Shown in pieces: positions 1 through 64,000 of a stretch of 64,000 nt of DNA. The notes below the pieces were generated by a model. It saw only the letters and a list, made by a program, of their open reading frames with translations. It was not told the DNA's origin and made no database searches. The first letter of the stretch is position 1; every line of letters starts with the position of its first letter. Both the position numbers and the translations under genes were made by a program. The stretch spans positions 3,472,001 through 3,536,000 of the forward strand of contig NZ_CP154796.1 of NCBI RefSeq assembly GCF_039566955.1. Reading direction: 5' to 3'. The stretch comes from Micromonospora sp. DSM 45708. Its GTDB lineage: Bacteria; Actinomycetota; Actinomycetes; Mycobacteriales; Micromonosporaceae.

Positions 1-462
1 GGTCGCGTCGCCGCGCCGCCGGAGGTCGCCGACGCGTTCGGCGTGGCCGACGGCACCGAGCTGCTCTGCCGGCGGCACCTGGTCCGCACCGACGACTCCC
101 CGGTCGAGGTCGGCGCGTCCTGGTTCCTGCCCGCCGACACCGCCGGCAGCTCACTGGAACGGGCCGAGGCGTTCGGCCGGCCGCTCTACCAGGAGGCCGA
201 GGAGGCCACCGGCCGTCGGTACGCCACCGCCACCGACACCATCAGCGCCCGCCAGCCCAGCCGGGAGGAGGCGGAGATCCTCCAGATCCGCCCGGACACC
301 CCCGTGCTGCACCTGCTGCACGTCGCGTACGACGAGCGGCGCAAACCGATCGAGGTCGCCCAGGCCACCTGGCCGGGCCCGATGACCACGCTCACCGAGG
401 AGTACCGGATCCCCGCCCCGGCCCCCGAGCCGGACCCCGACCCGGGCCTCGTCCTCGGCTGA
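1..462 (+). CDS. GntR-family transcriptional regulator, C-terminal UTRA part (5' truncated by window edge)
   Basis: The reading frame is open from base 1 and ends in TGA at 460-462, so only about 153 C-terminal residues are present. They resemble the UTRA ligand-binding domain of HutC/FarR-type GntR regulators: an opening segment on effector-stabilised contacts (LLCRRHLVRTDDSPVEVGAS), then the late motif PDTPVLHLLHVAYDERRKPIEVAQ, which I shorten here to the region at residues 98-122, followed by a strand ending in TTLTEEYRI. The N-terminal winged helix would lie upstream of the window. The tail (PAPAPEPDPDPG) is low complexity. Family assignment rests on the UTRA pattern alone; ligand and targets are unknown. 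Confidence 0.75.
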   Translation, partial: GRVAAPPEVADAFGVADGTELLCRRHLVRTDDSPVEVGASWFLPADTAGSSLERAEAFGRPLYQEAEEATGRRYATATDTISARQPSREEAEILQIRPDTPVLHLLHVAYDERRKPIEVAQATWPGPMTTLTEEYRIPAPAPEPDPDPGLVLG

Positions 463-472
463 CCCCGCTCCC

Positions 473-548
473 CGCGATCTTGCACCTTCGGCCCGGACGG
501 ACGGAACATGTCCGGCATCTCCGGGGCACCAAGTGCAAGATCAGCGCG
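473..548. repeat. Intergenic imperfect inverted repeat (gatcttgcac family)
   Basis: The arms gatcttgcaccttc (476-489) and aagtgcaagatc (531-542) are near-perfect inverted copies, flanked by cgcg on both outer sides and separated by about 42 bases that contain a smaller cggac/gtccg stem. It lies between the convergent ends of the GntR-type gene and mshC, so it may act as a bidirectional terminator. Similar arms are, to my knowledge, common between actinomycete genes. Confidence 0.6.
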
Positions 549-553
549 GCGGG

Positions 554-1792
554 TTACAGGGCGATGCCGAGGAGGGCGTCCACGGTGCGGGCGAACAGGG
601 TGGGGGCGGCCGGGTCGGTGCCGTCGCCGGCCAGCGTCGCGGCGGCCCAGGTGTCGGCCGCGGCCAGCGCGCCCGGCGTGTCGAGATCGTCGGCGAGGCG
701 GTCGCGTACCTCCGCCAGGAACGCCTCACCCGACGGCCCGGACGGCGCGGCGGCGGCCCGCCGCCACCGGTCCAGCCGCTCGTACGCCTCGGCGAGCAGC
801 TCGTCGGTCCAGGACCGGTCACTGCGGTAGTGGCCGGCGAGCAACGCCAGCCGCACCGCCATCGGGTCGACCCGGTCGGCGCGCAGCCGGGACACGAAGA
901 CCAGGTTGCCCTTGGACTTCGACATCTTCTCGCCGTCCAGGCCGATCATGCCGGCGTGCACGTAGTGGTCGGCGAACGGCGCCGCGCCGGTCAGCCGCTC
1001 GGCGTGCGCCGCGGAGCACTCGTGGTGCGGGAAGATCAGGTCGTTGCCGCCGCCCTGCACGGAGACCCGGTCGCCGAGCAGGTTCAGCGCGATGACCGCG
1101 CACTCGATGTGCCAGCCGGGACGGCCGGGGCCCAGGTCGCCGCCGGGCCAGGACGGCTCACCCTCGCGGGCGCCGCGCCACAGCAGCGGGTCGAGCGGGT
1201 CCCGCTTGCCGGCGCGGTCCGGGTCGCCGCCACGCTCCGGGAAGATCTCCCGCATCTGCGCCCGCGACAGGTTGGACTCGTAGCCGAACGCGGGGGCGGC
1301 GGCGATGTCGAAGTAGACGTCACCGGTGCCGTCGTCGAGCCGGTACGCGGCACCGTCCTTGACCAGGGCGAGCACCTTGTCGGCGATGTCCGGGATCGAC
1401 TCGACCGCGCCGACGTAGTGCGCCGGCGGGATCATCCGCAGCGACTCCATGTCCTCGCGGAACAGCGCCGTCTCCCGCATGGCCAGGACCTTCCAGTCCT
1501 CGCCGTCGCGCTCGGCGCGCTCCAGCAGCGGGTCGTCGATGTCGGTGACGTTCTGCACGTACCGCACGGTCAGGCCGGCGTCGCGCCACATCCGCTGCAC
1601 CAGATCGAATGTGATCATGGTGGCGGCGTGCCCCAGGTGGGTGGCGTCGTACGGGGTGATGCCGCAGACGTACAGGGAGGCGACGCCGTCGGGCCGGGAG
1701 GGGTGGACGCCCTGCCGCGCCGAGTCGTACAACCTCAGCGGTGCGCCTTCACCGGGCAGCCGTGGCACCTCATGTCCCGTCCAAGACTCCAT
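554..1792 (-). CDS. mshC: MshC, cysteine:1-D-myo-inosityl 2-amino-2-deoxy-alpha-D-glucopyranoside ligase
   Basis: The 412-aa product is the ATP-dependent ligase that joins cysteine to GlcN-inositol, the third step of mycothiol synthesis. It is a class I cysteinyl-tRNA-synthetase paralogue. Visible hallmarks are the zinc/cysteine-binding [14 protein letters not shown] segment (Cys about 43, HLGH about 52-55), a second zinc-site region [12 protein letters not shown], and the KMSKSKGN nucleotide-binding loop near residue 289. The length fits MshC (about 410) and is shorter than CysS, which carries an extra tRNA-binding tail. ATG at 1792 gives the conserved MESW-type start. It ends the leftward block phosphatase / DUF3090 / SCO1664 / mshC that is also found in mycobacteria. 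Confidence 0.95.
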
Positions 1793-1859
1793 GACCGCCA
1801 GCCTAACGATCCGTCAGGCGCTCGGGTGCCGCCCCTCGGGTGATCAACGCGACACCGGT

Positions 1860-2678
1860 TCACATGGGCGGCCACGGCATGGCCGGCCACTCCTCCGGCG
1901 GCAGCGGGAACCGGCCGGTGTCCCGCAGGCGCTCCACCCGGGCGGCGACCGCCGCGACCTCGCCGAGCGTGAGGTGCTCGGCCAGCTCCTCGCCGAGCGC
2001 GCCGGCGAGCGGGCCGACCAGCGCGTCGAGCATCTCCACCGCGTCCGCCGGGAGCAGCCGGCCCGCCCAGCCCCAGAGCACCGTGCGCAGCTTCTCCTCC
2101 ACGTGGAAGCTGACGCCGTGGTCCACGCCGTAGATGCGGTCGTCCGCGCCGACGAGCACGTGCCCGCCCTTGCGGTCGGCGTTGTTGATCACCGCGTCGA
2201 GCACGGCCAACCGGGCCAGCCGCGGGTCGTCGGCGTGCGCCAGCGCGTACGCCGCCCCGTCGTCGTCGCGGGCCGCGGCGATCGGGAACCAGCGCGGCGG
2301 CACCGACTCGGCCGGGACGAAGCCGACAAGCGGCTCGGCGTCCGCCGGCTCGTCGATCCAGAGTTGACAGGAGCCGGGACCGAACGGGCCGTCGCGCAGC
2401 ACGGTCGGCGGCACCAGGTCCCACCCGGTGGCCCGGGAGACCAGATAGGCGGCCACCTCCCGGCCGGCCAACGTGCCGTCCGGGAAGTCCCAGAGCGGGC
2501 GCTCACCGCGGACCGGCTTGTAGACACAGTGCGCGGTGACCTCACCGAGCGCGACGACCCCGCGCAGCGTGGCGTTGGAGGCGTCGACCAGCCGCCCCTC
2601 CAGGGTCAGCTCGCCGTCGGCGAGCAGCCGCAACGCCTCCGCGCCGTCCTGTCGCGGTTGCAGTTCCGACGAGGTCAC
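1860..2678 (-). CDS. SCO1664-family protein (PI3/4-kinase-like fold)
   Basis: A 272-aa protein of the actinobacterial SCO1664 family, distantly kinase-like. Features are a nucleotide-pocket-like VYKPVRGERPLWDF region near residues 51-65, an HRD-like catalytic-loop equivalent (VLDAVINNADRKGGHVL), and a DFG-like GVDHGVSFH segment. These match the PI3/4-kinase-like pattern, but the substrate is unknown. ATG at 2678 overlaps the stop of the DUF3090 gene by 4 bp (ATGA), so the two are translationally coupled. mshC starts 67 bp downstream, and the constant neighbourhood suggests a role near thiol or cell-envelope metabolism; that is inference. Confidence 0.85.
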   Translation of the reverse strand: MTSSELQPRQDGAEALRLLADGELTLEGRLVDASNATLRGVVALGEVTAHCVYKPVRGERPLWDFPDGTLAGREVAAYLVSRATGWDLVPPTVLRDGPFGPGSCQLWIDEPADAEPLVGFVPAESVPPRWFPIAAARDDDGAAYALAHADDPRLARLAVLDAVINNADRKGGHVLVGADDRIYGVDHGVSFHVEEKLRTVLWGWAGRLLPADAVEMLDALVGPLAGALGEELAEHLTLGEVAAVAARVERLRDTGRFPLPPEEWPAMPWPPM

Positions 2679-3265
2679 CGGTGATAGCCGTTGTGCCGGG
2701 GGCAGAGGTGACCGGCCGGGTCGAGCGGCTGCCCACAGAGCGGGCAGGGTGGCCGGCCGGCGTTGACCACCCGCTTGGCACGCTCGATGAACTCGCGGGT
2801 CGCCTCGGGGGTCAGCCGCACCCGGAGCCGGTCGAGGTCGTCGTCGGGCTCGTCCGGCTCCTCGTCGATCTCGACCTCGTCGTCGTCCGCGTCGCTCAGC
2901 CCGACCTCGGCCTCCGCCTCGCCCACGGCGATCGCCTCGATCACCACGGTGGCGGTGTCCACGTCGAAGGCCAGGCCGAGCGTGCCGACCCGGAACTCCT
3001 CGTCGACCGGGGTGTCGAGGGGTTCGTTGTCACCCAACACCACCGGAGCGGCCTCCGGCAGCTTCACCCCGAACCGGCGTTGCGCCTCGGAGAGCAGCTC
3101 CTCCAGCTTCTCGGCGAGCAGCGACACCTGGACCTTCTCCAGCGCGACGCTGACCAGCCGGCCGCCGCCACGCGCCTGGAGGAAGAAGGTGCGCTCCCCC
3201 GGCGGGCCGACCGTTCCGGCGACGAACCGCTCCGGCGGCTCGAACGCGTGCACCTGGTGCGTCAT
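2675..3265 (-). CDS. DUF3090-family protein with C-terminal zinc-ribbon-like motif
   Basis: A 196-aa protein starting MTHQVHAFEPPERFVAGTVG at the ATG at 3265; longer upstream readings lack coding character. The N-terminal 120 residues form the DUF3090 beta-rich domain, followed by an acidic stretch (DADDDEVEIDEEPDEPDDD, about 127-145) and a C-terminal CPLCGQPLDPAGHLCPRH zinc-binding-like motif. Function is unknown. It is almost always beside a histidine phosphatase and an SCO1664-family gene in actinobacteria, as here. A possible promoter sits in the 112-bp gap to the phosphatase gene (3266-3377). Confidence 0.85.
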   Translation of the reverse strand: MTHQVHAFEPPERFVAGTVGPPGERTFFLQARGGGRLVSVALEKVQVSLLAEKLEELLSEAQRRFGVKLPEAAPVVLGDNEPLDTPVDEEFRVGTLGLAFDVDTATVVIEAIAVGEAEAEVGLSDADDDEVEIDEEPDEPDDDLDRLRVRLTPEATREFIERAKRVVNAGRPPCPLCGQPLDPAGHLCPRHNGYHR

Positions 3266-3377
3266 ACCCACGACCCTATCCGGAGCGCGGAAGCACCGCG
3301 CAGCCCACCGACGCCGAATCCGCCCAGAGCGCAACGCGCCGCGCCGCGCCGTCCGGCCGCGGTTTGGACCGCCCGGC

Positions 3378-4082
3378 TCACCGTGTCGCCCCCGCGCCGC
3401 CACCCACCGCCGCGTCCGACTCGGTGGCCCGGACCGCCCGCCGGCGCCGCTTGCGCGGCGGCGGGACCAGCGTCGACAGGTCGCCGCCGGTGTCGTTGAG
3501 CCGCACCAGGAACGGCCGCAGCGGGGTGTAGCGGATCGCCGTCACCGACGCCGGGTCGGCCACGATCCGCTGAAACAGATCCAGGTGTACGCCGAGCGCG
3601 TCGGCCACGATGGCCTTGATCACGTCGCCGTGGCTGCACGCCAGCCACACCGCCTCGGGCCCGTGCTCGGCGGTGACCCGCGCGTCCCACGCCCGCACCG
3701 CCGCGACCGCCCGCGCGGACATCGCCGCCATCGACTCCCCCTCGGGGAAGGCGGCGGCGCTGGGATGCTGCTGGACCACCGGCCAGAGCGGCTCCTTCGC
3801 CAGCTTCTTCAGCGGCTGCCCCTCCCAGGCGCCGTAGCCGCACTCGATCAGCCCGTCCTCGACCACCGGCTCGACGCCGGGCAGCGCCAGGTCGAGGGTC
3901 TGCCGGCAACGGATCAGCGGGCTGCTCACCACCGCCGCGAGCGGCACCCCGGCGAGGCGCCCACCGACCGCCGCTGCCTGGGCCCGGCCGGTGTCGTCCA
4001 GCTCGACCGGCTGCCGGCCGGCCAGGCCGCCGTCGGCGTTCGCGGTCGTCCGGCCGTGTCGCAAGAGCAGAAGGGTCGCCAC
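3378..4082 (-). CDS. Histidine phosphatase-superfamily protein (MSMEG_4193 family)
   Basis: A 234-aa phosphoglycerate-mutase-like hydrolase. The N-terminal LLLLRHGRTTANADG motif holds the catalytic His (about residue 9), and IECGYGAWEGQPLKKL and WLACSHGDVIKAIVADALG carry the conserved acid and second His. GTG at 4082 was chosen because it places the RHG motif at residues 8-10, as in family members; an upstream GTG at 4091 would add only three residues. The substrate is unknown and the mutase name should not be taken literally. It heads the conserved DUF3090 / SCO1664 / mshC block. Confidence 0.87.
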   Translation of the reverse strand: MATLLLLRHGRTTANADGGLAGRQPVELDDTGRAQAAAVGGRLAGVPLAAVVSSPLIRCRQTLDLALPGVEPVVEDGLIECGYGAWEGQPLKKLAKEPLWPVVQQHPSAAAFPEGESMAAMSARAVAAVRAWDARVTAEHGPEAVWLACSHGDVIKAIVADALGVHLDLFQRIVADPASVTAIRYTPLRPFLVRLNDTGGDLSTLVPPPRKRRRRAVRATESDAAVGGGAGATR

Positions 4083-4503
4083 GCTGACCACCCTAGGCCG
4101 TGCCCCCGCCCGACACCGGACCCGCCACCGCGCACCCCCCACCCGACGTCGCGGCCACGGTGACCATGAGGTTGACGGTGACGAAACGGACACCGCACGC
4201 CACCGACTCCATGATCACCGGGGCGGACGGGCCGTTTGGGGTGGGTGTCCGGTTCGAGGGTGGTGGGTGACACCCGCCGGGCGGAATCGGCGGTGGGTGG
4301 GCGGCGTTGTAACCGGGTGTACGGCCGAGCAGCCACCACGCCCCGGGCACCCCCGGGAATGACGGCGGGTCGCCGGTCGTTGCACCTGGTTCGGCAGCCA
4401 CGACGAGGCCCCCGCCCCGTGGCCCGGCCGGATCCCCCGAGACGAGCGCCTGACGGTGCCACGCGCCCCGCCCCGGGTGCGTCGACCCCCGAACGGAGCC
4501 CCC
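4083..4503. other. 421-bp divergent intergenic region without a gene
   Basis: The region separates the leftward phosphatase gene from the rightward lysozyme-like gene and must hold promoters for both. It is somewhat G/T-rich on the plus strand (4230-4325). No reading frame in it has convincing coding character. I looked for a c-di-AMP (ydaO-type) riboswitch because such elements precede actinobacterial cell-wall hydrolases, but did not find its core motifs. A ggag Shine-Dalgarno lies just before the ATG at 4504. Confidence 0.6.
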
Positions 4504-5085
4504 ATGAACACCATGCTGCGCAAGAGCATCCTCGGTATCGCCGGTCTGACCGTCGCCGGTGGCCTGGCCGCCGGTCCGCTGAACCACCAGGACGCCACCC
4601 CCGGCCCGCGCGAGAGCGCCGTGGCCGTGCAGACGAAGCTCGACCCCGCCGCGCTCGTGCCGCACGGCGTGCAGGGCGCCCAGTCCCGCATCGACCTCGA
4701 CGACGAGCAGACCGCCAACGTCAAGGCGATCATCGCCGCGACCAAGAAGGCCGGCATGGACGAGCGCGCCGCGGTCGTCTCCATCGCCACCGCCCTCCAG
4801 GAGTCGAAGCTGGAGAACCTCGGCCACCTCGGCGACCGCAACGACCACGACTCGCAGGGCCTGTTCCAGCAGCGCCCGTCCAGCGGTTGGGGCACGGTCG
4901 AGCAGATCACCGACCCCGAGTACGCCACCCTGGCGTTCCTCAAGGGCCTCAAGCAGGTCGACGGCTGGCAGGACATGCCGCTGACCCGGGCCGCCCAGAC
5001 CGTCCAGGTCAGCGCCTACCCCGACCACTACGCCCAGTGGGAGCAGCAGGCCGCCGACCTCGTCGCCCAGCACTGGAACGGCTGA
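4504..5085 (+). CDS. Secreted lysozyme-like (transglycosylase-fold) protein
   Basis: A 193-aa protein with an N-terminal signal-like segment (MLRKSILGIAGLTVAGGLAA) and no further membrane span. The mature part contains QTANVKAIIAATKKAGMDERA, then ALQESKLENLGHLGDRNDHDSQGLFQQRPSSGWGT, cited here by position (residues 98-133). The Glu in ALQESK and the SQGLFQQRPS segment are the marks of actinobacterial lysozyme-like proteins. A late WQDMPLTRAAQTVQ motif is also typical. It probably acts on peptidoglycan outside the cell, but the usual second catalytic residue is not obvious, so activity is unproven. ATG at 4504 has a good Shine-Dalgarno, and a strong hairpin follows the stop. Confidence 0.8.
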   Translation: MNTMLRKSILGIAGLTVAGGLAAGPLNHQDATPGPRESAVAVQTKLDPAALVPHGVQGAQSRIDLDDEQTANVKAIIAATKKAGMDERAAVVSIATALQESKLENLGHLGDRNDHDSQGLFQQRPSSGWGTVEQITDPEYATLAFLKGLKQVDGWQDMPLTRAAQTVQVSAYPDHYAQWEQQAADLVAQHWNG

Positions 5086-5090
5086 CACCA

Positions 5091-5127
5091 CGAAGGCCGG
5101 CACCCCGATCCGGGGTGCCGGCCTTCG
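5091..5127. terminator. Bidirectional terminator hairpin
   Basis: A perfect 16-bp stem (cgaaggccggcacccc at 5091-5106, ggggtgccggccttcg at 5112-5127) closes a 5-base loop. It lies between the convergent lysozyme-like gene (stop 5085) and uppP (stop 5144). There is no T tract, as is usual in GC-rich actinomycetes. Confidence 0.9.
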
Positions 5128-5143
5128 GCGTACCGCGGCGACG

Positions 5144-5980
5144 TCAGGTGGCGCTGATCGTGCCGGTGAGCAGCAGGCAGAGCACCAGCGTGCCGAGCGC
5201 CACCCGGTAGATCACGAACAGGTAGAGCGTGTGGTGCGCGACGTAGCGCAGCAGCCAGGCGATGGCCGCGTACCCGATGGCGAACGCGATAAGGGTGGCC
5301 ACCACCATCTGGGCCACGCTCGGCGCGGCGGTGCCCGGCGCGGACGGCTCGAAGACGTCCGGCAGGCTGAACACGCCGGAGATCACCACCGCGGGAATGG
5401 CCAGCAGGAACGAGTAGCGGGCCGCGGTCTCCCGGGTGAGGTTGAGGAACAGCCCGACGGTCAGCGTGCCACCCGACCGGGAGACACCCGGGATGAGCGC
5501 CATGGCCTGCCCCAGCCCCATCGCCACGCCGTCACGCATCCGGAAGTTCTCCAACGTGCGGGTCTGCCGCCCCCAGTACTCGGCGAACGCGAGCACCAGG
5601 GCGAAGAAGATCAACGTGAAGGAGATCAGGTACAGGTTGCGGCCGGCGGTGCGGATCTGGTCCTTGAAGAGCAGCCCGAGGATCCCGATCGGGATCGTGC
5701 CGACGATGACGTACCAGCCCATCCGGTAGTCGAGGCTGGAGCGCACCGAACGGTCGACCAGGCCGAGGCACCAGGTCCGGACGATCCGCCAGATGTCCTT
5801 GAAGAAGTAGATCAGCACGGCGGCCTCGGTGCCGAGCTGGGTCACCGCGGTGAACGACGCGCCCGCGTCGCGACCGAAGAAGATGGCCGACGTGATCCGC
5901 AGGTGGCCGGACGACGACACCGGCAGGAACTCCGTCAGCCCCTGGACGACGCCCAGGACGATGGCCTCGATCCAGGTCAC
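5144..5980 (-). CDS. uppP: UppP, undecaprenyl-diphosphatase (BacA family)
   Basis: A 278-aa polytopic membrane protein that dephosphorylates undecaprenyl diphosphate so the lipid carrier can be reused for peptidoglycan; overexpression confers bacitracin resistance in other bacteria. The two family signatures are clear: [14 protein letters not shown] (residues 13-26) and PGVSRSGGT (about 163-171). Several hydrophobic segments follow, ending in a Leu-rich C-terminal span. GTG at 5980 overlaps the stop of the upstream LLM oxidoreductase gene by 4 bp (GTGA), indicating co-transcription. In mycobacteria uppP is also near the DUF3090/mshC block. Confidence 0.95.
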
Positions 5981-7029
5981 TCGCCGACCCCGGACAGGTC
6001 GAGGGCCTCGGCGACGGTGCGCAGCGTCTGCACGCCGCTGTCCCGGTCGGCCACGAACAGCGTCACCGACAGGGTGGTCACGCCCGCGGCGGCGTACTCC
6101 CGCATCCGCTCGGCGATGCGCTCCTTCGGGCCGAGCAGCGAGGTCCGGTCGATGAACTCCAGCGGCACCGCGGCGGCGGCGTCCCGCTGCCGCTTGGCCA
6201 GGTAGAGATCCTGCACCTCGCGGGCCGCGTCGCCGTAGCCCATCCGGGTGGCGAGCTGGTTGTAGAAGTTCTGCTTCCGGCTGCCCATTCCGCCCACGTA
6301 GAGCGCGGCGTACCAGCGGACCAGCTCGGCGCAGGTGGCGACGTCGTCGCCGACCACCACCGGCACGGACGGGACGACGTCGAAGCCGGCCAGCTCCTTG
6401 CCGGCGGTGGCCCGCCCGGCGCGGACCGGGGCGAGCTGCTCCTCGGCGAACTCCGGGGCATAGAAGACGGCCAGCCAGCCGTCGGCGATCTCGCCGGCCA
6501 GCTCCAGGTTCTTCGGGCCGACCGCGGCCAGGTAGATCGGGATGTGCGCCCGCGGCGGATGGAAGCCCAGCCGCAGCGCCTTGCCCGGGCCGTCCGGCAG
6601 CGGCAGCGTGTAGTGCTCGCCGTCGTAGGCGACCTCCTTGCGGGCCACCGCGAGCTTGACGATGTCGACGTACTCCCGGGTGCGGGCCAACGGCTTGGCG
6701 AACCGCACGCCGTGCCAGCCCTCGGAGACCTGCGGTCCGGAGACGCCCAGGCCGAGCCGGAACCGGCCGCCGGAGAGCGCGTCGATGGTGGTGGCGGTCA
6801 TCGCGGTCATCGCCGGGGTGCGGGCGGGGATCTGCATGACCGCGGAGCCGAGGTCGATCCGCTCCGTCTGCCCGGCCATCCACGCCAGCATGCTCGGCGA
6901 GTCGGAACCGTAGGCCTCCGCGGCCCACACCACCGAGTAGCCGAGCCGGTCCGCCTCCTGGGCGAGCGCCAGGTGGTCGGCGGGCGTGCTCCACGCCGTC
7001 TGGTATCCGAGGCTGAGCCCGAGTCGCAT
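5977..7029 (-). CDS. LLM-class F420-dependent oxidoreductase
   Basis: A 350-aa luciferase-like (TIM-barrel) protein. Family marks are [10 protein letters not shown] at the start, [19 protein letters not shown] (about 28-46), the [23 protein letters not shown] block near 68-90, and [13 protein letters not shown] near 95-107. This composition matches the actinobacterial F420-using subgroup that includes Rv3520c-like proteins, as opposed to FMN luciferases. The substrate is unknown. It is the first gene of the operon with uppP. ATG at 7029 is preceded by ggtgggaggatc, a good Shine-Dalgarno. Confidence 0.88.
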
Positions 7030-7192
7030 GATCCTCCCACCGTCCGCACCACAGGTCGCACCAGGTTACGCAATGCGGGTGACGCCACCGACGACCGGCT
7101 CGCCCCGAACACGTCACACCGCGCTGCGGTCGCGCGGGAAGTTGACTGCGGCGAGGATATCCGTGACGCCGGCTTCGAAATAAGGTTCACGC

Positions 7193-8164
7193 ATGCAACA
7201 GCGACCGCTCGGCCGAAGCGGGCTGGCGGTTTCGCGGCTCGCGCTCGGCACCATGACCTGGGGACGGGACACCGACGCGGACGACGCGGCCGCCCAGCTG
7301 AAGAGCTACCTCGACGCGGGCGGCAACCTCGTCGACACCGCCGACGTGTTCGCCGACGGCGACGCCGAGTCGGTGATCGGCTCCCTGCTGGGCAGCCTGG
7401 TGGACCGCGACGAGCTGCTCATCGCCACCAAGGCGGGGCTGCGGCCGGGCAGCGGCCGACGCCGGGACGGCTCGCGCGGGCACCTGCTGCGCACGCTGGA
7501 CGCGTCGCTGCGCCGGCTCGGCACCGACCACGTGGACCTGTGGCAGGCGCACGGGTACGACCCGGACACCCCGCTGGAGGAGACGCTCGCCGCGCTGGAC
7601 CACGCCGTGTCCAGCGGCCGGGCCCGGTACGTCGGCGTGTCGAACTTCTCCGGCTGGCAGACCGCCCGGGCCGCCGCCTGGCAGGCCGCCTGGCCGGGGC
7701 GTGCCCCGGTGGTCGCCGCCCAGGTGGAGTACTCACTACTGGAGCGCGGCATCGAGCGCGAGGTGCTGCCGGCCTGCGCCGAGATGGGGCTGGGCGTGCT
7801 GCCCTGGTCGCCGCTGGGCCGGGGGGTGCTCACCGGCAAGTACCGCAACGGCCGCCCGGCGGACTCGCGGGCGGTGTCGCCGCACTTCGACCGGTTCGTC
7901 GGCAGGTACCTGGAGCCCCGCTGCTCCAGCATCGTGGAGGCGGTGGCGATCGCCGCCGGCGGGCTCGGCGTGTCGCCGCTGGAGGTGGCGCTGGCCTGGG
8001 TCCGGGACCGGCCGGGCGTGACCGCGCCGATCCTCGGCGCCCGCACGGTCGGGCAACTGCTCGGCGCGCTCCAGGTGGAGCGGATGACGCTGCCGGACGA
8101 GATCGTCACGGCGTTGGACGACGTCTCCGCGGTGCCGATCGGGTATCCGGAGCGGGACGGCTGA
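7193..8164 (+). CDS. Aldo/keto reductase-family protein with Tyr-to-Phe change at the active site
   Basis: A 323-aa TIM-barrel aldo/keto reductase of the KvAB-like group. GRSGLAVSRLALGTMTWG opens the fold, and GVSNFSGWQ and LPWSPLGRGVLTGKYR form the NADPH pocket. Three members of the catalytic tetrad are visible: Asp48 (LVDTAD), Lys80 (LIATK) and His120 (WQAH). The fourth, expected as Tyr in DVYxxG, is Phe53 (DVFADG, codon ttc). This should cripple classical proton donation, so the protein may use another donor, act as a dehydratase or only bind ligand. It stands alone, with a weak aagg Shine-Dalgarno. Confidence 0.87.
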   Translation: MQQRPLGRSGLAVSRLALGTMTWGRDTDADDAAAQLKSYLDAGGNLVDTADVFADGDAESVIGSLLGSLVDRDELLIATKAGLRPGSGRRRDGSRGHLLRTLDASLRRLGTDHVDLWQAHGYDPDTPLEETLAALDHAVSSGRARYVGVSNFSGWQTARAAAWQAAWPGRAPVVAAQVEYSLLERGIEREVLPACAEMGLGVLPWSPLGRGVLTGKYRNGRPADSRAVSPHFDRFVGRYLEPRCSSIVEAVAIAAGGLGVSPLEVALAWVRDRPGVTAPILGARTVGQLLGALQVERMTLPDEIVTALDDVSAVPIGYPERDG

Positions 8165-8259
8165 CCGGCCGCCGCCGGCGGCGCCGAGCGGGCCACGCCG
8201 CCCACGGGGCGATCCGGGTCACCGTCAGGGGGTGGCGGAGGGCCGCCGGGCTGGGCAGC

Positions 8260-8460
8260 ATGGAAACCATGGACTACGAGTACGCGCCGCTGCGGTTGCC
8301 TTCGAATGTCGATCGGTTGACCGCCGCGGCGCAACTGGCGATCCAGGCGGAGTTCTCCGGTTGGGAGTTGGCCCGGGTGCGGCTCTACCGGGACGGCACG
8401 CGGCAGGTGATGCTGCGACGCCGGGTCGTGAACAAGCCGCAGCCCGGCCTGTCGTACTGA
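8260..8460 (+). CDS. DUF5703-family small protein
   Basis: A 66-aa protein (63 aa if ATG 8269 is used). The body MDYEYAPLRLP, then EFSGWELARVRLYRDGTRQV and MLRRRV, matches the DUF5703 pattern of actinobacteria, in which an aromatic-rich start is followed by a WEL(D/A)RxR core and a basic end. It is probably a small soluble cytoplasmic protein of unknown role. It is codirectional with the reductase 95 bp upstream and is followed by a terminator. Confidence 0.75.
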   Translation: METMDYEYAPLRLPSNVDRLTAAAQLAIQAEFSGWELARVRLYRDGTRQVMLRRRVVNKPQPGLSY

Positions 8461-8471
8461 GACGGGGCCGA

Positions 8472-8503
8472 CCCGGGGCCGCGCCGTGCGGTGCGGCCCC
8501 GGG
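8472..8503. terminator. Bidirectional terminator hairpin
   Basis: A perfect 11-bp stem (cccggggccgc 8472-8482 with gcggccccggg 8493-8503) encloses a 10-base loop. It lies between two convergent stops at 8460 and 8515. Confidence 0.8.
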
Positions 8504-8514
8504 GCGAACACGGC

Positions 8515-9168
8515 CTAGTGGGCGTGGTCGTGCTCCTCGTCCAGTTCCAGGAACGGGTGCTCGTCGAGCCGGCCGACCAGCCGGTCGTCGACGGCCGGCT
8601 GGAACGGGCCGACCGGGTCGTCGTCGTCGAACGACTCCAGGTCGACCGGGGTGCCGACCTCGCTGACCATGACCACGCCGTCGAGCGGCTCCAGCTCGGG
8701 CACGTCGAGGGCGGACAGCGAGCCGTCGCCGCTCTGCAGCAGCTCCAGCACCGCCTCGCCGACGCCCTCGACCGGCGCCGGCTCGTCCTCCTCCGGGGTG
8801 CCCTCCCGGCGGGCCGCCTCGGCGACCCGGAGCAGCGCGGCGACGCTGGGCACCCGGTAGTCGCGGCGCTGCCGCACCGAGATCACCCGGGGGTGCGGGT
8901 CGGTGGGCTCGCCGCCCTCGACCGCGCCGAAGCGCTCGTCGGCCTCGTCCGGGTCGATCGACTCGACGTCCCAGGGCGTCACCTCGCCGAACGCGTCGAG
9001 CAGCTGCTCGTCGTAGGCGAACGAGGCGTTGTTCAACGCGACGTACGCCTGCCAGACGGCGTCGTCGTCGATCCGGCCCTGGGCGGCCCGGACGGCGGCC
9101 AGGTGGGCGCGGGCCGCGTCGATCACCCGCTCGAGGGCGGCGTCCAGCTCAGCGTGCTGGTCGGTCAT
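8515..9168 (-). CDS. Acidic hypothetical protein
   Basis: A 217-aa, strongly acidic protein of unknown function. ATG at 9168 begins MTDQHAELDAALERVIDAA, a helical N-terminus. The central segment HPRVISVRQRRDYRVPSVAALLRVA is the only basic part and could form a small DNA- or protein-binding element. The C-terminus ends in LDEEHDHAH, a His/Asp/Glu tail that could bind metal. No known domain is recognised. It is codirectional with the M20 peptidase 61 bp upstream, so it may be co-transcribed with it. Confidence 0.7.
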   Translation of the reverse strand: MTDQHAELDAALERVIDAARAHLAAVRAAQGRIDDDAVWQAYVALNNASFAYDEQLLDAFGEVTPWDVESIDPDEADERFGAVEGGEPTDPHPRVISVRQRRDYRVPSVAALLRVAEAARREGTPEEDEPAPVEGVGEAVLELLQSGDGSLSALDVPELEPLDGVVMVSEVGTPVDLESFDDDDPVGPFQPAVDDRLVGRLDEHPFLELDEEHDHAH

Positions 9169-9229
9169 GTGAGGCAGTCCCTTCGCGATGGGGGCAGGTT
9201 CCGCGCCGACGGCGCCGCGGCGGGCGCGG

Positions 9230-10549
9230 TCAGCAGTTGCGGAGGAAGCGGTCGAGAACCCGCACGCCGAACTGTAGTCCGTCCAGCGGAACCCGCTCGT
9301 CGATGCCGTGGAACAGGCCGGAGAAATTGAGGTCGGCCGGCAGCCGCAGCGGCGCGAACCCGAAGCAGCGGATGCCGAGCTGGGAGAACGCCTTGGCGTC
9401 GGTGCCGCCGGAGAGCATGTACGGCACCGGGTGCGCACCCGGGTCCTCGGCGCGCAGCGCGGCGGACATCTGCGCCACCAGGTCCCCGTCGAACGTGGTT
9501 TCCAGGGCCGGCTGGCGCTGCACGTACTCGATCGCGATGTCCGGCCCGACCAGCTCGCGCAACTGCCGTTCCAGCTCCTCGCTCTGCCCGGGCAGGCTGC
9601 GGCAGTCGATGGTGGCGGTGGCCCGACCGGGGATGACGTTGTCCTTGTAGCCGGCGGCCAGCCGGGTCGGGTTGGCGGTGTTGCGGATCGTCGCGCCGAT
9701 GATGTTCGCGATCGGGCCGAGCTTGGCGATCGCGGTCTCCGGGTCGTCCGGGTCGATCTCGATGCCGAGCACGTCGGAGACCTCGGCCAGGAACGCCCGT
9801 ACGGTGTCGGTCATCACCACCGGGAACCGGTGCCGGCCGATCCGGGCGACCGCCTCGGCGAGCGCGGTCACCGCGTTGTCGTCGTGCATCATCGAGCCGT
9901 GGCCGGGCCGCCCCCGGGCGTGCAGGCGCAGCCAGTCGATGCCCTTCTCGGCGGTCTCGATCAGGTAGAGGCGGCGGGTGTCGTCGACCGAGTAGGAGAA
10001 GCCGCCCACCTCGCCGATCGCCTCGGTGCAGCCGTCGAACAGGCCCCGGTGGCGCTGGGCCAGGAAGTGTGCGCCGTAGTCGCTGCCGGCCTCCTCGTCG
10101 GCGGTGAATGCGAGCACGATGTCGCGGCGGGGCCGGACGCCGGCGCGCTGCCAGTCGCGCACCACGGCCAGCACCATGGCGTCGAAGTCCTTCATGTCGA
10201 TCGCGCCCCGGCCCCACAGGTAGCCGTCGCGGATCTCGCCGGAGAAGGGGTGCACCGACCACTCGTCGGGGTCGGCGGGCACCACGTCGAGGTGGCCGTG
10301 CACCAGCAGCGCGTCCCGGTCGGGTTCGGTGCCGGGGATGCGGGCGACCAGGTTGGCCCGGCCGGGCGCCGACTCGTGGATCTCGGCGTGCACGCCGACC
10401 TCGGCGAGCTTCTCCGCGACGTACTCCGCCGCGCGCCGCTCCCCCGCGCTGGTGTCGTTGTCCCCGGTGTTGGTGGTGTCGATGCGCAGCAGGTCGCGGC
10501 AGAGGTCCACGACCTCGTCGGTGGGCTCGGGTGAGGCGGAGGTCGTCAT
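9230..10549 (-). CDS. M20-family metallopeptidase / deacylase
   Basis: A 439-aa dizinc hydrolase of the M20/ArgE-DapE superfamily. Metal ligands are visible in LLVHGHLDVVP (about 81-91), GRGAIDMKD (about 114-122) and FTADEEAGS (about 148-156, containing the catalytic Glu), with further ligands in the dimerisation half and in a late FHGIDE. Length fits M20 carboxypeptidase/dipeptidase members. The substrate, either a dipeptide or an N-acyl amino acid, cannot be told. A TATAAG-like -10 lies about 10 bp before the ATG at 10549, suggesting a very short leader. Confidence 0.9.
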   Translation of the reverse strand: MTTSASPEPTDEVVDLCRDLLRIDTTNTGDNDTSAGERRAAEYVAEKLAEVGVHAEIHESAPGRANLVARIPGTEPDRDALLVHGHLDVVPADPDEWSVHPFSGEIRDGYLWGRGAIDMKDFDAMVLAVVRDWQRAGVRPRRDIVLAFTADEEAGSDYGAHFLAQRHRGLFDGCTEAIGEVGGFSYSVDDTRRLYLIETAEKGIDWLRLHARGRPGHGSMMHDDNAVTALAEAVARIGRHRFPVVMTDTVRAFLAEVSDVLGIEIDPDDPETAIAKLGPIANIIGATIRNTANPTRLAAGYKDNVIPGRATATIDCRSLPGQSEELERQLRELVGPDIAIEYVQRQPALETTFDGDLVAQMSAALRAEDPGAHPVPYMLSGGTDAKAFSQLGIRCFGFAPLRLPADLNFSGLFHGIDERVPLDGLQFGVRVLDRFLRNC

Positions 10550-10601
10550 CGCTTCCTTATACCAGCCGGGTCGGTCGTGACGGCCGGCGCGGTGCGGACC
10601 G

Positions 10602-10626
10602 GTTTCGCGGGACGCGCGGGAGGGTA
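10602..10626 (+). promoter_or_regulatory. SigB/SigF-type promoter of the hemerythrin gene
   Basis: GTTT (10602-10605), a 16-base spacer and GGGTA (10622-10626) match the known actinobacterial SigB/SigF-type form. It lies 55 bp before the ATG at 10681. The call rests on sequence pattern only. Confidence 0.65.
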
Positions 10627-10639
10627 ACGCCGAACATCA

Positions 10640-10669
10640 ATTCCGGCCACCACGATTCCGGCCACCACG
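10640..10669. repeat. Two exact tandem copies of a 15-mer in the leader of the hemerythrin gene
   Basis: attccggccaccacg occurs at 10640-10654 and again at 10655-10669, just after the putative promoter and just before the gaggagg Shine-Dalgarno. The two copies could be a regulator- or RNA-binding site or a simple slippage duplication. Confidence 0.8.
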
Positions 10670-10680
10670 AGGAGGGCACC

Positions 10681-11298
10681 ATGACCGTCCCCCTGCCGCC
10701 GCTTCCGCCCGCCGCCGACGACCGGTACCGGCCGGGTGGGCGGAGCCTGGCCGACCTCGTGGACGCCGAGCACCGCGCCCTGCTGGAGCTGGCCGACCGG
10801 GTGACCGACGCCGGGCTGGACCCGGCCGACCGCCGTCAGGTGCTGGACGTGCTGACCGCCGCGGTGTCGCGGCACCTCTCCGCCGAGGAGCAGTACCTGT
10901 TCCCGGCCGCCCGGGCGGCGGTGCCGGAGAGCGCCGAGCTGGTCACCCGGGAGATCGAGGCGGACGCCGCGCTGCTGACCGCGTTGAAGGGGCTGTCCGG
11001 CCCGGACGACGCGGCGCTCGCGGACGTGGCGGAGCGGGTGCGCCGGCACGTCAGCCGGGTGGCCGCGCTGGTCACGCCGCTGCGCGAGGTGGCCAGCGAC
11101 GCCGAGTTGATCCGGCTGGGCAACCGGTGGGAGATCGCGGAGGAGGCGGCGCCCACCCGGCCGCACCCGGGCACCCCGGCCACCCCGCCCTGGAACAAGA
11201 TCGTCGAGCCGGCGGTGGGGGTGCTGGACAAGGTGCGCGACGCGGTCACCGGGCGGCGGACCCGCCTGGCCGACCTGGAGCACCGCCGGGAGGCCTGA
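10681..11298 (+). CDS. Hemerythrin-domain protein
   Basis: A 205-aa protein whose first 145 residues form a four-helix HHE-type hemerythrin domain. Candidate iron ligands are in LVDAEHRALLELAD (about 23-36), VSRHLSAEEQYLFPAA (about 62-77) and RVRRHVSRVAAL (about 119-130). The C-terminal part (residues 160-205) is Pro-rich and then basic. Such cytosolic proteins bind oxygen, NO or iron in stress responses. ATG at 10681 follows gaggagggcacc, a strong Shine-Dalgarno. The upstream SigB/F-type promoter fits a general-stress role. Confidence 0.88.
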   Translation: MTVPLPPLPPAADDRYRPGGRSLADLVDAEHRALLELADRVTDAGLDPADRRQVLDVLTAAVSRHLSAEEQYLFPAARAAVPESAELVTREIEADAALLTALKGLSGPDDAALADVAERVRRHVSRVAALVTPLREVASDAELIRLGNRWEIAEEAAPTRPHPGTPATPPWNKIVEPAVGVLDKVRDAVTGRRTRLADLEHRREA

Positions 11299-11347
11299 GC
11301 CGATCCACCCCTTCCCGGACACCCGTTCGTGGTCCTACCGTCACCGT

Positions 11348-12334
11348 ATGAATCTGGAGCTGCGACACCTGCGGGTGGTCTGCGCGATCGCCGAGACGGG
11401 GAGCGTCACCAAGGCGGCGTCCCTGCTCGGGTTGGCCCAGCCGGCGCTGACCGCCCAGCTCCAGCGGATCGAGCGGGTCCTCGGCGGGCCGCTGTTCGAA
11501 CGGGACCGCCGGGGCGCCCGGCCCACCGCGCTGGGTGAGCTGGTGCTGGACCGGGCCCGGGTGCTGCTGCCGGCGATGAAGGGCCTCCAGGACGAGGCCG
11601 CCCGGCTGGCCGGCGCGGGCGACCCGCTGCGCCGCTACCGGTTCGGCGGGGTGAACAGCCCGATCCTGGGCCGGCTGGTGCACCGGCTCGCCGCCGAGCG
11701 GTCCGACGCGCAGATCTCCACGTACGCGTCGTGGTCGGTGGACGAGCTGGCCCAGTTGGTGTCCGGCGGTCGGCTCGACTTCGCCCTGACCGGCGTGTGC
11801 GGGGACGCCACGCCGTCGCCGGTGTTCGGGTTGAGCTGGCGGGAGGTGGCCGTCGACCCGGTCTTCGTGCTGCTGCCGCAGACCCATCCGCTGGCCGGCC
11901 GCGACGAGATAGACCTGCTCGACCTGCGACGTGAGCAGTGGGTGGCCGCGCCGGGCGACGGCTGCTTCGGCGACTGCTTCGCCGCCGCCTGCGCGCGCGC
12001 CGGCTTCACCCCGCGCAAGGTGTACGAGGCGGACGTGCGGGCCGCGCTGGACCTGGTGGACGCGGGCACCGCGGTGGCGCTGTGCCAGGCCACCTTCCGT
12101 CCGGTGGCGGGGCTGGTCACCCGCCGGCTGGCCGGCGCGCCGCTGCGCTGGCGGCTGCTGTTCGGCTGGCACCCGGAGGCGCCGGCCGCGGCGGTGGCCG
12201 AGCCGGTGCTGGAGAAGGCGGTGGCGGCCTACACCGACGCGTTGGCCAATCATCCGGACTATCTGGCCTGGTTGCTGGCGCATCCGGACTTCGGCGTGCA
12301 GCCCAACGGCACCGGTGGGGTGCGAACCGCCTGA
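11348..12334 (+). CDS. LysR-family transcriptional regulator
   Basis: A 328-aa regulator. The winged helix-turn-helix occupies residues 1-62 (LRHLRVVCAIAETGSVTKAA, then QPALTAQLQRIERVLG and LFERDRRGARPTALG), and the rest is a periplasmic-binding-protein-like effector domain. The domain has several Cys (VCGD, GDGCFGDCFAAACARAG), which is unusual and could allow redox or metal sensing; that is inference. ATG at 11348 gives the canonical MNLELRHLRVV start. No divergent target gene is adjacent; the neighbours are a hemerythrin gene and a small codirectional gene. Confidence 0.92.
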   Translation: MNLELRHLRVVCAIAETGSVTKAASLLGLAQPALTAQLQRIERVLGGPLFERDRRGARPTALGELVLDRARVLLPAMKGLQDEAARLAGAGDPLRRYRFGGVNSPILGRLVHRLAAERSDAQISTYASWSVDELAQLVSGGRLDFALTGVCGDATPSPVFGLSWREVAVDPVFVLLPQTHPLAGRDEIDLLDLRREQWVAAPGDGCFGDCFAAACARAGFTPRKVYEADVRAALDLVDAGTAVALCQATFRPVAGLVTRRLAGAPLRWRLLFGWHPEAPAAAVAEPVLEKAVAAYTDALANHPDYLAWLLAHPDFGVQPNGTGGVRTA

Positions 12335-12354
12335 ACGCGGGTATCACCGGCGGC

Positions 12355-12591
12355 ATGACTGATCTGTATCCGGCCGCCGACCAGCGGGAACTACTGCGCC
12401 AGGCAGCCGCCGCGCACGCCGCCGCCGCCGCTGACACCGAGGCGTTCCTGCGCCGGCTGCCCGAGGTGCCGGACCCGGCGGACGTCACCGAGTACGCCAC
12501 CCTGCTCAGCCGCGAGGAGCGGGCGCGGGCGGACCGGCAGGCCGCAGCCGACGCCGCCGGCCTGCGACTGCCCAGCATGGAGTCCGAGTAG
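12355..12591 (+). CDS. Small hypothetical helical protein
   Basis: A 78-aa Ala- and Glu-rich protein (MTDLYPAADQRELLRQ at the start). It is predicted from composition to be almost entirely helical, with no membrane segment or recognised motif. It starts 20 bp after the LysR gene and is probably read with it. A perfect hairpin follows the stop. Function is unknown. Confidence 0.65.
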   Translation: MTDLYPAADQRELLRQAAAAHAAAAADTEAFLRRLPEVPDPADVTEYATLLSREERARADRQAAADAAGLRLPSMESE

Positions 12592-12605
12592 GCCGTGCCC
12601 GGTCG

Positions 12606-12630
12606 GCCCGGGCGGGGTGCCCGCCCGGGC
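12606..12630. terminator. Bidirectional terminator hairpin
   Basis: A perfect 11-bp stem gcccgggcggg (12606-12616) / cccgcccgggc (12620-12630) has a 3-base loop. It lies between the convergent stops at 12591 and 12644. Confidence 0.85.
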
Positions 12631-12643
12631 GTCCGGCGTCGGA

Positions 12644-12994
12644 TCAGCGTTCCACCAGCACGTCGTGACCGAGGTCGAGCAGCGCGTGCCGCCACTCGTC
12701 GTCGGCGGCGCCCCGGTGCGGCCGGTCGGCGGCGAGTTCCCGGATGCGGGTGATCGCCTCGCGCATCACCTCGATGTCCTCCGGGGTCAGGTCCACCTTG
12801 CGCTTGCGCAGCACGGCGAGGATCTGCCGGCCGGGTTCGGGCAGGTCCAGGTCGGGGTCCGGGCCGAACGCCTCCTCCCCCGACCCCCGGGTCAGCAGCC
12901 ACTGCCGTAGCTGCTCGGAAGGAACGTTCACCTCGGCGTGGAAGTCGTCCCAGATGATCTCGACCTCGGGGTCCAGTCGCGCCTCGCGTACCAT
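12644..12994 (-). CDS. DUF3140-family protein
   Basis: A 116-aa protein matching DUF3140: EIIWDDFHAEVNVPSEQLRQWL near the start, the ILAVLRKRKVDLTPEDIEVM core, and DDEWRHALLDLGHDVL at the end. Family members are often fused or adjacent to stress or DNA-binding proteins, but the function is unknown. ATG at 12994 shares its A with the TGA stop of the gene before it (TGATG), supporting this start over the GTG three bases upstream. An aggagg lies inside the end of the upstream gene. Confidence 0.8.
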   Translation of the reverse strand: MVREARLDPEVEIIWDDFHAEVNVPSEQLRQWLLTRGSGEEAFGPDPDLDLPEPGRQILAVLRKRKVDLTPEDIEVMREAITRIRELAADRPHRGAADDEWRHALLDLGHDVLVER

Positions 12995-13167
12995 CACGCC
13001 TCCTCTCCCGGCGGCGGCCCGGACGGTTCCGGCTCGCCCTCGCTGCTCGGTGTCTGCGGGGTCAGTCCCTCCGGTGGCACCCGGACCCGGGACGGGTTCG
13101 CCGTCGGCGGCGCCTCGATCGGTTCACCGGCCGCGGCGTCCTCCCCGGTCTCCTCGGGCTCGGTCAT
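12994..13167 (-). CDS. 57-aa acidic, Pro/Glu-rich small protein
   Basis: ATG at 13167 follows ggagggcggac, a strong Shine-Dalgarno, and the frame runs 57 codons (MTEPEETGEDAAAGEPIEAP at the start) to a TGA that overlaps the next start as TGATG. Composition (Glu, Pro, Gly, Ala) predicts a disordered peptide. Translational coupling to DUF3140 is the main evidence that it is real. No family is recognised. The Clp-type unfoldase gene ends 36 bp upstream. Confidence 0.65.
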   Translation of the reverse strand: MTEPEETGEDAAAGEPIEAPPTANPSRVRVPPEGLTPQTPSSEGEPEPSGPPPGEEA

Positions 13168-13203
13168 GTCCGCCCTCCGATCCTTGCGCGACGGGCCGTC
13201 CCC

Positions 13204-15753
13204 TCATCGGGGATGGGAGGTGGTGGCGGCCGAGTAGCCGCGCTCACCGGCGGACACGTCGAGGACGAGCTGGTCGTCGCGGGCGTCGACGGTGACCTTC
13301 TGCCCCGGCGAGATCTCGTTTTCCAGCAGCATCCGGGACAGCCGGTTGTCGAGTTCGCGCTGGATCACCCGGCGCAGCGGGCGGGCCCCGAACTCCGGCT
13401 GGTAGCCGTGCTCGGCGAGCCAGTCGACGCCGGCGGTGCTGATCTCGACCTGGATGTCCTGGGCGTGCAGCCGGCGGCGGGTCTCCTCCAGCAGCAGGCC
13501 GGTGATCTCCCGGAGCTGCTCGGCCTCCAGCCGCTGGAAGATGATCACCTCGTCGATCCGGTTGAGGAACTCCGGGCGGAAGTTCTCCTGCAACCGCCGC
13601 ATCAGCCGTTCCCGCAGCTCGGTGGACTCCTGCTCGCCCGGCTCGCCGGTGGCGAACCCGACCGTGCGCTGGGTGCCGGTGATCAGCTCCGAACCGAGGT
13701 TGCTGGTCATGATCAGGACGGTGTTCTTGAAGTTCACGGTCCGTCCCTGGCTGTCGGTGAGCCGGCCGTCGTCGAGCACCTGGAGCAGGATGTTGAACAC
13801 ATCGGGGTGAGCCTTCTCGATCTCGTCCAGCAGCACCACCGCGTACGGGCGACGGCGGACCGCCTCGGTGAGCTGGCCGGCCTCCTCGTAACCGACGTAG
13901 CCGGGCGGGGCGCCGACCAGCCGGCTGACGGTGTGCCGCTCCTGGAACTCGCTCATGTCCACCCGGACCATCCGGTCCGCCTCGCCGAACAGCGCCTCGG
14001 CGAGCGCGCGGGCCAGCTCGGTCTTGCCGACGCCGGTGGGGCCGAGGAACAGGAAGCTGCCCATCGGCCGGTTCGGGTCGGCCAGGCCGGTACGCGAGCG
14101 CCGGACCGCCTCGGCGACCGCGCCGACCGCGTCGTCCTGCCCGATCACCTTCTGGTGCAGGTGCCCCTCCAGGCGCAGCAGCCGGTCGCGTTCCTCCTCG
14201 GTGAGCTGGGTGACCGGGATGCCGGTGGCGCGGGACACCACCTCGGCGATCTCCTTCGGCCCGACCTCCGGCACGTGGTTGGGCCCCTCGTCGCCGCGGG
14301 CGCGGCCGATCTGGTCCTCCAGCTCGGCCAGCCTGTCGCGCAGCGAGGAGGCACGTTCGTACTGCTCGTCGGAGACCGCCTGTTCCTTGTCCCGGCGTAC
14401 CTCGTCGAGCTGCTGCTCCAGGTCGCGCACGTCCGAGGCGGGGGTCCGGGTGCGCAGCCGTACCCGGGCGCCGGCCTGGTCGATCAGGTCGATCGCCTTG
14501 TCCGGCAGGAACCGGTCGGTGACGTAGCGGTCGGCGAGTTCGGTGGCGGCGACCAGCGCCTCGTCGGTGAACCGGACCTGGTGGTGCGCCTCGTAGCGGT
14601 CGCGCAGGCCACGCAGGATGGCGACGGTGTCCTCGACGCTCGGCTCGGGCACCAGCACCGGCTGGAACCGGCGGGCCAGGGCGGCGTCCTTCTCGATGCT
14701 GCGCCGGTACTCGTCCAGCGTGGTCGCGCCGATCACCCGCAGCTCGCCGCGGGCGAGCGCCGGCTTGAGCATGTTGGACGCGTCCATCCCGCCCTCGCTG
14801 CCGGCGCCGCCGGCCCCGACCAGGGTGTGGATCTCGTCCAGGAAGATGATCAGCTCGTCGCGGTGGGCCCGGATCTCGTCGATCACCTTCTTCAGGCGTT
14901 CCTCGAAGTCGCCCCGGTAGCGGGTGCCGGCGACCAGGCCGGAGAGGTCGAGCTGGATGACCCGCTTGCCGATCAGCGTCTGCGGCACGTCGCCGTCGCA
15001 GATCCGCTCCGCCAGCCCCTCCACGATGGCGGTCTTCCCGACGCCGGCCTCACCGATCAGCACCGGGTTGTTCTTGGTACGCCGGGACAGGATCTCCACC
15101 GCCTGCTCGATCTCGTCGGCCCGGCCGATCACCGGGTCGATCTGGTCCAGCCGGGCCAGCTCGGTGAGGTCCTGCCCGTACTGGTCGAGGGTGGGGGTGC
15201 CCCGGTCCGGACGTGGGCCGCCGGTGCCGCGCTCGGCGCTGGCCGCCTGCAACGACTCCGGCTGGATCCGGCCGGCGGCCAGCATCCGGCCGGCCGGCGA
15301 CTCGGGGTTGAGCGGTAGCGCCATCAGGATGTGCTCGGGGCCGATGTAGTTGGCGCCCATGGCGCGGGAGAGCTGGTGGGCGTCGAGCAGCGCCCGTTTC
15401 GCGGCGGGCGTGAGCGACAGGTTCGGCGGCACCTCGCCGCCGGGCGCGCCACTCTCGGCGCGCCCGCCCAGCGCGTTGACCAGCGCGTCCGGGTCGGCCC
15501 CGGCGCGACGGACCAGGTCCCGCAGCGGCTCGCGCTGCAACGCGGCCCAGAGCAGGTGGTCGGTGTCCAGGTCGTTGCTGTGCTTCTGGGCGGCCCGCCG
15601 GGCCGCGTCGGCCAGCATCTCCCGGGCGTCGGCGGTCATCAGGCGGGTGATGTCCACCCGGTGGGCCGGCCGTCGACCGCCCTCGCCCCGGCCGAAGTAC
15701 CGGGCCAGGAACTCGTCCCAGGGGTCGTTGCCGAAGTCGCCGGGTCCCATCAT
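13204..15753 (-). CDS. ClpC-like AAA+ unfoldase (second Clp paralogue)
   Basis: An 849-aa HSP100 protein. After a 40-residue Gly-rich lead ([20 protein letters not shown]) come a double Clp-N domain (about 43-185), NBD1 with GEAGVGKT (about 233) and the [16 protein letters not shown] Walker B region, a short middle domain with a UVR-like [17 protein letters not shown] (about 455-475), and NBD2 with GPTGVGKT (about 570). VGF after NBD2 matches the ClpP-docking loop position, so it may feed ClpP. The short middle domain favours ClpC over ClpB. ATG 15753 (MMG) has ggagga five bases upstream. A SigB/F-type promoter precedes it. Housekeeping ClpC is presumably elsewhere. Confidence 0.9.
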
Positions 15754-15817
15754 GTTCGTCCTCCGCAGTCGGTCGGCACGACCGGGACGCGGCACGCGCG
15801 GCACGGTCGGCGGTGGC

Positions 15818-15841
15818 TACCCGGCGGTGTGCGCGACAAAC
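15818..15841 (-). promoter_or_regulatory. SigB/SigF-type promoter of the Clp-like gene
   Basis: On the minus strand GTTT (15841-15838), a 15-base spacer and GGGTAG (-10 core 15822-15818) lie about 65 bp before the Clp start at 15753. Confidence 0.65.
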
Positions 15842-15865
15842 GCGGGCGGATGGCAGGCTGGGCGC

Positions 15866-16243
15866 ATGGAGAGCAGACCGCTGCTGGTGGTGGACGGCGC
15901 GAACGTGGTGGGCTCCCGGCCGGACGGCTGGTGGCGCGACCGGGCCGGCGCGGCGGTGCGGCTGCGCGACGCGCTGACCCCGCTGGCCGGCGCCGGCGTG
16001 CCGCCGGAGCTGCCGCCGCCGGTGCAGGTGGTGCTGGTGGTGGAGGGCGCGGCGCGGCACGTGGCGCCGGCGCCCGGGGTCGACGTGGTGTCCGCGCCCG
16101 GGTCCGGCGACGACACGGTGGTGGAGCTGGTCGCCGCCGCGCCGGAGCGTCGGCGGGTGGTGGTGACCGCGGACCGGGAGCTGCGGGCCCGGGTCAGCGC
16201 GCTCGGCGCGGAGGTACGCGGCCCGCGCTGGCTGGGCCGCTGA
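15866..16243 (+). CDS. NYN/PIN-like domain protein (YacP-like)
   Basis: A 125-aa protein with a PIN-fold outline: LLVVDGANVVGSRPDG at the start (Asp10), SAPGSGDDTVVELVAAA in the middle (acidic pair about 81-82), and VVVTADRELRARVSALGAEV near the end (Asp about 102). This spacing of acids suggests a small metal-dependent RNA nuclease; databases often label relatives as NTP pyrophosphohydrolase without support. ATG at 15866 gives MESRPLLVVDG. It is divergent from the Clp gene, with the promoter of that gene lying between. Confidence 0.75.
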   Translation: MESRPLLVVDGANVVGSRPDGWWRDRAGAAVRLRDALTPLAGAGVPPELPPPVQVVLVVEGAARHVAPAPGVDVVSAPGSGDDTVVELVAAAPERRRVVVTADRELRARVSALGAEVRGPRWLGR

Positions 16244-16428
16244 CGCCCGAGTCCCGTCAACGGGACCGGGCGGACCGTCGGTGGGACCGCCGACTCCACC
16301 CGTGACCGCCCTTCCCGCACGTCAGGGCCGTAATCGGACACGCGGGCAGGAACGGCGCGAGGGTGGATGTTCGTCCACTGGATGGGATGGGTTGTAATGG
16401 AGATCTCCCTTGCCCCCAGGAGGTCCCC

Positions 16429-16689
16429 GTGGCGAGCGTCGCCGAGCTGAAGGCCGCCATCGATGTCGCTCTCCAGCAGATCGGTGACGGCCAGACAGCG
16501 GTGCAGGCGGCCGGCGAGAAGCTGGCCGAGGCGCAGCAGACCCTGGCCGGCGCGTTGGAGGGCAGCGGCCACGAGACCGTCGAGGCGGCCCAGGCCTCGC
16601 TGACCCAGGCCAGCCAGGAGCTGGAGGAGTGCCTCGCCGCGACGCTGGTGGCGGTGGAGCAGGCACAGCTCTACGTCGCGACGCTCTGA
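16429..16689 (+). CDS. 86-aa helical-hairpin protein, first gene of the FtsK-like operon
   Basis: GTG at 16429 follows aggagg at an ideal distance; an in-frame start further upstream has no Shine-Dalgarno. The product is almost wholly helical: a first amphipathic helix (about 4-42), a break at EGSGHET (about 45-51), and a second helix (about 52-84). This two-helix hairpin of about 90 residues is the shape of WXG100/ESX proteins, but WxG and the YxxxD/E export tail are absent. The next gene begins 10 bp later. A role as partner or substrate of the FtsK-like ATPase is inference. Confidence 0.75.
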   Translation: MASVAELKAAIDVALQQIGDGQTAVQAAGEKLAEAQQTLAGALEGSGHETVEAAQASLTQASQELEECLAATLVAVEQAQLYVATL

Positions 16690-16699
16690 AGGGGCGGCC

Positions 16700-17578
16700 G
16701 TGTCCATCGTCGAGGACATCGGCGCGCAGGTCCGCGCCGCCGCCGAGGAGCTGCCGCTGGCGCAGCTCGCCGCCGCGCTGGAGAAGCTCGGCCAGGCGCA
16801 GGAACGGCTGCGCTGGGTGCGGCAGGAGTCGGCCGACCCGATGGGCGTGCCGGAGCTGACCGCCGCCACCGAACACGCCGAAACCGCCGGCTACGCGCTG
16901 CGCGTGGCGCAGGAGCAGCTCAGCGCGTACCTGGCCGCGATCGGGCTGGCCGCCGACGGCGCGCCGCCCGCGACGTCGGGCGAGCGGCGACCACGGCACG
17001 ACGCGCCACGCGGCGAGGCGCCGCCCGCGCCCGGCGCGGCGCCCGAGCCGGGCGAGCAGCCCGCGGTACGCCGCTGGTGGGCGGTCCGCGTGGCGGAGCT
17101 GACCGGCGGACGGGAGGGCGCGCCGGACGAGCCGGACGAGCGGGTCGAGAACGCCCAAGAGCTGCTGCGCCGGGTGGTGGTCGGCATCCGCTCCGGCGAC
17201 CGGGACCGGCTGCACGCCGAGCTGCGCCGGGCCCACGCCGACGTCGGGCTGGGACTGGCCGCGATCGCCCCGCCGATGCTGCGCGACCTCGCCGGGGAGC
17301 TGCTCGGCCACCCGCCCCGCGCCGACGACCTGACCCGGCTGCGCCGCGAGCTGGACGGGCGGGTCCGCGACCTGCTGCCCGGGTTGCCGCCGCCGGTGCT
17401 GGACACGCTACTCACCCGGATCTGCCGGATGCCCCCGCCGCGCCGCGACGACGGGCAGGAGCAGCCGCACGCCGCCGACCCGGCGGTCACCGCCGGGGTG
17501 CTCACCGGTGTGCTGCTCGACCGGCTCGGCCGGGACCTGCCGAAGGACACCGAGGAACGGGAGCCGTCGCGTGGCTGA
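16700..17578 (+). CDS. 292-aa protein with N-terminal helical hairpin, second gene of the FtsK-like operon
   Basis: GTG at 16700 follows aaggggcgg. Residues 1-85 again form a two-helix hairpin, with the turn at SADPMGVPE (about 45-53). A disordered Pro/Ala/Glu-rich linker follows (about 88-123), then a C-terminal helical domain (about 130-285) with WWAVRVAELTGG, LLRRVVVGIRSGDRDRLHAE and VLDTLLTRICRMPPP. No known family is recognised. The stop overlaps the next gene by 8 bp (GTGGCTGA). Possession of an N-terminal hairpin like that of the first gene hints at an interacting pair, as in EsxA/EsxB; this is inference. Confidence 0.75.
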   Translation: MSIVEDIGAQVRAAAEELPLAQLAAALEKLGQAQERLRWVRQESADPMGVPELTAATEHAETAGYALRVAQEQLSAYLAAIGLAADGAPPATSGERRPRHDAPRGEAPPAPGAAPEPGEQPAVRRWWAVRVAELTGGREGAPDEPDERVENAQELLRRVVVGIRSGDRDRLHAELRRAHADVGLGLAAIAPPMLRDLAGELLGHPPRADDLTRLRRELDGRVRDLLPGLPPPVLDTLLTRICRMPPPRRDDGQEQPHAADPAVTAGVLTGVLLDRLGRDLPKDTEEREPSRG

Positions 17579-20243
17579 CGTCCGCGCCCAACTGGTGACG
17601 CGGGTCCGGGGGATGCTCTCCGAGGCCCTGGGCGCCACCCGGAACCGGCTCGCCGCCGCCGACGCGGAGCTGGCCGCCGGCCGGGAGCGGCTGGCGCGCA
17701 CCCGGCGTGCCGCCGCGGCGGTGCCCGGCCGGGTCGGCGCGGCCCGCGACCGGCGACTCGCCGAGATCGACACCCGGCACGCCGCCCGCCTGGCCGAGCT
17801 GGCGCGCCGGGCCGCCGCCGCGGCCCAGCGGGAAGCGCCGGGTGCGGCGTCCGCGCCGTGGGACCGGTGGACGGCCACCCCCGCCGGGCGGGCCGAGCCG
17901 CCGGGCGCGGTCCGCATCGGCACGGTCCGCATCGCCGGCGCCGAACCGGTGCCGGCGCTGGTCCCGCTGCTCGACGCCGGGCACGCGCACCTGGCCGGCG
18001 GCGACCGGGACGGCCTCGCCGCGGTGGTGCCCGCGTTGCTGCTACGCTCCGTCGGCCGGGCCGACCCGGGCGCGGTCCGGCTGCACGGCTACGACCCGGA
18101 ACACCTGGGCGGCGGCCTGGCCGGGTTCGCGCCACTGGGCACCGCCGGCCTGCTCACGTTCGTCGGCCCGGGCGGGCTGGGCCGGCTGCTGGACGACCTG
18201 GTCGAGCAGATCCGCCGGATCAACGCCACGGTGCTGGCCGGCGAGTACGCGTCCCTGCGCGAGCTGGCCGCCGCGACCGGCCGGCGACCGGAGCCGTGGC
18301 GGGTGGCGGTGCTGCTCGGCGGCGACGAGCTGTCCCGGCACGAGCGCGGCCAGCTCGACCGGGTGGTCCGCACCGGGGCCGCGTGCGGGGTGCACCTGGT
18401 GGTCCGCGGCATCGACCTGCCCGACGACCCGACCGTCACCCGGATCGTGGTGGACCCGGACGACGCCCGCATCGCCGGCCTGCCGGTGGTGCTCGACGCC
18501 CCACCACCGCCCACCCTGGTCACCGAGACCTGCCGGGCGGTCGCCTCCCGGGTCGCCGCGGGACCGCCGCCGACGCCCTTCACCGATCTGCTGCCCCCGC
18601 CCGACGACTACTGGCGGGAGGACTCGGCGCACGGGCTGACCGCGCCGATCGGCGAGGGCCCGCACGGGCGGCCGGTGCTGCTGACGCTCGGCGACTACCC
18701 GCCGCACGCGTTGATCGGCGGCCCGTCCGGCACCGGCAAGACGAACCTGATCTTCGCCTGGATCGGCGCGCTCGCCGCCCGCTACTCCCCCGCCGAGCTG
18801 GAGTTCTATCTGCTCGACTTCAAGGAGGGAGTGTCCTTCGCCCGGTTCGCCCAGGGCCGGCGCGACCCGAGCTGGCTGCCGCACATGCGGCTGGTCGGGA
18901 TCAACGTCAACACCGACCGGGAGTTCGGCCTGGCGCTGCTGCGGTTCCTCGCCGAGGAGCTGCGCCGGCGGGCCGACGCGGCGAAGAAGCACGAGGTCAC
19001 CAAGCTGGCCGAGCTGCGGGCGGTGGACCCCACCGGGCACTGGCCGCGGATCGTCGCGGTGGTCGACGAGTTCCAGGCGCTGCTCGCCGGTCGGGACGTG
19101 GTCGCCCGGGAGGCCGCCGACCTGCTGGAGGACCTGGCGCGGCGGGGCCGCTCCCAGGGCATCCACCTGGTGCTCGCCTCCCAGGACGTACGCGGCATCG
19201 AGGCGCTCTGGGGCCGGCCCGCGCTGGTCGCCCAGTTCACGCTGCGCATCGCGCTGCCGAAGGCGCTGCGCATCCTGGCCGAACGCAACGACGCCGCGCA
19301 GTCGCTGCCCCGCCACCACGCCGTGGTCAACGCCGAGTCCGGCCTGACCGAGGGCAACGAGGTGGCCCGCATCCCGTCGGCCAGCGACTGGGAGACCTGG
19401 AGCGAGCTGCAACACCGGCTGTGGCGGATGCGCCCGCAGGACGCCGCGCCGGCCCGGCTCTTCGACGGCGACGCGATCCCCCGGCTGGCCGAGGCGCCGG
19501 ACTTCCGTGCCCTGAACGCCCCCGGGCAGGGCGTGCCGCGTAACCCGGTGGCGCTGCTCGGCGAGATCATCGACGTGCAGTCCCGTTCGGCGGTGCTGCG
19601 GCTGCCCCGGGCCCCGGGACGCAACCTGGCCGTGCTGGGCACCCGGGTGGACGAGGCGTGCGCGGTGCTCGACGCCGCCGCCCGCTCGTTGGCCCGGCAG
19701 TACCCGCCCGGCACCGCCCGGTTCTCCATCGCCTGTCTCGACCCGGACGCCGACCCGGCCGCCCGCGCGCTCTACGAGGACCTGGCCGGCGACGCCTCCT
19801 GGTACGACGAGGAGACGGTGTCCGAGCTGATGGCCGAGGTGGGTGACGGGCTGAGCGCGCCGGGCACCCCGCGTACCCCGCACTTCCTGCTGCTGTACGC
19901 GGTGGACGCGGCGGCCGGCGCGCTGGCCGGCAAGGCCGGCACCCGCACCGGGCTGGAGCAGCTGCGCCGGGTCCTGCACGACGGGCCGGAGCGGCGGACC
20001 CACGTGCTGGCCTGGTGGCGGGGCGTGGCCCGGATGCGGGCCGACCTGGGCGGCGCCGGCGCGCGGACGGACCAGATCGGCGCCTGGGTGGCGCTCGACG
20101 TGCAGGGCGGTGAGCTGGGCTCGTCGCTCTACCCGGGCAGCGGCGGCCCGGACTGGTATCCCCGGCCGTGGCGCGGTCTCTACTTCGACCGCGCGGTGCA
20201 CCGCACCGGACAGGTGATCATCCCTTATGGTCCCTCCCGATGA
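17571..20243 (+). CDS. FtsK/SpoIIIE (EccC)-like cytosolic ATPase
   Basis: An 890-aa motor protein. Residues 1-85 are a coiled coil (LAAADAELAAGRERLARTRR region). A domain of unknown fold follows. The intact FtsK domain has LIGGPSGTGKTNLIFAWIG (about 382-400), YLLDFKEGVSFARF, the Walker B-type IVAVVDEFQALLAG (about 493) and an LARRGRSQGIHLVLASQD sensor region. A second, degenerate ATPase-like domain starts near 683 (NLAVLGTRVDEA) without a Walker Lys. There is no membrane span or gamma DNA-reading domain, so it resembles T7SS EccC more than chromosomal FtsK. GTG 17571 overlaps the gene before it by 8 bp and the gene after by 4 bp. Confidence 0.85.
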   Translation: MADVRAQLVTRVRGMLSEALGATRNRLAAADAELAAGRERLARTRRAAAAVPGRVGAARDRRLAEIDTRHAARLAELARRAAAAAQREAPGAASAPWDRWTATPAGRAEPPGAVRIGTVRIAGAEPVPALVPLLDAGHAHLAGGDRDGLAAVVPALLLRSVGRADPGAVRLHGYDPEHLGGGLAGFAPLGTAGLLTFVGPGGLGRLLDDLVEQIRRINATVLAGEYASLRELAAATGRRPEPWRVAVLLGGDELSRHERGQLDRVVRTGAACGVHLVVRGIDLPDDPTVTRIVVDPDDARIAGLPVVLDAPPPPTLVTETCRAVASRVAAGPPPTPFTDLLPPPDDYWREDSAHGLTAPIGEGPHGRPVLLTLGDYPPHALIGGPSGTGKTNLIFAWIGALAARYSPAELEFYLLDFKEGVSFARFAQGRRDPSWLPHMRLVGINVNTDREFGLALLRFLAEELRRRADAAKKHEVTKLAELRAVDPTGHWPRIVAVVDEFQALLAGRDVVAREAADLLEDLARRGRSQGIHLVLASQDVRGIEALWGRPALVAQFTLRIALPKALRILAERNDAAQSLPRHHAVVNAESGLTEGNEVARIPSASDWETWSELQHRLWRMRPQDAAPARLFDGDAIPRLAEAPDFRALNAPGQGVPRNPVALLGEIIDVQSRSAVLRLPRAPGRNLAVLGTRVDEACAVLDAAARSLARQYPPGTARFSIACLDPDADPAARALYEDLAGDASWYDEETVSELMAEVGDGLSAPGTPRTPHFLLLYAVDAAAGALAGKAGTRTGLEQLRRVLHDGPERRTHVLAWWRGVARMRADLGGAGARTDQIGAWVALDVQGGELGSSLYPGSGGPDWYPRPWRGLYFDRAVHRTGQVIIPYGPSR

Positions 20244-20911
20244 ACGAACCGGTCTCCAGTGAGACGTACCGCGCCCAGATCCGCCGACTCGCCGAGTTGA
20301 CCGCCCGGGTGGCCGCCCAGCGGGCCGAGGCGCACACCTGGTACGCCCAACAGGTCGCCGCCGCCGACCGGGCGGTGGCCGAGGCGGACGAGCAGGTCCG
20401 GCTCGCCGAGGCGGAGCTGGCCGAGGCCCAGCGCATGGTGGACCGGGTGGACGGCGAGGTGACCCACCTGTGGGCGCAGCTACGCGCCCGGCTCGGCGGC
20501 GGCACCCGGCGCCTGGGCGACCCGCCCGGGCCGGTACGCGGTGCCGCCGGTGACCCGGTGCCGCTGCTGCGGGGCGTACGGGAGCTGCTGGAGCGCACCG
20601 GAACGCCCGGTGAGCTGCCCGGCTCGGTGAACCCGCTGCTGATCGCCTGCGGGGTGGGCGGCGCGCTGGTGGCGTACCTGCTGGGGATCGGGGCGCGGGC
20701 GCTGGGCGCCGGCTCGGGCGGTGACCTGGCGGTCGGCCTGCCGGTGCTGGCGCTGGTGGTGACGTTGCTCGGCCCGCTGGTCGGGCTGGCGCCGGCCCGG
20801 CTGCTGGCCGACCGCCGGCACGCGGTGCTGACCCCCCGCCCGATGATCCTGGTGGCCGCCAGCGGCCTGGCCACCACGCTGCTCCTGCTGACGGTCACCT
20901 ACACCCGCTGA
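20240..20911 (+). CDS. Coiled-coil membrane protein, last gene of the FtsK-like operon
   Basis: A 223-aa protein starting at the ATGA overlap with the ATPase stop. Residues 5-90 form a long coiled coil rich in Ala, Glu and Arg. After a Gly/Pro-rich linker come three hydrophobic spans: LLIACGVGGALVAYLLGIGA, LAVGLPVLALVVTLLGPLVG and MILVAASGLATTLLLLTV. It is likely the membrane anchor that docks the soluble ATPase through its coiled coil. No family is recognised. A large hairpin follows the stop. Confidence 0.75.
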   Translation: MNEPVSSETYRAQIRRLAELTARVAAQRAEAHTWYAQQVAAADRAVAEADEQVRLAEAELAEAQRMVDRVDGEVTHLWAQLRARLGGGTRRLGDPPGPVRGAAGDPVPLLRGVRELLERTGTPGELPGSVNPLLIACGVGGALVAYLLGIGARALGAGSGGDLAVGLPVLALVVTLLGPLVGLAPARLLADRRHAVLTPRPMILVAASGLATTLLLLTVTYTR

Positions 20912-20928
20912 CTCCGCCCCCGGCGCGG

Positions 20929-20984
20929 TGATCATCAGGTTGGCGACGCGACACGCCGTCGCGGGTCCGCCAACCCCATGATCA
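20929..20984. terminator. Long imperfect inverted repeat (tgatcat..ttggcg family) between convergent genes
   Basis: tgatcatcaggttggcg at 20929-20945 pairs with a right arm cgccaaccccatgatca ending at 20984, with the further pairing gcgac/gtcgc inside. It lies after the FtsK-like operon (stop 20911) and before the convergent cupin gene (stop 21023), so it probably ends both transcripts. A half copy of the same motif occurs at 47206-47225, showing that it is a dispersed element. Confidence 0.75.
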
Positions 20985-21022
20985 TCGAGGCGAGACGAGG
21001 CGAGGCCCGCGCGGTGAGCCGG

Positions 21023-22300
21023 TCAGGCGGGGACCAGGACGGCCTCCCTGAGCAGACGGCGGGTGAGGACCAGGCGGTCGGCGTCGTCGTCCAGGCCGGG
21101 CAGGTCGCCGACGCGGGTGGCCTCGCCGGTGAGCAGCGCGCGCAGCGCCGGCTCGCAGGTGCCGGGCAGCGTGAGCGTGCGGTCGGTCAGGCGCAGCGCG
21201 ACACTGCCGTCCCCGGTGGACGCGAGCTGCCAGCGCAGGCCGCCACGCGTCGCGACCCGGCTGTCGGGGCCGAGCCGGGCCAGCGCGTCGGCCTGGGCCA
21301 GCGGGCGGATCGGGGCCGGCCGGGCGGCCGGCCACACCCGGGACCGCAGCCGCGCGGCCACCGCCGCCGGGTCGGCCCGCAGCAGCCAGTCGCGCAGCGC
21401 CTCGACGGTCTCGGTGAGCTCCGGCTCGATCGCGTCCGGGTCGGCCAGGTCGAGGCCGAACGGCAGGCCGGCGCGCAGCCGGGCGTCCTCGGCGGCCAGG
21501 CCCAGCAGCTCCTCCACCATGGCGTACCGGGTCAGCGCCCGGATGCCCACGGTCAGGTGCAGCGAGCTGGACTCCTGCGCCTGGGCGCTGTGCAGCCAGC
21601 CACGCGGCAGGTAGAGCGCGTCACCCGGTTCGAGCACCACGTCCAGCGCGGGCCGGCCGTCGGCGGTGGCGGCGACCTCGTCGGCCCGGCCGCCCCACGG
21701 CTGGCGCTCCAGCGGGTCGGCGAGCACCGGCGGATGGATGCGCCAGTGCTTGCGTCCGTCGACCTGGAGCACGAACACGTCGTGGGTGTCGTAGTGGGTG
21801 GCGAAGCCCTGGCTACCGGCCGGCGTCAGGTAGGCGTTGACCTGCAAGGGCTGGGCCAACGCGGCGCCCAGGTCGCGGGCCAGGTCGACGATCGCCGGCC
21901 AGGTGCGGTGCAGGCCCTGGAGCACCAGCGTGGCGCCGTCGGCGTAGAGCGCCAGCACCTTCTCGTCCAGCACCTGGTCGCCGATCTCGGCGCCGGCGCC
22001 ACCGCCGCCGGTGTACCGCGCCGCCGGCACGAGCTGGCCGTCCTTGGCCACCCGCAGGAACGGGGTACGCAGGCCGCGCCGGCTGAGCAGCTCGTCGGCG
22101 TCGGTGGGGCTGAGCAGGTCGGTGAAGCCGTCCGGGTTGGGCAGTTCGGCGGCCCGGGACAGCAGCGGGCTGCGCCCCCAGTGGTCGGCGGCGAACTTGG
22201 CCGGCTCGACCGCCACGCACCGGGCCAACGCCGCGGCGGCGGAGGACGGACCCGCCGGGTGGCCGTGGCCACCCGGCGGGTCGACGTGCGTCAGGCTCAT
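21023..22300 (-). CDS. JmjC/cupin-4-type 2-oxoglutarate oxygenase-like protein, beside a repeat peptide
   Basis: A 425-aa protein of the ribosomal-oxygenase (YcfD/cupin-4) type. The double-stranded beta-helix carries the iron ligands: HYD in GFATHYDTHDVFVLQVDG (about 177-179) and the distal His in ALYLPRGWLHSAQAQ. KHWRIHPP is the typical strand after it. A helical dimerisation part and a C-terminal winged-helix-like part follow. Relatives hydroxylate Arg or His of ribosomal proteins; here the start is 3 bp after the stop of a repeat-peptide gene, so that peptide is the likely substrate (inference). ATG at 22300 gives MSLTHVDPPGG. Confidence 0.87.
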   Translation of the reverse strand: MSLTHVDPPGGHGHPAGPSSAAAALARCVAVEPAKFAADHWGRSPLLSRAAELPNPDGFTDLLSPTDADELLSRRGLRTPFLRVAKDGQLVPAARYTGGGGAGAEIGDQVLDEKVLALYADGATLVLQGLHRTWPAIVDLARDLGAALAQPLQVNAYLTPAGSQGFATHYDTHDVFVLQVDGRKHWRIHPPVLADPLERQPWGGRADEVAATADGRPALDVVLEPGDALYLPRGWLHSAQAQESSSLHLTVGIRALTRYAMVEELLGLAAEDARLRAGLPFGLDLADPDAIEPELTETVEALRDWLLRADPAAVAARLRSRVWPAARPAPIRPLAQADALARLGPDSRVATRGGLRWQLASTGDGSVALRLTDRTLTLPGTCEPALRALLTGEATRVGDLPGLDDDADRLVLTRRLLREAVLVPA

Positions 22301-22303
22301 CGG

Positions 22304-22606
22304 TCAGGCGCTGCCGTCGGCGCCACCGTCGTGCTGACCCGGGGTCGCGCCACCATCGGCCGGACCCTCCGCGCTGCCGTCGGCGCCACCGTCGTGCTGA
22401 CCCGGGGTCGCGCCACCATCGGCCGGACCCTCCGCGCCACCATCAGCGCCACCGTCGTGCTGACCCGGGGTCGCGCCACCATCGGCCGGACCCTCCGCGC
22501 CACCATCAGCGCCACCGTCGTGCTGACCCGCGGTGGCACCGCCGTCGGCCGGGCCCTCCTGGCCGCTGCCGCCGCTGGTCCGGATGTCGTCGTCGTTCAG
22601 TGCCAT
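22304..22606 (-). CDS. Tandem-repeat peptide, possible multi-core RiPP precursor
   Basis: The 100-aa product has a 16-residue lead (MALNDDDIRTSGGSGQ) and then exactly four 21-residue repeats of the type EGPADGGATPGQHDGGADGG plus Ala. Differences are few: Ala for Pro in repeat 1 and Ser for Gly near the ends of repeats 3 and 4. It is rich in Gly, Asp and Ala, with one His and one Gln per unit and no Cys. ATG at 22606 follows gagggag. The cupin oxygenase gene begins 3 bp after the stop, and a SigB/F-type promoter lies upstream. The leader-plus-repeats layout with a modifying-type enzyme is that of a multi-core precursor. Confidence 0.8.
   Translation of the reverse strand: MALNDDDIRTSGGSGQEGPADGGATAGQHDGGADGGAEGPADGGATPGQHDGGADGGAEGPADGGATPGQHDGGADGSAEGPADGGATPGQHDGGADGSA
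22307..22558 (-). repeat. Four tandem 63-bp repeats encoding the 21-aa units
   Basis: Units occupy 22496-22558, 22433-22495, 22370-22432 and 22307-22369 (order of translation). Units 2-4 are almost identical in DNA, while unit 1 differs at several synonymous sites, which suggests recent expansion within the gene. Confidence 0.9.
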
Positions 22607-22663
22607 GGGTGCTCCCTCGGTGTGCCGCCCCGCGTGTTCCCGGGGGCCGTGTGCAGCGGGTGG

Positions 22664-22688
22664 TACCCCACGCCCGATCGTCTCTAAC
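22664..22688 (-). promoter_or_regulatory. SigB/SigF-type promoter of the repeat-peptide/cupin operon
   Basis: On the minus strand GTTA (22688-22685), a 16-base spacer and GGGTA (22668-22664) lie 58 bp before the ATG at 22606. The -35 differs from GTTT at one base, as also seen before ctaD. Confidence 0.55.
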
Positions 22689-22772
22689 CACACCGTAGAC
22701 GCCCGGACCCGGGCGCACGCACGGTTCGCGCCCAAAGGCGGCCGGACCGCGGGTCCCCCGGACGCCCGACGG

Positions 22773-22794
22773 CCCGCCCCGCCGAGGGGGCGGG
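22773..22794 (-). terminator. Terminator hairpin after the DUF2267 gene
   Basis: cccgcccc (22773-22780) pairs with ggggcggg (22787-22794) over a short loop, 22 bp beyond the DUF2267 stop. Confidence 0.65.
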
Positions 22795-22815
22795 ACGGAC
22801 CGGGATGGGGCCGGC

Positions 22816-23244
22816 TCAGGGAATGAGCTGATCCAGGCCCTGCGGCATGGACGACTTCACGTCCTGCCACTCGCCCTGGGTGACATGCCGGCGCAGCGTG
22901 TCCAGCACCACCTGCACCACCCGCTGCGGACCGCCCGCCACGTCGTACGGGAAGCCCTGGCGGACCTCGTAGAGGAAGTCGTCGCGGTTGAGCTTGATCG
23001 GCACGTTCTCCGGCTGCCAGCCGTCGAAGTAGATGCCGCGCAGCAACACCGGCAACTGCTGGGCGAACTCGGCGCTCTCCGGCACCGGCAACCGGTCGCG
23101 CAGCAGGTGCAGCACGGTGCGCAGCGCCGCGTACGACTGGTTGCGGCGATCCGGCGGCCAGCCGTACGCCGACTCGATCTCCTTCAGGATCACGTTCGTC
23201 TTGTCCAGCGAGGACTCGAACGCGGACATCAGATGCTCAGCCAT
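22816..23244 (-). CDS. DUF2267-family protein
   Basis: A 142-aa helical protein of the DUF2267 family: TNVILKEIESAYGWPPDRRN, SYAALRTVLHLLRDRLPVPE, QLPVLLRGIYFDGWQPENVP and FLYEVRQGFP are its landmarks. The family is common in stress-linked gene sets, and its biochemical role is unknown. ATG at 23244 is 5 bp after the stop of a 61-aa codirectional gene. A hairpin terminator follows. Confidence 0.85.
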   Translation of the reverse strand: MAEHLMSAFESSLDKTNVILKEIESAYGWPPDRRNQSYAALRTVLHLLRDRLPVPESAEFAQQLPVLLRGIYFDGWQPENVPIKLNRDDFLYEVRQGFPYDVAGGPQRVVQVVLDTLRRHVTQGEWQDVKSSMPQGLDQLIP

Positions 23245-23249
23245 CCGGC

Positions 23250-23435
23250 TCACCCCCGGGTGTCGGTCTCCCAGCGTCGGTCGTCGGCGCGTCGCGGCGG
23301 CCCGCTGGGCCCCCGCCACAGCCGCGTCGGGCTGAACCGGCCGGGCCGCCCGCCCCGCTCCCGCGGCACGTCGGCGTCGCCGACCACGTGCAGCACGCCA
23401 CCGCGGCGTCGATCCGTCACCACCCGTACGGTCAT
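23250..23435 (-). CDS. 61-aa basic small protein
   Basis: The Arg/Gly-rich product (MTVRVVTDRRRGGVLHVVGD at the start) is highly basic and ends RWETDTRG. ATG at 23435 follows aggaggtgggtc, a strong Shine-Dalgarno, and the stop is 5 bp before the DUF2267 start, so the two form an operon. No family is recognised. Charge suggests nucleic-acid or ribosome binding; this is weak inference. Confidence 0.65.
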   Translation of the reverse strand: MTVRVVTDRRRGGVLHVVGDADVPRERGGRPGRFSPTRLWRGPSGPPRRADDRRWETDTRG

Positions 23436-23501
23436 GACCCACCTCCTCGTCGCGGCGCGCGGGCCGGTGCGTCCGCGCGCACCGTCCATGCTGCCCGGCG
23501 G

Positions 23502-23536
23502 CCGGGTGAGCCGGCCTCACCCGGACCGGGTGAGGC
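23502..23536. repeat. Three alternating ccgggtgag half-sites
   Basis: ccgggtgag (23502-23510), its inverted copy within gcctcacccg (23514-23523), and cgggtgaggc (23527-23536) overlap to form two possible hairpins. They lie 67-101 bp upstream of the small basic protein gene and downstream of nothing on that strand, so an operator is more likely than a terminator. Confidence 0.6.
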
Positions 23537-23601
23537 GCTCAGCGCTCCCGCGGGCCGTGGCGTCCACCACCCACGGGACCGACCGGCTACCGGAACGGGA
23601 C

Positions 23602-24000
23602 TCAGGCGGCCCGGCGCTCGCGGGTCTGCTTGCAGGCCACGCAGGAGGTCGCGGACGGGAAGATCTCCAGCCGCTCCACCGGGATCGGCGCGGCGCAGCC
23701 CTCGCAGAAGCCGTACGTGCCCTCGTCGAGTCGGGCCAGCGCGCGCTCGAACTGCGCCCGCCGGTCCAGGATGGTGCGCAGCAGGGACTGGGCGGTGTCC
23801 CGCTCGGCGGTCTTGGTGCCGCTGTCGGCCTGGTCGTCGCCGGCGGTGTCGCCGACCTCGACCAGCCGCAGCACCTGACTCTGCAGCACGGCCTGGTCGT
23901 ACTCCGCGGTCAGCTCGTCGTACCGGGACCGCAGGGACTGCCGGATCTGGTCGACCTCCGCCTGCGAGCGGCCCGTGGCTGTCGTGTCGTGGACGAGCAT
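23602..24000 (-). CDS. TraR/DksA-type zinc-finger protein
   Basis: A 132-aa protein with an N-terminal coiled coil (residues about 12-60 and 68-95), an acidic loop DTAGDDQADSGTKTAERD between its arms, and a C-terminal zinc finger CEGC ... CVAC (about 102 and 123). This is the DksA/TraR outline that inserts into the RNA-polymerase secondary channel; actinobacterial versions are stress-linked. ATG at 24000. A SigB/F-type promoter lies 111 bp upstream, so it is probably induced with the other stress genes of the window. Confidence 0.88.
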   Translation of the reverse strand: MLVHDTTATGRSQAEVDQIRQSLRSRYDELTAEYDQAVLQSQVLRLVEVGDTAGDDQADSGTKTAERDTAQSLLRTILDRRAQFERALARLDEGTYGFCEGCAAPIPVERLEIFPSATSCVACKQTRERRAA

Positions 24001-24110
24001 CGCTGCCTGCCTTTCCTGCGGCCTCGACCCGGTCCTCCGGCGACGCCGGCGGGCCCGGGGCGAAGATGAACGCACGGACGAGATCGCCCGTGCTCTGTGA
24101 GCCGGGCGAT

Positions 24111-24135
24111 TACCCCTGCCCACGGCAGGCCAAAC
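24111..24135 (-). promoter_or_regulatory. SigB/SigF-type promoter of the TraR/DksA gene
   Basis: On the minus strand GTTT (24135-24132), a 16-base spacer and GGGTA (24115-24111) precede the ATG at 24000, giving a leader of about 100 bases. Confidence 0.65.
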
Positions 24136-24177
24136 CGGAGACTTCCTGGCACTTTCCCGTACGTCCGTACCGCCTGG

Positions 24178-24807
24178 TCAGGGCCGTTCCACAAGCGCCG
24201 GGTGGCGCGGGTCGTCGGCACGCACCACCACGTCGGCGAAGGAGGCCGGGTCGACCTCGTCGGCGTAGCGGGCGAACGCGGGCAGCGTCCAGCGCCACGC
24301 CGGGTCGGTGCGCCGGGCCAACGCCGCCGGGGAGAGCACCAGGTGCACGGCGACGTCGAACGCCAGCGTGCCGCCGAGCAGCAACGCGCCACTGACCAGG
24401 ACCACGCCGCCGGCCGGCAGATCCTGGTACGCGGCCCGGCTGGCCCGGTCCGCGTCGGCGTCCCAGAGCGACGGCAGCACACGGCCGGTGCCGGCCGGGC
24501 CGGCCGGGTCGAGCACCTCGCGGCGCAACCCGGGCTCGTCGAGCCAGCCCTCGTAGTACGCGTCCGGGTTCGTGCGGCCCTGTTCCAGGCGCACCGAGGC
24601 GGGGCGGAGGAAGTCGGCGGCGCGGACGTGCAGGGCCGGCCGGCCGGCGGCGCGCAGCGGGTCGACGAGCGCGGCGGCGAGGGCGTCCGGTTCGGCGGCG
24701 GGCGGCCCGTCGACGGCCACCCGCAACCGGCCGGACGCCTCGGTGCCGGTGAGGCGGCCGGTCAGCTCGGCGACGAGCCGGTCGGGGCTGATCGGGCGGA
24801 CGCGCAT
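24178..24807 (-). CDS. Uridine-kinase-like protein with degenerate P-loop
   Basis: A 209-aa protein aligning in outline with actinobacterial uridine-kinase-like NTPases: LRVAVDG at the P-loop strand, HVRAADFLRPASVRLE, the NPDAYYEGWLDEPGLRREVL segment, and VVLVSGALLLGGTLA. Where GxxGxGK(S/T) is expected the sequence reads DGPPAAEPDALA, so the Lys and the Ser/Thr are missing. Nucleotide binding in the usual way is unlikely. It could be a pseudo-enzyme or act with an altered site. ATG at 24807; it stands alone on the minus strand. Confidence 0.78.
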   Translation of the reverse strand: MRVRPISPDRLVAELTGRLTGTEASGRLRVAVDGPPAAEPDALAAALVDPLRAAGRPALHVRAADFLRPASVRLEQGRTNPDAYYEGWLDEPGLRREVLDPAGPAGTGRVLPSLWDADADRASRAAYQDLPAGGVVLVSGALLLGGTLAFDVAVHLVLSPAALARRTDPAWRWTLPAFARYADEVDPASFADVVVRADDPRHPALVERP

Positions 24808-24903
24808 CAGTCCATCCTGCCCGGCCGGCGGCGTGGGCTCACCACCGGTTCGCGTCCGGGCGGTCGGGGCTCCGTCCGGCGGGCGGGTGGTGGGCGCGAC
24901 GCG

Positions 24904-25509
24904 TCAGCCGGTGCGGTCGATGGTCACCCGGGCGTCGTCGGCGAGCCGGTAGCCGACGCCGTAGACGGTGGTGACCAGCGGGACGTCCACCCCGACCTTG
25001 CCGCGCAGCCGGCGGACGTGCACGTCGACGGTGCGGACGCCGGCGTGCTCGTAGCCCCAGACCGCGTTGAGCAGTTGCAGCCGGGTGAACACCCGGCGCG
25101 GGTGGGCGACCAGGTGCAGCAGCAGGTCGAACTCCAGGCGGGTCAGCGGCAGCGGCTCGCCGTCGCGCAGCACCGACCGGGAGGACGCCAGGATGTGCAG
25201 CATCGGGATGGTCGGGGCCAGCGGGCGTGGCGGGGTGCGGCCGGCCGGCACGTCGGGCCGGCGGTCCGGCCCGGCGGTGCCGGTGCTGACCACCGCGTCG
25301 CCGCGTTCGAGCAGTTCGCGCGCCGCGTCGAGGAGCCGGCGGGCGGCCGGGGTGAGCGACTCCTCGCAGGACAGCGGGATGTTCAGGGTGACGGTGAGCA
25401 CCGGGGTGGTCGTGTTGGCGGGGCGACGCTGGCCGCCGGGCGGACGGCCGGGGACCGCGGGTTGGGACGTATGCCATCCGGCGCGCGACGAGGCGGGGCT
25501 GACCGACAT
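24904..25509 (-). CDS. OmpR-type winged-helix regulator without receiver domain (paralogue 1)
   Basis: A 201-aa protein. The N-terminal 100 residues are not a response-regulator receiver: after a disordered Pro/Arg-rich lead there is a strand-helix unit TPVLTVTLNIPLS ... LTPAARRLLDAARELLE. The C-terminal 95 residues are a complete OmpR/PhoB winged helix (LTRLEFDLLLHLVAHPRRVF, LLNAVWGYEH, RTVDVHVRRLRGKVG, TVYGVGYRLADDA). ATG at 25509 follows aaggagg. A second paralogue lies about 290 bp upstream in the same direction. No kinase partner is nearby, so it is not controlled by receiver phosphorylation. Confidence 0.85.
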   Translation of the reverse strand: MSVSPASSRAGWHTSQPAVPGRPPGGQRRPANTTTPVLTVTLNIPLSCEESLTPAARRLLDAARELLERGDAVVSTGTAGPDRRPDVPAGRTPPRPLAPTIPMLHILASSRSVLRDGEPLPLTRLEFDLLLHLVAHPRRVFTRLQLLNAVWGYEHAGVRTVDVHVRRLRGKVGVDVPLVTTVYGVGYRLADDARVTIDRTG

Positions 25510-25751
25510 GGTCCTCCTTGGCTGGTCCGGGTATCTCCCCACGGCCCGGGACGCCGCTTCATCGATGCTTCCCGGCGCTTGTGCGAGGGTCAAGGGGCCA
25601 CTGCGTTGCATGAATGTGACAATTGGCGAACACATCGGAGCCGAATGCTCGCTCTGCGTACGAGGTCCGTTGATTACAGCAGAGCGACGACACGCGCCGG
25701 TACGGGGGGTCCCCGGCCGGTTCACAGTGGCGGGTGCTGCGCCGACGTGGA

Positions 25752-25782
25752 CGCGGCGCACCCGGCATCCGGGTGCGCCGCG
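25752..25782 (-). terminator. Terminator hairpin after paralogue 2
   Basis: cgcggcgcacccg (25752-25764) pairs perfectly with cgggtgcgccgcg (25770-25782) over a 5-base loop, 18 bp beyond the stop at 25800. Confidence 0.8.
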
Positions 25783-25799
25783 GGTCGACCGGGGCCGGC

Positions 25800-26381
25800 T
25801 CAGGCGTCGCGGTCCACCTCGATCAGGGCGTCGTCGGCGAGCCGGTACCCGACGCCGTAGACGGTGGTCACCAGCGGCGTGTCCGGGCCGAACTTGGCCC
25901 GCAGGCGCCGGACGTGGACGTCCACGGTGCGGGCCACCGCGTGCTCGTAGCCCCAGACGTTGCTGAGCAGTTGCAGCCGGGTGAAGACCCGGCGCGGATG
26001 CTCGGCGAGAAAGAGCAGCAGGTCGTACTCGATCCGGGTCAGCCCGATTTCGAGGCCGCCGAGCCGGACCCGTCGGGTGCCGGTGAGCATGCGCACCCCG
26101 CCCGGCCCGGCGGCCGGCGTCGGCTCGGCCGGTGGCGCGGGGACGCGGCGCAGGTCGAGCACGGCCCGGGCGGCCCGGTGCTCCTCCGGCCGGACCAACC
26201 CCTCGCCGGAGGCGGCCAACTCGTCCAGCAGGTCCGCCAGCCGGGCCAGACCGGGCGTGAGCGGGCCGGCACTCAGGTCGAGCGTGATGGTCAGGGTCGG
26301 TGCGGTACGCGGCCGGGGCGCCGGCGCCCGGTCGGGGCGGCCGGGGCGGGCCGGACGGGTGTTGAGGGCGACGACGGACAT
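25800..26381 (-). CDS. OmpR-type winged-helix regulator without receiver domain (paralogue 2)
   Basis: A 193-aa protein with the same plan as its downstream neighbour: a basic Pro-rich lead, a TLTITLDLS ... LTPGLARLADLLDELAA unit, a linker, and an OmpR-type winged helix (LTRIEYDLLLFLAEHPRRVF, LLSNVWGYEH, RTVDVHVRRLRAKFG, TVYGVGYRLADDA). The DNA-binding parts of the two paralogues are nearly the same, while the N-termini diverge strongly, as in a duplication followed by sensory divergence. ATG at 26381 follows aggagg. It lies just after the terminator of the cysteine dioxygenase/rhodanese operon. Confidence 0.85.
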   Translation of the reverse strand: MSVVALNTRPARPGRPDRAPAPRPRTAPTLTITLDLSAGPLTPGLARLADLLDELAASGEGLVRPEEHRAARAVLDLRRVPAPPAEPTPAAGPGGVRMLTGTRRVRLGGLEIGLTRIEYDLLLFLAEHPRRVFTRLQLLSNVWGYEHAVARTVDVHVRRLRAKFGPDTPLVTTVYGVGYRLADDALIEVDRDA

Positions 26382-26407
26382 GGGAGCCTCCTGTGGGGGC
26401 GGTCGCC

Positions 26408-26433
26408 CCGCCCCGCCGGGTGCGGCGGGGCGG
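26408..26433 (-). terminator. Terminator hairpin of the dioxygenase-rhodanese operon
   Basis: ccgccccgccg (26408-26418) pairs perfectly with cggcggggcgg (26423-26433) over a 4-base loop, directly after the rhodanese stop at 26434. Confidence 0.85.
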
Positions 26434-26925
26434 TCAGCGGAGCGCCCGGCCGGCGGTGACCGGGGGCGCGGTGGACGAGGGTCGGGGCGGCGGGGTGGGG
26501 CCGAGGGTGGGCAGGCCGGCGATGCGCCAGGCCGCGAAGCCACCGGCCACGTCGGTGGCGCGGTGCAGGCCGAGGTCCTGGAGGGCGGCGGCGGCCAGCG
26601 ACGAGGTGTAGCCCTCCTGGCAGAGGACGACGACCGGCACGTCGTAGCCGACCGCCTGCGGCAGGCGGGCCGCGCACCGCGGGTCGAGGCGCCACTCCAG
26701 GACGTTGCGCTCGACGGTGAGCGCGCCGGGCACGGTGCCGTGCGCGGCCCGCTGGCCGGCCGGGCGGATGTCGACCAGCAGCGCGCCGCCCCGGTAGGCG
26801 AGGTGCGCCTGCTCGGGGTCGAGGCGGCGCAGCCGGGCACGGGCGGCGGCGAGGATCTCGTCGATGCCCCGCGAGCCGGACGGGGGGACCGGACAGCTCT
26901 CGGCAGGGGCGGGGGTCTGCGCCAT
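26434..26925 (-). CDS. Rhodanese-domain protein
   Basis: A 163-aa single-domain rhodanese. GGALLVDIRPAGQRAAHG (about 46-63) is the CH2A-like segment, and VVVLCQEGYTSSLAA (about 98-112) is the active-site loop with catalytic Cys. GLHRATDVAGGFAAWRIAGLP closes the fold. It is likely a cytoplasmic sulfurtransferase handling sulfane sulfur. It follows the cysteine dioxygenase gene by 50 bp in the same operon, so both probably deal with cysteine breakdown. Its long disordered tail (TPPPRPSSTAPPVTAGRALR) has no known role. Confidence 0.88.
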   Translation of the reverse strand: MAQTPAPAESCPVPPSGSRGIDEILAAARARLRRLDPEQAHLAYRGGALLVDIRPAGQRAAHGTVPGALTVERNVLEWRLDPRCAARLPQAVGYDVPVVVLCQEGYTSSLAAAALQDLGLHRATDVAGGFAAWRIAGLPTLGPTPPPRPSSTAPPVTAGRALR

Positions 26926-26975
26926 GGTGGCGTCCTTCCGTTCGGCGGGAATCGGGGGCGGGGTCGCCGGGCGGC

Positions 26976-27428
26976 TCACCAGGCGACGCCGGCCTCGGCC
27001 ACCTCGGCGACCCGGAGCCGACCGGCGTCGAGGTGGTAGCGGGTCATCCGGCGCAGCGCCGGCCGGTAGACGTGCACGCTGACCGCCGGCTCGGTGGCGC
27101 GGTTGGTGACCCGGTGCACGTGCCGGGCACCGAAGCGCCGGCCGGCGCCGGCGGCGAGCCGGTGCGGACGCAACCGGCCGCCACTGACCGTCTCCTCGAC
27201 GAGCAGACCGGCGACGACCAGGAAGGCGCCGGACGAACCACCGTGGTCGTGCAGGTCGGTGCCCTGCCCGGGCAGCCAGCTCAGCGCCCACACCTCGTGC
27301 GCGGCGTCGGCGTGCAGGCGCGCGTACCACCGTTCGGACCGGTCGAAGCGCAGCGGCACCGGCCAGCCGGTCGGGTCGGCCCACCGGGCGGCGACGGTGA
27401 GCAGGTCGGCGGGGTCGGAGCTGGTCAT
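26976..27428 (-). CDS. Cysteine dioxygenase-family protein
   Basis: A 150-aa cupin of the type I cysteine dioxygenase family, which oxidises cysteine to cysteine sulfinate using iron and oxygen. The metal site is visible as HDH in GTDLHDHGGSSGAFLVV (His about 58 and 60) and a third His in RHVHRVTNRA. The Cys of the animal Cys-Tyr crosslink is replaced by Gly/Ser, as usual in bacteria. It heads the operon with rhodanese and has an unusually AT-rich promoter region upstream with an inverted repeat. ATG at 27428. Confidence 0.88.
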   Translation of the reverse strand: MTSSDPADLLTVAARWADPTGWPVPLRFDRSERWYARLHADAAHEVWALSWLPGQGTDLHDHGGSSGAFLVVAGLLVEETVSGGRLRPHRLAAGAGRRFGARHVHRVTNRATEPAVSVHVYRPALRRMTRYHLDAGRLRVAEVAEAGVAW

Positions 27429-27482
27429 CGGCGGGTCGTCCTCACGGTGCGGAGCGGAGCGTGCCCCCACACTTTAGACGGC

Positions 27483-27497
27483 AAACCCTATAGGTTT
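27483..27497. promoter_or_regulatory. AT-rich inverted repeat in the dioxygenase/ankyrin divergent region
   Basis: aaacc-ctata-ggttt sits in an AT-rich island (about 27478-27515) between divergent genes. The minus-strand reading tacctactaaacctatagg resembles Rrf2-family (CymR-like) operators in form, which would fit a sulfur-linked operon. The regulator is not identified. Confidence 0.5.
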
Positions 27498-27609
27498 AGT
27501 AGGTAATACCACATGGCGGGACGCGGTTCACCCGATCGTTCATCTCGCCTCCCGTGCCGGCTGCGCAAGCTGCCAGGCGGGGCCGGCCGCGACGCCCTAA
27601 CCTGGGCGG

Positions 27610-28002
27610 GTGCCCGACGAACTGGACGCCGAGACCATCGCCTTCGCCCACCGGATGTTCGACCTGGCCCGCGCCGGCGAGACGGTGGAGCTGGCGGCCA
27701 ACGTGGACGCGGGACTGCCGGTCGACCTGACCAACGCCAAGGGCGACACACTGCTGATCCTGGCCGCCTACCACGCCCGCCCGGAGACGGTGGCCGCGCT
27801 GCTCGCCCGCGGCGCCGACCCGGACCGGGTCAACGACCGGGGGCAGACCGCGCTGGCCGCGGCCGTGTTCCGGCAGAACGTGGCGGCGGTCCGGGCGCTG
27901 CTCGACGCCGGCGCCGACCCGGACCACGGCGCCCCCTCGGCGGTGGAGACCGCCCGGTTCTTCACGCTGCCCGAGATGCTGACGCTGCTCGGGCGCGACT
28001 GA
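27610..28002 (+). CDS. Ankyrin-repeat protein
   Basis: A 130-aa protein built of about three ankyrin repeats: NAKGDTLLILAAYHARPETV, LLARGADPDRVNDRGQTALA and LLDAGADPDHGAPSAVETAR. Such small bacterial ankyrin proteins are protein-binding adaptors, and some partner catalases; here no catalase is adjacent. GTG at 27610. The next gene starts 37 bp downstream in the same direction. It is divergent from the cysteine dioxygenase operon. Confidence 0.87.
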   Translation: MPDELDAETIAFAHRMFDLARAGETVELAANVDAGLPVDLTNAKGDTLLILAAYHARPETVAALLARGADPDRVNDRGQTALAAAVFRQNVAAVRALLDAGADPDHGAPSAVETARFFTLPEMLTLLGRD

Positions 28003-28039
28003 GCACCCGGGCCCGCCGCGCGAGGCGTATACAGGTGCG

Positions 28040-29014
28040 GTGGAGGATCCCGTACCCGAGCAGATGCGCACCGCGGCCACCGCGCTGCTGGCGGCGCTGG
28101 ACGAGCCGGCCCGACGACGCGCCCGGCACGCGTTCGACGACGAGCCGGCCCGCCGGTGGCTGGAGTACCGGCCCCGACCCCGACCCGGCGTCCCGGTCGC
28201 CGACCTCGACGTCACCGCCCGCAAGGCCGCCCACCGGCTGCTCGCCACCGCGCTCAGCCCGGCCGCGTACGCGCAGGCCATGGCCGTGATGGCGCTCGAA
28301 GAGGTGCTGGACCGGGCGGAGGGCTGGCAACGCGACCGGCACAGCGGCGACTACTGGGTGGCGGTCTTCGGCGACCCGGCCCACGACGACCGCTGGGCGT
28401 GGCGGTTCGAGGGGCACCACTTGTCGGTGAGCATGACCGTCGTCGACGACCGGGTCTCCCCCGCCCCGATCTTCCTCGGCGCGAACCCGGCCACCGTGCG
28501 GCACGCCGGCCGCCCCGTCTCCCGGCCGTTGGGCCCGGAGGAGGACCTGGCCCGCGAGCTGCTGGACGCGCTCGGCCCCGGCGGGCGGGCCGCCGCGGTG
28601 ATCGCCGAGGAAGCCCCGGCCGACATCATCAGCGCCACCCGGGCCACCGCGCCCGGCCGGCTCGACCCGCTCGGCGTACCCCGGGGCCGGCTCGGGCCGA
28701 CCGGCCGCGCGTTGCTCGACCGCCTGGTCGCGCTCTACCTCGACCGGCTCCCGGCCGACCTGGCCGCCCGGGAGGCGTCCCGCCTCGACGGCGGCGAGCT
28801 GCACTTCGCCTGGGCCGGGCCGGCGGAGCCGGGCCGGCGGCACTACTACCGGGTGCAGGGCGAGGACCTGCTGATCGAGTACGACAACACCACCGACGAC
28901 GGCAACCACGCGCACACCGTGCTGCGCCGCCCGGCTGGTGACTTCGGCACCGACGTGCTGGCCGCGCACCACGCCGCCGCGCACCGCCCCGTCACCGGCG
29001 ACGCGTCTCGATGA
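28040..29014 (+). CDS. DUF3500-family protein
   Basis: A 324-aa protein of the DUF3500 family. Landmarks are SGDYWVAVFGDP, WAWRFEGHHLSVSMTVVDD (about 115-133), IFLGANPATVR (about 145-155) and a C-terminal HYYRVQGEDLLIEYDNTTDDGNHAHTV block, given by position about 274-300, with clustered His and Asp that could bind metal. Function is unknown. GTG at 28040; a GTATAC-type -10 lies close upstream. Its 3' end overlaps the convergent methyltransferase gene by 23 bp. Confidence 0.85.
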   Translation: MEDPVPEQMRTAATALLAALDEPARRRARHAFDDEPARRWLEYRPRPRPGVPVADLDVTARKAAHRLLATALSPAAYAQAMAVMALEEVLDRAEGWQRDRHSGDYWVAVFGDPAHDDRWAWRFEGHHLSVSMTVVDDRVSPAPIFLGANPATVRHAGRPVSRPLGPEEDLARELLDALGPGGRAAAVIAEEAPADIISATRATAPGRLDPLGVPRGRLGPTGRALLDRLVALYLDRLPADLAAREASRLDGGELHFAWAGPAEPGRRHYYRVQGEDLLIEYDNTTDDGNHAHTVLRRPAGDFGTDVLAAHHAAAHRPVTGDASR

Positions 29015-29753
29015 GGAACCGCCGGGCGTGGGCCACGAACGGCCCCTCGGCCCGGATCCGCTCGTCGAGCCGGCGCAGCTCGGCGCGGTAGCGGTCGACA
29101 GTGAACCCGGGCACGGTCCACACCACCTTGCGCAGGAACCAGACCACCGCGCCGATGTCGTGGAAGACGGTACGCAGGGTGGCGGTCTGCAGGTCCACCA
29201 CGGTCAGTCCGGCGGCCTCGGCGGCGGCGACCGCGTGCTCCGGGTGGCGGTGCTCCGGTGGCGGCAGCGGCCCGAGGATCGCCTCGCTGAGTTCCCGGAC
29301 CGTGCCGGGGCCGATCTGCTGGGAGAGGAAGCTGCCGCCGGGGCGCAGCACCCGGGCCACCTCGTCCCACCGGGTGTCCACCGGATGCCGGCTGACCACC
29401 AGGTCGAACGCGGCGTCGCGGAACGGCAGCGGCGGCCGGTCACCGACCCGGACGACGTGACCCCCGACCCGGCGCAGGTTGCGCCGGGCCACCGGCACGT
29501 TCGGCGGCCAGGCCTCGGTGGCGACCAGCAGCGGTGGCGGCGCGGACGCCGCCTCGGCCAGCACCTCGCCGCCGCCGGTGTCGATGTCCAGGGCGGCGTC
29601 GACGGCCGTCAGCCGGGCCCCGAGGAGTCGCGCGTAGCCCCACGGCGGGCGCTCCTCGGTGGCCCGCCCGGCCAGCCAGGAGAAGCCCCACCCCTCGACC
29701 GGCGCCGCCTCGGCCTCGGCGACCAGTTCGTCAAACCCACGCTCGGTGACCAT
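28992..29753 (-). CDS. Class I SAM-dependent methyltransferase
   Basis: A 253-aa methyltransferase. The SAM-binding motif I is AALDIDTGGGEVLAEA (about 50-65), followed by LLVATEAWPPNVPVA (acidic strand 2), RDAAFDLVVSRHPVDTRWDE (motif IV) and ARVLRPGGSFLSQQIGPG (motif V). The C-terminal domain VWFLRKVVWTVPGFTVDRY is typical of small-molecule methyltransferases. ATG at 29753 was chosen because upstream in-frame sequence loses coding character. The substrate is unknown. Confidence 0.87.
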   Translation of the reverse strand: MVTERGFDELVAEAEAAPVEGWGFSWLAGRATEERPPWGYARLLGARLTAVDAALDIDTGGGEVLAEAASAPPPLLVATEAWPPNVPVARRNLRRVGGHVVRVGDRPPLPFRDAAFDLVVSRHPVDTRWDEVARVLRPGGSFLSQQIGPGTVRELSEAILGPLPPPEHRHPEHAVAAAEAAGLTVVDLQTATLRTVFHDIGAVVWFLRKVVWTVPGFTVDRYRAELRRLDERIRAEGPFVAHARRFLIETRRR

Positions 29754-30087
29754 GGGCCCGAGCCTGCCGCCGATCGACGACGGCCGGCAACGCGATTTCC
29801 GTGCCCGGCCGGGCCGGCAGCCCTTCCCGGTCCGCGCCCCGCCGGCCAGCTTCCGATGCCGGCCCCCGATCTCCGCGCGGCAGAGCGGACGCGCCCCGGG
29901 CGTGAGCACGCCGGACCCGCGGTCAACGTGCTCACGCGACGTGACGGCCGGGGAAGGCAGTCCACGCAACAGCGGTATGCCTCCTGGTCATGTTCATGAC
30001 CAGGAGGCATACCGCGCTCACCTGTCTGCCCGCCGCGACACGCCCGGCGCCCCCACTGGGACGCGACGGACAGGCTGCCGGCGGTGA
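29754..30087. other. 334-bp intergenic region with a 44-bp perfect palindrome
   Basis: The region follows the DUF2231 gene (leftward, stop 30088) and precedes the methyltransferase gene (leftward, start 29753). No credible coding frame is seen. The right half carries the palindrome annotated at 29972-30015; the left half should contain the methyltransferase promoter. Confidence 0.6.
29972..30015. repeat. Perfect 21-bp-arm palindrome with 2-base centre
   Basis: The left arm gcggtatgcctcctggtca plus tg (29972-29992) is the exact reverse complement of 29995-30015, with tt between. It lies 73-116 bp beyond the stop of the DUF2231 gene. It may be a terminator, but the near-zero loop and the embedded aggaggcat / atgcctcct text are unusual. 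Confidence 0.9.
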
Positions 30088-30585
30088 TCAGAAGGGGCGC
30101 GGACGGGCGATCTCGACGGTGGCGCCGGGGATCGTCTCCAGCCCGGTCGGCTCGGCCGTGCGGTGCCGGTCGGACTGCTGCATCAGCCGCGCGCCCAGGC
30201 CCACACCGACCGCGCCCACCGCCAGCGCCACCAGCTCGGTGGCGAGCTGGCCGCCGGTCGCGCCGCGCTGCGGCGCGTGCGCCCGGATCAGGCAGGTGAG
30301 CAGGAACATCGCCGCCATCACGGCGTTGACCAGGTTGAACGTGATGGCGGTGCGGTTGGCGCGGCCGATCCGCACGTCCCACAGGTCGACCAGCCCGGCG
30401 ACCGTGGCGAGCCCGGCGGCGACCAGCGCGGCGACCGCCGTCCAGTAGCCCACCTCGCCCAGGAACGCCGGACCGCCGACGACGTCGGCCAGGTCGAACA
30501 CGGCGGCGCTGACGAAGAGCCCGAACGGGAACGTCACCAGCATCGGTTGGATGGGGTGCCCCTGCACCCGAAGTCGGCTCTCCAT
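30088..30585 (-). CDS. DUF2231-family membrane protein
   Basis: A 165-aa membrane protein starting MESRLRVQGHPIQPMLVTFP; the RxxGHPxHPM-type motif is the DUF2231 hallmark. Four hydrophobic spans follow (FGLFVSAAVFDLADVVG, WTAVAALVAAGLATVAGLVD, AVMAAMFLLTCLI, ELVALAVGAVGVGLGARLM). The tail is polar and cytoplasmic or external. Function is unknown, although the family is often found with heme or redox genes. A SigB/F-type promoter lies 43 bp before the ATG. Confidence 0.87.
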   Translation of the reverse strand: MESRLRVQGHPIQPMLVTFPFGLFVSAAVFDLADVVGGPAFLGEVGYWTAVAALVAAGLATVAGLVDLWDVRIGRANRTAITFNLVNAVMAAMFLLTCLIRAHAPQRGATGGQLATELVALAVGAVGVGLGARLMQQSDRHRTAEPTGLETIPGATVEIARPRPF

Positions 30586-30627
30586 CGCGTCCTCCCCACG
30601 TCGGCGCGGCTCACCAGTCCAGGGTGC

Positions 30628-30652
30628 TACCCGACCCCCGCCGGGGCGAAAC
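30628..30652 (-). promoter_or_regulatory. SigB/SigF-type promoter of the DUF2231 gene
   Basis: On the minus strand GTTT (30652-30649), a 16-base spacer and GGGTAG (-10 core 30632-30628) precede the start at 30585. Confidence 0.7.
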
Positions 30653-30661
30653 GACTGTCGT

Positions 30662-31402
30662 TCAGTTGTCCCGAGGCCGGGAGACGGTGAGCACCAGCCG
30701 CTCGGCCACCTCGCGCAGCGGGATGTCCAACGAGGACGCGGCGCTGCGGAGCACGTCGAGCGCCTCCGCCGCGGGGCAGCCCCGCTGCGTCATGATCACG
30801 CCGACGGCCTGCCCGACCACGCCCTCGGCCAGCAACGCGCCGTCGAGCTGGCCGGCCCGGGCGGTCGCCCGCTCCCGGTCACGGACCGCGGCGAGCAACA
30901 GACCGGCGTGCTCGGCCAGCAGCATCGCGGTGAGCTGGTGACTCGGCGTGAGCGCGCCGGGCGACGACGCGTACAGGTTGATCGCGCCGATGACCTGCTC
31001 GTCCACGTCGACCGGCGCGGAGATCACGCCGTGCACGCCGAGCGCGCGGGCGCGCGTGCTCCAGGTCGGCCAGGGAGACTCCTCCGCCAGCCCGCCCGCG
31101 ATGATCATCTCGCGGCGGCGGATCGCGGTCAGGGCCGGCGTGTCCGGGCCGTGCCGCAGGTCGTCCAACTCGGCTCGCTCCGGGTCGGAGGCGGCCACGC
31201 CGGCGGGCTCGCCGGCACGCAGCGCGGTGAAGCCGCAGCAGTCCACGCCGGGCACCGTGTCCCGGGCGATCCGGACCAGGCGGTCCAGCGCCTCGTCGAA
31301 CACCGCGACGCCGATCAGGCCGGCGGTCAGCTCACGCAGCAGCGCGGCGGTCTCCAGCACACCCAGGTTGTCGGTCATGGGTAGACGGGTGTCGAGGTTC
31401 AC
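30662..31402 (-). CDS. GAF-ANTAR transcription antiterminator
   Basis: A 246-aa regulator. Residues about 15-165 form a GAF sensory domain (LTAGLIGVAVFDEALDRLVR, AINLYASSPGALT), and the C-terminal 60 residues an ANTAR RNA-binding domain (LLAEGVVGQAVGVIMTQRGCPAAEALDVLR). ANTAR proteins bind paired hairpins in nascent RNA and prevent termination. GTG at 31402 overlaps the stop of a 24-codon leader frame as GTGA, which supports this start over ATG 31378. A SigB/F-type promoter precedes the leader, tying this protein to stress. Confidence 0.87.
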   Translation of the reverse strand: MNLDTRLPMTDNLGVLETAALLRELTAGLIGVAVFDEALDRLVRIARDTVPGVDCCGFTALRAGEPAGVAASDPERAELDDLRHGPDTPALTAIRRREMIIAGGLAEESPWPTWSTRARALGVHGVISAPVDVDEQVIGAINLYASSPGALTPSHQLTAMLLAEHAGLLLAAVRDRERATARAGQLDGALLAEGVVGQAVGVIMTQRGCPAAEALDVLRSAASSLDIPLREVAERLVLTVSRPRDN

Positions 31403-31473
31403 CGCGCCACGGCCCCCACCGCCTCCGCGTCGGTCCACGCGGTGTCCCCGTCCGGCGCCGTTGCCTGTTCCAT
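31399..31473 (-). CDS. 24-aa leader peptide coupled to the ANTAR gene
   Basis: ATG at 31473 has gggaggacggac directly upstream and encodes MEQATAPDGDTAWTDAEAVG plus four residues to a TGA that overlaps the ANTAR start by 4 bp (GTGA). The ANTAR GTG itself has no good Shine-Dalgarno, so translation is likely by reinitiation after this frame. It may be a functional small protein or only a coupling device. Confidence 0.6.
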   Translation of the reverse strand: MEQATAPDGDTAWTDAEAVGAVAR

Positions 31474-31506
31474 GTCCGTCCTCCCTCTGGCCGAGCCTCG
31501 GCCTAC

Positions 31507-31531
31507 TACCCTCGCCGGCCGGCATCGAAAC
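31507..31531 (-). promoter_or_regulatory. SigB/SigF-type promoter of the leader-ANTAR operon
   Basis: On the minus strand GTTT (31531-31528), a 16-base spacer and GGGTAG (-10 core 31511-31507) lie 34 bp before the leader ATG at 31473. The promoter overlaps the secA2 terminator region. Confidence 0.7.
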
Positions 31532-31538
31532 CGCGCAA

Positions 31539-31574
31539 AGGGCCCCTTCCGGCCGTACCGACCGGAGGGGCCCT
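31539..31574 (-). terminator. Terminator hairpin of secA2
   Basis: agggccccttccgg (31539-31552) pairs with ccggaggggccct (31562-31574) with one bulged base, 11 bp after the secA2 stop. Confidence 0.8.
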
Positions 31575-31584
31575 GCGATCCGGG

Positions 31585-33879
31585 TCAGCGGGACCCGGAG
31601 ATGAGCCGCCGGCCCACCGAGGCGATCAGCCGGTCCAGCTCCGAGCCGAACGGGTTGTCGTGCACGAGGTACGTCCAGGTGGCGCTCGGCCGCACCAGCT
31701 TCGACGCGTCCGGCTCCCACCCCTCGTCGAACTCGGTCTCCTCGAAGGTGGCGATGGTGCGCGTCTCGATCTCCGGCATCAACGCGTTGAACGCCGGCAC
31801 CGCGCTGCGGTGGAACTCGTCGAGCGGGTCGAGCCGGCCCAGCGCCCGCAGGTGCACACCCTCACGCACCTCGGACAGCTCGGCCAGGTGCTCGGCCCAG
31901 AGCCGGTCCAGGTGGTAGAGCGCGATCGAGCGGGAGACGTCGGCGAGCAGGTCCTCGTCCATCTCGCCGGCCTTCTCCGGCACCCGCTCCAGCAGCATCA
32001 GCGCGGCGATGTCGGTGGTCAGCAGCCGCTCCCGCCGCTCGGCGAGCGCCTTGCGCTGCTGCTCGATCACGTGGCTGTAGCGCCAGGTGTTGCGGTGGAT
32101 CTCGTGGTTGACGCCCTCGGCGACCCGCTGGGCGTGCTCGACCGCGTAGTCCACCTGCGGGTCGGTGACCAGACCGTCGGCGTTCATCCGGGGCGACGCC
32201 GGCACGGTGTCGCCGGCGTGCCGGACGACCAGGTCGTCCTCCAGGCTGACGAAGAAGACCGACCCGCCCGGGTCGCCCTGCCGGCCGGCCCGGCCGCGCA
32301 GCTGGTCGTCGACCCGGCGGCTGTCGTGCCGGCCGCTGCCGATCACGTAGAGGCCGCCCAGCTCGGCCACCCGCTCCCGGTCGGACTGGTCGCTGCCACC
32401 GAGCCGGATGTCGACGCCCCGGCCGGCCATCTGCGTGGAGACCGTCACCGCGCCGTGCGCGCCGGCCTCGGCGATGATGCCGGCCTCCTCGTCGTCGTTC
32501 TTGGCGTTGAGCACCACGCACGACACGCCGGCGGCGTGCAGCGCGGCGGCCAGCCCCTCGGACTCCTTCACGTCGAGCGTGCCGACCAGCACCGGACGCC
32601 CCGCCTGGTGGCAGCGCGTGATCTCGTCGACCAGCGCCTCCTCCTTCTCGGCGCGGGTGGCGTAGATCCGGTCCGGCTCGTCCTCCCGGACGCACGGGGT
32701 GTTCGGCGGGATCACCGCCACCTCGAGGCCGAAGAACTCGCGGAGCTGGTCACCGACGAGCACCGCGGTCGCGGTCATCCCGCAGACGGTCGGGTAGAGC
32801 GCGATGTACGCCTGCACGGTGACCGTGCCCAGCACCTCGCCCTCGGCGCTGGCGTCCAGCCCCTCCTTCGCCTCGACCGCGGCCTGGAGCCCGTCCGGCC
32901 AGCGGCGGCGCTGCGCGACCCGGCCGCGCATCTCGTCGATCAGCTCGACCGAGTCGTCCCGCACGATGTAGTCGACGTCGCGGTGCAGCAGCGCGTGCGC
33001 GTGCAGCGCCACGTTCACCGCGGAGAGCTGCCCGACGTGCTCGGCGTCGTACAGGTCGATGCCGCCGAGCTTCGCCTCGACCGTGGCCAGGCCGACCGAG
33101 GTGAAGGCGACGCTGCGACCGTCCTCGGCGACCGTGTAGTGCTTGCCCTTGCGCAGGCCGCGTACCAGCGCGGCGGCGGCGTGCACCGGGTCCTGCTCGC
33201 CCGGGACCGCGCCGGCGAGCACCATCGGCACCCGCGCCTCGTCGATGAGGATCGAGTCGGCCTCGTCCACGATGGCGGTCTTCAGCGGCGGCTGCACCCG
33301 GTCGGCCACGTCGGTGGCGAGCTGGTCGCGCAGGTAGTCGAAGCCGGCCTCGCTGACCGACACGTAGGTGACGTCGCAGCGGTACGCGGCGCGGCGCTCC
33401 TCCGGGGTGGACGCCTCGTTGACCCACCCGACGGTGAGCCCGAGCAGCGTGTAGACCGGCTGCATCCACTCGGCGTCGCGGCGGGCCAGGTAGTCGTTGA
33501 CGGTGAGCACGTGCACCGGGCCGTTGCCGAGCCGGACGTGCCCGTACGCGGCGACGGTCGCGGTGAGCGTCTTGCCCTCACCGGTGGCCATCTCCGCGAC
33601 CTTGCCGGAGAGCAGCGCCATGGCGCCGAGCAGCTGCACGTCGTAGGGACGCTGGTCGAGCCCGCGGCGGGCCGCCTCGCGCCCGATCGCGCAGATCTCC
33701 TCGTACTTCTCGGCCCGGCCGGCGGCCTCGGTCAGCTCGGCGTCGGTGAGCTTCTCCAGCTCGGCCTCGCGCGACTCGATCGCCGGCAGCAGCTTCTCCA
33801 GCGGGGCCAGGTCGACCGTCGTCCCCGGGCGCTGGAGGAACCGGCGGAACCTGGTCTTGAACCGTTGCGACACACCCAT
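31585..33879 (-). CDS. secA2: SecA2-type preprotein translocase ATPase
   Basis: A 764-aa SecA paralogue. Walker A is AEMATGEGKTLTATV (GEGKT about 100-104), VHVLTVNDYLARRDAEWM and IVDEADSILIDEARVPM (about 200) are the next helicase motifs, and VSTQMAGRGVDIRLGG and DDQLRGRAGRQGDPG are motifs V and VI. It lacks the C-terminal zinc-binding Cys cluster of housekeeping SecA and is shorter, as is usual for SecA2, which exports a limited substrate set. ATG at 33879 is preferred over a TTG three codons upstream. No accessory secretion gene is adjacent. Confidence 0.88.
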   Translation of the reverse strand: MGVSQRFKTRFRRFLQRPGTTVDLAPLEKLLPAIESREAELEKLTDAELTEAAGRAEKYEEICAIGREAARRGLDQRPYDVQLLGAMALLSGKVAEMATGEGKTLTATVAAYGHVRLGNGPVHVLTVNDYLARRDAEWMQPVYTLLGLTVGWVNEASTPEERRAAYRCDVTYVSVSEAGFDYLRDQLATDVADRVQPPLKTAIVDEADSILIDEARVPMVLAGAVPGEQDPVHAAAALVRGLRKGKHYTVAEDGRSVAFTSVGLATVEAKLGGIDLYDAEHVGQLSAVNVALHAHALLHRDVDYIVRDDSVELIDEMRGRVAQRRRWPDGLQAAVEAKEGLDASAEGEVLGTVTVQAYIALYPTVCGMTATAVLVGDQLREFFGLEVAVIPPNTPCVREDEPDRIYATRAEKEEALVDEITRCHQAGRPVLVGTLDVKESEGLAAALHAAGVSCVVLNAKNDDEEAGIIAEAGAHGAVTVSTQMAGRGVDIRLGGSDQSDRERVAELGGLYVIGSGRHDSRRVDDQLRGRAGRQGDPGGSVFFVSLEDDLVVRHAGDTVPASPRMNADGLVTDPQVDYAVEHAQRVAEGVNHEIHRNTWRYSHVIEQQRKALAERRERLLTTDIAALMLLERVPEKAGEMDEDLLADVSRSIALYHLDRLWAEHLAELSEVREGVHLRALGRLDPLDEFHRSAVPAFNALMPEIETRTIATFEETEFDEGWEPDASKLVRPSATWTYLVHDNPFGSELDRLIASVGRRLISGSR

Positions 33880-33988
33880 GAGCGGCAACGGTACGCGAAC
33901 CGCAGCCGATTGTGACCCCCGCCCGCCACCGGGGCCGGGTCGTGTCCGGAATTCGCCCGCCCGGCCGGTTCCGACGCCTCCGGGCGGA

Positions 33989-35734
33989 TCAGGCCACGAG
34001 CAGTTGGTGGGCGGCCAGCTCCCGGTAGAGCGGGCTGGTGGTGGTCAGCTCGTCGTGGGTGCCGACCCCCACCACCCGGCCGCCGTCGAGCACCACGATC
34101 TGGTCGGCGTCCACCACGGTGGAGAGCCGGTGCGCCACGATCAGCAGGGTGCGGCGCACCGACACCGCGTCGATCGCCCGGCGCAGCGCCGCCTCGTTGC
34201 GGGCGTCGAGGTTGCTGGTCGGCTCGTCGAGCAGCAGCACCGGCGGCCCGGCCAGCAACGCCCGGGCGATGGCCAGCCGCTGCCGCTCCCCGCCGGAGAG
34301 CAGCACGCCGCCCTCCCCCACCTGCACGTCCAGCCCGTCGGCGGTCCGGTCGGCCAGGTGTCCCAGGTTGACCTCGTCGAGCACCGCGCGCAGCCGGTCG
34401 TCGGGGGCCTCCGGCGCGGTGATCAGCAGGTTGTCCCGCAGCGTGCCGGCGAGCACCGGCGCCTCCTGCTCGACGTAGCCGAGCCGGGCGCGCAGCGCGT
34501 CCCGGGGCAGCTCCCGCACGTCCACGCCGTCCAGGCGTACCGCGCCCTCGCCCACCTCGTAGAAACGCTCGACGAGCGCCAGCAGGGTGGACTTGCCGGC
34601 GCCGGACGGACCCACCAGGGCGGTGCGGGTGCCGGCCGGCACCGTGAAGCTCACCTCGTGCAGCACCGCCGGGCCGCCGGGATAACCGAAGCCGACCCGC
34701 TCGAACTCCACCCGGGCCGGGGCGTCGGCGGCCGGTGCGGCCACCGGGCCGGGGCGGTCACCGGCGCCCTCGTCCGGCACGGTGAGGATCTCCTCGATCC
34801 GGGCCAGCGCGCCCAGGCCGCTCTGCAACTGGGTGTACGCGTGCACCGCCTGGCCCAGCGGCAGCACCAGGAAGAACAGGAACATCACGAACGCGACCAG
34901 GTCGCCCACGCCGATCGCCCCGGCCGCCACCCGCGCCCCGCCCACGGCCAGCACCAGCAGGAACGCGCCCTGCACGGTGACCGTGCCGGCCGGCCCCACC
35001 ACCGCCTGGGCGCGGGCCACCCGCAGCCCGGCGTCGTACGCCGCGGTCGCGCTCGTCACCACGGTGCCGGTCTCCCGCTCCTCGGCGCGGCTGGCCCGGA
35101 TGGTCCGGGCCGCGGAGATGGCCCGCTCGACGGCCGAGGTCATCTCCCCGACGCGTTCCTGGGCGCGGCGGGCCAGCCCGCGCACCCGGCGGGCGACCGT
35201 GACGGCGAAGCCCACGCCGACCGCGACCGACGCCAGCGTCACCCCGAACAGCAGCGGGTCCAGCAGCAGCATGGCGGTGCCGGCGCCGACCACCATCACC
35301 GCCCCGGTGACGGTCTCGAAGAGGCCGGACGTGACCACCGCGCGCAGCAACGTGGTGTCGGCGCCCACCCGGGACAGCAGGTCGCCGGTGCGGCGCCGGT
35401 CGTACTCGACGATCGGCAGCCGCAGCAGGTGCCCGGCGAGCCGCCGCCGGACGCCCAGCACAAGCCCTTCGGCGGTGCGTTGCAGCAGGTAGTCGCGGAG
35501 CCCGCCGAGCAGCGCGCCGGCCACCACCAGGGCGACCAGCGCCACCACCAGCGTGGTGGCCGGGCGGCCGGCGGTGATCCGGTCCAGCACGGTGCGGGTG
35601 AGCAGCGGTTGGGCGAGCGCGGCGGCGGCCCCGGTGAGCGACAGCGCGCCCACCGCGACGAGGGTGCCGCGGTGGGCGCGCAGGTAGGGCAGCAGAGCGG
35701 CGAGTCCCGGCGTCGGGCCGGCGTCGGCGGTCAT
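33989..35734 (-). CDS. ABC transporter, fused permease and ATPase
   Basis: A 581-aa half-transporter. Six membrane spans occupy residues 20-300 (exporter type). The ATPase half has Walker A ALVGPSGAGKSTLLALVE (about 365-382), Q-loop YVEQEAPVLAG, signature LLSGGERQRLAIARALL, Walker B PVLLLDEPTSNLDA and H-loop IVAHRLSTV. It probably functions as a homodimeric exporter of a lipid or drug. It stands alone on the minus strand between secA2 and the dehydrogenase gene. ATG at 35734. Confidence 0.92.
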   Translation of the reverse strand: MTADAGPTPGLAALLPYLRAHRGTLVAVGALSLTGAAAALAQPLLTRTVLDRITAGRPATTLVVALVALVVAGALLGGLRDYLLQRTAEGLVLGVRRRLAGHLLRLPIVEYDRRRTGDLLSRVGADTTLLRAVVTSGLFETVTGAVMVVGAGTAMLLLDPLLFGVTLASVAVGVGFAVTVARRVRGLARRAQERVGEMTSAVERAISAARTIRASRAEERETGTVVTSATAAYDAGLRVARAQAVVGPAGTVTVQGAFLLVLAVGGARVAAGAIGVGDLVAFVMFLFFLVLPLGQAVHAYTQLQSGLGALARIEEILTVPDEGAGDRPGPVAAPAADAPARVEFERVGFGYPGGPAVLHEVSFTVPAGTRTALVGPSGAGKSTLLALVERFYEVGEGAVRLDGVDVRELPRDALRARLGYVEQEAPVLAGTLRDNLLITAPEAPDDRLRAVLDEVNLGHLADRTADGLDVQVGEGGVLLSGGERQRLAIARALLAGPPVLLLDEPTSNLDARNEAALRRAIDAVSVRRTLLIVAHRLSTVVDADQIVVLDGGRVVGVGTHDELTTTSPLYRELAAHQLLVA

Positions 35735-35765
35735 GACCGAACGGTAGTCGGGTCCGGCACGCCGT

Positions 35766-35783
35766 CCGGGCCGGCGGGCCCGG
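35766..35783 (-). terminator. Short hairpin after the dehydrogenase gene
   Basis: ccgggcc (35766-35772) pairs with ggcccgg (35777-35783) over a 4-base loop immediately beyond the stop at 35784. Confidence 0.55.
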
Positions 35784-36872
35784 TCAGCCGGTCAGCACCA
35801 CCTGCAACTCCGAGCGGCGACGCTCGGCCAGGTCGGTGAGCAGGGCCGGCGCCTCGTCCAGCGGCACCACGGCGGAGACGAGGTGCTTGCGGATCTGGTC
35901 GCCGTACTGGCGCAGCAGCTCGATCGTCTCCGCGGAGAGCCGCTCCCGGTCCCAGGTCGGGGCCAGCCCGCGCGGCACCCGGCCGATCTGCGCGCAGCGC
36001 AGCGACAGCCCGTTGTGGTGGAACTCCTCGCCGAGCCGGACCGCGTCCGCGCCGCCCTGGTAGAACGCCAGGTCGATCACCGTGCCCTGGGGCCGCAGCA
36101 GCCGCAGCGCGAGCTGCAACGCCCAGTCCTGGCCACGGCACTGGAAGACCACGTCCGCGCCCCGGTCCCCGGCGGCGTGGTTCCACCGGGTCTTGAGCAC
36201 CGTGCCCGGGTCGTCCGCCTCCGGGTCGAGCGTCTCCAGGCCGAGCGCCTCGGCCACCTGCCGGCGGGCCGGGGTGGGGTCCACCACGACCACCGAGGCG
36301 GCGCCGTGACGGCGGGCGAACAGCGCGGTGAGCAGCGCGACCACGCCGCTGCCGACCACCGCCACCCGGCGGCCACGGACCCCGTCGCCCAGCGTCCGGA
36401 CGTCGGTGCCGCAGAGGTCCGCGGCGGCGTGCAGCAGCCCGTTGGCGCAGATCGGCCCCATGTGCGCCACGTAGACGCCGAGCAGCGGATCGAGGTCGTC
36501 GGGCAGCGGCACGAACCGCTCGGCGACCGGGTCGGCCACCCAGCCGCTGCGGTGCCCGTACGTCATCGCGCCGACCGTGCCCACCGCGACCGCCGGGGTG
36601 CGGCTCTCCACCACGCGGCCGACCTGCATGTAACCGAGCCGGGTCACCGGGTACGGGGTGCTCGCCTCCCCCGGCTGGAACAGCCCGAGACCGGCGTTCC
36701 AGGTGACGTGCAGGTACGGGTTGGTGCCCTTGACGTAGCTCAGCTCGGTGCCGGCGGAGACGCCGCTGTAGAGCGTCTCCACCCGGAACGTGCCCTCGCG
36801 CAGCTCGGGCGCGTCCTGCTCGATCAGCTCGACCCGGCCCGGACCGTTGACCACCACCACCCGGTCACGCAT
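35784..36872 (-). CDS. Zinc-binding alcohol dehydrogenase-like protein
   Basis: A 362-aa MDR-fold dehydrogenase. The cofactor fold has VRGRRVAVVGSGVVALLTAL (about 162-181) and ends strand 2 with VVVVDPTPARR. The catalytic-zinc Cys region of classical enzymes is changed to YSGVSAGTELSYVKGTNPYL (about 35-54), the form seen in sugar-pathway members, and the structural Cys4 lobe is absent. It starts inside the end of the Gfo/Idh gene (8-bp overlap), so the two act together, probably oxidising or epimerising a sugar intermediate. Divergent glycosyltransferase genes fit a glycoside pathway. Confidence 0.82.
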   Translation of the reverse strand: MRDRVVVVNGPGRVELIEQDAPELREGTFRVETLYSGVSAGTELSYVKGTNPYLHVTWNAGLGLFQPGEASTPYPVTRLGYMQVGRVVESRTPAVAVGTVGAMTYGHRSGWVADPVAERFVPLPDDLDPLLGVYVAHMGPICANGLLHAAADLCGTDVRTLGDGVRGRRVAVVGSGVVALLTALFARRHGAASVVVVDPTPARRQVAEALGLETLDPEADDPGTVLKTRWNHAAGDRGADVVFQCRGQDWALQLALRLLRPQGTVIDLAFYQGGADAVRLGEEFHHNGLSLRCAQIGRVPRGLAPTWDRERLSAETIELLRQYGDQIRKHLVSAVVPLDEAPALLTDLAERRRSELQVVLTG

Positions 36873-37878
36873 CGACTGTCACCCCCGCGTCGGCCACCAC
36901 GGCGGTGGTCCGGGCCGCCGGGCCGGTCGGCAGCGCCACCGGCCGGCCGGTCCGCGCCGACTCGGCCAGCGCGAGCGCCAGCCGTTGGGTGCGCAGCGCC
37001 TCGGCGTACGGGACGCGCACGTCGTCGCCGACGCCGCGGACCGCGTCGACGAACGCCCGGTCGACGGCGATCCGCGCGTCGTCCGGGTCGGCGGGCAGGT
37101 GCCGCTCGCCGTCGGCGTCGGAGATCGTCAGGCCGTCCTCGGCCAGCGACAGGGCCAGCCCGTCGGCCAGGATCTCCAGGCCGGCCCGGTGCTTCCAGGT
37201 GAGCACGCAGGCTGCGGCGAGCGTGCCGACCGCACCGGAGTCGAACCGCAGCGTGGCCGCGGTCACCGAGTCGATGTCGGCGCCGTCGACCGGCGGCGGG
37301 GTGCCGTCGCCGTACGCGGTCACCTCGGTGACCTCGCCGACCAGCACCCGGATCAGGTCGAGCACGTGCGCGGCCTGCTCCACCACCGGGCCGCCGGACC
37401 GGTCCCGCCGCGCCCACCACGCCACCGGCGGCACCTTGTCCAGCCAGGCCCCGTTGACCATCCGCACCGGACGGTCGGCGAGCAGCCGCCGGGCCTCCTC
37501 GACCACGCCCAGGTACCGCCAGTGGTGGCCGACGCCGGTGCGCAGCCCACGCTGCTCCACCAGCGCGGCGACCCGCTCGGCCGTCTCCAGGTCGACCGCG
37601 ACCGGCTTCTCCACGAACATCGGCACGCCGGCGGCGATCACCGCCTCCTCGGCCGGGCCGTGCGCGAACGGCGGCACGCAGACGTACACCGCGTCCGGGC
37701 CGGCGGCGAGCAGCTCGTCCACGTCCCGGAAGACCCGACCGCCGTACGTGCCGGCGAGCGCCTCCGCCGCCTCCGCCGCGACGTCGGTCACGCCGAGTAG
37801 TTCCACGCCCTCGAAGCCCGTGAGCACCCGGGCGTGGCGTTGCGCCACCCCACCGGCCCCGACCAGTCCCACCCGCAT
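36865..37878 (-). CDS. Gfo/Idh/MocA-family oxidoreductase
   Basis: A 337-aa NAD(P)-dependent sugar oxidoreductase. The Rossmann motif MRVGLVGAGGVAQRHARVL is at the N-terminus, EKPVAVDLETAERVAALVE (EKP about 99-101) is the family signature, and GHHWRYLGVVEEARR and GGPVVEQAAHVLDLIRVLVG (catalytic His) follow. ATG at 37878 is set by the Rossmann start. It is co-translated with the dehydrogenase downstream. Substrate unknown; likely an inositol or hexose derivative. Confidence 0.9.
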   Translation of the reverse strand: MRVGLVGAGGVAQRHARVLTGFEGVELLGVTDVAAEAAEALAGTYGGRVFRDVDELLAAGPDAVYVCVPPFAHGPAEEAVIAAGVPMFVEKPVAVDLETAERVAALVEQRGLRTGVGHHWRYLGVVEEARRLLADRPVRMVNGAWLDKVPPVAWWARRDRSGGPVVEQAAHVLDLIRVLVGEVTEVTAYGDGTPPPVDGADIDSVTAATLRFDSGAVGTLAAACVLTWKHRAGLEILADGLALSLAEDGLTISDADGERHLPADPDDARIAVDRAFVDAVRGVGDDVRVPYAEALRTQRLALALAESARTGRPVALPTGPAARTTAVVADAGVTVDA

Positions 37879-38061
37879 CCTGCCGCCCTCTCGACGTGAC
37901 TGAAAGCCTGCGGACAGCACTCCCCCGGCCGGTACGCCGGCAAACGCGACCGCGGGCGCAACGTGACGTTCATCCCGGTGATCAGGTGCTTCGGCAGGAT
38001 GCGGTTAGCGCGGGCGCCGTTCTGGGAAAACCAGAGTCCGCGATTCCGCCACTAATGGGGG

Positions 38062-39081
38062 GTGCCCGTGCGGGAATCAGATTCGACCGTCTCACCGGTG
38101 GTGGAGGCGTGGGCCACGTACCGAACCAGTACGGCCGACGACTGGCCGGCGCACCGGCTGGTGCGGGCCAAGGGTGGCAACCGGGTCAGCGTGGTGCTGC
38201 CGGCGCGCAACGAGGAGGCGACGGTCGGCGCGATCGTGTCGACCATCCGCGAGCACCTGATGGACCGGGTGCCGCTCGTCGACGAGCTGATCGTGGTGGA
38301 CTCCCGGTCCACCGACCGGACCGCCCAGGTGGCCCGCGCGGCCGGCGCCGAGGTGGTGGGGCAGGACGCGATGACGCGTGGGCTGCCGCGGCTCACCGGC
38401 AAGGGCGACGCGCTGTGGGCCGGGCTGGCCGCGGCCGAGGGGGACGTGGTCGCGTTCGTCGACGCCGACCTGCGCGAGTTCCGGCCGCACTTCGTCACCG
38501 GGCTGCTCGGGCCGCTGCTCATCGACCCGAGCGTGGAGTTCGTCAAGGGCTTCTACCACCGGCCGCTGGTCGGTGCGACGGGCGTGGAGCCCGACGGCGG
38601 CGGCCGGGTGACGGAGCTGATGGCCCGACCGCTGCTCAACCTGTTCTGGCCCGAGCTGGCCGGCTTCGTGCAGCCGTTGGCCGGCGAGTACGCGGGCCGC
38701 CGCACGGTGCTGGAGCGGGTGCCGTTCGTCACCGGGTACGGCGTCGAGACGGCGATGCTCATCGACCTGCTGGAGCTGGTCGGGCTGGACGCGCTGGCCC
38801 AGGTCGACCTCGGCCAGCGCAAGCACCGACACCAGGACACCGCCGCGCTGGGCCGGATGTCGGCGCAGATCATGCTGACCGCCTGGTCCCGGCTCCAGCG
38901 GCGCGGCTGGGCGGCGCCCGGGACGATGCCGACCCCGATGCTCACCCAGTTCCGTCGGGGCGGCTCCGAGACGCTGCCCAACCTGGACCGGGAGATCGTC
39001 GTCAACGACGTCTCGGTCGAGGAACGCCCACCGCTGGCCGAGTTGCGCCACCGCGTCCCGCGCCGCCGGGTCGCCGCATGA
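38062..39081 (+). CDS. gpgS: Glucosyl-3-phosphoglycerate synthase (GT81)
   Basis: A 339-aa GT-A glycosyltransferase closely resembling mycobacterial GpgS. Shared segments are VSVVLPARNEEATVGAIV (about 43-60), DELIVVDSRSTDRT, GKGDALWAGLAAAEGD, the metal motif VAFVDADL (DAD), EFVKGFYHRPL, GGGRVTELMARPLL, LAGEYAGRR, VPFVTGYGVE and LGQRKHRHQ. It transfers glucose from UDP-glucose to 3-phosphoglycerate, first step of methylglucose lipopolysaccharide or glucosylglycerate synthesis. The start is GTG 38062 (or 38068). GTTA-N16-GGGAA at 38004-38028 is a weak SigB/F-like promoter candidate. Confidence 0.88.
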   Translation: MPVRESDSTVSPVVEAWATYRTSTADDWPAHRLVRAKGGNRVSVVLPARNEEATVGAIVSTIREHLMDRVPLVDELIVVDSRSTDRTAQVARAAGAEVVGQDAMTRGLPRLTGKGDALWAGLAAAEGDVVAFVDADLREFRPHFVTGLLGPLLIDPSVEFVKGFYHRPLVGATGVEPDGGGRVTELMARPLLNLFWPELAGFVQPLAGEYAGRRTVLERVPFVTGYGVETAMLIDLLELVGLDALAQVDLGQRKHRHQDTAALGRMSAQIMLTAWSRLQRRGWAAPGTMPTPMLTQFRRGGSETLPNLDREIVVNDVSVEERPPLAELRHRVPRRRVAA

Positions 39082-39109
39082 CCCTCACATCCGAGAGAAG
39101 AGGCAGCGC

Positions 39110-40264
39110 ATGACGCTCACCGTGCTGATGAACGCCGGCCCGTGGCTGTCCGTGCCGCCGCCCGGGTACGGCGGGATCGAGAACGTGGTGGCCACGCTGG
39201 TGCCGGAGCTGCGCCGGCTCGGCGTACGGGTGGTGCTCGCCTCGGTGGAGAGCAGCACGCTGCCGGTCGACGAGCGGATCGCGGTCTTCCCGGACGGGCA
39301 GTTCCCCGCGTTGCAGCGGCCGTACAACCAGGTCTGCGGCGTGTCCCAGGCGCACCTGGCGCACGTGGTGCGGGCGCTGCACTCCCGCGACGACATCGAC
39401 CTGGTGCACGACCATGTGGAGGCGGTCGGGCTGGCCACCCTGGCCGCGATGGGCCCGGACGCGCCGCCGGTGCTGCACACGCTGCACTGGGACCTGGCCA
39501 AGCATCCGGAGCTGTACGGCAACCTCGACGGCGGTGACCGGGTGCGGGTCAACGGGGTGTCCGCCTCGCAGCTCGCCCGCGCTCCCCGCGCGCTGCGGGA
39601 GCACTCGGTCGGCCACGTGCACCTGTCCACCCCGCTGGCGGTCGACGCGGACCGCCGTCCGGCGGCCCCGAAGGGCGACCACGTGGTGATCCTCGGCCGG
39701 ATCAACCCGGGCAAGGGGCAGGACCTGGGTGCCCGGCTGGCCCGGGAGGTCGGCTTCCCGCTGGTGCTGGCCGGCCCGGTCGGGCCGTACCACCGGCCGG
39801 CGGACCTGGCCGCGGCCGGCGACGAGGCGCGGCAGAACCCGGACGTGCGGTTCTTCCACGACCACGTCGCCCCGTACGTCGACGGCGACCTGGTGCGCTG
39901 GGTCGGCACGGTGGCCGGGCAGGAGCGCGACGACCTGGTCGCCTCGGCGCGCGCGTCGTTGTTCCCGCTGCGCTGGGAGGAGCCGGGCGGCACGGCGGTG
40001 GTCGAGTCGCTGTCGCTGGGCACGCCGGTGGTGGCCACCGCCCGGGGCTGCCTGCCGGAGCTGATCGCGCCCGGCCGTACCGGCCTGCTCACCACCGACG
40101 AGGAGGAGCTGGGCGACCTGGTGCTCGCCGCCGGCCGGCTGGACGCCGACGAGTGCCGGCGCGAGGCGGCCGACCGGTTCACCCCGGCCCGGATGGCCGA
40201 GCGTTACGTCGAGCTCTACGACCGGGTCCGCCAGGGCGCCACGCGGTCGTTGCAGCCCGCCTGA
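39110..40264 (+). CDS. GT4-family glycosyltransferase
   Basis: A 384-aa GT-B glycosyltransferase. The N-terminal loop LSVPPPGYGGIENVVATL (about 13-30) binds the acceptor side, VVILGRINPGKGQDLGARLA (about 189-208) opens the nucleotide-sugar domain, and FPLRWEEPGGTAVVESLSLG with TPVVATARGCLPELI carry the Glu pair typical of retaining GT4. It starts 28 bp after gpgS behind gagaagaggc, so the two are co-transcribed and likely act on the same glycoside. The product is unknown. Confidence 0.88.
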   Translation: MTLTVLMNAGPWLSVPPPGYGGIENVVATLVPELRRLGVRVVLASVESSTLPVDERIAVFPDGQFPALQRPYNQVCGVSQAHLAHVVRALHSRDDIDLVHDHVEAVGLATLAAMGPDAPPVLHTLHWDLAKHPELYGNLDGGDRVRVNGVSASQLARAPRALREHSVGHVHLSTPLAVDADRRPAAPKGDHVVILGRINPGKGQDLGARLAREVGFPLVLAGPVGPYHRPADLAAAGDEARQNPDVRFFHDHVAPYVDGDLVRWVGTVAGQERDDLVASARASLFPLRWEEPGGTAVVESLSLGTPVVATARGCLPELIAPGRTGLLTTDEEELGDLVLAAGRLDADECRREAADRFTPARMAERYVELYDRVRQGATRSLQPA

Positions 40265-40299
40265 TCGAGGGCATCATCGCCGGCCCGGCCGCCGGTTCG

Positions 40300-40440
40300 G
40301 CGGCCGGGCCGGCGTGCGTCGCGGCCGGGCCGGCGTGCGTCGCGGCCGGGCCGGCGTGCGTCGCGGCCGGGCCGGCGTGCGTCGCGGCCGGGCCGGCGTG
40401 CGTCGCGGCCGGGCCGGCGTGCGTCGCGGCCGGGCCGGCG
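40300..40440. repeat. Perfect 21-bp tandem repeat (minisatellite), 6 full plus one partial copy
   Basis: gcggccgggccggcgtgcgt plus c repeats exactly from 40300 to 40425 (six copies), then a 15-base partial copy to 40440. It lies between the GT4 stop (40264) and the DUF4383 start (40498). The unit is a multiple of three, and one frame reads ACVAAGP repeats in frame with DUF4383, but no start or Shine-Dalgarno supports translation. Confidence 0.95.
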
Positions 40441-40497
40441 TTTGCCGCCGGGTGGGCCGGGGAAACCGTCGGCTCCCGCGGTGGCGAGGAGGCCGGC

Positions 40498-40962
40498 GTG
40501 ACGAACTCGATGGCGCACTCCCGGGCGCGGCGCAACCCGGCCGACGGCCGGGCGCCGGTGCGCCGGGCCGCCTCGGGTTTCGCGGTGCTCCTGCTGCTGC
40601 TCGGTGTGCTGGGCTTCGTGCCCGGGATCACCAGTTCCTTCGCCGACCTGCGGTTCGCCGGACCGGCGTCCGGCGCCCGGCTGTTCGGCCTGTTCCAGGT
40701 CTCGGTGCTGCACAACGTCGTCCACCTGGCGCTCGGCGTCGCCGGTCTGCTGCTGGCCCGCACCGTCGCCGGCGCCCGCGCGTTCCTGCTCGGCGGCGGC
40801 GCGGTCTACCTGGTGCTCTGGCTCTACGGCCTGGCCGTCGACCGGCGTACCGAGGCGAACGTCCTGGCGGTGAACCGCGCCGACACCTGGCTGCACCTGC
40901 TGCTGGGGGTCGCCATGCTGGCGCCGGGGCTGCTCGCCGGCCGCCGCGACCGCCGCCGCTGA
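40498..40962 (+). CDS. DUF4383-family membrane protein
   Basis: A 154-aa membrane protein. GTG at 40498 has gaggagg six bases upstream. Four hydrophobic segments are seen: FAVLLLLLGVLGFVPGI, VHLALGVAGLLLARTV, LGGGAVYLVLWLYGLAV and WLHLLLGVAMLAPGLLAG. LFQVSVLHNVVHLALGV is the DUF4383 signature. Function is unknown, though relatives are often stress-induced. A 21-bp minisatellite occupies its upstream region, which could disturb or tune expression. Confidence 0.87.
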   Translation: MTNSMAHSRARRNPADGRAPVRRAASGFAVLLLLLGVLGFVPGITSSFADLRFAGPASGARLFGLFQVSVLHNVVHLALGVAGLLLARTVAGARAFLLGGGAVYLVLWLYGLAVDRRTEANVLAVNRADTWLHLLLGVAMLAPGLLAGRRDRRR

Positions 40963-41042
40963 CCCCCGCGCCCGTCCCGGCCCGAGGCACGGGCCGTGTG
41001 GCGCCGCCACCCTGACCTGCGCCGGGACGCGTCGGATGGCCG

Positions 41043-41067
41043 GTTTCGGTGGTCCGGGGGGCGGGTA
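41043..41067 (+). promoter_or_regulatory. SigB/SigF-type promoter of the STAS-HATPase gene
   Basis: GTTT (41043-41046), a 16-base spacer and GGGTA (41063-41067) lie 39 bp before the ATG at 41106. Confidence 0.7.
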
Positions 41068-41105
41068 CGTCGATAGCCTCCCGACGAGTTGGAAACGAGG
41101 GCCCG

Positions 41106-41837
41106 ATGTCGACCCGGATCAGGTGCGAGGTCCGCGACGAGTCACCGGTCACCGTCGTACGGTTGGCCGGCGCGCTCGACCTGGGCACGATGCGTGCGGT
41201 GCACGAGGTGCTGGACCGGTGCCTGGCCGCGCAACCGGACGCGCTCGTGGTCGACCTGGAGGAGATCGACGTCACCGACCCGCTGGCGCTGTCCGTGTTC
41301 GCGGCGGCGGCCCGGCGGGCGGCCGACTGGCCGGCGGTGCCGATGGTGCTCTCCGCCCCGCCACGGGAGACCGCCGCCTGGCTGAACGAGACCACCGCCT
41401 GCCGGGTGGTGCCGGTGCGCCGGGACTGCGCGGAGGCGGCGGCGCTGGCCGGCACCGCGGCGTCCCCACGGCTGCGGGCCCGGTTGGAGCCGGTCGCCGG
41501 GGCCTGCCGGCGGGCCCGGGAGCTGGTCACCGAGGCGTGCGGCCGGTGGAACGTGCCGGAGCTGGCCGGTCCGGCCTCGCTGGTGCTCAGCGAGCTGGTC
41601 GGCAACGTGGTCCGGCACGCCGGCACGCCGATGCATGTCACGCTGACGCTGCGCCGGCCGTACCTGCGGGTGGCGGTGATGGACGGCAGCCCGGCGGAGG
41701 CGTACGCCCTGACCGGCCGTGATCCCCGCGCGGAGGGCGGCCGGGGGCTGATGCTGGTGCGGGAGCTGACCCAGCGCTGGGGCAGCACGCCGGTCGGCGC
41801 CGGCAAGGTCGTCTGGGCCATGCTCCCGGCGAACTGA
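41106..41837 (+). CDS. STAS-HATPase fusion (anti-sigma / antagonist-type regulator)
   Basis: A 243-aa protein joining an N-terminal STAS-like domain (about 5-105) to a C-terminal RsbW-type ATP-binding domain (about 120-243). The ATPase N-box is SLVLSELVGNVVRHAG, the G1 region DGSPAEAY and G2 GGRGLMLVRELTQRWG. In the STAS part the usual phosphorylatable Ser of D(S/T)SG is absent (EIDVTDPLALSVF), so it may not be switched by phosphorylation. Fusion of antagonist and kinase types suggests self-regulation in a partner-switch path. Its own SigB/F-type promoter suggests feedback. Confidence 0.85.
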   Translation: MSTRIRCEVRDESPVTVVRLAGALDLGTMRAVHEVLDRCLAAQPDALVVDLEEIDVTDPLALSVFAAAARRAADWPAVPMVLSAPPRETAAWLNETTACRVVPVRRDCAEAAALAGTAASPRLRARLEPVAGACRRARELVTEACGRWNVPELAGPASLVLSELVGNVVRHAGTPMHVTLTLRRPYLRVAVMDGSPAEAYALTGRDPRAEGGRGLMLVRELTQRWGSTPVGAGKVVWAMLPAN

Positions 41838-41859
41838 CCGAATTCTCCGCTCTCGCCTG

Positions 41860-41883
41860 GTTACATGGTAGAGGGGACGGGTA
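41860..41883 (+). promoter_or_regulatory. SigB/SigF-type promoter of ctaD
   Basis: GTTA (41860-41863), a 15-base spacer and GGGTA (41879-41883) lie 42 bp before the ATG at 41925. The -35 differs from GTTT at one base. Confidence 0.55.
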
Positions 41884-41924
41884 CGCGCGTCCGTCCTGTC
41901 TGTCGTCACCTGGGGTGAGATGCC

Positions 41925-43928
41925 ATGCCCAAGCGAGTAGTCACGGATCCGGCACACGACCGGGGGCCGGCGATCCTCGCACCGGCCCGGTTCGGCGGGT
42001 ATCCCGGCCCGGTCCGGGAGGCGGTGAAGGGCAACTCGCTGTGGCGGTTGCTGCGCACCACCGACGCCAAGCTGATCGGCCTGCTCTACCTGGCCACGTC
42101 GTTCGCGTACTTCCTCATCGGCGGCTTCATGGCGATGCTGATCCGGGCGGAGCTGGCCCGGCCGGGGATGCAGCTGCTCTCCCCCGAGCAGTACAACCAG
42201 ATGTTCACCATGCACGGCACGATCATGCTGCTGCTGTTCGCGACGCCGATGGTGTTCGGGTTCGGCAACTACCTGGTGCCGTTGCAGATCGGCGCGCCGG
42301 ACGTGGCCTTCCCCCGGCTCAACGCGTTCGCGTACTGGCTCTACTTCTTCGGCGCGGCCATCACGGTGGGCGGGTTCCTCACGCCGCAGGGCTCGGCGGA
42401 CTTCGGCTGGACCGCGTACACGCCGCTGAGCACGTCGCAGCACACGCCCGGGGTGGGCGCGAACATGTGGGTGGTCGGGCTGGCCGTCTCCGGTCTGGGC
42501 ACCATCCTCGGCGCGGTCAACATGATCACCACGATCCTGACGCTGCGCGCGCCCGGCATGACCATGTTCCGGATGCCGATCTTCACCTGGAACCTGCTGC
42601 TCACCAGCGTCCTGGTGATCTTCGTGTTCCCGCTGCTGGCCGCCGCGCTGTTCGCGCTCGCCTCGGACCGCATCCTGCACTCGCACGTCTACGACCCGAC
42701 CACCGGCGGGCCGATGCTGTGGCAGCACCTGTTCTGGTTCTTCGGGCACCCCGAGGTCTACATCGTCGCGCTGCCGTTCTTCGGCATCATCACCGAGATC
42801 ATCCCGGTCTTCGCCCGGAAGCCGATCTTCGGCTACACCGGGCTGGTGCTCGCCACGCTCGCCATCACGGTGCTGTCGATGGCGGTCTGGGCGCACCACA
42901 TGTTCGCCACCGGCCAGGTGCTGCTGCCGTTCTTCAGCATCCTGAGCTACCTGATCGCGGTGCCGACCGGGGTGAAGTTCTTCAACTGGATCGGCACCAT
43001 GTGGAAGGGGCAGCTCACGTTCGAGACGCCGATGCTGTTCGCCATCGGCTTCCTGGTCACGTTCCTGCTCGGCGGCCTGACCGGCGTGCTGCTGGCCAGC
43101 CCGCCGGTCGACTTCCACGTCACCGACTCGTACTTCGTGGTGGCGCACTTCCACTACGTGCTGTTCGGCACCATCGTGTTCGCCGCGTTCGGCGGCATCT
43201 ACTTCTGGTTCCCGAAGATGACCGGCCGGCTGCTCGACGAGCGGCTGGGCAAGATGCACTTCTGGACCATGTTCGTCGGCTTCCACGCCACGTTCCTGGT
43301 GCAGCACTGGCTCGGCGCCGAGGGCATGCCCCGCCGGTACGCCGACTACCTGCCCAGCGACGGCTTCACCGGGCTCAACGAGATCTCCACCATCGGGTCG
43401 TTCGTGCTCGGCGCGTCCACGCTGTTCTTCATCTACAACGTCTGGAAGTCCTGGCGGTACGGCGCCATGGTCACCGTGGACGACCCCTGGGGGTTCGGCA
43501 ACTCGCTGGAGTGGGCCACCACCTGCCCACCGCCGCTGCGCAACTTCGACCGGATGCCGCGGATCCGCTCCGAGCGGCCGGCGTTCGACGCCAAGTACGG
43601 CCCGCTCGTCGCCGACCTCGGCCGCGACCTGCCGCAGCGCACCACCCGGCCGCCGCAGAGCCTCGGCGAGGAGTTCCACCACGTGCGGTACCCGAAGGAG
43701 TCGCCGGCCGCCGAGGGCGCGCACGGCGCCCGCGAGGCCGTCGAGTACCACCCCGCGCCGCAGTCCGGCGCCCGGCCGGTGGAGGTGCCGGAGCCCGAGG
43801 ACGTGCGCCGGCCCAGCTTCGAGGAGACCGACGAGCCGGAGGAGACGATCCTCGGCGCCCAGCGCGAGGACCAGCCCGACGACAGGTGGCGGCACCCACG
43901 CGGACACGGCGACACCCCGGAGAACTGA
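41925..43928 (+). CDS. ctaD: Cytochrome c oxidase subunit I (orphan copy)
   Basis: A 667-aa heme-copper oxidase subunit I of the aa3 type. Twelve spans are expected. Ligands are seen in [19 protein letters not shown] (low-spin heme His), [18 protein letters not shown] (CuB His and crosslinked Tyr), WAHHMFATG (CuB His pair) and [13 protein letters not shown] (heme a3 and a His). The last 100 residues are a long polar acidic tail. Genes for subunits II and III are not adjacent, so this is probably a second copy, and its SigB/F-type promoter suggests use under stress. Confidence 0.93.
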
Positions 43929-43933
43929 AAGGA

Positions 43934-43971
43934 GGGGCCCCGCCTCACGCATCCGGTAGAGGCGGGGCCCC
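43934..43971. terminator. Bidirectional terminator hairpin
   Basis: A perfect 13-bp stem (ggggccccgcctc 43934-43946 with gaggcggggcccc 43959-43971) has a 12-base loop. It lies between ctaD (stop 43928) and the convergent sigma gene (stop 44003). The ggggcccc core recurs in hairpins at 31539 and 52391. Confidence 0.88.
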
Positions 43972-44002
43972 GCGTGACGTCCGCGCACGGCGCCGGCGTT
44001 GC

Positions 44003-45136
44003 TCAGTCGGCGGCGGGCAGGCCGGCGGCGGTGAGCGAGCGGCGTACCGCGGGCTGCACCCGGGTCAGCCGCAGCGGCACCCCGGTCCGGGCGGCGGCGT
44101 CCCGACCGGCCATCAGCGCGGCGATCCCGCCGGCGTCGAAGCCGCCCGCGCCCACCAGGTCGACCACCACCTCGCGGGGTTGCCCGGTGACCGCCTCCAG
44201 CACCGCCCGGCGCAACTGGTCCGCGCCGGCCCGGTCGACCTCCCCGCCGACCTCGACGACCACCCGGTCGCCGTTCTGCCGCACCGAGATCCGGGACCTG
44301 GCCGGCTCCGCCTCGGCGGCGCCGTTCTGCCAGGGCGGCGGCGCGTCGGCGAGCATCGCCTGGCGCAGCCAGGTCAGCGCCCGGGACAGCAGCCGGGACA
44401 CGTGCATCTGGGAGATGCCGAACCGGGCCGCGATCTCCGCCTGGGTCTGGTTGCCGTAGAAGCGCATGGCCAGGATCCGCCGCTCCCGCCAGGGCAGCCG
44501 GTGCAGCAGGCCGCTGACCGTGACCCGGTCGTCGACCGACTCCAACGCGTTGTCGGACTCGCCCACCAGGTCACCGAACTCGGCCGAGCTCTCGCCGCCC
44601 ACCGGCGCGTTGAGCGAGGCCGGGCTGTAGCCGGCGGCCGACTCCAGCGCGGCGAGGATCTCCTCCTCCGGCGTCTCCAGCCGTTCGGCCAGCTCGGCGA
44701 CCGACGGGGCCCGGGACAGCTCGCTGGTCAGTGTCGCGGTCGCCTGCCCCACCTCGAGGATCAGGTCGCGCAGCCGGCGCGGCACGTGCACGCCCCAGGT
44801 GCGGTCACGGAAGTGCCGTTTGATCTCGCCGACGATGGTGATCGCCGCGTACGCGGTGAACGAGCCGCGCTCCGGGTCGTACCGGTCGACGGCGTTGACC
44901 AGGCCGAGGCGGGCGACCTGTTCCAGGTCCTCCAACGGCTCCCCGCGACCCCGGTACCGGCGGGCCAGCCGGCCGGCGAACGGCAACGCGAAGCGGACCA
45001 GGTCGTCCCGCGCCTCCTGCCGCCGCTCGGGTGGCAGCCCCTCGATCCGGGCCGCGTACGCGAGCGCCGCCGCGTCGAGGTCCTCCAGACCCCGGTCGGT
45101 GGTCGGTGGGGTGGGTGTGGTGGTCTGTCCGAACAT
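44003..45136 (-). CDS. SigB/F/G-family RNA polymerase sigma factor fused to a STAS domain
   Basis: A 377-aa protein. Region 2 is visible in PLEDLEQVARLGLVNAVDRYD (about 66-86) and SFTAYAAITIVGEIKRHFRD, region 3 in VPRRLRDLILEVGQA and PSVAELAERLETPEEEI, and region 4 in LPWRERRILAMRFYGNQTQAE with HTH ISQMHVSRLLSRAL (about 248-261). The last 95 residues (about 283-377) are an extra STAS domain (VVVEVGGEVDRAGADQLR, VVDLVGAGGFDAGGIAAL), not present in ordinary SigB/F (about 260 aa). The phosphorylatable Ser position reads Ala-Gly. It is a good candidate to read the GTTT-N15/16-GGGTA promoters of this window. Confidence 0.9.
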   Translation of the reverse strand: MFGQTTTPTPPTTDRGLEDLDAAALAYAARIEGLPPERRQEARDDLVRFALPFAGRLARRYRGRGEPLEDLEQVARLGLVNAVDRYDPERGSFTAYAAITIVGEIKRHFRDRTWGVHVPRRLRDLILEVGQATATLTSELSRAPSVAELAERLETPEEEILAALESAAGYSPASLNAPVGGESSAEFGDLVGESDNALESVDDRVTVSGLLHRLPWRERRILAMRFYGNQTQAEIAARFGISQMHVSRLLSRALTWLRQAMLADAPPPWQNGAAEAEPARSRISVRQNGDRVVVEVGGEVDRAGADQLRRAVLEAVTGQPREVVVDLVGAGGFDAGGIAALMAGRDAAARTGVPLRLTRVQPAVRRSLTAAGLPAAD

Positions 45137-45392
45137 CCGCGCCTCCCTCGCCGAAGATCCCCCGCCCGGCCGGAACCGGTTGCGCGCGTGGTCAGGCCAC
45201 GCTCCGGGTGAGGAAGTTGGTTACGTGACGGATACGTCGGAAGCGGTGGCTGCCCGCCGCGCGGCGTCGTGGGCCGGCTCGCGGCGAACGGTCTTCCCGC
45301 TCCGTAGGTACTCAATCACGGACCGTCGGATCGCGAGGATGTTTCGGCAGGTTGGCCCGCCGACCGGGCCCGCCGGTGTTGGGGCCCGCCGG

Positions 45393-46808
45393 TCAGCAGA
45401 CCAGCAGGCCCTGGTGCGCGCCGGCGTCCCGGAGCGCGGCGAGGGCCTCCGCCATCCGCAGCGGCGGCGGCGCGGGCAGGTCGCAGGGCTGGTTGCGCAA
45501 CACCTCCGTGGCACGTCGGGTCGGTACCGAGGTGACCGGGTAGCCGCGGGCCGCGCCCCGGTCCAGGGCCCGTCGCCGGCGCCCGAAGCCGGCCACCGCC
45601 AACCACTGGGACAGGCCGGCGAACGCCGGCGAACGCAGTCCGGGCGGTTCCGGCAGCACGTCCACCGAGCTGAACGGCTCGCTGCCGGCGAGCCACCACT
45701 CGGCCCCCTGCACGCGACGGCGGGTGGCGTTCTCGCACCAGTAGGGCACCAGACCGGCGCGCAGCACCTGCCCCGGGTCCAGCAGCCGGCCGCACTCCAC
45801 CACCAGCCGGTCCCCGGTCTTGCCGGCCCGGCGCAACCAGCGTCGGTACAGGTCCGCGGTGGCCGCGCTCAACGCGTCCGGCTGCGGCACGACGACCCGG
45901 TGCAGCGGGTGGCCGTGCGTGTCGCCCCACTCCCGGGCGCCGTGCTCGAAACCGGACTCCACGCCGTGTTCGCCGAACGCCGCCGACACCGTGACCTCCG
46001 GGGCGTGCCAGCGCGTCTCGTCACCGCCGGCCGCGCGCAGCACGTGCCGCAGCGCCGGGGCATCCGGGTGGAAGTCGACCGGGTCGAGGCCGCTGGCCGG
46101 GCAGCCGGCCTGGAAGCTGTGCCCGCCGCCGTCGTCCCGCGCCGGCCAGGTGCGCGCGTCGTGCAGCAGCAGCACCGGCGCGGCCGGTTCGAGCCGGTCG
46201 GCCAGGAACCGCGCGTACGCCTCGGGCAGCGTGCGCCAGCGGGCCGCGAGCGTCACGGTGACGCCGGCCGCCACGCCCCGGCTGGCCGGGCAGTGCACCT
46301 GCCGTACGTGCAGCCGGGGGTTGCCGGCGAGCAGCCGGCCGGCCAGCGCGGCGCCGTGGTCGAGCGCGGCGTCCGGACGGTCCACGGCGCCCCGGCCCCA
46401 CTGCCCGGCGAGTTCGAACCCGGCGGGCAGCCAGGGCACGCCGAGCGCCACCGCGAGGTGGGCCACCGCTCCGTGCGGCGAGCCGAGCACCGCGCCCGGC
46501 CAGCGGCGGTCCGGGTACTGGTCGACGAACCAGCCGGCCACCCGTTCGGCGTCGACGCGGGCGACCTGGGCGGCGGTGAGCGCGGCCCGGGCGGCGGCGC
46601 GGCCGGCGGCGACGCGGCGTACCGGCTCCGGCGCCCCGCCCAGCCGGGACAGCGGGCCGGGGTGGCCGAGGTCGCCGCAGTCGTCGCCGCGCAGCGCCCG
46701 GGCGGTGGCGGCGACCAGGATCCGGGCCGCGCTGCCCGCCGCGACCACCCGGTCACCGGGCAGCGCCGTCCCGGCCGTCCGTCCCCGCTCGACTCGTTCG
46801 CTCACCAC
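45393..46808 (-). CDS. Unknown 471-aa protein
   Basis: I do not recognise the family. GTG at 46808 (VVSERVERGRTAG) is the likely start; earlier in-frame sequence lacks coding character. The protein has no membrane span. It has clustered His/Asp/Cys in the middle (HDARTWPARDDGGGHSFQAG, FHPDAPALRHVL, FEHGAREWGDTHGHPLHRV), which could bind metal, and Trp-rich C-terminal parts (GAEWWLAGSEPFSS). It is divergent from a CDGSH gene, and near-consensus SigB/F-like motifs face both ways between them. Direct repeats gggcccgccggt (45366, 45382) follow its stop. Confidence 0.65.
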   Translation of the reverse strand: MVSERVERGRTAGTALPGDRVVAAGSAARILVAATARALRGDDCGDLGHPGPLSRLGGAPEPVRRVAAGRAAARAALTAAQVARVDAERVAGWFVDQYPDRRWPGAVLGSPHGAVAHLAVALGVPWLPAGFELAGQWGRGAVDRPDAALDHGAALAGRLLAGNPRLHVRQVHCPASRGVAAGVTVTLAARWRTLPEAYARFLADRLEPAAPVLLLHDARTWPARDDGGGHSFQAGCPASGLDPVDFHPDAPALRHVLRAAGGDETRWHAPEVTVSAAFGEHGVESGFEHGAREWGDTHGHPLHRVVVPQPDALSAATADLYRRWLRRAGKTGDRLVVECGRLLDPGQVLRAGLVPYWCENATRRRVQGAEWWLAGSEPFSSVDVLPEPPGLRSPAFAGLSQWLAVAGFGRRRRALDRGAARGYPVTSVPTRRATEVLRNQPCDLPAPPPLRMAEALAALRDAGAHQGLLVC

Positions 46809-46818
46809 GCGGCCCGGC

Positions 46819-46842
46819 TTCCCGTCCCTCTGGGGTCTAAAC
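46819..46842 (-). promoter_or_regulatory. Possible SigB/F-like promoter of the 471-aa gene
   Basis: On the minus strand GTTT (46842-46839), a 15-base spacer and GGGAA (46823-46819) lie just before GTG 46808, implying an almost leaderless transcript. One -10 mismatch lowers confidence. Confidence 0.35.
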
Positions 46843-46934
46843 GGGGCATCTCCCCACGCGCCGGACCAACCCCCGGTCGGGTGCCGTCGCGCCGCTCCCC
46901 CGCCGCCACCGGCGCAACGGCACGCCGGGTGCGG

Positions 46935-46958
46935 GTTTGGGCCGCGGGGGGACGGGCA
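46935..46958 (+). promoter_or_regulatory. Possible SigB/F-like promoter of the CDGSH gene
   Basis: GTTT (46935-46938), a 15-base spacer and GGGCA (46954-46958) lie 11 bp before the ATG at 46970, implying an almost leaderless transcript. One -10 mismatch. Confidence 0.4.
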
Positions 46959-46969
46959 CTGCACCGCAC

Positions 46970-47179
46970 ATGCCCGACGACCAGAGCGCCCCGGCGGCGA
47001 CCATCACCCCGTACCGGGACGGACCGCTGCTGGTGCGTGGCGACTTCGCGCTGGTCACGCCGGAGGGCGAGCCGATCGAGACGCGCCGGGGCACGGTGGC
47101 GCTGTGCCGCTGCGGCAAGAGCGCGATCAAGCCGTTCTGCGACGGCACCCACAAGGTCGCCGCCTTCCGCGCCCCCTGA
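46970..47179 (+). CDS. CDGSH-type iron-sulfur protein
   Basis: A 69-aa protein carrying the complete CDGSH/zinc-finger motif: CRCGKSAIKPFCDGTHK (about 46-62), with three Cys and one His to bind a redox-active, labile [2Fe-2S] cluster. The N-terminal 40 residues form a small beta segment (PLLVRGDFALVTPEGEPIE). No membrane anchor. It probably serves electron or cluster transfer. It is divergent from the 471-aa unknown gene and convergent with a diiron-type gene. Confidence 0.9.
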   Translation: MPDDQSAPAATITPYRDGPLLVRGDFALVTPEGEPIETRRGTVALCRCGKSAIKPFCDGTHKVAAFRAP

Positions 47180-47205
47180 CCACCCCGGCCCCGCCCCGCT
47201 TGCTG

Positions 47206-47225
47206 ATCATGACGTTGGCGGCGAC
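47206..47225 (+). repeat. Half copy of the tgatcat..ttggcg dispersed element
   Basis: tgatcatgacgttggcgg at about 47206-47223 equals the left arm of the complete element at 20929-20984, but the matching right arm is missing here. Confidence 0.6.
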
Positions 47226-47246
47226 AAGTCGGACGGGCCTCGGGGG

Positions 47247-47264
47247 CGGCCCCGGGAGGGGCCG
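47247..47264. terminator. Short hairpin between convergent genes
   Basis: cggcccc (47247-47253) pairs with ggggccg (47258-47264) over a 4-base loop, between the CDGSH gene (stop 47179) and the diiron-type gene (stop 47272). Confidence 0.6.
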
Positions 47265-47271
47265 GGAGGGG

Positions 47272-48318
47272 TCAGGCAGCGGCCAGGGCGCGGGTGGGCG
47301 GGCGCAGGGACGAGCGGCCGGCGGCCCACGCGGACAGCAGGTGGGTGGCGAAGAGACGGTCCAGCGCCAGCGCGGCGGCGGCCCCGAACAGCACGTCCCC
47401 GGCGAGCGCCGGCTCCGCGCGGACCAGCCCGCCGCACAGGTCGTACGCCGCGATCTGCTCGTGCACCGCGTCCGCTTCGACGTGCTCGTCGTAGAAGCGG
47501 GTGGCGACCTCGTCGAAGCCCAACCGGCGCAACCCGTTGCCGTACCGACGGTTCGGCAGCGACGAGGTCATCTCGTACGCGGCCAGATGGCCGAGTAACG
47601 CCCCGCGCAGCCTCCGGTGCAGCCCGAACATCGACATCAGGTTGTTGAGCGCCAGCGTCACCGCCGGCACCCGGTCCAGGTGGGCGGCGTAGCCGGTGTC
47701 CAGGCCGAGCCGGTCCATGGTGGTGCGGAACAGCTCCGCGTGCATCCGGTCCAGCCGGCCGTTGCCGTACTCGTCCATCTGGATCTCGACAAGCGCCGCC
47801 TTCGCCGGACCGCCGAGGCGGGGCAACGCCCAGCTGTGCGGGTCGGCCTCGCGGAGGTGGTAGATCGAGCGGTGCGTGACGAACTCGCGGAACTGGCCCA
47901 GGTCGGCCCGGCGTTGCAGGGTGGCGGCGAGCGCGGGGCCGTCGTCCGCGGCCACCACGTCGACAAGCGTCGCCGGCAGGGCGGCCGGCAGCACCGCCGG
48001 CAGCGGTCCGGCCAGCTCCCGCAGCGCCGCGTCGAACGGGCGCTCGGCCCGGGCCCGCAGCGCCAGCAGGGACGGCTCCCACTCCCACTCGTCGGTCACG
48101 CCCCACCAGCCGCGGTAGTGCAGTTCGTAGCAGAGAAAGAGCGTGAGCTGGAGATCCTCGTCGGTCAGCGGCGCCGCCACCTCGTCGAACCGTTCGCCCA
48201 GCCCGGCCGGCAGCGCGCCGGGCGATCCGCGCAGCGCGGTGAGCAGCGCGGCCGAGACCGGCCCACGTGCCGTCGGCAGCGGGGCGGGACCGTGGCGACG
48301 ATCGGTGGTGGTGGACAA
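47272..48318 (-). CDS. Iron-containing redox enzyme-family protein (heme-oxygenase-like fold)
   Basis: A 348-aa helical protein of the heme-oxygenase-like diiron type. Candidate iron ligands are Glu/His in FLCYELHYRGWWGV, VEIQMDEYGNGRLDRMHAEL and VATRFYDEHVEADAVHEQIA, where the DEHxxxDxxHE pattern is clear. Relatives (UndA, BesC, SznF central domain) oxidise fatty or amino acids with oxygen; the substrate here is unknown. TTG at 48318 is favoured because gggagg stands six bases before it. It follows the ThDP enzyme gene by 56 bp and may also be read from its own promoter. Confidence 0.82.
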   Translation of the reverse strand: MSTTTDRRHGPAPLPTARGPVSAALLTALRGSPGALPAGLGERFDEVAAPLTDEDLQLTLFLCYELHYRGWWGVTDEWEWEPSLLALRARAERPFDAALRELAGPLPAVLPAALPATLVDVVAADDGPALAATLQRRADLGQFREFVTHRSIYHLREADPHSWALPRLGGPAKAALVEIQMDEYGNGRLDRMHAELFRTTMDRLGLDTGYAAHLDRVPAVTLALNNLMSMFGLHRRLRGALLGHLAAYEMTSSLPNRRYGNGLRRLGFDEVATRFYDEHVEADAVHEQIAAYDLCGGLVRAEPALAGDVLFGAAAALALDRLFATHLLSAWAAGRSSLRPPTRALAAA

Positions 48319-48356
48319 GCGGGACCTCCCGGGAACCGGCGAATGCCTGGTCGCAG

Positions 48357-48380
48357 TGCCCCAACCGGGTCCGGCTAAAC
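48357..48380 (-). promoter_or_regulatory. Possible SigB/F-like promoter of the diiron-type gene
   Basis: On the minus strand GTTT (48380-48377), a 15-base spacer and GGGCA (48361-48357) precede the start at 48318. The -35 overlaps the stop codon of the ThDP enzyme gene. One -10 mismatch. Confidence 0.4.
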
Positions 48381-50123
48381 GAGGTCCTCGGCGGCGATGG
48401 CCTCGGTCTGGATCACCCGGTCGCGCACCCGCCGGGCCGCGTCGCCGTCCGTCATCAGGCCGCGCAGGTCGGCCAGCGCCGGCTCGGGCACGTCCAGCGG
48501 GACGGCCGGGTCCACCACCGCCTCCAGCACGCTCGGCCGGTCCGCGGCGAGCACCTCGTCCCAGGCCGGTCCGATCAGGTCCGGCCGGTCCACCCGGACA
48601 CCGTGCAGCCCCAGCAGCCGGGCCCATCCGGCGTACGGCACGTCGGGTCGCCGGTCGCCCGGCGTACGCCCGCCACCGACGCCCGACTGGTCGCGGTTGT
48701 TGAGCACCAGCACCACCAGCCGGGGATCGGCCCACCGCGTCCAGTGGTGCGCCACGGTGATCAGCTCGGCGAGGCCGTTGAGCTGCATCGCGCCGTCGCC
48801 GAGCAGCGCCAGCACCGGCTGGTCCGGACAGGCCAGCTTGGCGGCCACCGCGTACGGCAACGCGCAGCCCATCGAGCCGAGCGTGCCGCAGAGCCGGGCC
48901 TGCACCCCGGGCGGCAACTCCACCTGGCGCGCGTACCAGTAGATGACCGAGCCGACGTCGACGGCGATCGCGGCACGCCGCGGCAGCCGGGCGGACAGCT
49001 CGCGGAGCACGAGTTGCGGGTTGAGTGGCTCGGCCGGGGCGGCGGCACGGTCGGCGGCGAGCGTCCGCCAGCGGTCCACCGCGCGCTCCACCACGCCACG
49101 CCACTGCGCGTGGGGTCGTTCCGGCACCCGGGCCAGCAGCGCCCGCAGCGTCTCGGCGGCGTCGCCGACCAGCGGCACGTCGACCGGGTAGCGGGTGCCG
49201 ATCCGCCGGCCGTCGATGTCGATCTGGATGGTGCGCACCTGGCCGGGCAGCGGGAACCAGTCGGTCCACGGATCGTTCGTGCCGACCAGCAGCAGCGTGT
49301 CGCAGCCGCCCATGAGCTGGGCGGCGGCGGTGGTGCCGACCTCGCCGAGCACGCCGGTGTGAAACGGCAGCCGCTCGTCCAGCACCGGCTTGCCGAGCAG
49401 TGACGTGGCCACGCCCGCGCCGAGCCGGTCGGCGAGCGCGACGACCTCGCCGGCCGCGCCGTGCGCCCCCTGGCCGACCAGCACGGCCACCCGCTGCCCG
49501 CCGCTGAGCAGGGAGGCGGCGGCGTCCAGGTCGGCGTCGTGCGGCAGCACCCGGGCCAGCGGCTCGCCGGGCGTCGCGGTGATGACGCCGGCGGTCGGTG
49601 GCAGCCGGTCGGGCACGGGCGTCACCTGCAACGCCCGGGGCAGCACCACGCAGGTCGGGCTACGGGTCGCCGCCGCGGTCCGGAACGCCTGGTCCAGCAG
49701 CGCCGGCACCTGGTCGGGGCTGCGGCCGTAGCGGACGAACTGGTTGCACACGTCGCCGAAGAGCCGGCTCAGTCCGATCTCCTCGTGCGCCCCGCCGAGC
49801 GGTCCGCTGACGTCCTCGCCGATGATCGCCACCACCGGCTTGCTGTCCAGTTTGGCGTCGTAGAGGCCGTTGAGCAGGTGCACCGCGCTGGGCCCCTGGG
49901 TGGCCAGGCACACCCCGATCCCGCCGGTGAACTTGGCGTGGCCGGTGGCCATGTAGGCGGCGGTCTCCTCGTGCCGGGCCGGCACGAACGCCGGGTCGCC
50001 GCCGGCGGCGTCGAGCGCGGCCACCAGCGGGGCGAGCGCCGCGCCGGGATAGCCGAAGGCGCGCGGCACCCGCCAGGCCCGCAGGCGCTCGACCACCAGG
50101 TCGGCGACGGTACGGTCAGCCAT
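48375..50123 (-). CDS. Thiamine-diphosphate-dependent enzyme (pyruvate oxidase / acetolactate synthase-like)
   Basis: A 582-aa ThDP enzyme. The activating Glu lies in FVPARHEETAAYMATGHAKF (about 47-66), the central domain has VLVGQGAHGAAGEVVALADR, and the ThDP motif is ALLGDGAMQLNGLAELITVA followed by VLVLNNRDQSGVGGG. Domain order (PYR, central, PP) and length fit the pyruvate oxidase/acetolactate synthase group. Reaction not assignable, although the gene-neighbour eRF1-like protein overlaps by 8 bp, so it is not a biosynthetic AHAS operon. Confidence 0.9.
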   Translation of the reverse strand: MADRTVADLVVERLRAWRVPRAFGYPGAALAPLVAALDAAGGDPAFVPARHEETAAYMATGHAKFTGGIGVCLATQGPSAVHLLNGLYDAKLDSKPVVAIIGEDVSGPLGGAHEEIGLSRLFGDVCNQFVRYGRSPDQVPALLDQAFRTAAATRSPTCVVLPRALQVTPVPDRLPPTAGVITATPGEPLARVLPHDADLDAAASLLSGGQRVAVLVGQGAHGAAGEVVALADRLGAGVATSLLGKPVLDERLPFHTGVLGEVGTTAAAQLMGGCDTLLLVGTNDPWTDWFPLPGQVRTIQIDIDGRRIGTRYPVDVPLVGDAAETLRALLARVPERPHAQWRGVVERAVDRWRTLAADRAAAPAEPLNPQLVLRELSARLPRRAAIAVDVGSVIYWYARQVELPPGVQARLCGTLGSMGCALPYAVAAKLACPDQPVLALLGDGAMQLNGLAELITVAHHWTRWADPRLVVLVLNNRDQSGVGGGRTPGDRRPDVPYAGWARLLGLHGVRVDRPDLIGPAWDEVLAADRPSVLEAVVDPAVPLDVPEPALADLRGLMTDGDAARRVRDRVIQTEAIAAEDLV

Positions 50124-51240
50124 CGCCCCGCCCCGGGGTGCCGGCGTCGACGTAGCGCAGCACCGCGCCGACCCCGTCGGTCAGTTCCGGTGCCTCCTCC
50201 GGCGCGAGCACGGTCAGCTCCGCGTCGGTGCCGATCAGCGCGCGCAGCAGCGCGGCGTCGGCGCGTACCTTCTGCGGGTCGGCCACCGACATGTCCGCCA
50301 ACTGCGCCGGGTCGGTGGCGATCTCGGTCGGCTCGGGGCCGACCCACAGCTCGCCGTCGGCGGACGCGTCGTCGACGATCAGCATGGTGTCGACCTGGTT
50401 GCGTTGCAGCGCGGCGACCACCGCGTCGAGCCCGGCGCCGACGTCCTCCTGCACGCCGAACCGGTCCAGCGCGGCGGCGATCCGTCGGTCGGCCACCTCG
50501 GCGATGGTCTGCACCGTGAGGTCGTCCATCAGCGTGTCCTCCGCGCCGCCGGCCCGGGAGCCGGCGTCGGTGCGGACCAGCACGTCCTGCCAGCGTTCGG
50601 GGAGCTGGGCGGCGATCATGCCGGTGGCCCGGATGTCGCCGGCCACCACGACCACGTCGGCGCCGACGCGGTCGGCCAGCTCGGCGGTGGCCGCGGCGGC
50701 GTCGCCGGCGTTGTGGTGCCACGCCTCCATGGCGGCCCGCTGGTAGCGGGACTGCGACCAGCCGCCCGGCTGCACCCGGCGCAGTTGCCGGCTCTGCCGG
50801 CCCTTCACCCGGGCCCGCCGGGGCACCCCGCCGGCGCTGACCGCCGTCGCGTCCGCGCCGGTGCGGTCGGCCAGCACCCGCACCCAGGCCACCTGCTCGC
50901 CGCGCTGGGCGACCAGCGGCATGGTGTGCGGCAGCGCGGCCCAGGTGGCCAGGTCGTGCAACGGTGGCGCGGAGAGGTACTCGGTGAGCACCACCCGGCC
51001 CCGGCTGGCGAAGACCGCGATGCCGTAGTCACCGGGCATCGGATCGTGCCGGCGCACCACCTCCTCCACCGCCTCGACGGTGACCTGATCGGCGCCCTGG
51101 GCCAGCAGGTCCCCTTTCAGGGCCCGCCAGCGCAGGTCGACCTGCGGGCGCGAGTCGTGGGTGTCCCGGGAGGCGTCCAGGTACACCGAACACCAGGGCC
51201 CGGGACGGTCGTAGAGCGGGCGCAGGAAGGACAGCTGCAT
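50116..51240 (-). CDS. baeRF2-type (eRF1/Vms1-like) protein
   Basis: A 374-aa protein resembling bacterial eRF1-like families. WCSVYLDASRDTHDSRPQVD at the start, YGIAVFASRGRVVLTEYLSA, VPRRARVKGRQSRQLRRVQP, YQRAAMEAWHHNAGDAAAAT and DVVVVAGDIRATGMIAAQLP are characteristic. Eukaryotic relatives act in release of stalled peptides; a ribosome link for this protein is inference. Its end overlaps the ThDP gene by 8 bp. A GGGTAT-type -10 lies 31 bp upstream. Confidence 0.83.
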   Translation of the reverse strand: MQLSFLRPLYDRPGPWCSVYLDASRDTHDSRPQVDLRWRALKGDLLAQGADQVTVEAVEEVVRRHDPMPGDYGIAVFASRGRVVLTEYLSAPPLHDLATWAALPHTMPLVAQRGEQVAWVRVLADRTGADATAVSAGGVPRRARVKGRQSRQLRRVQPGGWSQSRYQRAAMEAWHHNAGDAAAATAELADRVGADVVVVAGDIRATGMIAAQLPERWQDVLVRTDAGSRAGGAEDTLMDDLTVQTIAEVADRRIAAALDRFGVQEDVGAGLDAVVAALQRNQVDTMLIVDDASADGELWVGPEPTEIATDPAQLADMSVADPQKVRADAALLRALIGTDAELTVLAPEEAPELTDGVGAVLRYVDAGTPGRGDG

Positions 51241-51271
51241 GCTCGACCCCTTTCCAGCTCGGCCGCACGCA

Positions 51272-51296
51272 TACCCGCGCCCCGGCCGATGTCACC
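51272..51296 (-). promoter_or_regulatory. Possible SigB/F-like promoter of the baeRF2-ThDP operon
   Basis: On the minus strand GGGTAT (-10; core 51276-51272) is perfect, with GGTG at 51296-51293 in place of GTTT (16-base spacer). Start at 51240. Confidence 0.45.
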
Positions 51297-51392
51297 TTCC
51301 GGTCGGTCGGGCGTGACCGTTCGTTCATTCACGTCGTTCAACCTGAAGGACCGATACCATCTGTGCACGGAACGGAACTCTCGGTGGTGAAC

Positions 51393-51932
51393 ATGGACAC
51401 GGAGCTACACACCCGGCGCGTCGTCCGACCGACGGAACGCATCGTCACCGGGCGGCTGGTCCGGCTCATGGAGGGGTACGCCCGCGAGGTGCGCGTGGGC
51501 CAGCCGGTGCTGGTCACGGTGTTGACCGCGGCGGGTGTGGTGGGGCTGCTGCTGCGGGTGGTCCGCGCGTTGCTCAGCAGCGGCGGCGGCGGCGCCAAAC
51601 GCAGCTTCAAGGACCTGAAGAAGGGGCCCGAGTTCCTGGTCACCCCGGTGCGGGTGCGAGACGCCGCCGACCGGCTGGTCGAGGTCGAGCTGCACGGCCA
51701 CCTGCCGCAGAGCGCGCTGCACCCCGGCGATCACGTGCAGCTCACGCTGCGTCCGCAACGTGACCCGGACCTGCCGCCCCGGATCGAGCGGATCGTCAAC
51801 CTGACCACCGGGCAGCTGCTCACCCCGCGTACCGCGACGCTCTGGTCGCACCTGGGCCCGGCGCTGCTGCTCCAGGCGACGCTCGGCGTCGTCCTGGTGC
51901 TCGGCGTGGCCGCCTGCTCCGCGCTGACCTGA
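51393..51932 (+). CDS. Hypothetical protein with two membrane segments
   Basis: A 179-aa protein. ATG at 51393 is preferred (ggtgg upstream), although GTGs at 51363, 51384 and 51387 are in frame. A short N-terminal part precedes VLVTVLTAAGVVGLLLRVV (first span). A soluble beta-rich region (EFLVTPVRVRDAADRLVEVE, SALHPGDHVQLTLRPQRDP) with an OB-like look follows, then the C-terminal span LLLQATLGVVLVLGVAACSA. No family is recognised. Confidence 0.7.
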   Translation: MDTELHTRRVVRPTERIVTGRLVRLMEGYAREVRVGQPVLVTVLTAAGVVGLLLRVVRALLSSGGGGAKRSFKDLKKGPEFLVTPVRVRDAADRLVEVELHGHLPQSALHPGDHVQLTLRPQRDPDLPPRIERIVNLTTGQLLTPRTATLWSHLGPALLLQATLGVVLVLGVAACSALT

Positions 51933-51978
51933 AAGGCGGGGCCTGCTCTTCACGCATTCGGCAGCGCAGGGGCCCCTG

Positions 51979-52326
51979 TCAACCGCCGACGCGCGTGACC
52001 GTGCGCCCGGTGGGGGCGGTGACGGGAGCGGCGAGCAGGCCGCGGCGGCGGGCCCAGCGCTCGAAGACCACGGTGGCGAACGGCGGCACGGCGCTGGCCA
52101 ACGCCAGCCCGGTCTGCACCAACGACCAGCGGCACCGCCGGGCCACCACGAGGACCAGCAGCCCGTACGCGACGAAGAGCGCGCCGTGCACGGGGCCGAA
52201 CACCTGCACGCCGAGTTCGTTGCGCGGCGGCCCGTACTTGACCGCCATGCCGGCCAGCAGCGCCGCCCAGGAGCACGCCTCGGCGATCGCCGCCCACACG
52301 AACGCCCGGATCCACCCGTCGCGCAT
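51979..52326 (-). CDS. DUF3817-family membrane protein
   Basis: A 115-aa integral membrane protein with three spans: AFVWAAIAEACSWAALLAGM, VQVFGPVHGALFVAYGLLVL and TGLALASAVPPFATVVFE. The central FGPVHGALFVAY is the DUF3817 signature, and NELGV and KYGPPRN flank it. Function is unknown. ATG at 52326 follows gaaggagtgg. It is divergent from the glutamate-cysteine ligase-like gene. Confidence 0.87.
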   Translation of the reverse strand: MRDGWIRAFVWAAIAEACSWAALLAGMAVKYGPPRNELGVQVFGPVHGALFVAYGLLVLVVARRCRWSLVQTGLALASAVPPFATVVFERWARRRGLLAAPVTAPTGRTVTRVGG

Positions 52327-52390
52327 CAACCACTCCTTCGTTCAACCGGCGGCAATGGTAGCCGGCCCGGCGGTGACCAGGCGTTAGAAG

Positions 52391-52426
52391 GGGCCCCGCC
52401 GGTGCAGAAGGAGTCAGGCGGGGCCC
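52391..52426. repeat. ggggcccc-type hairpin in a divergent region
   Basis: gggccccgcc (52391-52400) pairs perfectly with ggcggggccc (52417-52426). It resembles the terminators at 31539 and 43934 but lies between two divergent genes, where a terminator is not expected. Confidence 0.7.
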
Positions 52427-52545
52427 GCTCCTCACAACGGGGGTCACCAGGGCCGGTTCGGGGTACAGAAAGGGTTCCTTAGACCTTTTCCTGACCCGTC
52501 ACTCCGTGCGAGGTTGGGAAGACCAACGGTGACAAGGCGGTGACC

Positions 52546-54024
52546 ATGGGCGAGGACGTCGGCGCACGCACCTTCAGCCGGGAGGATCGGGCCCGCTACC
52601 GGGAGAAGGTCCGGCGCTGCCTGGACGTCTTCGCGGAGATGCTGCGCGAGTCCCGCTTCGACGTGGAGCGGCCGATGACCGGCCTGGAGATCGAGCTGAA
52701 CCTGGTCGACGAGCGGTTCGACCCGGCGATGCGCAACGCCGACGTGCTGGCGGCGATCGCCGACGAGGCGTTCCAGACCGAGCTGGGCCAGTTCAACGTG
52801 GAGATCAACGTGGCGCCGCGCCGGCTCGCCGGCACCGGCACCGCCCAGTTCGAGGAGCACGTGCGGGCCAGCCTCAACGCCGCCGAGGAGAAGGCCCGGA
52901 CGGTCGGCGCGCACATGGTGATGATCGGTGTCCTGCCGACGCTGCGCCCGGAGCACCTGACCGCCGACTCGCTCTCCGCCAACCCCCGGTACGCGCTGCT
53001 CAACGAGCAGATCTTCGCCGCGCGCGGAGAGGACCTGCCGATCGCGATCAGCGGGGTGGAGCGGCTGGCCACCACCGCCGACACCATCACCCCGGAGGCG
53101 GCCTGCACCAGCACCCAGTTCCACCTCCAGGTGAGCCCGGCGCAGTTCGCCGACTACTGGAACGCGGCCCAGGCCATCGCCGGCATCCAGGTGGCGCTCG
53201 GCGCGAACTCGCCGCTGTTCTTCGGCCGGGAACTGTGGCGGGAGACCCGCATCCCGCTGTTCCAGCAGGCCACCGACACCCGGGCGGAAGAGATAAAGGC
53301 CCAGGGGGTACGCCCGCGGGTGTGGTTCGGGGAGCGCTGGATCACCTCGGTGTTCGACCTGTTCGAGGAGAACGTCCGCTACTTCCCGGCGCTGCTGCCG
53401 GTGTGCGACCCGGAGGACCCGGCGACGACGCTGGCCAGCGGCGGTGTGCCGAAGCTCGCCGAGTTGCGCCTGCACAACGGCACCATCTACCGCTGGAACC
53501 GGCCGGTCTACGACGTGCTGCGCGGTCGCCCGCACCTGCGGGTGGAGAACCGGGTGCTGCCGGCCGGCCCGACTGTGCTGGACACGGTGGCCAACGGCGC
53601 GTTCTACTTCGGGCTGGTGCGGGCGCTGGCCGAGTCGGACCGGCCGCTCTGGTCGCAGATGTCGTTCAGCGCCGCCGAGGAGAACTTCAACACCTGCGCC
53701 CGGCACGGCATCGACGCCCAGGTGTTCTGGCCCGGCCTGGGCTACCTGCCGGTGACCGAGCTGGTGCTGCGCCGGCTGCTGCCGATGGCCCACCAGGGGC
53801 TCGACCGGTGGGGCCTGGACCCGGCCGAGCGGGACCGGCTGCTCGGCATCGTCGAGCAGCGCTGCCTGACCGGCCGCAACGGGGCCACCTGGCAGGTGGA
53901 GACGCTGCACCGGCTGGAGTCCGCCGACCACCTGGACCGGCCGGCCGCGCTGCGCGAGGTGGTCCGCCACTACGTCGACCTGATGCACAGCAACCGCCCC
54001 GTGCACGAGTGGCCTATCCCCTGA
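52546..54024 (+). CDS. Glutamate-cysteine ligase-like protein
   Basis: A 492-aa protein of the carboxylate-amine/glutamate-cysteine ligase superfamily. MTGLEIELNLVDERFDPAMRN carries the first metal/glutamate-binding acids, LGQFNVEINVAPRRL the next, TSTQFHLQVSPAQFADYWNA the His/Gln strand, and LRVENRVLPAGPTVLDTVAN the Arg/Glu region. Because mycothiol, not glutathione, is expected here, it may make another gamma-glutamyl compound (EgtA-like or unknown). ATG at 52546 is favoured by aaggcgg over GTG 52540. Confidence 0.85.
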   Translation: MGEDVGARTFSREDRARYREKVRRCLDVFAEMLRESRFDVERPMTGLEIELNLVDERFDPAMRNADVLAAIADEAFQTELGQFNVEINVAPRRLAGTGTAQFEEHVRASLNAAEEKARTVGAHMVMIGVLPTLRPEHLTADSLSANPRYALLNEQIFAARGEDLPIAISGVERLATTADTITPEAACTSTQFHLQVSPAQFADYWNAAQAIAGIQVALGANSPLFFGRELWRETRIPLFQQATDTRAEEIKAQGVRPRVWFGERWITSVFDLFEENVRYFPALLPVCDPEDPATTLASGGVPKLAELRLHNGTIYRWNRPVYDVLRGRPHLRVENRVLPAGPTVLDTVANGAFYFGLVRALAESDRPLWSQMSFSAAEENFNTCARHGIDAQVFWPGLGYLPVTELVLRRLLPMAHQGLDRWGLDPAERDRLLGIVEQRCLTGRNGATWQVETLHRLESADHLDRPAALREVVRHYVDLMHSNRPVHEWPIP

Positions 54025-54084
54025 CCGGCCGGGGTCGCGCCCGGCCGCCAGGGTGCGGCATGCCGTCGCCGGTTACCCGACCGG

Positions 54085-54693
54085 TCAGCCGGCGACCGCG
54101 GTGAACGTGAGCGCGCCGACGACGGCCAACGGCAGCGCCACGGCGGCGGTGAGCAGTCGCGCCCGGGCGGCGCGGGCGACGAGCAGGACCACGAGCGCGG
54201 CGAGCGCGAGGTCGATGATCACGTTCCACCACGCGCCCGGGTAGCCGGAGCGGGCCTTGCCGACGAAACGCAGCGCCTCCTCGACGAACACCGCCGCCGG
54301 CAGCGCGGTGCCGACGACCCGCCGCCAGCCGACGAGGTGGGCCCAGGTGCCGGCGACGCCGAACACCACGCCGGCGAGCACGCCGAACGCCATCCACAGC
54401 AGCGCGGCAGGCGCGGCGATCACGGCGAGGTCGTCGCCTTGGAGCAGCGCCGCCGCCAGGTAGTAGCTGGGTACGGCGACGACCAGCAGGACGGTGGCGG
54501 CCACGGCGGCCCGCAGCGCGCCCGCCCGGGCCCACCAGCCCAGCGCGAACGCGGCGACCGCCCAGGTGGCGGTGGAGTTGCCGAGTTCGGCGAACGGGTA
54601 GGGCACCAACGAGATCCAGACGAAGTCGAGGAACCCGAGCAGGAAACCGGCGACGGGGGCGACGAGCGTCAGTGCGCGACGGGTGGGCGGCAT
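54085..54693 (-). CDS. Hypothetical membrane protein
   Basis: A 202-aa membrane protein with about six hydrophobic spans (LTLVAPVAGFLLGFLDFVW, ATWAVAAFALGWWARAG, AAVAATVLLVVAVPSYYLAA, AALLWMAFGVLAGVVFGVAG, LALAALVVLLVARAA, LPLAVVGALTFTAVAG). ATG 54693 is taken; ATG 54705, inside a palindrome, would add four residues. No Shine-Dalgarno is seen, so a leaderless transcript is possible. Function is unknown. Confidence 0.75.
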   Translation of the reverse strand: MPPTRRALTLVAPVAGFLLGFLDFVWISLVPYPFAELGNSTATWAVAAFALGWWARAGALRAAVAATVLLVVAVPSYYLAAALLQGDDLAVIAAPAALLWMAFGVLAGVVFGVAGTWAHLVGWRRVVGTALPAAVFVEEALRFVGKARSGYPGAWWNVIIDLALAALVVLLVARAARARLLTAAVALPLAVVGALTFTAVAG

Positions 54694-54700
54694 GGCGACG

Positions 54701-54717
54701 AGCATACTCAGTATGCT
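54701..54717. promoter_or_regulatory. Perfect inverted repeat at the start of the membrane-protein gene
   Basis: agcatact-c-agtatgct (54701-54717) is a perfect 8-bp-arm palindrome overlapping the likely start region. It is of the form bound by PadR- or GntR-type repressors. The regulator is not identified. Confidence 0.6.
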
Positions 54718-54718
54718 G

Positions 54719-54868
54719 TCAGCGCATCGCCGCCAGGGTCGCCGCCGCGGCACCGGCCACCAGCGCGTCGTCCGGGGTCGCGTCCCGGTCGGCCCGGGTG
54801 GTGAGCACCGCCAGCCGGCCGGAACGCCGGCCCGGATCAGGTCCGCCGCTCCGCCCCCCGGGTGGCAC
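54719..54868 (-). CDS. Small ORF coupled to the decayed regulator
   Basis: GTG 54868 starts four bases after the stop of the truncated regulator. The 49-codon frame (VPPGGRSGGPDPGRRSGRLA, then VLTTRADRDATPDDALVAGA and AAATLAAMR) has strong G/C third-position bias and a protein-like end. It may be a companion gene of the regulator or a remnant. No family is recognised. Confidence 0.45.
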   Translation of the reverse strand: MPPGGRSGGPDPGRRSGRLAVLTTRADRDATPDDALVAGAAAATLAAMR

Positions 54869-54872
54869 CCGT

Positions 54873-55616
54873 TCACCGGGTCAGGCCGACCAGGGTCGCC
54901 AGGCGGGCCACGTCGGGTGGCGCCGGGTGGGCACGGGCGATCTCCGCGACGACGGTACGCGCCACCGGCCGCAGCCGAACCTCGGCCGGCGCGATACCGT
55001 CCGCCTCCACCAGCGCCCGGCCGGCTCCGCGAAGATCGCCCACCCGGAGGTACGCCCGCGCTGCGTCCACCAGGTAGGCAGCCCGGAACTCGGTTGGCAG
55101 ACGTCGCCACGCCTCCCGCCGGAGCACCCGCTCGTGCCGGCACACCGCTTCCCCGGCGTCACCCGACTCCACCGCCGCCACCACGCGGGCCAACTCGACG
55201 GCGACCGGCCCGAACCCGCACCCCTGCGGTTCGTCCCCGGATGGACGTCGCCCGGCCAGCTCAGCGGCCCGGTCCAGCAACTCGTCCGAGCGGCCGACCT
55301 CGCCACAGCCGGCGGCGGCGAGGGCGGCCTGGATCAGTAACGGTCCGTGCGAGTCGCTCACCGGTTCGGCAGCAACCGTCACGGTTAGGGCCAGCTGGTT
55401 GCGGCCCAATGCCCGGAGCGCCTCCCCCACGCAAGCGACGGCCCGGACCGACAGCGCCGGGTCGTCAGCCACCCCGGCCACCGCGCGGTCGGCGGCCAGC
55501 CAGCCCAGATCCGCCTCCCCCAGCTTGACCAGCACCGACGAGGCGATCCGGTGCGCCTGCCCGAGCAGCTCCGGCGCGGCCCGGTGCAGCCCTACGCGGG
55601 ACGCCGTCCGATGCCC
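54873..55616 (-). pseudogene. 5'-truncated XRE/TPR-type regulator remnant
   Basis: The frame encodes about 245 residues of helical TPR-like sequence (HRAAPELLGQAHRIASSVLV, ADRAVAGVADDPALSVRAVA, ARAYLRVGDLRGAGRALVEA, ARTVVAEIARAHPAPPDVAR), as in the C-terminal part of actinomycete helix-turn-helix/TPR regulators (usually about 400 aa). Upstream the frame hits a TGA (55617-55619) and no HTH-coding sequence follows in any frame, so the DNA-binding half is lost. A short protein from GTG 55535 is still possible. Confidence 0.7.
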
Positions 55617-55766
55617 TCACGTCGCGGACAGCAGTGAGTCGTTTGCGCCGTCAAGTTGGCAGGCGCCTCGACCGCATGCCCCGGCCCAGGCCAAGGCGCA
55701 CCTGGGCCAGAACACGCACCACGCCCAGATCCGGCGCCGGAAGTCCCGGGCCCCTGGCCGGGCAGC

Positions 55767-57500
55767 TCAGAGCGAGACGATCGCCGCGCTCTCCGCCGGC
55801 AGCTCGATGCCGCCGCGCATCACCGTGGCGCCCTCGGATGTGGCCAGCAGCACCCGGCGTACCGCCCCGGGCAGGTTCACCCGCTGCGGTCGCTCCGCCA
55901 GGTTGGCCACCACCAGCGTGTCGCCGCGCTGCACCACCAGGAACTGGTCGCCGTGGCGCACCTCGACCCGGTGCAGCCGCGGGTCGGACAGGTCGGGGCA
56001 CGACTTGCGCAGCGCGATCAGCCGCCGGTGGAACTCGTACATCTCGCGGTGGTCGGGCTTGTCCAGCTCGGCCCAGTCCAGCCGGGACCGCAGGAACGTC
56101 TGCGGGTCCTGCGGGTCGGGCACGTCGTCGGTGGCCCATCCGTGGCCGGCGAACTCGCGCCGGCGGCCGGTGGCGACCGCGACCGCCAGCTCCGGCTCCG
56201 GGTGGCTGGTGAAGAACTGCCACGGCGTGGTCGCGGCCCACTCCTCCCCCATGAACAGCATCGGGGTGAACGGCGCGGTCATCAGCAGCGTGGCGCCGAC
56301 CCGCAGCATCCCGGTCGAGAGCGTGGCGGAGATCCGGTCGCCGGTGGCCCGGTTGCCGATCTGGTCGTGGTTCTGGAGGTAGGCGACGAACCGGTGGCCG
56401 GGCGTGCGCTGCCGGTCGACCGCGCGGCCGTGGCTGCGGTTGCGGAAGCTCGACCAGGTGCCGGCGTGGAAGAACGCGCCCGTCAACACGTCGGTGAGGC
56501 ATTCCAGCGAGCCGAAGTCGCCGTAGTAGCCCTGCCGCTCGCCGGTGAGCAGCGTGTGCAGCGCGTGGTGGGCGTCGTCGTTCCACTGGGCGTGCAGGCC
56601 GTACCCGCCGGCCTCGCGCGGCGTGATCAGCGTCGGGTCGTTCAGGTCGGACTCCGCGATCAGCGACAGCGGCCGGCCCAGCGCGGTCGACAGCGACTCG
56701 ACCTCGGTGGCCACCTCCGCCAGCCAGTGGATGGCGCGGCCGTCGGGCATCGCGTGCACGGCGTCCAGCCGCAGCCCGTCGACGTGGTAGTCGCGCAGCC
56801 ACATGCGCACGCTGTCGACGATGTAGCGGCGGACGCCGTCGGAGTGCGCGCCGTCGAGGTTTACCGTGCGACCCCAGGTGTTGCTCTGCTCGGTGAGGTA
56901 CGGCGCGAAGCGCGGCGCGTAGGCCCCGGAGGGCCCGAAATGGTTGTAGACGACGTCGAGGATCACCCCCAGCCCTCGGGCGTGGGCGGCGTCCACGAAG
57001 CGTTTCAGCCCGTCCGGCCCGCCGTAGGGCTCGTGCGGCGCGTACCAGCAGACGCCGTCGTAGCCCCAGTTGTGCTCGCCGTTGAACGCGTTGACCGGCA
57101 GCAGCTCGACCAGGTCGACGCCGAGCTCCACCAGGTGGTCGAGCTTGGCGATCGCGCCGTCGAACGTGCCCTCCGGGGTGAACGTGCCGATGTGCAGCTC
57201 GTACAGCACGCTGCCGGGCAACTGCCGGCCGGTCCACGCGATGTCGGTCCAGGCGAACGCCGCGTGGTCGTACACCCGGCTGGGGCCGTGCACGCCGGCC
57301 GGCTGCCAGGCCGACCGGGGGTCCGGCAGCGCCTGCTCGTCGTCGTCGAGCAGAAACGCGTAGTCGGTGCCCGGCCCGGCGTCCGGCGCCTCGACCCGCC
57401 ACCAGCCGTCCCGCGCGGGACGCATGTCATGGTCGGCCACGCCGGGCAGGCGCAACCGCACCCGGGCAGCCTCGGGCGCCCACACCGTGAACTCGGTCAT
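55767..57500 (-). CDS. treZ: TreZ, malto-oligosyltrehalose trehalohydrolase
   Basis: A 577-aa GH13 enzyme that releases trehalose from maltooligosyl trehalose. The N-terminal E-set domain (MTEFTVWAPEAARVRLRLPG) is typical; catalytic residues are seen in DGLRLDAVHAM (nucleophile Asp), LIAESDLNDP (acid Glu) and VAYLQNHDQIGNRA (third Asp). LPVNAFNGEHNWGYDGVCWY is the TreZ form of region I. It is the last gene of glgX-treY-treZ and overlaps treY by 4 bp (ATGA). The last residues end in a beta C-domain. Confidence 0.95.
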   Translation of the reverse strand: MTEFTVWAPEAARVRLRLPGVADHDMRPARDGWWRVEAPDAGPGTDYAFLLDDDEQALPDPRSAWQPAGVHGPSRVYDHAAFAWTDIAWTGRQLPGSVLYELHIGTFTPEGTFDGAIAKLDHLVELGVDLVELLPVNAFNGEHNWGYDGVCWYAPHEPYGGPDGLKRFVDAAHARGLGVILDVVYNHFGPSGAYAPRFAPYLTEQSNTWGRTVNLDGAHSDGVRRYIVDSVRMWLRDYHVDGLRLDAVHAMPDGRAIHWLAEVATEVESLSTALGRPLSLIAESDLNDPTLITPREAGGYGLHAQWNDDAHHALHTLLTGERQGYYGDFGSLECLTDVLTGAFFHAGTWSSFRNRSHGRAVDRQRTPGHRFVAYLQNHDQIGNRATGDRISATLSTGMLRVGATLLMTAPFTPMLFMGEEWAATTPWQFFTSHPEPELAVAVATGRRREFAGHGWATDDVPDPQDPQTFLRSRLDWAELDKPDHREMYEFHRRLIALRKSCPDLSDPRLHRVEVRHGDQFLVVQRGDTLVVANLAERPQRVNLPGAVRRVLLATSEGATVMRGGIELPAESAAIVSL

Positions 57501-59797
57501 GCGGCGGCCTCCACTGGGTCGGTGGGTGCGAGGAGGGCGACGGGACAGGTGCTCAGCAGATCATCCAGGAGCAGCTCCCCCCCACTGTAGACCCGGCCGG
57601 TGAACACGTCGGTCACCCGATGAACGGGAAGTGACAACGTCGTGCCCCGCCAGCCGCCGTCGCGGGCCAGCCGCACCGGCAGCCGGGTGGCCACCGCGAT
57701 CGCGCCGCCCCGGTCGAACGCCACCGCGTGCGCGGCGGCCGGGCCACGCGCCGGCACCGGCCGGTAGCCGGTGAACAGCTCCGGGCGGTCGCGGCGCAGC
57801 CGCAGCGTGCGGGAGACCACGAGCAGCTTGGCCGCGCCGTCCGCGGCCACCGCCGGCTGCCAGCCCGCGTCGAGCCGGGCCAGCAGCTCCCGGCGTACGG
57901 CGAAGTCGACCGGGCGGCGGTTGTCCGGGTCGACCAGGGAGTTCTCCCACAGCTCGGTGCCCTGGTAGGTGTCCGGAACGCCGGGCATGGCGAGCTGCAC
58001 CAGCTTCTGCCCGAGCGCGTTCGACCAGCCGGCCGGCGTGATCTCGTCGACGAACGCGGTGAGCTGGGCATGCAGCTCCGGGTCGTCGTACATCCGGTCG
58101 ACCAGGGCGTGCATCTCGTGCTCGAAGGTCGGGTCCGGGTCGGCCCAGCTCGTGCTGACCGAGGCCTCCCGGGCGGCCTTCTCGGCGTACCCGTGCAGCC
58201 GGTCCCGCTCGATCGGCCAGGCCCCGACGGCGGTCTGCCAGAGCAGGTGGGCCAGCGCCGGGTCGGCCAGCGGCGCCCGGGACATCCAGTCGGTGACCCG
58301 CTCCGCCCACCGGCCGGGCAGTTCGCTCAGCACCGCGAGCCGGGCCCGGACGTCCTCGCCGCGCTTGGTGTCGTGGGTGGAAAGCGCGGTCATGCTCGCC
58401 GGCCAGCGCACCTGGCGGGCGGTGGCGAACCGGTGCAGCTCGGCCGGCGGCACGCCGAAGTGGGCCGGGCTGCCGCCCACCTCGTTGAGCGCGACGAACC
58501 GGCTCCACCGGTAGTAGGCGGTGTCCTCCACGCCCTTGGCCATCACCGCGCCGGTCAACTGCGGGAACCGGGCGGCCAGCTCGTGACCGGGGTCCCGGAG
58601 CCGGGCGGTGACCTGGTCCAGCACGGCGGTCAGGTCGGGCCGGCGGCGGCCGGCCTCGCTGCGGGCGGCGGCCAGGTGCCGGGCCCCCTCCGGCGGGTAG
58701 CCGCGGTAGACCGGGAAGCAGGCGGCCAGCTCGGCCAGCGCGTCCCGGGTCTGCTCGGCGGGCAGCTCGGGCACGAGCGCGGCGAGGCGGGTCAGCTCGG
58801 CGGCGAGCAGCCGGGTGGCGGCCTCCCGCTTGGTGCCGTGGGTGAGGTCCTCCCAGGAGGTGTGCCGGCCGGTGAGCCGCCCGTCGAGCGCGGTGAAGTC
58901 CGGTTCGGCGTCCGGGTCGACGAAGAGACCGGACACGGCGGCCAGCGCGTCGTAGCCGGTGGTGCCGTCGACCGGCCAGTCCGGCAGGTCCTCGCCGTAC
59001 TCCAGGATCTTCTCCACCACCAGCCAGCGCTCCGGCGCGGCGGCGCGCAACCGGGCCAGGTAGCCGGCCGGGTCGCGCAGCCCGTCCGGGTGGTCCACCC
59101 GGATGCCGTCGACGTCCCCGGCGTCGGACCAGCGCAGGATCTCCGCGTGGGTGGCGTCGAAGACCGCCGGGTCCTCCACCCGCAGGCCGGCCAGGTCGGC
59201 GATGGCGAAGAACCGGCGGTACGTCAGCTCGGCGTCGCCGCGCCGCCAGTCCACCAGCTCGTAGTGCTGCCGGTCGTGCACCTCCCGGGGTGTGCCGTCG
59301 CCGGTGCCGTCCGCGATCGGGAAGCGGTGCTCGTGGTAGCGCAGCTCCCCGTCGACCAGCTTGAGGTCGTCGAGCGCGTCGGGGGCGTCGGCGAGCACCG
59401 GCAGCAGCAGTCGGCCGCGGTCCCAGTCGATGTCGAACCAGTCCGCGTACGCCGAGTCGCGCCCGGCCCGCAGCACGTCCCACCAGGCCGGGTTGGCCGC
59501 CGGTCGGGCGACCCCGGCGTGGTTGGGGACGATGTCCACGACCAGGCCGAGCCCGGCCGCGCGCAGCGCCCGGACCAGGCGCTGCCGGGCCGCCTCGCCG
59601 CCCAGTTCCGGGTTGACCGCGCGGTGGTCGACCACGTCGTAGCCGTGCTGCGAGCCGGGGGTGGCGGTGAGCAGTGGCGCGGTGTAGAGGTGGGTGACGC
59701 CGAGCGCGGTCAGGTAGTCGGTCAGCTCGGCGGTGGCGTCCAGGTCGAAGCCGGGGCGCACCTGCACCCGGTAGGTCGAACGGGGGGTGTCGGGCAT
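57497..59797 (-). CDS. treY: TreY, maltooligosyl trehalose synthase
   Basis: A 766-aa GH13 enzyme that turns the reducing-end alpha-1,4 bond of maltodextrin into alpha-1,1. Start STYRVQVRPGFDLDATAELT and YTAPLLTATPGSQHGYDVVD are TreY hallmarks, VVDIVPNHAGV is region I, DVDGIRVDHPDGLRDP the nucleophile region, LVVEKILEYGEDLP the Glu region, and ALSTHDTKRGEDVRARL the transition-state Asp region. PDTYQGTELWENSLVDPDNR closes the barrel. ATG at 59797; glgX ends 2 bp before it. Coupled to treZ. Confidence 0.95.
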   Translation of the reverse strand: MPDTPRSTYRVQVRPGFDLDATAELTDYLTALGVTHLYTAPLLTATPGSQHGYDVVDHRAVNPELGGEAARQRLVRALRAAGLGLVVDIVPNHAGVARPAANPAWWDVLRAGRDSAYADWFDIDWDRGRLLLPVLADAPDALDDLKLVDGELRYHEHRFPIADGTGDGTPREVHDRQHYELVDWRRGDAELTYRRFFAIADLAGLRVEDPAVFDATHAEILRWSDAGDVDGIRVDHPDGLRDPAGYLARLRAAAPERWLVVEKILEYGEDLPDWPVDGTTGYDALAAVSGLFVDPDAEPDFTALDGRLTGRHTSWEDLTHGTKREAATRLLAAELTRLAALVPELPAEQTRDALAELAACFPVYRGYPPEGARHLAAARSEAGRRRPDLTAVLDQVTARLRDPGHELAARFPQLTGAVMAKGVEDTAYYRWSRFVALNEVGGSPAHFGVPPAELHRFATARQVRWPASMTALSTHDTKRGEDVRARLAVLSELPGRWAERVTDWMSRAPLADPALAHLLWQTAVGAWPIERDRLHGYAEKAAREASVSTSWADPDPTFEHEMHALVDRMYDDPELHAQLTAFVDEITPAGWSNALGQKLVQLAMPGVPDTYQGTELWENSLVDPDNRRPVDFAVRRELLARLDAGWQPAVAADGAAKLLVVSRTLRLRRDRPELFTGYRPVPARGPAAAHAVAFDRGGAIAVATRLPVRLARDGGWRGTTLSLPVHRVTDVFTGRVYSGGELLLDDLLSTCPVALLAPTDPVEAAA

Positions 59798-59799
59798 GG

Positions 59800-61920
<2,121 letters not shown>

Positions 61921-62213
61921 GTCGCTCCTTCGGCCCATGATCGTCAGCGCGCCGGACGGGCGGCCGGCGCGCACGCCGTTGATGCCCCGCCGTCCCCGCC
62001 GCCAATCCACCCGTTCGGACGGTAACCGAAAGGTTCGGGTGTCGTCCGTCACGATCGACCGTTTCGAGATGCGGCGTCGCGCCGGATGCACTTTCCTTGA
62101 CCGCGGACGCGTGCCCGCGCGTGTCCACCCGGCCGCTCGGCCACTCCCCACCACCCGCCCACCGCCGCCACCGATGCCGGCGTGTCCCACCCTGCACGGA
62201 CGGAGATCGACAC
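61921..62213. other. Divergent promoter region of glgX and the GT4 gene
   Basis: 293 bp without a gene. It holds a small inverted repeat aacc-gaaa-ggtt (about 62026-62037) near its middle and must contain both promoters. No exact GTTT-N15/16-GGGTA motif was found. Confidence 0.55.
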
Positions 62214-63611
62214 GTGACCACTCTGCGGGTCGGCGCGCAGACCGCCACCGCGACGGACCGGCTCCACCGGCCCACCCTCACCTCCCGACCGACCGCGCCG
62301 CCGCAGCCCGGCGTCGCGCCCCGGAAGCGGCGCATCCTGATGCTGTCGTGGGAGTACCCGCCGGTGCTCGTCGGTGGCCTCGGCCGCCACGTGCACGCGC
62401 TCTCCGTCGCCCTGGCCGCCGCCGGGCACGAGGTCACCGTGGTCACCCGGCACGCCGAGGGCGCGCCGCTGGAGGAGTACGCCGACGGCGTACGCGTCGT
62501 CCGCGCCGCCGAGGACCCGGTCACGTTCCCGCTCGCCACCGGGTCGCTGCTGGCCTGGACCATGGCGTTCAACCACACGCTCACCCGGGCCGCCCTGCGC
62601 GCCGCCGAGTCCGGCACGTACGACGTGATCCACGCCCACGACTGGCTCGTCGCGCACACCGCCATGACGCTGCGCGAGCACCTGGACGTGCCGCTGGTGA
62701 CCACCATCCACGCCACCGAGGCGGGCCGGCACCAGGGCTGGCTGCCCGAGGAGATGAACCGCACCATCCACGGCGTCGAGCAGTGGCTGGCCAGCGAGTC
62801 CGGCCGGGTGATCGTCTGCTCCGGCTACATGCGCGACGAGGTCGGCGCGTTGTTCGGCGTGGACCGGTCCCGGGTCGACGTGGTCCCCAACGGCGTCGAG
62901 CCGCACCGCTGGCGGGTGCCCGCCTCGGCGGTCGCCGCAGCCCGGGCCCGCTTCGCCGCCGACGGGCCGCTTGTCACGTTCGCCGGTCGGCTCGTCTACG
63001 AGAAGGGCGTGCAGCACCTGCTGGCCGGGCTGCCCCGGCTGCGGGACCGGCACCCCGGGCTGCGCGCGGTGATCATCGGCGACGGGCCGTACAAGGCGGA
63101 GCTGGAGTCCGAGGTGCAGCGGCTCGGGTTGGGCGGCACGGTCAGCATGCCCGGGTTCCTCGGCGGCACCGACCTGCCCGCCGTGATGGCCGCCTCGGAC
63201 TGCTTCGCGGTGCCCAGCATCTACGAGCCGTTCGGCATGGTCGCGCTGGAGGGCGCCGCCGCGGGCGCGCCGCTGGCGGTGTCGCGTACCGGCGGGTTGG
63301 CCGAGATCGTCGAGCCGGGCGTCACCGGGATGACGTTCGCCCCGCAGGACCCGGACGGGCTGGCCGAGGCGGTGCACGCGCTGCTCTCCGACACCGACCG
63401 GGCCCGTGCGCTGGCCCGACGCGCCCGCGCCATGGTGCACGAGCGGTACGGCTGGTCGGCCATCGCGTCCCGCACCGCCGCCGGGTACGCCGCCGCCATC
63501 GCCCAGGACGCCGCGTTCACCGCGAATCGGGCCGAGCAGCGGATGGCCCTCGGCCGGTCCCGGCCCGTCCTGCCCGAAGGCAACCTGCTCGCGACCGCCG
63601 GCCTGCGCTGA
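62214..63611 (+). CDS. GT4-family glycosyltransferase, glycogen synthase-like
   Basis: A 465-aa GT-B enzyme. After a 38-residue Pro/Arg-rich lead comes RRILMLSWEYPPVLVGGLGRH (about 39-59), the form used by actinobacterial GlgM/GlgA-type glycogen or maltose-1-phosphate synthases. LVTFAGRLVYEKGVQHLLAG (about 255-274), VPSIYEPFGMVALEGAAAG and LAVSRTGGLAEIVEPG form the ADP-sugar side with the Glu pair. Divergence from glgX-treYZ supports a role in alpha-glucan synthesis. GTG at 62214. Confidence 0.87.
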   Translation: MTTLRVGAQTATATDRLHRPTLTSRPTAPPQPGVAPRKRRILMLSWEYPPVLVGGLGRHVHALSVALAAAGHEVTVVTRHAEGAPLEEYADGVRVVRAAEDPVTFPLATGSLLAWTMAFNHTLTRAALRAAESGTYDVIHAHDWLVAHTAMTLREHLDVPLVTTIHATEAGRHQGWLPEEMNRTIHGVEQWLASESGRVIVCSGYMRDEVGALFGVDRSRVDVVPNGVEPHRWRVPASAVAAARARFAADGPLVTFAGRLVYEKGVQHLLAGLPRLRDRHPGLRAVIIGDGPYKAELESEVQRLGLGGTVSMPGFLGGTDLPAVMAASDCFAVPSIYEPFGMVALEGAAAGAPLAVSRTGGLAEIVEPGVTGMTFAPQDPDGLAEAVHALLSDTDRARALARRARAMVHERYGWSAIASRTAAGYAAAIAQDAAFTANRAEQRMALGRSRPVLPEGNLLATAGLR

Positions 63612-63620
63612 GTCCGGACC

Positions 63621-63660
63621 ACGACGGCCGCCGACCCCGCGTGGGGGCGGCGGCCGTCGT
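63621..63660. terminator. Terminator hairpin after the GT4 gene
   Basis: acgacggccgccgacccc (63621-63638) pairs with gggggcggcggccgtcgt (63643-63660), 18 bp with one mismatch and a 4-base loop. It separates convergent stops at 63611 and 63666. Confidence 0.88.
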
Positions 63661-63665
63661 CACGG

Positions 63666-64000
63666 TCAGCCCGCTCGCTGGTCGTGCGGCACGGTGACGG
63701 TCACCGTGCAGCCGACCGGCCGGCCGATCTCGTCGTGGCCCGCGTACCGCAGGGTGTAGACCCGGTCCCCGCCGCCGCCGGGTCGTTCCGCGCGGAGCCG
63801 GCCGGTGGTGCCCGGCGTGCCGGCGACGAAGCCCTCGATGTCGGCGCCGCCGCCGGTCACCTCGGCCAGGGTCAGGGCGTACGGCCCGAGCACCCCGTCG
63901 GGCAGGTCCACCGACACGGCGACGTCCACCATCCGGTGGTCGGGCGGCCACAGCACCGGCCGGTCCACCGCGCAGTCCAGGGCGCGGGTGGGCACCGGCT
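63666..64000 (-). CDS. C-terminal part of an Ig/HYR-like domain protein (5' end outside window)
   Basis: About 111 C-terminal residues are visible, and the frame remains open to the window edge. LDCAVDRPVLWPPDHRMVDV is typical of the LWPPNHxMV motif of secreted HYR/Ig-like repeat proteins; GPYALTLAEVTGGGADIEGF and YTLRYAGHDEIGRPVGCTVT follow as beta strands. It is probably an extracellular or surface protein. A GTG at 63995 could start a short protein, but the motif suggests a longer one. Confidence 0.65.
   Translation of the reverse strand, partial: PVPTRALDCAVDRPVLWPPDHRMVDVAVSVDLPDGVLGPYALTLAEVTGGGADIEGFVAGTPGTTGRLRAERPGGGGDRVYTLRYAGHDEIGRPVGCTVTVTVPHDQRAG

Follow-up and report, generated by a model that had tools for sequence, protein, structure and literature searches.

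On the minus strand of the window (the whole 64,000-nucleotide stretch of Micromonospora sp. DSM 45708 DNA that was analysed) is a gene for a 100-residue peptide (positions 22304–22606, including the stop codon), which its open reading frame, its homologues and the purifying selection on it mark as a precursor gene. Read from 22606 to 22304, the frame agrees with the initial annotation in comprising a 16-residue lead and four 21-residue units. The leader (residues 1–16, 22559–22606, minus strand) carries an LNDDDI motif that is kept among homologues, and the core (22307–22558, minus strand) is divided into units at 22496–22558, 22433–22495, 22370–22432 and 22307–22369; the translation reads MALNDDDIRTSGGSGQ followed by four copies of EGPADGGAT[A/P]GQHDGGADG[G/S]A and ends with the last unit. 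Each unit had been described as holding one His, one Gln and four Asp; the His and Gln are as stated, but there are three Asp and one Glu. Core composition is biased (G 36%, A 20%, D 14%), and the DNA of the four units differs pairwise at 1–11 of 63 bases, chiefly at third positions. No NCBIfam or Pfam model matched the window precursor, none of five other precursors exceeded the NCBIfam cut-off, and the peptide of locus L145 gave a single sub-cut-off NCBIfam match (daptide_123, E 0.009); as no curated model matched the precursors tested, assignment to a known RiPP precursor family was dropped.

Preceding the precursor ATG is a ribosome-binding stretch, CCGAGGGAGCACCC (22607–22620, minus strand), conserved in the upstream alignment, and further upstream is a conserved promoter-like box, GGTT-N17-GGGTAC (22663–22689, minus strand), seen in the alignment of 21 upstream regions and presumably read by a stress sigma factor. 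As read by eye, GGTTAG with a downstream GGGTA occurs in 15 of 19 Micromonosporaceae rows. Neither a sigma-70 promoter nor a terminator was detected in 20900–22900; an RNA element and a defence system were also considered and set aside, with no Rfam match in 20900–23300 and no PADLOC match.

Only 3 bp separate the precursor stop codon (22304–22306) from the ATG (22300) of the next gene, which encodes a 425-residue JmjC_2/cupin-4 oxygenase of the Fe(II)/2-oxoglutarate type (21023–22300, including the stop codon, minus strand); coordinates and alignment bear out both this spacing and the intact HxD...H reported initially. The protein matches PF08007 (E 1.7e-30; 105.6 bits, cut-off 22) and also Cupin_8, and the residues H169-x-D171...H237 are invariant in 33 aligned sequences; the Pfam score above the cut-off and the HxD...H triad place it in the JmjC_2/cupin-4 (PF08007) family. 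The nearest cupin among those compared, from Micromonospora sp. RP3T, is 96% identical, and the genome containing the window (one 7.0-Mb contig) has two PF08007 matches, the second at 2189730. Foldseek searches with the AlphaFold2 model of the whole cupin (pLDDT 89.9) returned NO66, MINA53, YcfD, YxbC and FIH, with structural-alignment identities of ~25% to NO66 and ~17–24% to MINA53 and YcfD. According to their PDB titles, the closest solved relatives act on His or Arg, not Asp. Among the literature matches listed, nothing described YxbC as a RiPP enzyme.

At the C terminus of the cupin is a winged-helix domain (approximately residues 345–425; 21026–21268, minus strand), predicted from AlphaFold2 and Foldseek to be RRE-like. 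Folded alone (pLDDT 92.5), it matches first the winged helices of NO66, MINA53 and YcfD, and then ThcOx, the heterocyclase of PDB 4v1t/u/v, TruD and TigE (probability 0.85–0.98, with weak E values of 0.03–0.25); among the 50 matches listed, these RiPP enzymes are the only further ones with a probability above 0.8. Winged helices are common, and ThcOx, this heterocyclase (which we take to be LynD), TruD and TigE bear RREs. As modelled, the cupin C-terminal domain resembles the leader-binding RRE domains of RiPP enzymes.

A peptide scan of genome contigs found at least 89 relatives of the precursor, of which the best 80 loci were kept; all record titles are actinobacterial. A cupin homologue is present in the fetched DNA of 75 of these best 80 loci, the remaining five being cut at contig ends. 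Repeats were counted in 72 complete precursors, comprising that of the window and 71 of the best 80 loci (nine were cut or frame-broken: L020, L022, L041, L046, L048, L053, L060, L071 and L073). An apparent peptide–cupin fusion in L022 and L048 was rejected, because the open frames seem to reflect frame changes in GC-rich sequence. The 72 precursors contain 255 units, 2 to 8 per precursor and 3 or 4 in 61 of them, and a single repeat pattern fits 254 of the 255. Units were split at EG..D, making the first Asp and the Glu conserved by definition, and conservation is tested by the later positions only; the later Asp positions (x-D-x-G-A-D) are retained in 254 of 255 units. Among the window precursor and 16 others of the same length (136 pairs), median pS is 0.41 and median pN 0.048, a ratio of 0.12; this low pN relative to pS among the 17 same-length precursors shows that selection acts on the protein, and the precursor peptide is under purifying selection.

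Pairing of peptide and cupin is nearly constant within the family. Among 121 Micromonosporaceae genomes, 69 have a cupin at E ≤ 1e-60 (the window's own included), and the peptide lies directly upstream of the cupin in 68 of them. The exact pattern EGPAD[GS]GA occurs within 1 kb of the cupin in 52 of the 69; inspection of the upstream DNA of the other 17 revealed 16 variant precursors with a similar leader and one genome, G396, with none adjacent, its precursor being elsewhere and unlinked to the cupin. The pattern is found away from the cupin in 4 of 56 pattern-bearing genomes: G396; G301, where a separate variant precursor accompanies the cupin; G394, at a contig end; and G299, in which no precursor ORF was detected.

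The pairing extends across the phylum. In a sample of 296 genomes, 46 have a cupin at E ≤ 1e-10, giving 52 places, all examined; two are cut at contig ends (L111 and L138), and a precursor is present at 39 of the 50 readable places, the distant precursor ORFs being judged by eye. At E ≤ 2e-38 the count is 35 of 36 readable places, the window's own included, made up of all 11 close cupins (one of them from the window), which have the EGPAD repeat, and 24 of 25 more distant cupins, which have an Asp-rich or acidic repeat ORF and a leader like LTDEDIETV. Cores of the distant precursors consist of DGDAxD/DADGTD units or other repeats, such as SADGTDQGVxGGTYGPRDAG in L103 and a 20-residue unit present twice in L145. 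At L096, the one exception, the ORF is acidic but not repetitive, although the cupin falls inside the EGPAD clade. A precursor accompanies only 4 of the 14 weaker cupin matches (E 1e-35 to 1e-17), namely L151–L153 and L155, and none was seen by eye among the upstream ORFs of the weaker cupins at L146–L150, L154 and L156–L159. The initial annotation had taken a normal absence of the peptide beside homologous cupins as grounds for abandoning its proposal; both samples reveal the opposite, and its reading of a leader, copied cores and a neighbouring enzyme, a RiPP-like logic, is supported by the comparisons of homologues.

In a quick maximum-likelihood tree (L088 omitted, some remote rows forming long branches), the EGPAD cupins fall into a single clade (SH-aLRT 100) that has L096 nested inside, and the Asp-rich cupins fall mostly together, with L159, which lacks a precursor, among them; precursor labels require fewer changes on this tree than in all 500 shuffles. 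Standing apart are eight remote Streptomyces-family cupins and the plasmid cupin of L164. Remote Streptomyces-type cupins at L154, L157 and L164 (3811–3969) follow a short ORF with GRSDGND at its end, which may represent a further precursor type with a single core.

Outside the Micromonosporaceae the cupin is usually followed by a third gene, encoding a Suc_Fer-like protein that is presumably a thioredoxin-fold ferredoxin. The three third genes tested match PF06999 (E 7e-22, 8e-18 and 2e-15), and a search by sequence found no solved homologue. Such a gene lies within 700 nt of the cupin end at 63 of 68 loci with downstream room, comprising 41 of 44 EGPAD loci and 22 of 24 distant-group loci, and at 0 of 36 Micromonosporaceae and 0 of 5 outgroup loci with room (4 + 1 + 7 + 10 loci without room were left uncounted); PF06999 has no match at E ≤ 0.001 in the window's genome. 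With start codons chosen by rule, some of them TTG, overlaps of 4 nt occur between precursor and cupin at 21 of 58 loci and between cupin and Suc_Fer-like gene at 15. Besides the Suc_Fer-like gene, no other gene is common across genera among 25 compared loci.

In the window, Pfam identifies a DUF2267 gene upstream of the pair and, downstream and convergent, a gene for an FtsK/SpoIIIE-type ATPase (17508–20243), whose position is kept in the six Micromonosporaceae loci that share it, including Paractinoplanes. Further neighbours are two Trans_reg_C proteins, a rhodanese, a cysteine dioxygenase, an ankyrin/DUF3500 pair and a methyltransferase; none of the window neighbours run in Pfam is a protease or transporter. 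At 24904–26297 (minus strand) are two adjacent proteins with a Pfam match limited to the OmpR-type DNA-binding domain.

Leader and winged-helix domain vary together. Between two anchors of the domain there are 26–31 residues in the 61 rows with a [DE]x[DE][IM]-type leader, compared with 19 residues in 27 rows without the motif, and overall the domain is 7–8 residues shorter in 27 of 29 motif-lacking rows. The raw table of 94 rows holds, besides these two classes, five rows scored as long without the motif and one as short with it; two of the five, L063 (SLNDDDIST) and L050 (RLNDDDMTT), do carry the motif, which read-on from upstream masks, a third (L073) is truncated and the other two (L066 and L067) are irregular; the single motif-bearing short row, L110, is also truncated. 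By alignment and the AlphaFold2 model, the length difference sits between the second and third helices of the domain. Leaders of the Streptomyces type lack an LNDDDI-type motif, and the short domain form belongs to the lineage of Streptomyces, Brevibacterium, Humibacillus and Microlunatus; because it is confined to this one lineage, the covariation is probably a single evolutionary event. As described in passages of Bregman et al. 2025 (PMC12710340), leaders bind the RRE as a strand on β3, and in the predicted StsA/StsC case the leader also comes near α2 and the α2/α3 loop. This loop would be the region altered in the short-form domains.

At the level of sequence, the peptide has the features of a RiPP precursor, being ribosomally encoded with a leader and a core, and the cupin is very probably dedicated to it. 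We consider it reasonably probable that the pair constitutes a multi-core RiPP-like system in which the oxygenase hydroxylates the repeats, most likely at Asp. The cupin would first bind the acidic leader (LNDDDI) through its RRE-like C-terminal domain; its JmjC active site would then move along the repeats, hydroxylating the invariant Asp, probably at the β-carbon and at up to 12 Asp in the window peptide. The Suc_Fer-like protein, present in most other actinobacteria seen, perhaps keeps the iron enzyme reduced. Because the cassette has no conserved protease or transporter, its product is probably intracellular, an Asp/hydroxy-Asp polymer that is perhaps metal-binding and made under stress; with no dedicated protease, a released core is not evident, and release in trans is possible. 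Each of these steps, from leader binding, hydroxylation and the target residue to the role of the Suc_Fer-like protein and the location and function of the product, is our inference.

The choice of Asp follows from what persists among the cores. In deep actinobacterial lineages the leader motif takes the form L-[TS]-D-x-[DE]-[IM], while the cores differ; most of these cores lack both His and Gln, and Asp recurs. Because Asp and the leader motif persist and other residues, His and Gln included, vary, Asp is the leading candidate for the modified residue. An unlikely but serious alternative retains the peptide as substrate of the cupin and assigns it other chemistry, for example His or Gln hydroxylation in this lineage, oxidative decarboxylation, desaturation or backbone oxidation. 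The reactions of 2OG enzymes are diverse, NO66 and MINA53 are His hydroxylases according to their PDB titles, and in 171 of 254 units the DGGAD Asp follows a His (the residue before the later Asp positions being Q in 63, R in 13, S in 4 and another in 3). However, 12 of the 72 complete precursors, like most deep-lineage cores, have no His in any unit, and Asp is common to all. In view of these His-less precursors and the deep-lineage cores, His or Gln as the general target, which the initial annotation had allowed, was rejected.

The closest solved structures being ribosomal oxygenases, the cupin might itself act on ribosomal proteins as YcfD and NO66 do, with the unmodified peptide as a structural or regulatory partner (an acidic disordered stress protein, a tether or an inhibitor), a role that its low complexity and acidity and the resemblance of the box to a stress promoter would suit. 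We regard this as improbable: repeat number ranges from 2 to 8 while the unit stays, in deep lineages the core is replaced but the leader motif persists, the behaviour expected if the cores are substrates, the cupin has a predicted RRE-like domain, and no comparable peptide is known to us next to YcfD or NO66. Biased core composition could suggest a chance low-complexity ORF in GC-rich DNA beside an unrelated enzyme gene, but this reading is refuted by the pN/pS of 0.12, the pairing across the phylum and a loose criterion of leader motif plus Asp-rich tail (which misses Streptomyces-type leaders, among others), satisfied at 45 of 75 cupin sites and at 31 of 1,560 random positions in the same loci.

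The favoured multi-core system can be extended to a bolder proposal, which we hold only tentatively and judge doubtful as a whole: a pan-actinobacterial three-gene cassette, of Asp-repeat precursor, RRE-bearing JmjC hydroxylase and Suc_Fer-like ferredoxin, that would make an intracellular poly-hydroxyaspartyl polymer as a tunable metal binder. Repeat number would set its capacity, output would depend on O2, Fe and 2-oxoglutarate, and the leader–RRE pair would have co-changed in the Streptomyces-containing lineage. If true, this would define a new RiPP class by its JmjC enzyme and would point to a common origin of RiPP leader-binding domains and the winged helices of NO66 and MINA53.

Several described systems resemble parts of this arrangement. 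NO66, MINA53 and YcfD share with the window cupin the fold, the JmjC core, the HxD...H triad and the C-terminal winged helix, but act on His or Arg of ribosomal proteins according to their titles, whereas the window cupin adjoins a repeat peptide. Cyanobactin-type precursors have one leader and several cores, as here, and the enzymes of that type (LynD/TruD, ThcOx) have an RRE domain, matched here by structure; unlike in that type, no protease, heterocyclase or transporter is conserved. Also comparable are PbsQ and BipG (biphenomycin type), JmjC/cupin enzymes that hydroxylate ornithine in RiPP precursors, as described in parts of PMC12257519 and PMC12707348; they likewise pair a JmjC/cupin oxygenase with a ribosomal precursor, but differ in their ornithine target and multi-enzyme clusters, the present cupin being the sole evident modifying enzyme and the cores being Asp repeats. 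Bregman et al. 2025 (PMC12710340) reported fish and algal proteins in which an RRE domain is fused to PF08007, and placed bacterial homologues of them in RiPP-like surroundings. Like the window cupin, those proteins combine PF08007 with an RRE-like fold within the protein; they differ in being fish and algal proteins with ~30% identical bacterial homologues, and section 6 of that article describes for them no precursor family, repeat, leader motif or Suc_Fer gene. Searches with the repeat strings found no paper, and no description of the precursor family was found in the literature searched, whose coverage takes in few subscription papers; the main text of the decRiPPter paper (PMC7794033) contains no occurrence of cupin, JmjC, hydroxylase or sucrase. 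This looks like a widespread actinobacterial family of enzyme-tailored repeat peptides, so far undescribed.

Such a family would provide a single-enzyme, multi-core peptide system whose class-defining JmjC hydroxylase is related to human NO66/MINA53, with hosts in Micromonospora, Streptomyces, Mycolicibacterium, Brevibacterium and other families of the phylum. For many bacterial 'cupin domain-containing proteins' without an assigned function it would suggest a substrate that can be tested; it would also offer repeat peptides with many predicted hydroxy-Asp sites and connect the little-understood Suc_Fer-like proteins with an oxygenase operon.

Related cupins are also found on plasmids. On the Streptomyces clavuligerus megaplasmid (L163, 3772–3918), a 48-residue peptide with LEPDEIEVI in its leader, followed by repeated Asp/Pro units, lies 92 nt before a cupin 35% identical to that of the window; a search for phage carriage of a related cupin with this homologue as query gave no match. 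A Dolichospermum plasmid (L160, 2652–5137) encodes, in order, a peptide (MSDEDIKSI, an LNGG stretch and a repeated NRSSAQL tail), a hypothetical protein and a related cupin. In a Mycetohabitans plasmid (L162, 1778–5128), a radical SAM gene, a 101-residue peptide and a related cupin are consecutive, with two 2OG-type oxygenase genes near, and in a Pseudanabaena plasmid (L161, 1–5158) a related cupin lies ~2.8 kb from a LanM-type lanthipeptide synthetase gene.
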